Notes under the pieces: model-generated
Databases searched by the model: none
Told to the model about the DNA's origin: nothing
The model's input: only the letters and a program-made list of their open reading frames with translations
Virus record (IMG/VR): IMGVR_UViG_3300042390_000894
Location: 1-20,877 of that record
Source: a virus
Strand: one strand, 5' to 3'
Length of the DNA: 20,877 nt
Program-made: the position numbers and the translations under genes
In this document: piece after piece, positions 1 through 20,877 of the stretch
How the letters are laid out: each line of letters begins with the position of its first letter
Numbering within the stretch: position 1 is the stretch's first letter

Positions 1-1629
1 CTAATTAAAGAGTGGACGATAAACACACGTCTACCTGAAGTCATTGCTGAGATGACAAGGCGTTATTACTACAAAGCAGTAATTGAGCAGAACGAACTAA
101 GTAAGCAGGCAGAAATATACAAATGCCAAAGTGATCCAGTGCACTGGTTTAATAATTGGATCTGGACATATGATCCACGAGGCATGGCCTTCGGATTACC
201 TGCAAATATTCCTTTTGTATTACGACCTAAACAGGTTGAGTTGGTGCACTGGTTACTTGAACGAGAGGGTAGTCAAACACATGGCTTAATTGAAAAGTCT
301 CGTGATGAGGGGATGAGCTACGTTGTACTTGGGTTCTTTTTGCATCGATGGTTATTTGTTGAAGGTTTTGCCGGTGGTGTTGGGAGTCGTAAAGAGGAAC
401 TTGTAGATAAACGTGGTGACCCAAAAACGTTACTGCATAAGTTCCGTGACATGTTCAGCAAAATGCCGGACTGGATGAAGCCTAAAAACTTTTCAGTACG
501 TGATCATGATAACTACATGCGTATCGTAAATCCTGACAATGGTGCAACTATTACAGGTGAAGCCGGTGACAACATTGGCCGTGGTGGTCGTACCTCAATG
601 TATTTTCTTGATGAATGGGCATTCGTTGAACGTCAGGAAGCTGTAGATGCTGCAATCTCTCAAAATACCAACGTACACATCAAAGGATCTACTCCAAACG
701 GCATAGGGGATAGATTCCATCGTGATCGTTTTAGTGGTCGCTATTCAGTATTTACCATGCCGTGGCGTGACAACCCAGATAAGAATTGGCAGGTCGATTT
801 ACGCGGCAAACTGATTTACCCATGGTACGAAAAACAGTTAGCCACACTTGATGAGGTGGTATTGGCCCAAGAGGTTGATATTAACTATGCCGCATCGGTT
901 GAAGGTGTCTTGATTCCTTCAGTATGGGTTCAGGCTGCGATTGATGCTCATAAGAAACTCAACATTGACCCTACTGGTGATCGTATTGGGGCGTTAGATG
1001 TTGCCGATGAAGGTAAGGATAAAAATTCATTTGCAGGTCGTCATGGCATTGTTTTGCAGTATCTGGAGTCATGGTCTGGTAAAGGTGATGACATCTTTGG
1101 CACAACGCAAAAGACTATGGATATCTGCATAGAAAAAGATTACGGTCTGCTTTATTACGATGCTGATGGACTAGGTGCTGGCGTACGTGGTGATGCTCGT
1201 GTGATTAATGAGCAGCAGCGTGAAATTGGCGGTGTGGAGATTAATGTTGAATCTTTCCGAGGTTCAGCCGCCGTGTATGATCCTGATGGTGAGATGGTCG
1301 AGAATCGTAAGAATAAAGACTACTTTGCCAATTTAAAGGCCCAATCATGGTGGGCTTTACGCATGAGATTTCAGAATACTTATCGCGCTTTAAAAGGCAT
1401 GGAGTACGACCCAGACAACCTAATATCACTCTCTAAAGACGATATTGATGAGAATGAATTAACTCAATTAACTATGGAATTATCACAACCCACATACATG
1501 AAAAATGGTGTAGGCAAACTTTTAGTCAATAAGCAGCCTGATGGTGCTGTATCACCAAACCGTGCTGATAGTGTGATGATCTGCTTTAATCCTGCAATTT
1601 CTAGCATGTTGATCTGGGATAAGCTCTAA
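1..1629 (+). CDS. terL: Phage terminase large subunit (5' end outside window)
   Basis: This is the packaging motor: an ATPase that pumps DNA into the prohead plus a nuclease that cuts the concatemer. The first in-frame start is the ATG at 52, but the frame stays open to base 1 with sensible codons, the other two forward frames have stops there, and no Shine-Dalgarno precedes 52. The real start is therefore probably upstream. Counting from M at 52, a Walker A-like motif EKSRDEGMS lies at residues 81-89, Walker B MYFLDE at 183-188 and a coupling-type GSTPNG at 212-217. The nuclease half has acidic residues at D316 (GALDVADEG), around D370 (YYDADG) and D506 (NRADS). The KSRDxGxS form of Walker A matches Mu gp28-like and related terminases. 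The portal gene follows 12 nt downstream. The family assignment is firm; the exact start is not. Confidence 0.93.
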   Translation, partial: LIKEWTINTRLPEVIAEMTRRYYYKAVIEQNELSKQAEIYKCQSDPVHWFNNWIWTYDPRGMAFGLPANIPFVLRPKQVELVHWLLEREGSQTHGLIEKSRDEGMSYVVLGFFLHRWLFVEGFAGGVGSRKEELVDKRGDPKTLLHKFRDMFSKMPDWMKPKNFSVRDHDNYMRIVNPDNGATITGEAGDNIGRGGRTSMYFLDEWAFVERQEAVDAAISQNTNVHIKGSTPNGIGDRFHRDRFSGRYSVFTMPWRDNPDKNWQVDLRGKLIYPWYEKQLATLDEVVLAQEVDINYAASVEGVLIPSVWVQAAIDAHKKLNIDPTGDRIGALDVADEGKDKNSFAGRHGIVLQYLESWSGKGDDIFGTTQKTMDICIEKDYGLLYYDADGLGAGVRGDARVINEQQREIGGVEINVESFRGSAAVYDPDGEMVENRKNKDYFANLKAQSWWALRMRFQNTYRALKGMEYDPDNLISLSKDDIDENELTQLTMELSQPTYMKNGVGKLLVNKQPDGAVSPNRADSVMICFNPAISSMLIWDKL

Positions 1630-1641
1630 CCGAGACATAAA

Positions 1642-3054
1642 ATGAAATTTTCAAATATTTTTACCGCAGATGGTTTTCAAAACTTTGCTGCGCGACTCGG
1701 CTTGGGCGCGGGAAGCCAAAATGACCAATCAACTTATGGCTTTGACTTCCTTAGTCGTGACCGCGTAAAGCTTGAAGCAATGTATCGCTCCTCGTGGGTG
1801 GTTGGTCAGGTTGTTGATGTGGTCGCAGAAGATATGACGCGTGAGGGTGTAAACCTGCGTGGCTTGGATGATCCTAGTGATGCTGAAGAGATTCAGCGGG
1901 CTATGGATGATTTAGAAATCTGGAATGAGATAACCAATGTCATTAAGTGGGGGCGTTTATATGGTGGTGCTATCGCTGTAATGCTTATCGATGGACAGAA
2001 TGTAAGTACACCATTAAATATTGATACCGTGGGCAAGGATTCATTCAAAGGCTTAATGGTCTTAGATCGATGGTTGGTTCAACCCACATTGCAGGATCTG
2101 GTTAGTGAATATGGTCCCGACTTTGGCATGCCAAAATATTACGACGTGATTGCAGACTCATTAGGGTTATCCAATCAGCGTATTCATCATTCTCGTGTCA
2201 TCCGATTTGATGGTGTGGATCTACCGTATTGGCAGCGGGTAGCTGAAAACCTTTGGGGGCAATCAGTCATTGAGCGTCTTTTAGATCGCTTGATTGCATT
2301 TGATAGTACGACGACTGGTATCGCTCAACTGGTCTATAAGGCGCATTTACGCACGTACAAAGTAAAGGATCTTCGTAAAAATATAGGCATGGGTGGTTCC
2401 GCATTAAATGCTTTAATCAAGCAGATCGAACACATGCGTTTATGGCAATCCAATGAGGGGATAACCCTCATGGATTTAGAGGATACTTTTGAAACTCATT
2501 CATACAGTTTTGCTGGTCTTGATGCTGTCATGTTGCAGTTTGGACAGCAATTGTCTGGGGCTTCGCAAATCCCTTTAGTCCGCTTATTCGGTCAATCTCC
2601 ATCTGGTATGAATGCCACTGGTGAATCAGACCTAAGCAACTATTACGACAATATCAATCAGCAACAAGAGCGCCGTATGCGTACAGGGCTTGGGAAGCTT
2701 TTGAAAATTGTTTCATTGTCCACGCTTGGTAAGGCATTACCCGATTCATTTACTTTTGATTTTGCATCACTGTGGCAGATTGATGATGTGCAAAAAGCAG
2801 ATATTGCCACCAAGGTTACTGATGCAGTTTGTAAGGCCGAGGAGCAAGGATTGATTAGCACTCAAGCAGCTATGAAAGAACTTCGCCAATCAAGTGAAAT
2901 CACAGGTATCTATTCAAATATCACAGATGCAGATATTGAAGCAGCTGACGATGAGGTGCCTAAACCTCAAGAGAACTACGATCATGGAGAGAATCCGCCA
3001 CACACCGAACCGAGCGAGGAAGGTGGAAAAGAAGTACGGACAGCAGCTGCGTAA
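1642..3054 (+). CDS. Phage portal protein, DUF1073 / HI1409-like
   Basis: This 470-residue protein is the likely portal, the dodecameric ring at the unique head vertex through which DNA passes. The N-terminal stretch with YGFDFLSRDRVKLEAMYR and SWVVGQVVDVVAEDMTREG is characteristic of the DUF1073 family (HI1409 type), as is the position between terminase and a Mu gpF-like gene. The mid-region (IPLVRLFGQSPSGMNATGE, about residues 311-329) is a conserved portal signature. The last 40 residues are acidic and proline-rich. As I recall, DUF1073 is also found fused to the anti-CBASS enzyme Acb1 in some phages. No such C-terminal domain or paired HxT motif is visible here, so this is a plain portal. 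Its 3' end overlaps the next gene by about 70 nt. Confidence 0.88.
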   Translation: MKFSNIFTADGFQNFAARLGLGAGSQNDQSTYGFDFLSRDRVKLEAMYRSSWVVGQVVDVVAEDMTREGVNLRGLDDPSDAEEIQRAMDDLEIWNEITNVIKWGRLYGGAIAVMLIDGQNVSTPLNIDTVGKDSFKGLMVLDRWLVQPTLQDLVSEYGPDFGMPKYYDVIADSLGLSNQRIHHSRVIRFDGVDLPYWQRVAENLWGQSVIERLLDRLIAFDSTTTGIAQLVYKAHLRTYKVKDLRKNIGMGGSALNALIKQIEHMRLWQSNEGITLMDLEDTFETHSYSFAGLDAVMLQFGQQLSGASQIPLVRLFGQSPSGMNATGESDLSNYYDNINQQQERRMRTGLGKLLKIVSLSTLGKALPDSFTFDFASLWQIDDVQKADIATKVTDAVCKAEEQGLISTQAAMKELRQSSEITGIYSNITDADIEAADDEVPKPQENYDHGENPPHTEPSEEGGKEVRTAAA

Positions 3055-3718
3055 AATATCTGGTTATATCGATTCAATTATTAAGGGTTTTGATGTAACG
3101 GATGAAACAGTTTATCCATCCATAGTGACTGCTTTACGCAAGTACGCCGAATCATTGGATGTATGGGCTGTGAATGCATCCTCTCGTATTTTGATGGATG
3201 TAGCTTTACGTGATGAAAAGACATGGCTAATTCATGCAAAGGATATGTCTATTGGTGTGAAGTATCAAATCAGAAACACTGATGTTGGTGCGGTTATGCA
3301 AAAACTTCTTGCCGATCAGGTTGGCTTGATCAAGTCACTTCCTCTTAATGCTGCACAGCGAGTTCAGGATTTGGCTACACGCGCTGTCATTGAAGGTGGT
3401 CGAGCCGATGAGATATCAGGTCTGATCATGGCTATAGGTGGAGTCACTAAGGCACGAGCGAATACTATTGCACGTACAGAGATATCTAGAGCTGCAACAG
3501 CATTCACAGAGGCACGTGCCAAGGATTTAGGCAGTGATGGTTATATTTGGCGTACATCTGAAGATAGTGATGTACGGCATGATCATCAAGAGCTGAACGG
3601 TAAACATTTCAAATGGAACAACCCACCAGTTGTTGATAAAAAGTCAGGTCGTAGAGCGCATGCGGGTTGTGACATAAACTGCCGATGTTACCCCGAACCT
3701 GTAATACCTGAAGACTGA
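2984..3718 (+). CDS. Minor head / head morphogenesis protein, phage Mu gpF-like
   Basis: This is a minor capsid protein of the Mu gpF/SPP1 gp7 family, which sits near the portal and is needed for head assembly. The C-terminal half carries the family pattern: ARANTIARTEISRAATAF, then WRTSEDSDVRHDHQELNG, ending in HAGCDINCRCYPEPV with the typical Cys-rich CRC signature. I chose the ATG at 2984 (MERIRHTPNR) because it has a purine-rich AAGAGA about 10 nt upstream. A GTG 30 codons earlier would give a longer overlap with the portal and a poor N-terminus. The resulting 244-residue protein still overlaps the portal gene by 71 nt in another frame, which suggests translational coupling. A terminator-like hairpin begins at its stop codon. 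Confidence 0.88.
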   Translation: MERIRHTPNRARKVEKKYGQQLRKISGYIDSIIKGFDVTDETVYPSIVTALRKYAESLDVWAVNASSRILMDVALRDEKTWLIHAKDMSIGVKYQIRNTDVGAVMQKLLADQVGLIKSLPLNAAQRVQDLATRAVIEGGRADEISGLIMAIGGVTKARANTIARTEISRAATAFTEARAKDLGSDGYIWRTSEDSDVRHDHQELNGKHFKWNNPPVVDKKSGRRAHAGCDINCRCYPEPVIPED

Positions 3719-3739
3719 CCACCCATGCGGTGGTTTTTT
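3718..3739 (+). terminator. Rho-independent terminator-like hairpin
   Basis: The stem ACCACC/GGTGGT with a 5-nt loop (CATGC) is followed by a run of T. It starts inside the stop region of the Mu gpF-like gene and ends 22 nt before the next ATG. It is one of six similar hairpins between late genes in this window. Confidence 0.7.
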
Positions 3740-3761
3740 ATTGCCTATTCAAAGGTGAATC

Positions 3762-5093
3762 ATGTTTAAAAAGAAACCCAAACAGGGTCGAACCAAAATG
3801 GCTGACAAGGCTAACGAGTTTTATACAGTCTCTAAAATTGGTAAGACTCGGGAAATGACACCAGAGGGTTATTTACTCTGTCGTGATGTGGCTTTAGCAC
3901 GTACTGGAACATTGCTTTATGGCGATGGAGAAATTCCAGTAGAGCCTGATAATACTGGGCTTATTGTGGTTACTCGTGGTGATGATGATCTATTCCGACC
4001 TGAAACTATGGCGAGTGCAGAAGGTAAGCCTGTCACCAATGATCATCCTGATGATTGGGTAAAGCCTGAAAACTGGAAGCAACTATCTTGTGGTATCGGT
4101 CAGAATATTCGCCGTGGGGAAGGGCTTGAAGACAATCTCTTGATTGGTGATTTATTAATTACAGATAAGCAAGCCATTGAGGATGTTAATAACGGAAAGG
4201 TTGAAATATCTCTAGGTTATGACACTGATTACCTACAACTTGAAAAAGGTAAAGCAACGCAGAGCAATATTGTTATTAATCATATTGCATTGGTAGAAAA
4301 AGGGCGCAACGGTAATCGCTGTGCAATTAAGGATAGTAAGACTATGGCTAAAAAGACAAAAACACCTTGGTATCAGGCATTGCTTAAAACCAAACGTACA
4401 ATTGATGAGGCTTTGGAAAAGGCTAAAGAAACTGAGGATGGTGATCCAGATGATGATCCAACCGAAGATGATGACGATCCTGAGGGTGAGGGCAAAGGCA
4501 AAACCTCAGATGCCGCTGTAAATCGGCAAATTCTCAAAATGCTTAAAACTATGGATTCTCGACTAGGTGCTTTGGAAAAGAAAAAAACCAAAGATTCAGA
4601 TGACCCTGAAAAGAAAACCGAAGATGGTGAAGATGATCCGGACGATGAACCAACCAAAGACGACATCTTGAAAGCGGAACCAGCAGGTAAAGCCGATGTA
4701 GGTACAACCTACACAGGTGATTCACTTCAAGACATTCGTGCGCGTGCCGAGATTCTCGCACCCGGCTTAAAAATCCCGACACTGGATTCATCTGCTAAAG
4801 ACGTTGGCAAAGTTGCCGATACAGCGAAACGCAATGCTTTGAAATTAGCTTATGCCACCGCTGATGGGATTAAAACGATTGGGCCATTTGTGGGTGGTGC
4901 CAATGCCAATATTGATGCCTTGCCAGCCCATACGGTTGATGCTGCTTTTATTGGGGCATCAGAATTGATCAAACAGCAAAATAATGCGAAGGGTGTACGT
5001 ACGGGTATCACAACTCGGGACTTTGGTCGATCAGCTCCAACACCTGCTGACATCAACGCTAAAAACCGCGCTTTCTGGAATAAAGGACAATAA
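3762..5093 (+). CDS. DUF2213 prohead protease with acidic scaffold-like C-terminal region
   Basis: Residues 20-190 resemble DUF2213, a prohead-protease-like family related to the HK97/U35 serine proteases. Candidate catalytic residues are H95 (TNDHPDDW), S150 (VEISLGYD) and possibly H174 (INHIALVEKGRNG); these are inferred by pattern only. Residues 224-300 are extremely acidic (runs such as DPDDDPTEDDDDPEGEG), interrupted by a short helix with coiled-coil character (QILKMLKTMDSRLGALEKKK). A third segment of about 140 residues is rich in Ala and Gly. The layout of protease plus scaffold-like tail in one chain fits a protein that moulds and then matures the prohead, next to the decoration and capsid genes. 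The ATG at 3762 has AAGGTG just upstream; a second in-frame ATG at 3798 lacks a clear site. Confidence 0.82.
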   Translation: MFKKKPKQGRTKMADKANEFYTVSKIGKTREMTPEGYLLCRDVALARTGTLLYGDGEIPVEPDNTGLIVVTRGDDDLFRPETMASAEGKPVTNDHPDDWVKPENWKQLSCGIGQNIRRGEGLEDNLLIGDLLITDKQAIEDVNNGKVEISLGYDTDYLQLEKGKATQSNIVINHIALVEKGRNGNRCAIKDSKTMAKKTKTPWYQALLKTKRTIDEALEKAKETEDGDPDDDPTEDDDDPEGEGKGKTSDAAVNRQILKMLKTMDSRLGALEKKKTKDSDDPEKKTEDGEDDPDDEPTKDDILKAEPAGKADVGTTYTGDSLQDIRARAEILAPGLKIPTLDSSAKDVGKVADTAKRNALKLAYATADGIKTIGPFVGGANANIDALPAHTVDAAFIGASELIKQQNNAKGVRTGITTRDFGRSAPTPADINAKNRAFWNKGQ

Positions 5094-5095
5094 TC

Positions 5096-5575
5096 ATGAG
5101 TAATGCTTTTTTATATCGCATGCCTTCAGGTATTGCGGGTGATGTATCACGAAAATCACATTCAACCATTGAAGCCCATAATACTGTGACAGGTTTTGCC
5201 GGCTTTGGTTTGTTCGGTAAATTAAATGCCGATGGTAAATTTGCACCGCTAACCTCCGCTGATACTGCCGCAAATATTTACGGTCTTATCGTTCGCTCAT
5301 ACCCAACTCAGTCAGCAAGCAATGGCTTGGGTGCAGCTATTCCAGTTGCTGGTTTTAATGATGTATTGCGCCGTGGCTATATGACTGTGAAATGTAATGC
5401 GGGCACTTCCAAAACTGGTGGCAAAGTCTTTGTTCGTGTAAATGCTGGCACAGAAGCAAAACCAATCGGTGGTATTGAAGCAGTTGCAGATGGGGCCAAT
5501 ACGATTGAAGTGAATGCGATCTTTATGCATGCAGCGGATGCCAGTGGTAACGTGGAAATCTCTTACAACATCTAA
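5096..5575 (+). CDS. Capsid decoration / structural cement protein
   Basis: This is a 159-residue protein with no membrane segment or signal peptide, rich in Gly, Ala and beta-branched residues. It has a pattern typical of small head decoration or cement proteins: an N-terminal FLYRMPSGIAGDVSRKSH, an opening GLFGKL loop, then GLIVRSYPTQ and VLRRGYMTVKC strands. It lies directly before the major capsid gene, where decoration proteins of this phage type are normally encoded, and starts 2 nt after the protease-scaffold stop with AAAGGA as ribosome site. The likely role is to bind the outside of the expanded capsid and stabilise it. Assignment rests on context and general pattern rather than on catalytic motifs. 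Confidence 0.72.
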   Translation: MSNAFLYRMPSGIAGDVSRKSHSTIEAHNTVTGFAGFGLFGKLNADGKFAPLTSADTAANIYGLIVRSYPTQSASNGLGAAIPVAGFNDVLRRGYMTVKCNAGTSKTGGKVFVRVNAGTEAKPIGGIEAVADGANTIEVNAIFMHAADASGNVEISYNI

Positions 5576-5594
5576 TTTTAAATGACGTAAATCA

Positions 5595-5619
5595 GGGGGC
5601 GCTTAAAGCGTCTTTTTTT
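5595..5619 (+). terminator. Terminator-like hairpin with TAA loop
   Basis: The stem CGCT/AGCG, extended by G-C and wobble pairs, closes a 3-nt TAA loop and is followed by seven T. A second, outer inverted repeat GACGTAAA (5584-5591) / TTTACGTC (5617-5624) encloses it. The major capsid ATG follows 20 nt after the T-run, with GGGAAAA as ribosome site in the linker. Confidence 0.7.
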
Positions 5620-5639
5620 ACGTCTAGGGAAAATAAAAT

Positions 5640-6659
5640 ATGAGTAAATTACTCTTGGCCACAACCATGGCGCAAGCTGTAGCAATGGGTAATCCTATTC
5701 GTGCGCGCACACGTGACCAAATGATGACATTTGATCAGCGCACTGTGGATAGCTCGGGTGCCTTCTTGGTTGGTGAGCTTGAACGCTTAGATCAAACTAT
5801 GCATGAGCCATTAGCTTCAGTTACATGGACACGTGACATTGATTTGCGTTCGGATGTATCGATTGCAGATGAGACATCATCTTTTACGAACAGTACCTTT
5901 GCAGCAGCTGGTGGACAGTCGGGTAGTGGTAAAGCTTGGGTTGGTAAAAATACAGATGCCATCCAAGGCATTGCACTTGATATTGGTAAAACTGCCGCGC
6001 CATTAACTTTATGGGCTATGCAGATCGGCTATACATTGCCTGAGCTTGAGTCAGCCTTAAAAGTTGGTCGTCCAGTTGATGCACAAAAACACGCTGGTTT
6101 AACGCTTAAATACAACATGGATGTAGATGAGCAAGTTTATATCGGTGATGAGCAGCTTGGCTTAGAAGGTTTATTTAACTCAAGCAAAGTTGGTGCAACA
6201 AACGTCAATACCTCTTGGGCAACAGCTACACCGCAGCAGATCGTAGATGACGTAAACCTGATTTTAAATAATGCATGGGTCGCATCTGGTTTTGCTGTAT
6301 GTCCTGATAAATTGCTATTACCTCCAGTTCAGTTTGGTTGGTTGACCACTCGCGTAGTTAGTGATGCCGGTAATATCTCAATCTTGGAATATTTGAAGAT
6401 CAACAACCTTTGTATGTCAGTCAATGGTAAGCCTTTAGATATTCAGCCTTCTAAATGGGCTGTTAAACGTGGTGTTGGTAATACCGACCGCATGATGTGC
6501 TACACGCAGTCGGAAAATCGTGTGCGCTTCCCATTGGTGCCACTACAACGTACTCCACTTGAATATCGTGACCTACGCCAGCTGACTACCTATTTTGGTC
6601 GCTTGGGTGCGGTTGAATGGGTTTATCCAGAAACAGCTTTCTATGCCGATGGCCTATAA
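5640..6659 (+). CDS. Major capsid protein, DUF2184-type HK97-fold
   Basis: This 339-residue protein forms the phage shell. The sequence matches the pattern of the DUF2184 family of HK97-fold capsid proteins. Its N-terminal region has SSGAFLVGELERLDQTMHEPL, then WTRDIDLRSDVSI, WAMQIGYTLPELESA and a long E-loop/P-domain-like middle. The C-terminal part has ENRVRFPLVPLQRTPLEYRDL. Position and length (after protease, scaffold and cement genes, before the connector genes) support this. Its own ribosome site GGGAAAA lies in the linker after a terminator-like hairpin, so it may be translated at a rate different from its neighbours. Cleavage by the upstream protease cannot be read from the sequence with confidence. 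Confidence 0.87.
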   Translation: MSKLLLATTMAQAVAMGNPIRARTRDQMMTFDQRTVDSSGAFLVGELERLDQTMHEPLASVTWTRDIDLRSDVSIADETSSFTNSTFAAAGGQSGSGKAWVGKNTDAIQGIALDIGKTAAPLTLWAMQIGYTLPELESALKVGRPVDAQKHAGLTLKYNMDVDEQVYIGDEQLGLEGLFNSSKVGATNVNTSWATATPQQIVDDVNLILNNAWVASGFAVCPDKLLLPPVQFGWLTTRVVSDAGNISILEYLKINNLCMSVNGKPLDIQPSKWAVKRGVGNTDRMMCYTQSENRVRFPLVPLQRTPLEYRDLRQLTTYFGRLGAVEWVYPETAFYADGL

Positions 6660-6665
6660 GGAACA

Positions 6666-7046
6666 ATGACCATGCCTCAAATTTTATTAACTAAGCAGCT
6701 TGTAGTGAATCTTGGTAAAGATGAGCATGGTCAGCAAAAAACAGTAACCCTTCCTGCCGGTGTGCAGGAGGTGGATGCTGAAATTGCTGATCATTGGTTT
6801 GTTAAAGCTCATTCGCAGGAAATCACTCCATCGATCGCAGTCAATCAAGAGCTTCAAGATAATTTTGATCAATTGAAAGCTGATCATGAAGCACTGCAAA
6901 CCCAGTCCAATGATGCAACTAAAAAGATCAATGAGTTGGAAGCACAAGCCAAAGCTGATGCCAAAACAATTGCTGATCTTCAAAAGCAAATTGCTGATAG
7001 TGCTAAAGCGGAAGCACAAGCCAAAGCTGATCCAAAGGCCAAGTAA
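6666..7046 (+). CDS. STY1053-like phage-associated coiled-coil protein
   Basis: This is a 126-residue protein of unknown exact role. The first 50 residues (LTKQLVVNLGKD, TLPAGVQEVDAEIADHWFVKAHS) fit the STY1053-type phage-associated family, which commonly lies between the capsid and connector genes. Residues 60-126 are a charged helix with heptad-like spacing, very rich in Ala, Lys, Glu and Gln, that ends in two copies of EAQAKAD. AAGGA lies only 3 nt before the ATG at 6666 but 9 nt before a second in-frame ATG at 6672, so the true start may be the latter. Its TAA overlaps the next ATG by 1 nt. A head-completion or connector-associated role is inferred from position only. Confidence 0.65.
   Translation: MTMPQILLTKQLVVNLGKDEHGQQKTVTLPAGVQEVDAEIADHWFVKAHSQEITPSIAVNQELQDNFDQLKADHEALQTQSNDATKKINELEAQAKADAKTIADLQKQIADSAKAEAQAKADPKAK
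6938..7031 (+). repeat. In-frame direct repeat, two 22-bp copies
   Basis: Identical 22-bp copies at 6938-6959 and 7010-7031 are exactly 72 bp (24 codons) apart and encode the repeated peptide EAQAKAD in the coiled-coil tail. This fits helix lengthening by duplication, and copy number could change by slippage without breaking the frame. Confidence 0.8.
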
Positions 7047-7432
7047 TGTTAGATGAATCAACCTTTCGGCAGACGATGCCAGTTTTTGCGGATTTGGATT
7101 TGTATCCAGCCTTTCAATTTAACTTTTATTTAAAACTTGGGAAGAAACTGTTACCTGAAAGCCGTTGGGATGATTTGTTAGATGAGGGCCTTACATTCTT
7201 TGTGGCTCATTATTTAACGCTTTATGCGCGTGATATGGCTTTTGTTGATGTGGGTGGTATTGGTGGCAAGGTTGTTGGTAATGAAACCTCTAAGTCTATT
7301 GATGGTGTATCAAAGTCAATGGATGTATCGGGTGTAATTATTACTGATGCGGGTCACTGGAACCAAACAACATACGGGATTCAGTTTTATCAGTTAATGA
7401 TGATGGTTGGAGCGGGAGGCATTCAGTTATGA
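7046..7432 (+). CDS. Head-tail connector protein, DUF4054-like
   Basis: This is a 128-residue head completion or adaptor protein. The pattern FRQTMPVFADLDLYPAFQFNFYLKLG, then LLDEGLTFFVAHYLTLYARD, and a C-terminal WNQTTYGIQFYQLMMMVGAGG fits DUF4054, a helical connector family that docks under the portal. The gene is locked into the operon: its ATG overlaps the previous stop as TAATG, and its own stop overlaps the next start as ATGA. The conserved last residues GGI(Q/L) are common in such proteins. Placement directly after the capsid block agrees with an adaptor role. Confidence 0.78.
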   Translation: MLDESTFRQTMPVFADLDLYPAFQFNFYLKLGKKLLPESRWDDLLDEGLTFFVAHYLTLYARDMAFVDVGGIGGKVVGNETSKSIDGVSKSMDVSGVIITDAGHWNQTTYGIQFYQLMMMVGAGGIQL

Positions 7433-7977
7433 GTGTGACTTCAACTGGTGAGGGACTCGCTAGTATTTTTGAAGCAATTGAAAAACTAACATCTCAAGAG
7501 GTGTTGGTGGGTATTCCGCATGGGGAAACCCGAGAAGATGGTATGACCAATGCTGAACTTGGTTATCTGCATGAGAATGGCTCACCAAGTCAAAACATTC
7601 CAGCACGTCCTGTTTTGGTTCCAGCGCTTGAGCGAGTTCAGGGTCAGACTGCTGATTTACTGGTAAAGGCGGCACATGCTGCTTTAGATGGTAATCCTAG
7701 TAAAGTGGATGCAAATCTAAAAAGAGCAGGAATGGTCGCGCTTAGATCGGTTCGACTTTATTTTGTTGAGGGCACATTTGCACCATTGTCATTAGCTACG
7801 ATCAGAGCGCGAGCTAATCGTGGTCGAAGTGGTGCCAAGAAATACCTGAAGCAAATTAAAGCAGGGCCACCTGAGGCGGGATTGGTTAGGCCTTTGATTG
7901 ATACGGCTCAGTTCAGAAAATCAACCACCTACATTATTAAAAAGAATGGGGAGGAAATTTATAATGCCCAATCTTGA
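7429..7977 (+). CDS. Tail completion / head-tail joining protein
   Basis: This is a 182-residue basic protein. The motif LGYLHENGSPSQNIPARPVLVPAL (about residues 44-67) is typical of small neck or tail-completion proteins in many long-tailed phages, which carry the phrase NIPARP near a conserved Gly. The C-terminal third (RPLIDTAQFRKSTTYII) also matches that class, which normally ends with a RPL-D-T-L-R-S-type strand. Start and stop overlap both neighbours (ATGA at 7429; 14 nt overlap at 7964-7977), so translation is coupled. The precise function, whether joining or tail completion, cannot be told from sequence alone. Confidence 0.68.
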   Translation: MSVTSTGEGLASIFEAIEKLTSQEVLVGIPHGETREDGMTNAELGYLHENGSPSQNIPARPVLVPALERVQGQTADLLVKAAHAALDGNPSKVDANLKRAGMVALRSVRLYFVEGTFAPLSLATIRARANRGRSGAKKYLKQIKAGPPEAGLVRPLIDTAQFRKSTTYIIKKNGEEIYNAQS

Positions 7978-8335
7978 TGTAAGTGATGTTCTGCTTGATC
8001 CTGACTTTATGAGTAAAGGGATTGTATGCGCAAGAACAGCAGTCATTGTTGGTGATAATGGCCGACCTCAAACCACAGTTACTACCCATACATTTAATGG
8101 TGTTGTGACGAGCAATGATGGGTTTAAGTTAGATCGAAAGCCTGATGGTACTGTGATTAAAGGCGCTATCAATATTCACACACGCTTTGTTTTGACTGAA
8201 GGTAATGCCGATTACCAAGCGGATGAAATTAAATGGCAGAGTCGTGACTATATCGTCTCTCAAACACTTCCCAATACTCAGTATGGTCGCGGACTTATTA
8301 AGGCGATTTGTACCTTAAAACCAATCTCAGGATAG
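7964..8335 (+). CDS. Small connector-region protein, unknown function
   Basis: This is a 123-residue protein in the connector cluster. I chose the ATG at 7964 (MPNLDVSD) because a strong GGGGAGG ribosome site lies just upstream; an earlier TTG at 7898 is deep inside the previous gene. The sequence is mostly beta-like (CARTAVIVGDNG, TTHTFNGVVTS, GAINIHTRFVL, WQSRDYIVSQTL), which is the look of head-tail joining or tail-completion proteins that sit between the DUF4054 adaptor and the tail terminator. I recognise no enzyme motif. Function is inferred from its fixed position in the cluster. Confidence 0.62.
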   Translation: MPNLDVSDVLLDPDFMSKGIVCARTAVIVGDNGRPQTTVTTHTFNGVVTSNDGFKLDRKPDGTVIKGAINIHTRFVLTEGNADYQADEIKWQSRDYIVSQTLPNTQYGRGLIKAICTLKPISG

Positions 8336-8337
8336 AT

Positions 8338-8880
8338 ATGAATACTTCAGCAACAGGCGGATATATCTTGCCTGATGGTGGAGTTGTGCCAAATGATCAA
8401 GAGCTTGAAGATATTTTTCAGGATTTCATTCAGGGTGTGACGGGGTTATCAGGGCAAATGGTTCGTCCGCGGTTTCAAGAAAAACCTCCACCATTTCCTG
8501 CTGTTGGTGTGGACTGGGTAGCATTTGGAATCAGAACTCAGCGCCAAGATGATGGTCCTTACTTTGATCAGCGCGACGATGATGCATCTTCCATTCGACA
8601 TGAAACCCTTGAGCTGGCTTTGTCATTTTATGGCAACCATGGTCAGCGCTTTGCAAAACTCTTTATTGATGGCACAGCAATTCCACAAAATATTGATCAG
8701 TTAAAGCCACACAAAATCAAGTTTATTGGTGTTGGTGATGTTCTTACAGCTCCTGATTTACTCAATGAACAGTACGTTCATCGCTTTGATGTCACCGCAA
8801 CATTTAGACGAAAGACTGAGCGTACATATGCAATTCAGTCTTTTTTAGGCTTACCTGAAATTAAAAATAATCGTAACTAG
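8338..8880 (+). CDS. Neck / tail terminator protein, gp12-like
   Basis: This 180-residue protein caps the tail tube and joins it to the neck. The segment GLSGQMVRPRFQEKPPPFPA followed by GVDWVAFGI (about residues 37-65) is typical of phage neck or tail terminator proteins, as is the later ELALSFYGNHGQRFA. The ATG at 8338 has AGGATAG just upstream and gives a clean N-terminus; a TTG 10 codons earlier overlaps the previous gene. It stands directly before the sheath gene, the usual place for a terminator. Confidence is moderate because no catalytic residue can be checked. Confidence 0.68.
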   Translation: MNTSATGGYILPDGGVVPNDQELEDIFQDFIQGVTGLSGQMVRPRFQEKPPPFPAVGVDWVAFGIRTQRQDDGPYFDQRDDDASSIRHETLELALSFYGNHGQRFAKLFIDGTAIPQNIDQLKPHKIKFIGVGDVLTAPDLLNEQYVHRFDVTATFRRKTERTYAIQSFLGLPEIKNNRN

Positions 8881-8888
8881 GAGTCGAA

Positions 8889-10010
8889 ATGACCTTACCT
8901 ACTTCAAACGTCGTCAATGTCAGTATTAGTCTGGCTGCATTGGCGGCAGGACCTCGTTCATTCGGCTCGCTACTTATTCTGGGCACAACAACGGGTGTTA
9001 TAGATGTTGTTGAGCGTATGCGTGAATACTCAACTATTGCAGAGGTAGCAGAAGACTATGGTGTAGATGATCCAGAGTATGCAGCAGCTAAAGCTTATTT
9101 CGGTCAAGCACCCAAGCCGCGTACTTTGTATATTGGTTTTTGGGACAAGGCTGGATCAACACCAGAAACAGCTGAAGATGTTACCGCTGAGTGCTTAGAA
9201 TCTCTTAAATGGTATGGGTTGGTTTTTGCTAATGATTTAACTGATGCCGAAGCAGATTCAGTAGCATCCTTAATTGAAGCCGCTTCACCAGTACGCCGTT
9301 TTGGTCACACCACGCAAGATGAAAATGCATTGGTGGGCACAAGTATTACTGATGTTGCTTACAAGCTTTCAAACAAGAAATACAGTCGAACTTTCACGAT
9401 TTTCTCTAGTGATAACCCGCACGCTGCTGCCTCGGTATTTGGTCGTGCATTTAGTGTCAACTTTATGGGCACTAATACCACCATCACACTTAAATTTAAG
9501 CAGTTACCCGGCATCGCAGCAGAAGACCTTAAAACCCGTGAAGCCAAAGCATTAGCAGCAAAAAAATGTAATGTATTTGCTGGCTATGACAATGACACAG
9601 CCATTCTTCAAGAAGGTGTGATGTGTGACGGATCATTCTTTGATGAAGGTCATGGTCTTGATTGGTTTCAAAATCATTTAGAAACGGCTCTGTGGAATTT
9701 GTACTACACATCAACAACCAAGATCCCTCAAACACCGGGCGGTGTGAATCGTCAGTGTGGCGTTCTTGAGCGTGCATGTGAGCAAGCTGTAAAAAATGGT
9801 TTGCTTGGCGAAGGCCAATGGAATGGTGATAGCTTCGGTGCATTAGAAACTGGTGATTACCTACCAAAGGCTTTCTATGTCTATGCCAATAGCTTAAATG
9901 ATCAAGCCCAGTCTGAGCGTGAAGCACGTAAAGCACCAGTATTTCAGATCGCAACAAAACTTGCGGGTGCCACCCATTTTGCTGACGTGATCGTTTCAGT
10001 TAATCGTTAA
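8889..10010 (+). CDS. Contractile tail sheath protein, DUF3383-like
   Basis: This 373-residue protein polymerises around the tail tube and contracts on infection; its presence marks the phage as a myovirus. The N-terminus (VNVSISLAALAAGPRSFGSLLILG) and the middle (YAAAKAYFGQAPKPRTLYIG, FGRAFSVNFMGTNTTITLKF) match DUF3383 sheath-like proteins. The C-terminal half (CDGSFFDEGHGLDWFQNHL, QVIVS-like strand at the end) is also typical. AGGAG lies 5 nt before the ATG. In related phages the tube gene follows at once, but here an HNH gene separates the two. Confidence 0.87.
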   Translation: MTLPTSNVVNVSISLAALAAGPRSFGSLLILGTTTGVIDVVERMREYSTIAEVAEDYGVDDPEYAAAKAYFGQAPKPRTLYIGFWDKAGSTPETAEDVTAECLESLKWYGLVFANDLTDAEADSVASLIEAASPVRRFGHTTQDENALVGTSITDVAYKLSNKKYSRTFTIFSSDNPHAAASVFGRAFSVNFMGTNTTITLKFKQLPGIAAEDLKTREAKALAAKKCNVFAGYDNDTAILQEGVMCDGSFFDEGHGLDWFQNHLETALWNLYYTSTTKIPQTPGGVNRQCGVLERACEQAVKNGLLGEGQWNGDSFGALETGDYLPKAFYVYANSLNDQAQSEREARKAPVFQIATKLAGATHFADVIVSVNR

Positions 10011-10019
10011 TTAATATCT

Positions 10020-10047
10020 TTGTATCGTACACATTTATAGATACAAT
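10020..10047 (+). promoter_or_regulatory. Possible promoter inside an inverted repeat, upstream of HNH gene
   Basis: TTGTATC (10020-10026) and GATACAA (10040-10046) form a 7-bp inverted repeat with a 13-nt spacer. The arms coincide with a possible -35 (TTGTAT, 3 of 6 consensus bases) and -10 (TACAAT, 5 of 6) 16 nt apart. The HNH start follows 28 nt later. This may give the endonuclease its own expression, possibly under dyad control. Confidence 0.35.
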
Positions 10048-10075
10048 GGCGGTATTCAAATAATTGAGTGCCGTT

Positions 10076-10717
10076 ATGAAACTATGTAAAAAATGTGGCG
10101 AGGTCAGGGAGTTAGCACAGTTTGTCAGAAACAAAAATAAGTCTGATGGTCTTCATACTGTTTGTAAGCCCTGCACCAAAATATACAAAGCTAAATATTA
10201 CGAGGACAACAAGACTGAAATTCTTCAGGAATTTCGTGAGCGGTATCAGGACAACCCTGAGAAATACCGAGAAGCAGAAAATAAACGCAGACAATCCAAC
10301 CCAGAGGCCTACAACCAAAAGGCTTTAACCTATCAAAAGCAGAACAAGGAAAAGGTGAATAAGCGGCATAGAGAGTGGGAAGGATCTCAGCGCAAAGAAA
10401 ACACTCAATTCAAAATGAGAGCATTTGTAAGACAAAACCTCAACAATGCCCTTAAGAGAAATAGCGTGAATTGTATTGCGGCCAATCACTTGGGTTGCTC
10501 GATAGCTTTCTATAAAGATTATTTATCTAAAAAGTTCAAAGATGGAATGAGCTGGGAAAATAGGGGTTGTCTTTGGTCTGTAGATCATATTGTCCCGCTG
10601 TCAGCCTTTGACTTAACCGATACTGATCAGCTTGCAAAAGCTTGTCATTACACTAATACGCAGCCTCTTTATATTGTTGAAAATAACAAAAAAGGAGGTG
10701 CAAACAGAGGAACTTAA
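10076..10717 (+). CDS. Free-standing HNH endonuclease (homing type)
   Basis: This is a 213-residue HNH nuclease with an N-terminal zinc-finger-like C4-C7...C30-C33 (KLCKKCGEV, HTVCKPC), a long Lys/Glu/Arg-rich helical linker, and a C-terminal HNH core. The core includes the lead-in HLGCSIAFYKDYL, GMSWENRG, DHIVPL at residues 170-175 (H171 as general base), and N194 and N203/K205 in NTQPLYIVENNKK. Such genes cut DNA at a target site and copy themselves into phages that lack them; they have no structural role. It lies between sheath and tube genes that are normally adjacent. I chose the ATG at 10076 (GAGTG 5 nt upstream); a TTG at 10064 is also possible. Its last codons carry the ribosome site of the tail tube gene, so insertion did not disrupt the downstream gene. 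Confidence 0.85.
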   Translation: MKLCKKCGEVRELAQFVRNKNKSDGLHTVCKPCTKIYKAKYYEDNKTEILQEFRERYQDNPEKYREAENKRRQSNPEAYNQKALTYQKQNKEKVNKRHREWEGSQRKENTQFKMRAFVRQNLNNALKRNSVNCIAANHLGCSIAFYKDYLSKKFKDGMSWENRGCLWSVDHIVPLSAFDLTDTDQLAKACHYTNTQPLYIVENNKKGGANRGT

Positions 10718-10718
10718 A

Positions 10719-11165
10719 ATGTCTGGAACTTATTCCTTTATGGACACCCAGTGCTCTTTAACGAGTGACGACGGTGTAATTGATTTGGGTTATGGTGCAG
10801 CTGTCGCAGATGAAGGAATTACCTTTGCAATGGCAGGTGATAAAAATACCATGACCATGGGTGCAGATGGTGAGGGCATGCATTCACTTCATGCAGATAA
10901 CTCTGGTCAAGTGACAATCCGCCTTTTAAAAACTTCACCAACTAATGCCAAGTTGATGAATATCTACATTACCCAAAAAGCATCAACACGAAAATGGGGC
11001 AAAAATACGATCACACTTAACCATAGCGGTTCAGGTGATAACCATACTGCCTCAAAATGTGCATTTAAAAAAGCGCCTGACTATACGAATGCTAAAGATG
11101 GCTCAACCGTTGAATGGGTATTTGACTCAATCAAAGTTGATATGAAACTTGGTACATACGAGTAA
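10719..11165 (+). CDS. Tail tube protein, DUF3277-like
   Basis: This 148-residue protein forms the inner tube of the contractile tail. The phrase VIDLGYGAAVADEGITFAMAG, followed by DKNTMTMGADGEGMHSLHADN, then VTIRLLKTSP, is characteristic of DUF3277 tail tube proteins. The start is the ATG at 10719, 1 nt after the HNH stop; upstream in-frame codons belong to the HNH gene in another frame. Two purine-rich sites precede it, AGGAGGTG about 20 nt and GAGGAA about 10 nt away, both inside the HNH coding region. Position before the chaperone and tape measure genes agrees. Confidence 0.86.
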   Translation: MSGTYSFMDTQCSLTSDDGVIDLGYGAAVADEGITFAMAGDKNTMTMGADGEGMHSLHADNSGQVTIRLLKTSPTNAKLMNIYITQKASTRKWGKNTITLNHSGSGDNHTASKCAFKKAPDYTNAKDGSTVEWVFDSIKVDMKLGTYE

Positions 11166-11170
11166 TTGAT

Positions 11171-11638
11171 ATGCAGATCACCATTAGCAATAAAAATTAT
11201 ACGATCGGGCGCTTAAATGCGCTCGATCAACTTCATGTGTCCCGAAAAATTGCCCCAATTGTCCCAAGCCTAATTCCAATCATTAGCGAGGTTGCTAAAG
11301 GTGGTCTTTCCAAGGTGATCGAATCTATGGAGGCTGGGGATGATATTGAGCTGGAAAATATTGATTTAACTGAACTCGATGGCCTATCAACAGCATTGGC
11401 ACCACTCATGGATGTTATTGCGGGCATGTCTGAAGGTGATACCAATCTGGTGATTCACAAATGTCTGTCTGTGGTGAACCGCGATGGTGCCGTGTTGTGC
11501 CGTGGTGAATCCATCATGTTTGATGACTTGGATATGATGCAGATCCTTCCCTTAGTTGTTGCTGTCATTCGAAAGAATCTGGGAAATTTTATTCAAGATC
11601 TTCTTATGAAGGCATTGAGCATGAAGAAGGTCGAATAA
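11171..11638 (+). CDS. Tail assembly chaperone, first reading frame (gpG-like)
   Basis: This is a 155-residue protein that should bind the tape measure protein and recruit tube subunits during tail assembly. It is recognised mainly by position (between tube and tape measure), its length close to lambda gpG, its helical, acidic composition (DIELENIDLTELDGL, MFDDLDMMQILPL), and a slippery site near its end. The zero-frame product ends in MKKVE. A fraction of ribosomes probably shifts to the -1 frame at 11581-11590 to make a longer form of about 219 residues. The ATG at 11171 lies 5 nt after the tube stop. Confidence 0.75.
   Translation: MQITISNKNYTIGRLNALDQLHVSRKIAPIVPSLIPIISEVAKGGLSKVIESMEAGDDIELENIDLTELDGLSTALAPLMDVIAGMSEGDTNLVIHKCLSVVNRDGAVLCRGESIMFDDLDMMQILPLVVAVIRKNLGNFIQDLLMKALSMKKVE
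11581..11590 (+). promoter_or_regulatory. Programmed -1 frameshift site, two overlapping slippery heptamers
   Basis: Read in the zero frame, the bases are G GGA AAT TTT. This contains two X-XXY-YYZ heptamers, GGGAAAT (11581-11587) and AAATTTT (11584-11590). The first differs only in its last base from the lambda G/T site GGGAAAG. The -1 frame is open from 11527 through 11826. Confidence 0.7.
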
Positions 11639-11829
11639 ATTTTAAGTGCTTGCCGAATCAGGAAGACTGGTTATTAAGGCCAGTCATTAAGGGTATGTGC
11701 AAGTATGAATCTATAATTGATGGAACTCTTGATTTAGCTGATATTGCTTTGATGAATGATGCTCTCGATGTTGTTGCTGACAATGAGTATCTGATTGAAG
11801 AAGCTAGGGAAAGAGAAAGTAAAAACTAA
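11587..11829 (+). CDS. Tail assembly chaperone, frameshift extension (gpT-like, DUF6889-like)
   Basis: This 80-codon extension is read in the -1 frame relative to the gene before it. It runs through LPNQEDWLLRPVIKGM and YESIIDGTLDLADIALMNDALDV, a conserved pattern I associate with the small DUF6889-type proteins found between tail tube and tape measure genes. No good start codon precedes the conserved part: an ATG at 11695 would delete LPNQEDWLLRPV and has no strong ribosome site, and a TTG at 11650 is unsupported. Expression by ribosomal frameshift from the upstream gene is the simplest reading and gives a lambda GT-like fusion. A terminator-like hairpin follows at once. Confidence 0.72.
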   Translation, partial: FYSRSSYEGIEHEEGRINFKCLPNQEDWLLRPVIKGMCKYESIIDGTLDLADIALMNDALDVVADNEYLIEEARERESKN

Positions 11830-11830
11830 G

Positions 11831-11857
11831 AAGCCTCCATTTTTGTGAGGCTTTTTT
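11831..11857 (+). terminator. Rho-independent terminator-like hairpin
   Basis: The stem AAGCCTC (11831-11837) / GAGGCTT (11847-11853) with a 9-nt T-rich loop is followed by T up to 11857. It directly follows the chaperone extension stop. The tape measure ATG is 24 nt further on, with AGAGGGTG as ribosome site. Confidence 0.75.
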
Positions 11858-11881
11858 ATGCCAATCAGAGGGTGATTTTTC

Positions 11882-14101
11882 ATGGCTCAAGCAGGTGTGA
11901 TTCGTGACTTCATGGTCGCATTAGGATTTAAAACTGATAATTCAGGTTTAGGCAAAATGCAAGATGCCATGAAGGGAGTAGAGCTTAAGGCTCAAGCATT
12001 GAATGGTGCATTAATGGCTTTAGCGACAGCAGCTGTTATAGCTGTTCGTCAAACAGCCAGTGAACTGGATAAGCTTTATTTTTCATCTCAGCGTATTGGT
12101 GCTAGCGTTACCAATATTAATGCCTACGGTAATGCTATTGCTCAAATGGGCGGTAGTGCGGAAGGTGCTATAGGTTCGCTTGAATCCTTAGCTGAAAAGA
12201 TGCGTAATTCTCCCGGCTATGAGGGAATGATCAATAGCCTCGGTGTACAAACCAAAGATGCGAATGGCGCAATGCGTGACCGTGTTGAAGTCATGAAGGA
12301 TCTAAGTGGTGTCTTGTCTAAGATGCCTGCGCACCAAGCCAATGCTTATGCCAATTCACTTGGTATTGATCAGAACACTTTGCTTGCAATGCGTGACGGC
12401 AAGTTTGTATCTAACATGGATAAATACCAGAAGATACAAAAAGAATTAGGTATGAATGACGACCTTGCTAAATCAGGCAATCAGTTTATGTCTGAATACC
12501 GTGATTTAACCATGATGACAAAGACTGGTTTTCAGGTCATTGTGATGCAGGCAGGTAAGGCTTTAATCCCAATTCTTAAGCTACTTAACACTTTAATCAT
12601 GGCGGGTATCTCTGCATTTAGTCAGTTGAACCCACAGATTAAAGAAGGCTTAGGGGTTGTATTGCGTTTTGGTATGGCTGCCCTTGTACTGGGTGCATTC
12701 ATTAAAACATTTGGGATGATTTTTAAGTTCATACCAATGTTGAAAGGATTTATCGGGCTACTTAAGTTATTTAGACTTGCTTTCCTTGCGTCACCGATTG
12801 GCATCATTCTGGCTTTAGCATCAGCCTTATATTTGCTATATGACGACTACAAAACATGGAAAGAAGGCGGTAAGTCGCTCTTTGACTGGTCTAAGTGGAC
12901 CAATGGTATCGATAAGATCATCGGGAAGATTAAAGACTTCTTGGCTATGTTGGATAAGATTAAAGACAAGGTAATTAACTTTGTTCAAAAGATCATCTCT
13001 GATCCCATTGCCGCCGTTCAAGATGTTGTTGAAGTTGCTAAGGATGCTGCTAAAAATGCGATAGATGAAGTCACAAAACCAACTACTGAGCCTACAAATG
13101 ATACGGTTAAAGCCGTGAATCAGGTCAGTAAGACCATTGTAGATAGCGTTAAAGAAACTACCAAGAAAGCTGTAGAGGTTGCAGTGGGTGTGGCTAAGGC
13201 TGTGCAGGGTGAGGTTAAGGGGGCGGTGGTTCAGTCAACCTCTGAAATACATACCGAGCTAGGTCGGGTGTCAGCTAAATATGAAGGGAAGATAGGAAGT
13301 GCAAACAAAGATATAGATCAAAATGGAAATCCAGCAGGTTGGGCTTATGGTAAATTCCAGTTTAATAGTGCAAAAGGTGGGCTTGATAAATTTATGTCAG
13401 ATAATCCCGAGATAAAAAAACACTTCAAAGGATTAACACCCGGAACCAATGCATTCAATAAAAAATGGAAAGAGTTAGCAAGGCTTGATCCCGTAAATTT
13501 CGAGAAAGCACAGAACAAAAGTGCCGCCAATTTATGGTATGCACCTGCTAAAAAGGCTTATGCAAAAGCAGGATTTGATCTTAAAAGCCGAGGTGTTCAA
13601 GAGGCTGTATTTAGTAGTTCAATTCAACATGGTGGGGTTGTTAGAAAATTACTCCCATTAATTCAAAAAATGGCAGAGAAGGATATTAAAGATCTAACAA
13701 CTCAGGAACAGATTAAATTGATCTATAAAGCAAGAACTAAATATCATGCAAACGGGAAGAAGCGATATGATAGTGAAGTAAGGGATGCTTTAAAGTTAAG
13801 CAATAGTCGAGATGGTAAAATCCCCACACCTCAAAATAGTAAGGATTTGGCTAATTTCGCTCAAGGTGCTGATATGCCACACATTCAGTCTTATGCACCA
13901 CCAAGTGGAAACCCACACAGAGGGCAGGTTAATAGCTCCAACATGTCTGCTTCAAATGTTACGATTCACCAGTCATTTAAAACTGATATGACGATTAATG
14001 GCGCTAGAGAACCAATTGAGTCAGCGAATGCGGTAAAACGCCATCAAGAAAATCAGTTAGCGTTTATGGCGAGAGGCGCAATGAATCCGCTTGCGGGTTA
14101 A
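11882..14101 (+). CDS. Tape measure protein with internal lysozyme-like domain
   Basis: This is the longest gene (739 residues). The product fixes tail length and leaves with the DNA during infection. Residues 1-240 are Ala/Gly-rich helices of the usual tape measure type (FMVALGFKTDNSGLGKMQ). Residues about 260-325 are strongly hydrophobic (ALVLGAFIKTFGMIF, ASPIGIILALASALYLL), probably for inner-membrane passage, followed by a coiled, Lys/Val-rich part to about 440. Residues about 455-640 look like a peptidoglycan-degrading domain: SAKYEGKIGS with candidate catalytic E468, GWAYGKFQFN, GVQEAVFSSSIQHGG, and LTTQEQIKLIYKARTKYH. Similar modules occur in tail-tip and VgrG-linked lysozymes. The last 100 residues are polar. 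Its stop shares the palindrome TTAA with the stop of the reverse-strand gene that follows. Confidence 0.85.
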   Translation: MAQAGVIRDFMVALGFKTDNSGLGKMQDAMKGVELKAQALNGALMALATAAVIAVRQTASELDKLYFSSQRIGASVTNINAYGNAIAQMGGSAEGAIGSLESLAEKMRNSPGYEGMINSLGVQTKDANGAMRDRVEVMKDLSGVLSKMPAHQANAYANSLGIDQNTLLAMRDGKFVSNMDKYQKIQKELGMNDDLAKSGNQFMSEYRDLTMMTKTGFQVIVMQAGKALIPILKLLNTLIMAGISAFSQLNPQIKEGLGVVLRFGMAALVLGAFIKTFGMIFKFIPMLKGFIGLLKLFRLAFLASPIGIILALASALYLLYDDYKTWKEGGKSLFDWSKWTNGIDKIIGKIKDFLAMLDKIKDKVINFVQKIISDPIAAVQDVVEVAKDAAKNAIDEVTKPTTEPTNDTVKAVNQVSKTIVDSVKETTKKAVEVAVGVAKAVQGEVKGAVVQSTSEIHTELGRVSAKYEGKIGSANKDIDQNGNPAGWAYGKFQFNSAKGGLDKFMSDNPEIKKHFKGLTPGTNAFNKKWKELARLDPVNFEKAQNKSAANLWYAPAKKAYAKAGFDLKSRGVQEAVFSSSIQHGGVVRKLLPLIQKMAEKDIKDLTTQEQIKLIYKARTKYHANGKKRYDSEVRDALKLSNSRDGKIPTPQNSKDLANFAQGADMPHIQSYAPPSGNPHRGQVNSSNMSASNVTIHQSFKTDMTINGAREPIESANAVKRHQENQLAFMARGAMNPLAG

Positions 14102-14451
14102 TAGCTCAATCTCTCATGCAACTCTTTTTCACGCGAAGTGGATTTGTTTATTAGGCATGAGAGTTGGTTAGAGGTGAATCCTGTTCTATCATCTACTCTA
14201 CTGGCATCATAGAAGCAATCAGCCTCTTTATATTGCACCCAGAGGCGTTGAGCTTTTATGAGTTGCTGCTTTGTTTCGGGAGGGGTTGTTTTTAGGTTTT
14301 CTTGATAAGTAGCCAGTAATCGTTTGTCTGCAGCATCAAGTTTACTTTGTAGGCATTCTCTTTTATCTGTAGCTGAATCTATATCAAGGCAATCCGCCCA
14401 AGCCCCTACACTTAAAATCGATGCAATTACGAGAAGTAGTAGTTTTTTCAT
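14098..14451 (-). CDS. Secreted LprI-family lysozyme-inhibitor-like protein
   Basis: This is the only reverse-strand gene I accept. It encodes 117 residues with a clear signal peptide (MKKLLLLVIASILSVGAWA, cleavage likely after AWA at 19) and a mature part of about 98 residues with four cysteines (C21, C33, C79, C99), enough for two disulfides. The pattern TDKRECLQSKLDAADKRL, LIKAQRLWVQYKEADC and a C-terminal CL...TSREKELHERL fits the LprI/DUF1311 family, some members of which inhibit lysozyme. It sits in the opposite direction inside a late operon, as phage morons often do, and probably has its own promoter in 14452-14574. A periplasmic protein that blocks muralytic enzymes could act in lysogenic conversion or in exclusion of related phages; that role is inferred. 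Confidence 0.75.
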   Translation of the reverse strand: MKKLLLLVIASILSVGAWADCLDIDSATDKRECLQSKLDAADKRLLATYQENLKTTPPETKQQLIKAQRLWVQYKEADCFYDASRVDDRTGFTSNQLSCLINKSTSREKELHERLSY

Positions 14452-14493
14452 TCGTCTTTTGCTCTTAATGTGGTTTTAACTTTGCGCGTAAAA

Positions 14494-14515
14494 TTTACAC
14501 AAATTTATGTGTAAA
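14494..14515. promoter_or_regulatory. Perfect inverted repeat in divergent intergenic region, candidate operator
   Basis: TTTACACA (14494-14501) and TGTGTAAA (14508-14515) are exact inverted repeats with a 6-nt AT spacer. The dyad lies between the divergent LprI-like gene and the TPR-like gene. A weak + strand promoter, TTTACA (14494-14499) and CATAAA (14518-14523) 18 nt apart, overlaps it. The site could bind a dimeric regulator controlling one or both genes. Confidence 0.45.
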
Positions 14516-14574
14516 AGCATAAAAGTGATATCATGTACAGTGAACCATGTTTTTACTTGATTTGAGATATATCG

Positions 14575-15321
14575 ATGATAGCACCAATCCCTAAAACCAA
14601 AGCAGAAGAAATATTTGCAGAGCTTGCGAATACTATATCTAGCCAAGAGAAGATTTCGGATTTCAGGCTTTCTAAATATTTACAGGAAATTTCAAACCTA
14701 AGAAAAACAGGGGTTGACTTGGGTATGCTATGGATGTGCGAAGGCTATATTTATAGCCTCAAAAATCAACCCAAAGAAATGAAATCGGCTTTCAAAAATG
14801 CGATCCATTTTGGAATGCACGATAACATCTCAAGATACAATCAAGCAGCAAAATATTTAATATTTGGATATTTTGATGAGGCAGCAGAGGGGTTTGCGCT
14901 TTCATATGATGAGGATGCTCAGAGCAATCTCATTAGAATCGCAATGGCAACTTTTGATTTTGACAAAGTTGGAAGTTTGCTTGTGCATCAAAAATATAAA
15001 GATAAGCTCCTTCAAAGAAAGGAAGTTTTAATAAATCGCGGTTATGATGTGTATAAGATTAAGGAAATATTAGATATCCTTCACAACATAATTAGAAAAA
15101 AAAATATATGTTTTTCTATGGTTAGACAGGATTTTGGTATTCATGATGATGAGGGCTTATCATTTTATATTGAATTAGATGCTGATAATTTAGATATAAT
15201 TAAATTAATATTAAATGAATATGATGATATTACCAGTACAGAAGATTTGTTTGAAACAGCTTCAAAGTTAACAATAATTCTGCTCCCATTTACCTCAATT
15301 GAATATCAGATGGTTATATAA
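14575..15321 (+). CDS. TPR-like protein of unknown function, first gene of an accessory pair
   Basis: I do not recognise a named family for this 248-residue protein. Residues about 50-120 look like two TPR-type helical hairpins (LWMCEGYIYSLKNQPKEMKSAF; YNQAAKYLIFGYFDEAAEGFAL). The C-terminal part (about 185-240) reads as an alternating strand-helix domain: FYIELDADNLDIIKLIL, then SKLTIILLPF. No signal peptide or membrane segment is evident. The DNA is much more AT-rich than the flanking tail genes; for example, bases 15181-15240 contain only 11 G or C. The gene starts at ATG 14575 with a weak GAG site and its TAA is directly followed by the ATG of the HEPN-like gene. This suggests one transcript and coupled products, such as a toxin with its partner or a two-protein defence unit. 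Confidence 0.6.
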   Translation: MIAPIPKTKAEEIFAELANTISSQEKISDFRLSKYLQEISNLRKTGVDLGMLWMCEGYIYSLKNQPKEMKSAFKNAIHFGMHDNISRYNQAAKYLIFGYFDEAAEGFALSYDEDAQSNLIRIAMATFDFDKVGSLLVHQKYKDKLLQRKEVLINRGYDVYKIKEILDILHNIIRKKNICFSMVRQDFGIHDDEGLSFYIELDADNLDIIKLILNEYDDITSTEDLFETASKLTIILLPFTSIEYQMVI

Positions 15322-15735
15322 ATGGGAAAATTCAAGCCACAGCACCGTTTAGATTACATTAAGGAAATAAATGCTTTAAATATAGAAAGTGAATGCCACT
15401 TAAGAAGTGTTATTCACCAGTCTTATTACGCAGCATTAAATCAATTAAAGTATGAAATTGATAATCGATTATTTTTTCCAATGGATGAAAAAGATCGACA
15501 TGAAAGATCGCATCAAGCCGTTATTGATGCTTGTGAAAACCAAATTAGAAAATTACCTTCTACTGATAAAGCACGAAGGCAGTTACTAACCAAGGTGTCA
15601 AATAACATGAAAAGGGCGAGAAAATTAAGAGTAGATGCTGATTATAGGTTTGATATTGAAATTGTATCAGCCCATGCTAATGTAGCCACAGATTACGCAA
15701 ATCAGATTTTTAATAATCTAGAAGATTACCAGTAA
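15322..15735 (+). CDS. HEPN-like domain protein, second gene of an accessory pair
   Basis: This is a 137-residue, all-helical, charged protein. The phrase LRSVIHQSYYAALNQLKYEI (28-47) and the later RARKLRVDADYRFD (98-111) match the usual HEPN layout, in which a helix with a YYAA core is paired with a helix ending in an R-x-ADY motif. R59-H60-E61-R62-S63-H64 forms an R-x4-H with a polar second residue, as in catalytic HEPN ribonucleases, although its placement before the R..ADY helix is not the classical one. HEPN proteins act as RNases or nucleotide-transfer targets in toxin-antitoxin and abortive-infection systems. The gene abuts the TPR-like gene with no spacer and ends before a UUCG-type terminator, so the two form a closed unit. 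The HEPN assignment is by pattern and needs a profile search. Confidence 0.55.
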   Translation: MGKFKPQHRLDYIKEINALNIESECHLRSVIHQSYYAALNQLKYEIDNRLFFPMDEKDRHERSHQAVIDACENQIRKLPSTDKARRQLLTKVSNNMKRARKLRVDADYRFDIEIVSAHANVATDYANQIFNNLEDYQ

Positions 15736-15753
15736 TATTAAATAAGTCTTCAC

Positions 15754-15776
15754 AACCACCTTCGGGTGGTTTTTTT
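15754..15776 (+). terminator. Rho-independent terminator with TTCG tetraloop
   Basis: AACCACC (15754-15760), loop TTCG (15761-15764) and GGTGGTT (15765-15771) form a very stable hairpin followed by T to 15776. It ends the TPR/HEPN-like unit and separates it from the next module. Confidence 0.85.
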
Positions 15777-15797
15777 ACACCCAAGGAAAATCGCGCT

Positions 15798-15905
15798 GTG
15801 CAAAATACAAACAAGCTTATGCATTGGGGAATAATTACTGTTATAATTATATCGTACGATATAGATTATCGGAAAGGATGGTATTTCATATGTCAAAAGT
15901 TGTAA
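15798..15905 (+). pseudogene. Short hydrophobic reading frame, possible gene remnant
   Basis: A GTG at 15798 with a good AAGGAAAA ribosome site 8 nt upstream opens a 35-codon frame whose start reads MQNTNKLMHWGIITVIIIS, like the N-terminus of a small membrane protein. It then runs through the promoter and palindrome of the next module. It has the same terminator-T-run-AAGGAAAA arrangement that precedes real late genes at 5640 and 16533. It may be the stub of a late gene cut by insertion of the toxin-antitoxin-like module, or a chance frame. Confidence 0.25.
15839..15863 (+). promoter_or_regulatory. Extended -10 promoter abutting a 16-bp perfect palindrome (operator)
   Basis: TGTTATAAT (15839-15847) is a perfect extended -10 element (TGn plus TATAAT). 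Directly after it, 15848-15863 is a perfect palindrome of two 8-bp halves, TATATCGT and ACGATATA, which would overlap the transcription start. No convincing -35 is present, as expected for an extended -10. The start of the antitoxin-like gene is 26 nt downstream. The layout is typical of an autorepressed toxin-antitoxin promoter. Confidence 0.7.
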
Positions 15906-16111
15906 GAGCGAGAACAATGGATCGAGCAATGAGTTTTGTTGCATCTAGCACTTCAGTTCGTTTTTTACAGACATCTCAGCCTACAGGTGCGGTGCAATAT
16001 TTTGATATTGATCATTTATCTAGATTAGCTCAAGAAGAATCATATACAATGCCGCGAGGTTTAACCCGTGAGCAAAGAAGAGAATGGGCGAGAAAGAATC
16101 AGCAAAAATAG
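15890..16111 (+). CDS. Putative antitoxin-like small protein
   Basis: This is a 73-residue protein with an amphipathic, Arg-rich ending (GLTREQRREWARKNQQK) and a short N-terminal part (MSKVVRARTMDRAMSFVASS). I do not recognise its family. The ATG at 15890 is preferred: AAGGA lies about 12 nt upstream, and an in-frame ATG at 15878 overlaps that site. The gene lies just after a strong extended -10 promoter and palindrome, and overlaps the following gene by 28 nt in another frame, the usual layout of an antitoxin followed by its toxin. The likely job is to bind the partner toxin and the palindrome. Evidence is contextual. Confidence 0.55.
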   Translation: MSKVVRARTMDRAMSFVASSTSVRFLQTSQPTGAVQYFDIDHLSRLAQEESYTMPRGLTREQRREWARKNQQK

Positions 16112-16500
16112 AATATCAAGTAGCTTTTGGGAAAACATTTAATAAATATTATAGTCAATCATACCCAAAATCCACTTTAGATTTGATTGATGATTTTATT
16201 GATCATTACGAAGAGCATGGTTTAAGGGGGTGGAAAGGAAAAATTTCTCCTTCAAATCGGGTTCCTGAAAATTATGAAAATCGAAGCGAATTGATAGCTA
16301 AAGCTGATAAACATAATCTCTGGCATGTTCATATTGGTGATCCGAAATGGAATCCTACTCCTCATGGACAATACCTAACATCTGATTGGGTATTGCAATT
16401 TAAGAGGGTAAACAATTATAAAATTGTTTTATTGGAGCTCGGTTGGCATAACCCTTTGCTACTACCAAGCGATGATATATGTGAAGAAGAAACCGCCTAA
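16084..16500 (+). CDS. Putative type II toxin, YafO/RelE-like
   Basis: This 138-residue protein shows a pattern I associate with YafO-type toxins, RelE-superfamily mRNA interferases that cut mRNA on the ribosome. The core is NLWHVHIGDPKWNP (78-91), then QYLTSDWVLQFKRV (96-109) and IVLLELGWHNPLLLPSD (114-130); H81, H83, D101 and H122 are candidate active-site residues. The N-terminal half is a helical segment (TLDLIDDFIDHYEEHGLRGWKG). The ATG at 16084 gives a 28-nt overlap with the antitoxin-like gene. Its last two codons and stop form part of the terminator hairpin, so the gene is sealed off from the downstream baseplate genes. A maintenance (addiction) or abortive-infection role is inferred. 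Confidence 0.6.
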   Translation: MGEKESAKIEYQVAFGKTFNKYYSQSYPKSTLDLIDDFIDHYEEHGLRGWKGKISPSNRVPENYENRSELIAKADKHNLWHVHIGDPKWNPTPHGQYLTSDWVLQFKRVNNYKIVLLELGWHNPLLLPSDDICEEETA

Positions 16501-16512
16501 GGCGGTTTTTTT
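16491..16512 (+). terminator. Rho-independent terminator with the toxin stop codon as loop
   Basis: AACCGCC (16491-16497) and GGCGGTT (16501-16507) flank the loop TAA (16498-16500), which is the toxin-like gene's stop codon. A run of seven T reaches 16512. The Dit-like gene ATG follows 20 nt later with TAGGAAAA as ribosome site. Confidence 0.85.
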
Positions 16513-16532
16513 ACGTCTTAGGAAAAGTAAAC

Positions 16533-17159
16533 ATGGCAATAAGTTCCCTAATCAATTCAGCTATTGCATCACCCTTAACGGAAAAAGCCGGATCTCTTTT
16601 GTTAGCTGGCAAAGGTCGAACAATCATGGGGCTTTTTGCTGATGTGACGATTGAAGAAAAACACGATGATGAAATTGAAATAACTGAGCATCCAACCGAT
16701 GTGGGATCACCAATGCATGATCATGCATATAAAACCCCACCAAAACTTTCAATGAAACTCGGATGGTCAGAGAGCGCAGGTCGATTGAATGGGATGGTGG
16801 GTGATTCAATTTTGTCTGAAACAACTGGTTTGATTGCGGTGTATGAAACATTGCAGTTGCTACAAGAGAATTATGTAAGGCTGATTATTTCAACCGGTAA
16901 ACGCTTATATACCAACATGCTCATTAAGTCATTGAGCTGCACCACTGATAAGGCAACAGAAAATGTGCTGATGATCGATATAACTTTTAAGAAAGTTTTT
17001 ATTGTTAAAACTGCCGAAACAACAGTATTGGTTGAAAATCAAGCCTCACCTGAATCAACTGCTCAGGTGAAGGATGGTGGAACTGTGCAGAAGGTGGAAG
17101 TGAATGAGTCGAAGCTAAGTAAAACTGGTGGCTTTATAAGTGATGTTCTGGGGTTTTAA
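16533..17159 (+). CDS. Dit-like baseplate protein
   Basis: This 208-residue baseplate component is first in the baseplate block. The segment GKGRTIMGLFADVTIEEKHDDEIEITEHPTDVGSPMHDHAYKTPPKLSMKLGWS (about residues 26-79) is typical of the Dit-like N-terminal domain of contractile-tail phages, with the conserved EHP..G..I-.DH phrase. The product forms a ring joining the last tube disk to the hub. TAGGAAAA precedes the ATG by 7 nt. The C-terminal 45 residues are polar and low in hydrophobics. Under the normal gene order it would follow the tape measure gene directly; here the accessory island intervenes. Confidence 0.78.
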   Translation: MAISSLINSAIASPLTEKAGSLLLAGKGRTIMGLFADVTIEEKHDDEIEITEHPTDVGSPMHDHAYKTPPKLSMKLGWSESAGRLNGMVGDSILSETTGLIAVYETLQLLQENYVRLIISTGKRLYTNMLIKSLSCTTDKATENVLMIDITFKKVFIVKTAETTVLVENQASPESTAQVKDGGTVQKVEVNESKLSKTGGFISDVLGF

Positions 17160-17160
17160 T

Positions 17161-17457
17161 ATGGCTTTATATGAAATACCACTATTGAGTACAAATCAAA
17201 AAATTAACGTGAAGTTAGGTGCTATTACTTACAAGCTACAGGTCATCTACCGTGGATCTAAGTGGTTCTTGGATGTAATGGATACTTCTGAAAATTATCT
17301 AATTGCAGGCATACCTATGGTGATGGGCGATAACTTGCTTGCCCAACATCAACACATCATCAAGGGTAGTTTGTATGCATCCAATAGTAATCAAGGTGAA
17401 GATCAGCTATTTAGTGACTTAGGTAGCAATATAAACCTGTATTGGAGTGATGATTAA
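17161..17457 (+). CDS. Baseplate plug protein (Pam3 gp18-like)
   Basis: This is a 98-residue beta-rich protein. The pattern YEIPLLSTNQKINVKLGAITYKLQ near the start, a central YRGSKWFLDVMD, the turn IAGIPMVMGDNLL and an ending FSDLGSNINLYWSDD are characteristic of the small baseplate plug family (Pam3 gp18 type). The chosen ATG at 17161 comes 1 nt after the previous stop and gives the family-like start MALYEIPL; GTG 17140 and ATG 17143 in the same frame lie inside the previous gene. It overlaps the hub gene start by 1 nt (TAATG). The plug closes the tube at the baseplate before infection. Confidence 0.78.
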   Translation: MALYEIPLLSTNQKINVKLGAITYKLQVIYRGSKWFLDVMDTSENYLIAGIPMVMGDNLLAQHQHIIKGSLYASNSNQGEDQLFSDLGSNINLYWSDD

Positions 17458-18425
17458 TGTCAGAACAATGGATGCGACAGTGTAAACTCACAGTACAGGT
17501 AGATAGCAATCAGCCCCAAGCATTGGATTTATCGGATTTTCATATTTACTTCCATATTTCCCAACCAACAACAGAAACCCCTAAGGCTGCTGAGATTTAT
17601 ATCTACAACATATCCAAGGATACAATGGATAAGTTATATGGTGTGAATGATCAGAAGGTGAGTAGTAAGGTCATACTTGAAGTTGGTTATGAAAGTTCAG
17701 GGCTTGAGATTCTATTTAAAGGAGAGGTTTTTCAATACCGCCGTGGTCGAGATAATCAAGTTGATACATGGCTTTGTATTTTAGCTGTTTCGGGTAAGGT
17801 GGTTAAAACTGAGAAAACTGTGGGAATTTCCATACCCGCAGGAACAAGTGTGGATGAAACCAAGAATATACTTCTAAATGAATATGAGAAGGCGGGTTTG
17901 CAGCTTGGCTACACACCTGAACTGTCGGATCAAAAATTTATCCGAGGCCAAGTTATATTTGGTTCTCTTGATTTGAACATGCAGCAATTCAGCAAGGATA
18001 ATGATCTTGCCTATACGCTTTCTGATGAAGAGATTCATATGCGTATCGTTGATAAATATACGATTGAACCTTTGCATATTCTAACTGCTAAGACTGGTGT
18101 AGTGGGTATGCCGCAATTAACTACTGACGGTTTGAAAATCACATGTCTTTTAAATCCCAAACTCAAATGGGGTGGTCGTGTTCAGGTGGATATGACCAAT
18201 ATGCAAACCGAATCTTACGATATTGCTTATGGACAGGAAGGAGTGGATCAGCCATTCAAAAATCCGAACTTAGCATCTGGGGTGAACGGTATGTTTATCA
18301 TCTGTTCATCAGAGCACAGTGGTGATAATCGCGGCACAGATTGGTATACAAGCCTAGTTTGTATTGCTGTTGGCGGGACTGTTCCAAAATCAGGCATATC
18401 TGTTACAGCGAGACCAGATCAATGA
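17457..18425 (+). CDS. Baseplate hub protein
   Basis: This 322-residue protein, with strands such as CKLTVQVDSNQPQALDLSDFHIYFHIS, EIYIYNISKDTMDKL and EILFKGEVFQYRRGRD, looks like the tube-like N-terminal domain of phage baseplate hub proteins (P2 gpD/T4 gp27 type). The middle (VDETKNILLNEYEKAGLQLGY, FSKDNDLAYTLSDEEIHMRI) fits the same family. It sits between the plug and the spike genes, as expected for the hub that carries the spike. Starts as TAATG at 17457 and ends as ATGA overlapping the spike gene, so translation is coupled. Confidence 0.78.
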   Translation: MSEQWMRQCKLTVQVDSNQPQALDLSDFHIYFHISQPTTETPKAAEIYIYNISKDTMDKLYGVNDQKVSSKVILEVGYESSGLEILFKGEVFQYRRGRDNQVDTWLCILAVSGKVVKTEKTVGISIPAGTSVDETKNILLNEYEKAGLQLGYTPELSDQKFIRGQVIFGSLDLNMQQFSKDNDLAYTLSDEEIHMRIVDKYTIEPLHILTAKTGVVGMPQLTTDGLKITCLLNPKLKWGGRVQVDMTNMQTESYDIAYGQEGVDQPFKNPNLASGVNGMFIICSSEHSGDNRGTDWYTSLVCIAVGGTVPKSGISVTARPDQ

Positions 18426-19093
18426 CAATATCATTAAATGAACGCTCCCCAGATATGCTGCTCATCATCAAAGATGCAATCCGAGGTGAGCTTGCGCATC
18501 TCTGGACATCACTGCCTTGTATTGTTGAAAGTTATGACCCAGAAGCAGTAACAGTATCAGTCTTTTCGGCAATAAAAATACCAGTCAGGGACAGGGATGG
18601 TGTGGTTAGAACGGTAGAACTACCTCCACTTGAAGATGTGCCAGTAATGTTTCCCTGTGCCGGTGGATTTACCATTACGCATCCAATCAATAAGGGTGAT
18701 GAGTGTTTTGTTTCTTTTTCCTCAAGAAACATAGATATTTGGTGGCAGTCAGGCGGTATTCAGAATCCTTTTAATACACGAAAACACGACCTATCTGATG
18801 GCTTTGCATTTTTCAGACCTCAATCTCAAGCCAATAAGATTAGCGGTATTTCAACAACTGATTTAGAAATTCGAAATGATGAAAACACTTGCAAAATTCA
18901 GATTACACCTGACGGGGTTATTAACTTCATTGGAGCTAAATCTGTATTTCATCATCCGGTTGAGATGAAAAGTACTCTTACAGTGGATGGTATTATCAAG
19001 TCACTCAGTGATGTATTAGCTAAAACAATTAGCTTGTTTAGCCATACACATACAGAGCAAGGTGATGGTCAGGACGTATCTAAACCAAAGTAG
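18422..19093 (+). CDS. Membrane-puncturing spike protein, Gp138-like
   Basis: This 223-residue central spike protein has the N-terminal OB-fold pattern of Gp138: GELAHLWTSLPCIVESYDPEAVTVSVF, then PPLEDVPVMFPCAGGFTITHPINKGDECFVSFSSRNIDIWWQSGG. A beta-helical ending follows (MKSTLTVDGIIKSLSDV), closed by SHTHTEQGDGQDVSKPK. The HTH tip matches the HxH iron-binding apex known in P2 gpV and phi92 gp138. I chose ATG 18422 because it gives the ATGA overlap with the hub stop; a longer frame from GTG/TTG codons near 18341 would be inside the hub gene. The protein pierces the outer membrane as the tail contracts. Confidence 0.85.
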   Translation: MTISLNERSPDMLLIIKDAIRGELAHLWTSLPCIVESYDPEAVTVSVFSAIKIPVRDRDGVVRTVELPPLEDVPVMFPCAGGFTITHPINKGDECFVSFSSRNIDIWWQSGGIQNPFNTRKHDLSDGFAFFRPQSQANKISGISTTDLEIRNDENTCKIQITPDGVINFIGAKSVFHHPVEMKSTLTVDGIIKSLSDVLAKTISLFSHTHTEQGDGQDVSKPK

Positions 19094-19110
19094 TCAAATT
19101 TTTAAATGAG

Positions 19111-19135
19111 GGGTCGCTGAAAGGCGACTTTTTTT
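19111..19135 (+). terminator. Terminator-like hairpin abutting a start codon
   Basis: GTCGC (19113-19117) and GCGAC (19124-19128), with extra wobble pairs, close a 6-nt loop (TGAAAG) and are followed by seven T (19129-19135). The next base begins the ATG of the wedge gene. The only purine-rich ribosome site (GAGGGG) lies before the hairpin, about 24 nt from the ATG. Confidence 0.65.
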
Positions 19136-19495
19136 ATGCGCTATAGAAAACTAGATGAAGATAACGATTATTCGTTTGGCACGGGTGTTAATAATTTTCA
19201 CATTAACTCACCTGAAGCGGTAGCGCAGGCAATCTTGACTCGCTTGCAACTTTGGATGGGTGAGTGGTTTGCCGACACATCTGATGGTACAGGTTGGAAT
19301 CAATCAATACTCGGTAAACAGTCCAATAATTTATATGAGCTCACTTTACGACAACGAGTATTGGAAACACCGGGTGTCCAGAGCATAGAAGAATTTCAAA
19401 GCTCACTAAATTCAGAAACAAGAAAACTTTCAGTATCAATGACGGTAAATACGATCTATGGATCAATCAATTTAAATGAGAGCCTAGAACAATGA
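19136..19495 (+). CDS. Baseplate wedge protein, gp25/W-like
   Basis: This is a 119-residue protein. The start MRYRKLDEDNDYSFGTG with NNFHINSPEAVAQAILTRLQLWMGEWFADTSDGTGW is highly typical of phage baseplate wedge proteins, including the tryptophan-rich GEWF..T.DG segment. It supports the ATG at 19136 although no usual ribosome site is found between the hairpin and this codon. The stop overlaps the J gene start (ATGA). The protein links hub and outer wedge and helps start sheath assembly. Confidence 0.8.
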   Translation: MRYRKLDEDNDYSFGTGVNNFHINSPEAVAQAILTRLQLWMGEWFADTSDGTGWNQSILGKQSNNLYELTLRQRVLETPGVQSIEEFQSSLNSETRKLSVSMTVNTIYGSINLNESLEQ

Positions 19496-20676
19496 GCTTA
19501 ACAACCATAGCCCCTGTTTTAACCAGTGCTGGTGTTGTCGCACCAACATACTATGAAGCTGTAGAGTTTTTAAAAAATGAATATCGTGCAATTTATGGAT
19601 CTGATGCATATCTTGAAAATGATAGTCAGGATGGACAGTGGATTGGTGTACTCGCACGGGTAGTGTCTGATTGTGGGGCTGCATGTGTTGATGCTGTATC
19701 AACATTTTCACCTAAGACAGCCACTAAAGAATCTCTATCTCGCAATGTGGCCATTAATGGTATTAGACGCGCAATCCCAACCCACTCAACAGTAGATTTG
19801 AAATTAACTGGTGTTGCGGGCACGATTATCACAAATGGTTATTCACCTGATGCCAATGGTAAAAAATGGTTATTCCCTGAAAATGTTTCTTTTCCTTCCA
19901 GTGGAGAAATCATAATCACGGCAACAGCTGAAGAAGCGGGGGCGATATTAGCTTTACCGAATTCAATTACCACAAAAGGTAAGCCTACGCGTGGATGGTT
20001 GAGCGTGACCAATCCAACATCATCAACTTTGGGTATGTCGGTTGAAAGTGATACCAAATTACGACAACGACAAGCCTTATCTGTTGCCATTCCTTCGCAA
20101 TCAAAAACTGATGGTATTAAGGGGGCAATATTTAGTTTATCCGGAGTATCTCGTTGTAAGACATACGAGAATGACACGGATGTGATAAATGATACTGGTA
20201 TACCGCCAAATAGCTTATGTGTTGTGGTTTCTGGTGGTGATGCAACTGAAATCGCCAATATCATGCGGGTTAAAAAATCAATGGGGTGTGGTTATTTTGG
20301 CAATACCAAAATTACAGTTTTAGACTCATTCCAAGAACCTGTAGATATTTTCCTCCATAGACCAAATATCATCAATATTGGATTTAATATTGGTCTGCAA
20401 AGCACATCGGAATACACAACCGAAATTGGTGACGAGATAAAGCAGGCTATTGCTGACTACGTTAATCAGCTTGATATAGGAGACAAAATTTCACTAAACA
20501 AAATTTATGTTCCAGCTGGCTTGTATGGAAATCTTAATTCAATAACCTATGAAATTAGCTCAATAAAAATTGTGGCTAATGATCAAGAGTTGGATGGTGA
20601 TTACCGACTTGCATTTAACGAAGTCGCTTATTGTGATGTAGATAACGTTGAAATCAATATTTCGGGCGGTGATTAA
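19492..20676 (+). CDS. Baseplate J-like protein
   Basis: This is a 394-residue wedge protein of the baseplate J family. Diagnostic segments are YLENDSQDGQWIGVLARVVSDCGAACVDAV near residues 41-70, a glycine-turn strand domain (TNGYSPDANGKKWLF), ESDTKLRQRQALSVAIPSQSKTDGIKGAIFSL (about 185-216), and IPPNSLCVVVSGGDATEIANIM. The C-terminal IKQAIADYVNQLDIGDKISL is also characteristic. Its TAA overlaps the next ATG. J forms the arms of the wedge that hold the sheath in its extended state. Confidence 0.88.
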   Translation: MSLTTIAPVLTSAGVVAPTYYEAVEFLKNEYRAIYGSDAYLENDSQDGQWIGVLARVVSDCGAACVDAVSTFSPKTATKESLSRNVAINGIRRAIPTHSTVDLKLTGVAGTIITNGYSPDANGKKWLFPENVSFPSSGEIIITATAEEAGAILALPNSITTKGKPTRGWLSVTNPTSSTLGMSVESDTKLRQRQALSVAIPSQSKTDGIKGAIFSLSGVSRCKTYENDTDVINDTGIPPNSLCVVVSGGDATEIANIMRVKKSMGCGYFGNTKITVLDSFQEPVDIFLHRPNIINIGFNIGLQSTSEYTTEIGDEIKQAIADYVNQLDIGDKISLNKIYVPAGLYGNLNSITYEISSIKIVANDQELDGDYRLAFNEVAYCDVDNVEINISGGD

Positions 20677-20877
20677 TGACAAATAAAAAGTATCTGTCTT
20701 TGATTACCAGTCAGCATCGGAAACCAAAATTTATATCTACTGTTCAAGCTTCTATAGATCCATTGATTGACTGTATTGATTTTTTGAAATCAATCAATAA
20801 TGGATTTGATTTAGAAAGCGCAACTGATTTACCACTTCAAATAATTGCAGAGTGGGTTGGTGCTGCGAACTCTATAC
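20676..20877 (+). CDS. DUF2612-like baseplate protein (3' end outside window)
   Basis: Only 67 codons are in the window, beginning with TAATG overlap at 20676. The visible N-terminus MTNKKYLSLITSQHRKPKF and the pattern IDPLIDCIDFLKSINNGFDLESATDLPLQIIAEWVGAANSI match DUF2612, a phage tail/baseplate family usually found directly after the J gene, in the position of P2 gpI. The frame remains open to the window edge, so length and C-terminus cannot be judged. Confidence 0.75.
   Translation, partial: MTNKKYLSLITSQHRKPKFISTVQASIDPLIDCIDFLKSINNGFDLESATDLPLQIIAEWVGAANSI

Follow-up and report, generated by a model that had tools for sequence, protein, structure and literature searches.

Comparative evidence for a programmed −1 frameshift that would append DUF6889 to a phage tail assembly chaperone

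Main

A programmed −1 frameshift in the tail assembly chaperone gene of a contractile-tailed phage is strongly supported by comparison of this gene with its relatives. The phage is known from a 20.9 kb virus record whose nearest relatives are Acinetobacter prophages and phages, and all 20,877 nucleotides of the record (the window) were analysed. Among relatives, the comparison shows a conserved −1 arrangement of two reading frames, a conserved slip site, a covarying downstream hairpin and a −1 frame that is under selection and lacks a conserved start codon of its own. We propose, with a probability of about 0.94, that two proteins are made from a single start by slippage at the heptamer A_AAT_TTT with the aid of the hairpin, that the longer product is a fusion carrying the DUF6889 domain, and that the two proteins have roles like those of their counterparts in phage lambda.

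Reading frames and gene context

The chaperone gene is flanked by a tube-type gene and the tape measure gene, which is the expected place for a frameshifting chaperone (Table 1). Both domain assignments exceed the curated gathering scores of their families: the match of the zero-frame ORF to Phage_TAC_15 (PF21822) scores 87.3 bits against a cut-off of 22, and the match of the −1 frame to DUF6889 (PF21829) scores 69.3 bits against a cut-off of 23.9. In BFVD, an AlphaFold model of the chaperone (pLDDT 70) finds matches among predicted tail assembly chaperones of phages, and the DUF6889 model (mean pLDDT 86) is mainly one long helix. Sequence searches for solved structures returned no credible homologue of the chaperone or of DUF6889, a fold search of the PDB with the chaperone model likewise gave none, and comparison of the DUF6889 model with a viral structure library gave nothing significant.

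Table 1. Features at and around the predicted frameshift site, in window coordinates
Feature	Position	Strand	Remarks
Endonuclease VII/HNH-like ORF	10064-10717	+	phrog_1035, E=1e-16
Tail tube-type gene, upstream	10722..11165	+	PF11681 KPP10_Orf10, E=9e-49; position same in relatives
Zero-frame ORF, tail assembly chaperone (TAC)	11171..11638	+	155 aa; PF21822 Phage_TAC_15, E=1.5e-24; phrog_1688, E=2e-38
Overlapping heptamer G_GGA_AAT	11581..11587	+	preferred yet dispensable
Slip site A_AAT_TTT, conserved heptamer	11584..11590	+	most likely the working one
−1 part of predicted fusion	11587..11829	+	80 codons + TAA
Hairpin 5′ arm GATCTTCTT	11597..11605	+	begins 6 nt past AAATTTT
Hairpin 3′ arm AAGAAGGTC	11624..11632	+	directly before zero-frame stop
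DUF6889 domain	about 11698..11817	+	PF21829, E=2.2e-19; phrog_4364
Tape measure protein gene, downstream	11882..14101	+	phrog_2276 tail length tape measure, E=2e-70

At the site the zero frame reads CTG (11579), GGA (11582), AAT (11585), TTT (11588) and ATT (11591), and this frame ends at the TAA at 11636-11638. An earlier sequence-only reading had placed two overlapping in-frame heptamers here, and these are real: GGGAAAT and AAATTTT both lie in X_XXY_YYZ phase. Its description of the second frame as open from before the site to a TAA at 11827, and of a fusion of about 219 residues, is likewise accurate. The −1 frame is open from 11527 to 11829 (100 codons, with the TAA at 11827-11829), and the predicted fusion, join(11171..11590,11590..11829), is 219 aa long. 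The junction, ...RKNLGN-FYSR..., is identical for a slip at GGGAAAT, at AAATTTT or at the internal U_UUU tetramer. Because all registers yield the same fusion sequence, protein data or mass spectrometry could show the shift and not its register; the predicted tryptic peptides are NLGNFYSR for the fusion junction and NLGNFIQDLLMK for the short form.

Across the window's ORFs, 30 of 6,141 codon steps (0.49%) hold an in-frame XXXYYYZ heptamer. About 0.18 are expected in the 37-codon overlap in which the −1 frame is open, and two are observed. Overlapping heptamer pairs are found at three places in these ORFs, and the two besides this one are within A-rich runs. By themselves the heptamers are suggestive and no proof, and it is conservation that makes the case.

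Some neighbouring features are of separate interest. The endonuclease-like ORF separates the sheath and tube genes, which adjoin in relatives such as MD-2021a and SEN34, and is probably a mobile (homing) endonuclease insertion. The C terminus of the plus-strand tape measure protein contains a VgrG3-like domain (PF21277, E=3e-28), probably a cell-wall hydrolase integrated into this protein. Between the −1 stop and the tape measure start at 11882 is a terminator-like hairpin (11833-11863, plus strand; GCCTC...GAGGC, then TTTTTT) that could attenuate tape measure transcription; the closest relative, L001, has an equivalent of different sequence, and L004, L008, L044 and L074 have none. A minus-strand ORF at 14098-14451 lies among the tail genes and, with a start that resembles a signal peptide, looks like a putative small secreted-protein cargo gene.

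Conservation of the −1 arrangement

Protein searches for relatives covered viral contigs, genomes and annotated phages, and the survey set comprises the 163 distinct loci in which DUF6889 is aligned to its beginning. Searches of wide genome sets with PF21829 yielded few extra loci, viral contigs being far richer. Every one of the 163 loci has an upstream ORF of 90 codons or more that stops no more than 40 codons from the site, and relative to this ORF DUF6889 is always encoded in −1. The conserved −1 peptide starts exactly at the slip site, with first residues F[YF]xR, including in distant relatives. In many relatives a −1 stop stands just 4-10 nt 5′ of the site, so the frame can only be entered at the site. 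With this layout and a conserved site, comparison bears out the earlier prediction of a programmed −1 frameshift in the chaperone gene.

Past the zero-frame stop, the third positions of −1 codons are the most variable. In the comparison of the window with L001, for example, 7 first, 2 second and 21 third positions differ, third positions being about three times more variable than first positions. This is the pattern expected of a translated frame and, by this measure, the −1 frame is under purifying selection.

Conservation of the slip word

NNT_TTY is present at the site in 158 of the 163 distinct relatives. The second heptamer is perfect in 120 of them, as A_AAT_TTT (74), C_CCT_TT[TC] (40) or another perfect word (6), and about 38 have NNT_TTY without a perfect second heptamer. 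Several loci (L080, L081, L178, L240 and others) have only NNT_TTT, preceded by a first triplet that is not three identical bases, and P-site re-pairing must therefore be imperfect there.

Codon choice at the site is unusual. In Acinetobacter-type genes GGA accounts for 10% of glycine codons elsewhere but is found at the site in 45 of 48 genes, and the other three encode alanine or serine by GCA or TCA (GCA AAT TTT, TCA AAT TTT), which leaves A_AAT_TTT intact. Lineages that have exchanged asparagine for proline have CCT TTT in place of AAT TTT. The GGA bias and the nature of these swaps indicate that nucleotides are selected beyond the encoded protein.

The first heptamer fares differently. 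GGGAAAT is absent from 17 of the 69 GGA AAT TTT loci, through the wobble base of the preceding leucine codon, and also from the CCT-type relatives; all six leucine codons occur before the site among relatives. Systematic measurements in E. coli identified efficient −1 slip classes that include H_HH.U_UU.Y and V_VV.A_AA.R (PMC4066793). A_AAU_UUU and C_CCU_UUU fall inside these efficient classes and G_GGA_AAU falls outside them. Together these comparisons suggest that A_AAT_TTT, or C_CCT_TTT in other lineages, is most likely the word that matters, with GGGAAAT being repeatedly lost. The sequence-only reading had put forward the double heptamer as the new and key feature, with conservation of the heptamers among aligned relatives as the evidence to look for. 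The alignment upholds the second heptamer and goes against GGGAAAT, and that emphasis on the pair is not sustained.

A covarying downstream hairpin

Past the slip site, in a position overlooked by the sequence-only reading, the transcript can form a 9-bp stem with a predicted energy of −11.0 kcal/mol (RNAfold). The energy of the window's hairpin is unremarkable by itself (z −1.0 to −1.6) and is left out of the evidence. The stem was instead assessed by covariation, in an alignment that was built without regard to structure. Paired cells make up 90.1% of the stem, and sliding the partner by 1-3 columns lowers this to 54% or less. Double-changed cells number 31, against 7.8 in shuffles. RNAalifold recovered the same stem core. 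Reconstruction on a gene tree for which only sequence upstream of the site was used identifies seven independent double compensatory events at four pairs. Among the CCT-type relatives, 84% have a stem of 8 bp or more in the corresponding position, compared with 11% of control positions, and their fixed-position pairing is 84%, compared with 27-52% when slid.

In the enterobacterial branch (SEN34, Mulock and others) the slip site is present and no clear hairpin was found at the same spot. A pseudoknot between the hairpin loop and a downstream TGCC (about 11651) was considered and dropped, as inspection by eye showed that the complement is not kept in relatives.

One heptamer or two

A different account of the double site is that both heptamers act jointly to set the rate of slippage, GGGAAAT being a true contributor in this phage. 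The two heptamers occur together in the window and in 52 of the 163 relatives. The leucine codon before the site ends in G in 70% of cases in Acinetobacter-type genes, against 31% elsewhere, an enrichment that is inflated by the kinship of the sequences. Five relatives (L009, L095, L221, L223 and L233) have GGA AAT ATT or ACT at the site, which leaves only G_GGA_AAT of the two heptamers, and their hairpin of 9-10 bp is 2 nt closer, with 7 nt rather than 9 between AAT and the stem. Their sequences suggest that this clade slips in the overlapping G_GGA_AAT register. A G_GGA_AAT_ACT site occurs in Bordetella phage IFTN9. Against joint action, GGGAAAT has been lost repeatedly in close relatives (L008, L083, L014, L015, L017, L028, L036 and L038) in which the second heptamer stays, and its place outside the efficient E. 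coli classes (PMC4066793) also counts against it. On balance we consider joint action unlikely, and slippage at A_AAT_TTT is the reading that we prefer for this phage.

The five relatives also raise the possibility, which we hold tentatively and at slightly below even odds, that the signal of the Phage_TAC_15/DUF6889 genes has moved by one codon. Most members would use N_NNT_TTT with a hairpin about 6 nt on, and one clade would use G_GGA_AAT with a spacer that is again 7 nt. If such register switching is true, a double site like that of the window would be a natural intermediate.

Other origins of the second frame

DUF6889 could in principle be a separate small gene with a start of its own, perhaps coupled to the chaperone stop. 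The −1 frame of the window does contain an in-frame TTG (11650) and ATG (11695), and of the 18 annotated phage records, 7 give DUF6889 a small coding sequence of its own, 2 join the frames and 9 leave it out. A start survey of the relatives nevertheless found no conserved start codon for the frame, in agreement with the sequence-only view that it lacks a plausible start. In L044, L092, L094 and L104 no ATG, GTG or TTG occurs before residue 54-61 of about 79, which is inside the domain, and candidate starts in relatives seldom have a ribosome binding site. Any such start comes after the conserved F[YF]xR peptide, and a separate gene would leave the conserved slip word and hairpin unexplained. 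We rejected an independent start on the basis of the start survey, and regard it as very improbable.

The fusion might alternatively be made by RNA polymerase slippage instead of ribosomal slippage, as the site is A/T-rich. The runs are just three A and four T, however, or three C and four T in CCT-type relatives, and runs of three or four bases are short for RNA polymerase slippage. Conservation of the codon phase of the site and of the hairpin spacing points to the ribosome rather than the polymerase, and we rate polymerase slippage as even less probable than an independent start. A single gene that has decayed or been mis-sequenced could also give this picture, since an indel would yield two joinable frames. 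The relatives refute it, as all 163 distinct ones share the −1 layout and come from many separate assemblies. The purifying selection on the −1 frame also speaks against it, and its probability is negligible.

Proposed mechanism

In the mechanism that we favour, most ribosomes would read the zero frame to its end and produce the 155-aa tail assembly chaperone. A minority would back up by one base at A_AAT_TTT, with tRNA-Asn re-pairing from AAU to AAA and tRNA-Phe from UUU to UUU, and the 9-bp hairpin, 6 nt downstream, would aid this slippage. The slipped ribosomes would then read the −1 frame to 11829, yielding the 219-aa fusion that bears DUF6889. We infer both the occurrence of slippage and its rate from the comparison of sequences. 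If the roles follow those of lambda gpG/gpGT, the short form would coat the tape measure protein, to which the less abundant fusion would bring tail (tube) subunits via DUF6889.

This reading gives an identity to DUF6889, which is a separate hypothetical protein or is missed in 16 of the 18 annotated relatives, as the frameshift-appended part of a chaperone. It also provides a large natural data set of N_NNT_TTT sites with a covarying hairpin, which agrees with the laboratory rule that U_UUY is efficient in bacteria. The combination of NNT_TTY with a hairpin at +5 to +7 could be used by gene callers to annotate hundreds of phages correctly.

Comparison with known systems

The −1 frameshift mechanism itself is textbook knowledge. 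Its programmed use in tail chaperone genes is established, with lambda gpG/gpGT as the known case (reviewed in PMC5009743; see also Xu, Hendrix and Duda 2004, as cited in PMC4378225). As in lambda, the gene studied here lies between the tube and tape measure genes, encodes a short chaperone and a predicted −1 fusion with a C-terminal domain (PMC5009743), and has its slip site close to the end of the first ORF. It differs from lambda in its slip word, which is N_NNT_TTT rather than G_GGA_AAG, in its covarying downstream hairpin and in having DUF6889 as the appended domain. The likeness of GGGAAAT to the lambda GGGAAAG, to which the sequence-only reading had drawn attention, is superficial, because the changed base swaps the shifty lysine codon for asparagine and hence tRNA-Lys for tRNA-Asn in the A site. 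Pfam and PHROGs scans with E up to 1 revealed no relation to the lambda gpG or gpT families and listed only other chaperone families.

The Pseudomonas aeruginosa phage PaMx73 has a proposed −1 site, T TTT TTC, in its tail assembly ORF 35 that is alike in its U_UUY second codon (PMC4378225). PaMx73 is a Mu-like siphophage of another lineage with a different first codon, and the account of its site in that paper reports no comparative hairpin evidence. Open papers were searched for the A_AAT_TTT word (AAATTTT or AAAUUUU), and no published use of it as a slip site in phage tail genes emerged.

The closest precedents are Klebsiella phage Mulock (MN098327) and Burkholderia phage Magia (NC_070954), which have the homologous gene, the same −1 frame and the same domain. 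Their GenBank records contain a joined coding sequence named "tape measure chaperone frameshift product" that ends at the computed −1 stop, and the frameshift at the homologous gene is stated in the Magia paper (PMC7883833). The site is GGGAAATTTT in Mulock, without a clear hairpin at this spot, and CTC GGC CCT TTT in Magia, with a hairpin. Since Mulock and Magia already annotate a frameshift, the phenomenon is known in kind; what is added here is the slip-site rule, the hairpin, DUF6889 as a frameshift-appended domain and a clade in which slippage seems to take place in the other register.

What the first reader, a model, noticed from the sequence alone, without database searches (positions are those of the whole stretch)
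14098..16512. Accessory (moron) island inserted between tape measure and Dit-like genes
Between two genes normally adjacent in contractile-tail phages lie five non-structural genes: a reverse-strand secreted protein, a TPR/HEPN-like pair and a toxin-antitoxin-like pair. Two of the three modules are closed by their own terminators, and each has its own candidate promoter or dyad. Base composition in the TPR/HEPN part is far lower in GC than in the flanks. This placement in the tail region suggests a variable hotspot that could carry anti-phage or host-modifying genes and be expressed from the prophage.
Basis: partly seen in the sequence, partly recalled or inferred. Interest (0 to 1): 0.75.

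Follow-up and report, generated by a model that had tools for sequence, protein, structure and literature searches.

The report
Swappable tail-lysozyme and inhibitor cassette
In this family of Acinetobacter-type phages, the stretch behind the tail-length gene is a real hotspot for extra genes, and its first gene is most likely a matched blocker of the wall-cutting enzyme carried by the phage's own tail, while the genes behind it look like optional defence cargo.

Summary
The hotspot is real: 100 loci with both genes give 64 distinct tape-measure (TMP) to Dit intervals, from 41-82 bp without a gene to over 3 kb (six have a mis-called left border). In 4 of 4 other-genus phages opened, the two genes abut. 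But the island is not all random cargo. The TMP's C-terminal lytic domain is swapped between phages, and the kind of its neighbour (LprI family in the window) is swapped with it. For minus-strand neighbours, pairs sharing the lytic domain on diverged backbones share the neighbour's kind in 46 of 58 cases, against 2 of 32 for near-identical backbones with different lytic domains. The TMP C-terminus lying between the two does not covary. In the window the lytic domain is VgrG3-like and the LprI model resembles the immunity protein solved with that enzyme. I infer a cognate tail-lysozyme/immunity pair that works like T4 Spackle, probably for superinfection exclusion. The TPR-HEPN pair is a mobile prophage module (HEPN fold supported). 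The last pair is toxin-antitoxin-like by anatomy only. Inhibition, exclusion and lysogenic expression are untested.

The parts
11882..14101 (+). Tape measure protein, 739 aa. N-terminal half conserved; residues about 460-640 are a VgrG3-like peptidoglycan hydrolase domain that is swapped between relatives; last ~75 residues partly conserved again
   Evidence: Pfam T6SS_VgrG3-like_C E 2.7e-28 at residues 460-624; phmmer to the VgrG chain 4noo_A E 1e-11; identity to the window 0.63-0.79 in residues 1-240, about 0.1 in 511-660, 0.67 at 691-720
14098..14451 (-). LprI-family protein with signal-peptide-like leader (by eye), inferred cognate inhibitor (immunity protein) of the TMP lytic domain
   Evidence: PF07007 E 5.7e-14; model pLDDT 86.6 matches DUF1311 entry 3gi7 (Z 12.8) and the immunity chains 4noo_B/4nso_B (Z 10.7/10.5); covariation
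14451..14490 (-). Possible 3' scar of a zinc-ribbon-like membrane gene that sits here in relatives (reads ...KVKTTLRAKDE, then a stop overlapping the LprI ATG)
   Evidence: translation; 27 of 54 nt identical to the same tail in L078 and L039, reached by 1 and 5 of 2000 shuffles; the other 12 of 14 tails are not above chance in the register tested
14575..15321 (+). TPR-like partner (sensor or antitoxin candidate) of the HEPN gene
   Evidence: phrog_17809 E 3.4e-4; no Pfam match above cut-off; relative in L108 has TPR_2 E 2.7e-4, below cut-off; a 232-285-aa gene precedes HEPN in 11 of 11 genome loci opened, judged by size and place
15322..15735 (+). HEPN-fold protein, candidate RNase effector
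   Evidence: phrog_5176 E 5e-14; model pLDDT 91.3; 2hsb Z 13.7, rmsd 2.8, 116 aligned; HEPN-MNT toxin entries Z 8.5-10.5
15754..15776 (+). Terminator-like hairpin and T run closing the TPR-HEPN module
15890..16111 (+). Small ORF, candidate antitoxin, overlapping the next ORF by 28 nt (one search lists a longer TTG start at 15824)
   Evidence: phrog_18801 E 5.5e-12; same pair in L004, L029, L070 and L216
16084..16500 (+). 138-aa protein, candidate toxin; 99% identical copy in L004
   Evidence: phrog_5954 E 1.6e-15; alignment A5; no Pfam or NCBIfam match
16491..16512 (+). Terminator-like hairpin AACCGCC-TAA-GGCGGTT + T run; the stop codon of the 138-aa ORF lies in the loop
   Evidence: read from sequence; not listed by the scanner
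16533..17159 (+). Dit-like tail protein, right border of the hotspot
   Evidence: PF21821 E 9.4e-29

Best explanation
The interval between the tape measure and Dit genes is a cargo hotspot of this Acinetobacter-type phage lineage, built in two layers. Layer 1 is a matched pair. The TMP carries one of at least six alternative domains in the same place, four of them recognisable as peptidoglycan hydrolases, and the gene directly behind it (on the opposite strand in 40 of 54 loci) encodes a small, apparently exported protein that I infer to be the specific periplasmic inhibitor of that domain. In the window these are a VgrG3-like muramidase and an LprI-family helical protein. Made in an infected or lysogenic cell, the inhibitor would stop the tail lysozyme of an arriving phage of the same type (superinfection exclusion, as T4 Spackle does) and might also protect the producing cell from its own TMP lysozyme. 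Some phages carry an extra inhibitor-like gene of a kind otherwise tied to another lytic type, which would widen the exclusion. Layer 2 is loosely held cargo between the inhibitor and Dit: here a TPR-HEPN pair (inferred abortive-infection or TA-like RNase module) and a two-gene toxin-antitoxin-like pair. Shown: the hotspot, the domain swapping, the covariation, the families and predicted folds. Inferred: export, inhibition, exclusion, and expression in the lysogen.
For: Hotspot: 64 distinct intervals among 100 loci; TMP and Dit abut in 4 of 4 other-genus phages opened. Domain swap: identity to the window 0.63-0.79, then about 0.1, then 0.67; representatives match SLT (just below cut-off), Hydrolase_2 and Phage_lysozyme2; the window's matches VgrG3-like_C. 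Covariation: 36 loci, lytic domain vs mature first gene r = 0.447, 0 of 3000 shuffles; 26 minus-strand loci r = 0.612, 0 of 3000; TMP N-term -0.006/-0.071, TMP C-term 0.066/0.008, leader -0.029/-0.086, second gene 0.087/0.039, Dit -0.014/-0.119. Partial on backbone 0.448, 0 of 5000. 32 minus-strand loci: r = 0.71, 0 of 3000, vs 0.017 (906 of 3000) for the intervening TMP C-term DNA. Same lytic, diverged backbone: 46 of 58 pairs (shuffles mean 11.1, at most 21 in 1000); different lytic, near-identical backbone: 2 of 32; nearest locus by lytic domain has the same kind in 23 of 31, by backbone 8 of 31, shuffles mean 6.0, at most 16. Window: nearest by lytic domain and by LprI is L078 (0.72 and 0.80; next best 0.07 and 0.22), while its closest backbones L012, L004 and L002 (0.94, 0.94, 0.93) have other lytic types and other first genes. 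Structure: LprI model to 4noo_B Z 10.7, rmsd 2.4, 90 aligned. Extra genes: in 7 of 7 typed loci the classifiable extra inhibitor-like gene is of a kind tied to another lytic type. Literature: Spackle inhibits the T4 tail lysozyme (abstracts and passages, PMC7677548, PMC7650644); an LprI-domain protein is the proposed immunity protein of a T6SS wall-degrading effector (passages, PMC8867033).
Against: No biochemistry. The window's lytic type has only one other member here (L078). Pairs of loci are not independent. Several first genes break the rule: L003 (Hydrolase_2 type with the SH3-like kind), L073 (type 3 with the Hydrolase_2 kind), and the 149/150-aa kind in L012, L043, L113 and L121, found with three lytic types. 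With plus-strand first genes included, same lytic/diverged backbone gives the same kind in only 92 of 154 pairs, though different lytic/near-identical backbone stays at 2 of 157. Under the strictest filter, which discards pairs alike in both genes, nearest-by-lytic gives the same kind in 10 of 35 against 5 of 35 by backbone. Foldseek gives no match with E at or below 0.001 for the LprI model, and helical bundles can reach Z of about 13 without kinship (note). No profile-level similarity to Spackle beyond the leader (prob 28%). L010 (59 bp), L048 and L127 (82 and 41 bp) have no inhibitor gene in the interval, so it is not essential. Three of the alternative TMP domains have no recognised enzyme family.
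Confidence: 0.72

Rival explanations
1. Linkage only: the lytic domain and the first gene lie within about 0.7 kb and are exchanged together by recombination without functional matching.
For: They are neighbours, and conserved TMP segments could serve as crossover points.
Against: The TMP C-terminus lies between them and does not covary with the lytic domain (r 0.066 and 0.008 in protein; 0.017 in DNA). The leader of the same first gene and the gene after it do not covary either. Linkage predicts the opposite order.
Confidence: 0.13
2. The inhibitor serves the producing cell (self-protection from the phage's own TMP lysozyme, cis) rather than exclusion of arriving phages.
For: Overexpression of T4 gp5 lyses cells (abstract passage of PMC7650644); Xanthomonas T4SS immunity proteins act mainly in cis (abstract and passages, PMC10933484).
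Against: The gene is opposite to the late genes in 40 of 54 loci; extra inhibitor-like genes of kinds tied to other lytic types (7 of 7 typed loci) would be useless for self-protection, though they may be scars of earlier swaps.
Confidence: 0.3
3. LprI is an ordinary host-fitness moron that blocks lysozymes of animals or of competing bacteria.
For: LprI of M. [quoted passage not shown] distant matches to the window LprI occur in 45 of 175 Acinetobacter genomes, most of them not examined further, so such proteins also exist outside this island.
Against: Does not predict covariation with the TMP lytic domain.
Confidence: 0.1
4. For the second module: the TPR-HEPN pair is a toxin-antitoxin-like or abortive-infection system of the prophage, possibly triggered by tail proteins.
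For: HEPN fold; a partner-sized gene directly upstream in 11 of 11 genome loci opened; beside a tape measure gene (phrog_1506) in L202, L206 and L207 and a few genes behind one in L067; Tha is a tail-activated HEPN system of S. aureus prophages (abstract and passages, PMC11087260).
Against: The R-x4-H motif of the window is absent from the 7 other aligned members; only weak PADLOC matches; in L201, L205, L209 and L211 no tape measure was noticed next to the pair; position beside tail genes may only reflect where prophages tolerate insertions.
Confidence: 0.55

Closest known systems
T4 Spackle (gp61.3) and tail lysozyme gp5
   Same: Small exported phage protein that neutralises the tail-borne lysozyme in the periplasm, giving superinfection exclusion
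   Different: No sequence kinship shown (profile comparison prob 28%, mostly the leader); T4 is lytic and sp is not beside gene 5 (recalled); here the pair is adjacent and swapped together, and the enzyme sits in the tape measure
T6SS VgrG3-TsiV3 effector-immunity pair of Vibrio cholerae
   Same: Window TMP domain is VgrG3-like; the LprI model superposes on the partner chains of the same solved complexes (4noo_B, 4nso_B, and 4nsr 'Immunity protein'; Z 9.2-10.7; that these chains are TsiV3 is recalled); genes adjacent
   Different: Carried by a phage tail, not a secretion system; inhibitor gene on the opposite strand; the LprI profile does not list those chains at E up to 1
LprI-domain immunity proteins of T6SS peptidoglycan hydrolases (proposed, Salmonella Dublin SPI-19)
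   Same: PF07007 protein with signal peptide beside a peptidoglycan-hydrolase gene (PMC8867033, passages)
   Different: Bacterial secretion locus; there the pairing is predicted from one locus
Tha (tail-activated HEPN anti-phage system of S. aureus prophages)
   Same: Prophage-encoded HEPN protein linked to tail biology
   Different: Tha-1 is one 301-aa protein with a functional R-x4-H motif and an antisense inhibitor gene (PMC11087260, abstract and passages); here two genes, motif not conserved, trigger unknown
Anti-phage hotspots of P2-like phages and P4-like satellites
   Same: A site in the phage genome with exchangeable defence-like cargo (PMC9122126, abstract and passages)
   Different: Different phages and site; here one cargo layer is tied to the neighbouring structural gene

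Membership tests
LprI / DUF1311 (PF07007) | Match above the Pfam gathering score | tested here: met
   52.8 bits against cut-off 22
LprI / DUF1311 (PF07007) | Fold of the solved DUF1311 protein 3gi7 | tested here: met
   Z 12.8, rmsd 1.9, 91 aligned; profile match E 3.1e-6
LprI / DUF1311 (PF07007) | Lysozyme inhibition | not testable with these tools
   needs purified protein
Spackle (PF25676) | Sequence homology to T4 Spackle | tested here: not met
   No match for the window protein; profile comparison prob 28%, mainly the leader; one relative (L021) E 0.009, below cut-off
Spackle (PF25676) | Spackle fold | tested here: inconclusive
   The rows shown (50 of 128, 50 entries) list no Spackle entry, which proves nothing
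VgrG3-like muramidase (PF21277) | Domain match in the window TMP | tested here: met
   99.7 bits against cut-off 27, E 2.7e-28; 4noo_A E 1e-11
TsiV3-type immunity protein | Fold similarity and location beside a VgrG3-like domain | tested here: inconclusive
   Z 9.2-10.7, but helical bundles can score so without kinship; adjacency shown
HEPN superfamily | HEPN fold | tested here: met
   2hsb Z 13.7; 12 of the top 24 titles name HEPN and two more the MntA-HepT pair; profile match to HEPN entry 9xbd E 1.3e-5
HEPN superfamily | Conserved R-x4-6-H RNase motif | tested here: not met
   R59-x4-H64 in the window only; invariant in all 8 are E24, R28, Y35, Y36, D55, H64, R103, D107, Y108
Type II toxin-antitoxin pair (15890-16500) | Match to a known TA family | tested here: not met
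   No match above cut-off in Pfam, NCBIfam or PADLOC; comparison with YafO prob 0.1%
Type II toxin-antitoxin pair (15890-16500) | Small upstream gene overlapping the larger one and travelling with it | tested here: inconclusive
   Pair kept in window, L004, L029, L070 and L216; in 9 of the 10 loci the upstream motif searched for was not seen, but in 8 of those the motif of the larger protein was not seen either, so that test was insensitive
Tha | Single protein with C-terminal HEPN and R-x4-H | tested here: not met
   Two separate genes; motif not conserved

The most novel reading that the evidence does not exclude
Tape measure proteins of temperate phages carry polymorphic wall-degrading warheads, each with a cognate immunity gene next door, and prophages collect extra immunity genes against other types. 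The post-tape-measure hotspot would then be a kin-recognition locus: which prophage a cell carries decides which tail-lysozyme types can still breach its wall, much as T6SS effector-immunity sets decide which neighbours kill which.
Probability: 0.5. Interest if true: 0.8.

Novelty: new variant of a known kind. Interest (0 to 1): 0.66.

Why it matters
If right, it explains a class of uncharacterised exported phage proteins as matched inhibitors of tail-borne lysozymes, carries the effector-immunity logic of secretion systems over to phage tails, and gives a sequence-based prediction of which Acinetobacter prophages exclude which phages. It also shows that a hotspot read as random cargo has one functionally coupled layer and one free layer.

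Tried and rejected
YafO membership of the 138-aa protein: suggested by eye, rejected by profile comparison (prob 0.1%). Spackle homology of LprI: a weak Pfam match in one relative prompted the test; not supported. More copies of the window lytic type: none in 175 Acinetobacter genomes at E 1e-5, in a search with no known positive among them; 70 phage records hold distant relatives, all below 60% identity and none from Acinetobacter phages, neighbours not examined. LprI of the window kind: one partial match in phages; none confirmed in viral contigs, a search that also missed L078 and so is not exhaustive. TPR protein by tblastn in phages and plasmids: no match; in viral contigs none confirmed. 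HEPN protein in phages by tblastn: no match. Promoters: fewer than in shuffles. Rfam: no match in the window. In one search single linkage lumps the window and L078 with the Hydrolase_2 type; direct scores separate them, and I use those. Type 2 holds two types (L017/L021 apart from L005/L014), separated. One search prints nearest-neighbour counts 'of 32', but one locus (L081) had no backbone overlap and was skipped; one search gives the right denominator, 31.

Literature: ten searches listed no paper that I recognised as describing a TMP-linked LprI inhibitor or this hotspot; only open-access PMC text is held and I judged most papers by the listing. PMC6193963 (A. baumannii prophages) and PMC3978071 (A. 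baumannii prophage induction): passages for chosen terms only. PMC9927483: passages. PMC3857813: abstract and headings. PMC12135965: one passage in its reference list, not used. PMC7933661: listing only, not used.

Rows dropped: of 126 loci with a Dit match 26 had no usable TMP ORF in the stretch held; the other 100 (some of them the same contig fetched twice) gave 64 distinct intervals. Six of the 64 have a wrong left border: L090, L108, L109, L119 (gap over 3.5 kb, TMP split or mis-called), L034 and L123. The four were left out, leaving 60; L034, L046, L048, L077, L123 and L127 lacked a typed domain or a first gene, leaving 54; 36, 26, 40, 32 and 31 are subsets after redundancy or strand filters. 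The 36-locus filter removes pairs alike in both genes and so works against the association. Extra inhibitor-like genes that fit no kind (for instance a 164-aa gene in L009 and a 117-aa LprI-like gene in L081) were not counted; L113 and L121 carry nearly the same first gene. Loci came after the interval analysis and were not added.

Full report
What the window is. The window is a 20,877-base virus record. Dit-like, Pam3 gp18-like plug and E217 gp41-like hub proteins follow the tape measure. All 6 phage records found by DNA similarity are Acinetobacter phages, and all 11 loci from the named genome collection are Acinetobacter; more distant Dit relatives occur in phages of many other genera (66 records).

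The observation. The first, 14098-14451 on the minus strand, is an LprI-family (PF07007) protein with a leader that looks like a signal peptide. The next two are a TPR-like and a HEPN-like gene, and the last two overlap by 28 nt. GC of the TPR and HEPN genes is 0.319 and 0.326 and of the 138-aa gene 0.348, against 0.39-0.45 for the other 12 genes measured. One terminator is found by the scanner and a second is plain to the eye. The claim of separate promoters is not better than chance.

The hotspot. I collected loci with the Dit protein from viral contigs, genomes and phage records. Of 126 loci with a Dit match, 100 had both genes and fell into 64 distinct intervals, six of them with a mis-called left border. 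The interval ranges from 41 bp (L127) and 82 bp (L048) to 3,450 bp (L031) among those with sound borders; L010 has 59 bp. Cargo includes exported-looking proteins, a HicA toxin with a DUF1902 partner, a DUF4760 protein and a protein weakly like Exo_endo_phos with a partner gene. In 4 of 4 phages of other genera that I opened TMP and Dit abut, so occupation of this site may be peculiar to the Acinetobacter lineage. The window's five-gene set was seen in no other locus; the last pair is almost identical in L004, whose first gene and lytic domain differ.

The tape measure is itself modular. Across 60 aligned sequences taken as TMP (two of them, L034 and L123, mis-called), identity to the window is 0.63-0.79 in residues 1-240, falls to about 0.1 in 511-660 and returns to 0.67 at 691-720. 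Six representatives of the variable part were scanned: one matches SLT just below cut-off, one Hydrolase_2, one Phage_lysozyme2, and three nothing above cut-off. The window's own is T6SS_VgrG3-like_C and aligns with the solved VgrG chain 4noo_A at E 1e-11.

The first gene follows the lytic domain. On 54 typed loci, reduced to 36, similarity of lytic domains correlates with similarity of the mature first-gene products (r 0.447; 0 of 3000 shuffles), and more strongly for the 26 with a minus-strand first gene (0.612; 0 of 3000). The other segments do not: TMP N-terminus -0.006 and -0.071, TMP C-terminus 0.066 and 0.008, leader of the same first gene -0.029 and -0.086, second gene 0.087 and 0.039, Dit -0.014 and -0.119. 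Controlling for backbone leaves 0.448, 0 of 5000. With a lighter redundancy filter (32 minus-strand loci) r is 0.71 (0 of 3000) against 0.017 (906 of 3000) for the DNA of the TMP C-terminus, which lies between the two genes. In plain counts, pairs with the same lytic domain on diverged backbones (TMP 1-380 identity below 0.75) share the kind of first gene in 46 of 58 cases, where shuffles give 11.1 on average and at most 21 in 1000; pairs with near-identical backbones (0.9 or more) and different lytic domains do so in 2 of 32. The classes between: same lytic 13 of 22 (0.75-0.9) and 8 of 9 (0.9 or more); different lytic 8 of 188 (below 0.75) and 2 of 140 (0.75-0.9). With plus-strand genes included, 92 of 154 and 2 of 157. 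Nearest locus by lytic domain predicts the kind in 23 of 31 loci, by backbone in 8 of 31; shuffles gave 6.0 on average and at most 16. Under the strictest filter, which removes pairs alike in both genes, the figures are 10 of 35 against 5 of 35. Because the segment between them and the leader beyond do not covary, co-inheritance by linkage alone is a poor explanation.

The window itself. Its closest backbones are L012, L004 and L002 (0.94, 0.94, 0.93 identity over TMP 1-380), and these have other lytic domains and other first genes. The only locus with its lytic type is L078 (score 0.72; next 0.07), and that locus also has by far the closest LprI (0.80; next 0.22). The LprI model (pLDDT 86.6) has three long helices. 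Its best solved matches are the DUF1311 entry 3gi7 (Z 12.8), an uncharacterised Burkholderia protein 6ar7 (Z 10.8), which the LprI profile also finds by sequence, and then 4noo_B (Z 10.7, rmsd 2.4, 90 aligned), 4nso_B (10.5) and 4nsr_B (9.2). The titles of these three speak of self-protection against the V. cholerae T6SS, an effector-immunity complex and an immunity protein; chain A of the first is the VgrG protein found with the TMP domain. That the B chains are TsiV3, the immunity protein of VgrG3, is recalled. Z values for a helical bundle are not conclusive alone, but the partner of that immunity protein belongs to the same enzyme family as the window's TMP domain.

How it probably works. 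T4 Spackle is an exported phage protein that binds and inhibits the tail lysozyme gp5 and so excludes superinfecting phages (abstracts and passages of PMC7677548 and PMC7650644). LprI-domain proteins have been proposed as immunity proteins of T6SS wall-degrading effectors (passages of PMC8867033), and V. cholerae vgrG-3 carries an internal promoter for tsiV3, so that immunity can be made without the weapon (abstract and section heading of PMC3857813). I infer that the first gene is the cognate inhibitor of the TMP domain, and that its opposite orientation allows expression apart from the late genes. In 7 of 7 typed loci with a classifiable further inhibitor-like gene, that gene is of a kind tied to another lytic type (L020, L031, L078, L081, L113, L114, L121). 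This fits either exclusion of other phage types or scars of earlier swaps. Protection of the producing cell remains a real rival (PMC10933484, abstract and passages).

Exceptions. L003 and L073 carry a first gene of the kind usual for another lytic type, and the 149/150-aa kind occurs with three types (L012, L043, L113, L121). So some first genes are not, or no longer, matched.

The TPR-HEPN pair. The HEPN model (pLDDT 91.3) matches HEPN entries best (2hsb Z 13.7, rmsd 2.8, 116 aligned; HEPN-MNT toxin entries Z 8.5-10.5). Invariant residues in eight sequences include H64, R103, D107 and Y108, but the R-x4-H motif of the window is not conserved. The HEPN profile matches 14 of 175 Acinetobacter genomes. 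Three of these matches lie next to a Dit gene of the present family (compare: G076, G006, G150; the G006 copy carries stop codons). I opened the other 11, and a 232-285-aa gene precedes HEPN in each. The pair lies beside a tape measure gene in other prophage types too: directly after it in L206 and L207, directly before it in L202, and a few genes behind one in L067 (all four long ORFs match tape measure family phrog_1506). In the present hotspot a HEPN gene with a TPR-like or other ~150-265-aa partner occurs in the window, L031 (two), L073, L090, L108 and its relatives, L113 and L122. A defence role is inference by analogy with Tha (PMC11087260, abstract and passages).

The last pair. It matches only PHROG families of unknown function. 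The two genes travel together in five loci. Calling it toxin-antitoxin rests on anatomy alone.

A scar. Reading upstream of the LprI start gives KVKTTLRAKDE and a stop overlapping the LprI ATG, like the tail of the zinc-ribbon-like gene that precedes the first gene in relatives. DNA identity is 27 of 54 with L078 and L039 (1 and 5 of 2000 shuffles reach it), but not above chance with the other 12 of 14 tails in the register tested. It suggests that the free cargo replaced a zinc-ribbon-like gene.

Noticed in passing
L206 3313-3741, L207 6769-7161, L202 6654-7121, L067 5998-6405 (HEPN genes): TPR-HEPN pairs beside, or a few genes behind, tape measure genes of another family (phrog_1506), so the association with tape measures is wider than this lineage.
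   Followed up: partly
L021 7564-8936, L039 7544-8940, L121 7528-8921: A recurrent two-gene cargo: a ~300-aa protein (L021 copy weakly like Exo_endo_phos families, below cut-off) followed by a 149-164-aa gene of no known family; another candidate defence or toxin pair.
   Followed up: partly
L002, L004, L008, L029, L033, L036, L041, L070, L074, L078 and others: gene directly upstream of the first minus-strand gene: A zinc-ribbon-like protein (just below Pfam cut-off in L036) with a membrane-like segment and a conserved tail, in an operon-like arrangement with the first gene whatever the lytic type; function unknown.
   Followed up: partly
window 14490-14515: Dyad TTTACACATAAATTTGTGTAAA in the divergent gap between LprI and the TPR gene; possible operator, not seen upstream of the first gene in other loci.
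   Followed up: partly
window 10064-10717: Endonuclease VII-like ORF (phrog_1035 E 1.4e-16) between two tail genes upstream of the tape measure; possibly a homing-type insertion.
   Followed up: no
L085, L088, L117, L011, L124 (first plus-strand gene): Exported-looking 109-130-aa proteins, most with a GGGAGG motif, next to one SLT-type TMP group and as second gene in Hydrolase_2-type loci; possibly an unrecognised lysozyme-inhibitor family (the L085 copy has no Pfam match).
   Followed up: partly
L046 5724-7203: A transposase-like gene (by eye) beside a truncated first gene of the 149/150-aa kind in the same hotspot.
   Followed up: no
L019 8352-8945, L040 8324-8950: HicA toxin with a DUF1902 partner in L019, and a similar-looking pair in L040 (by eye), as cargo at the same site.
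   Followed up: partly
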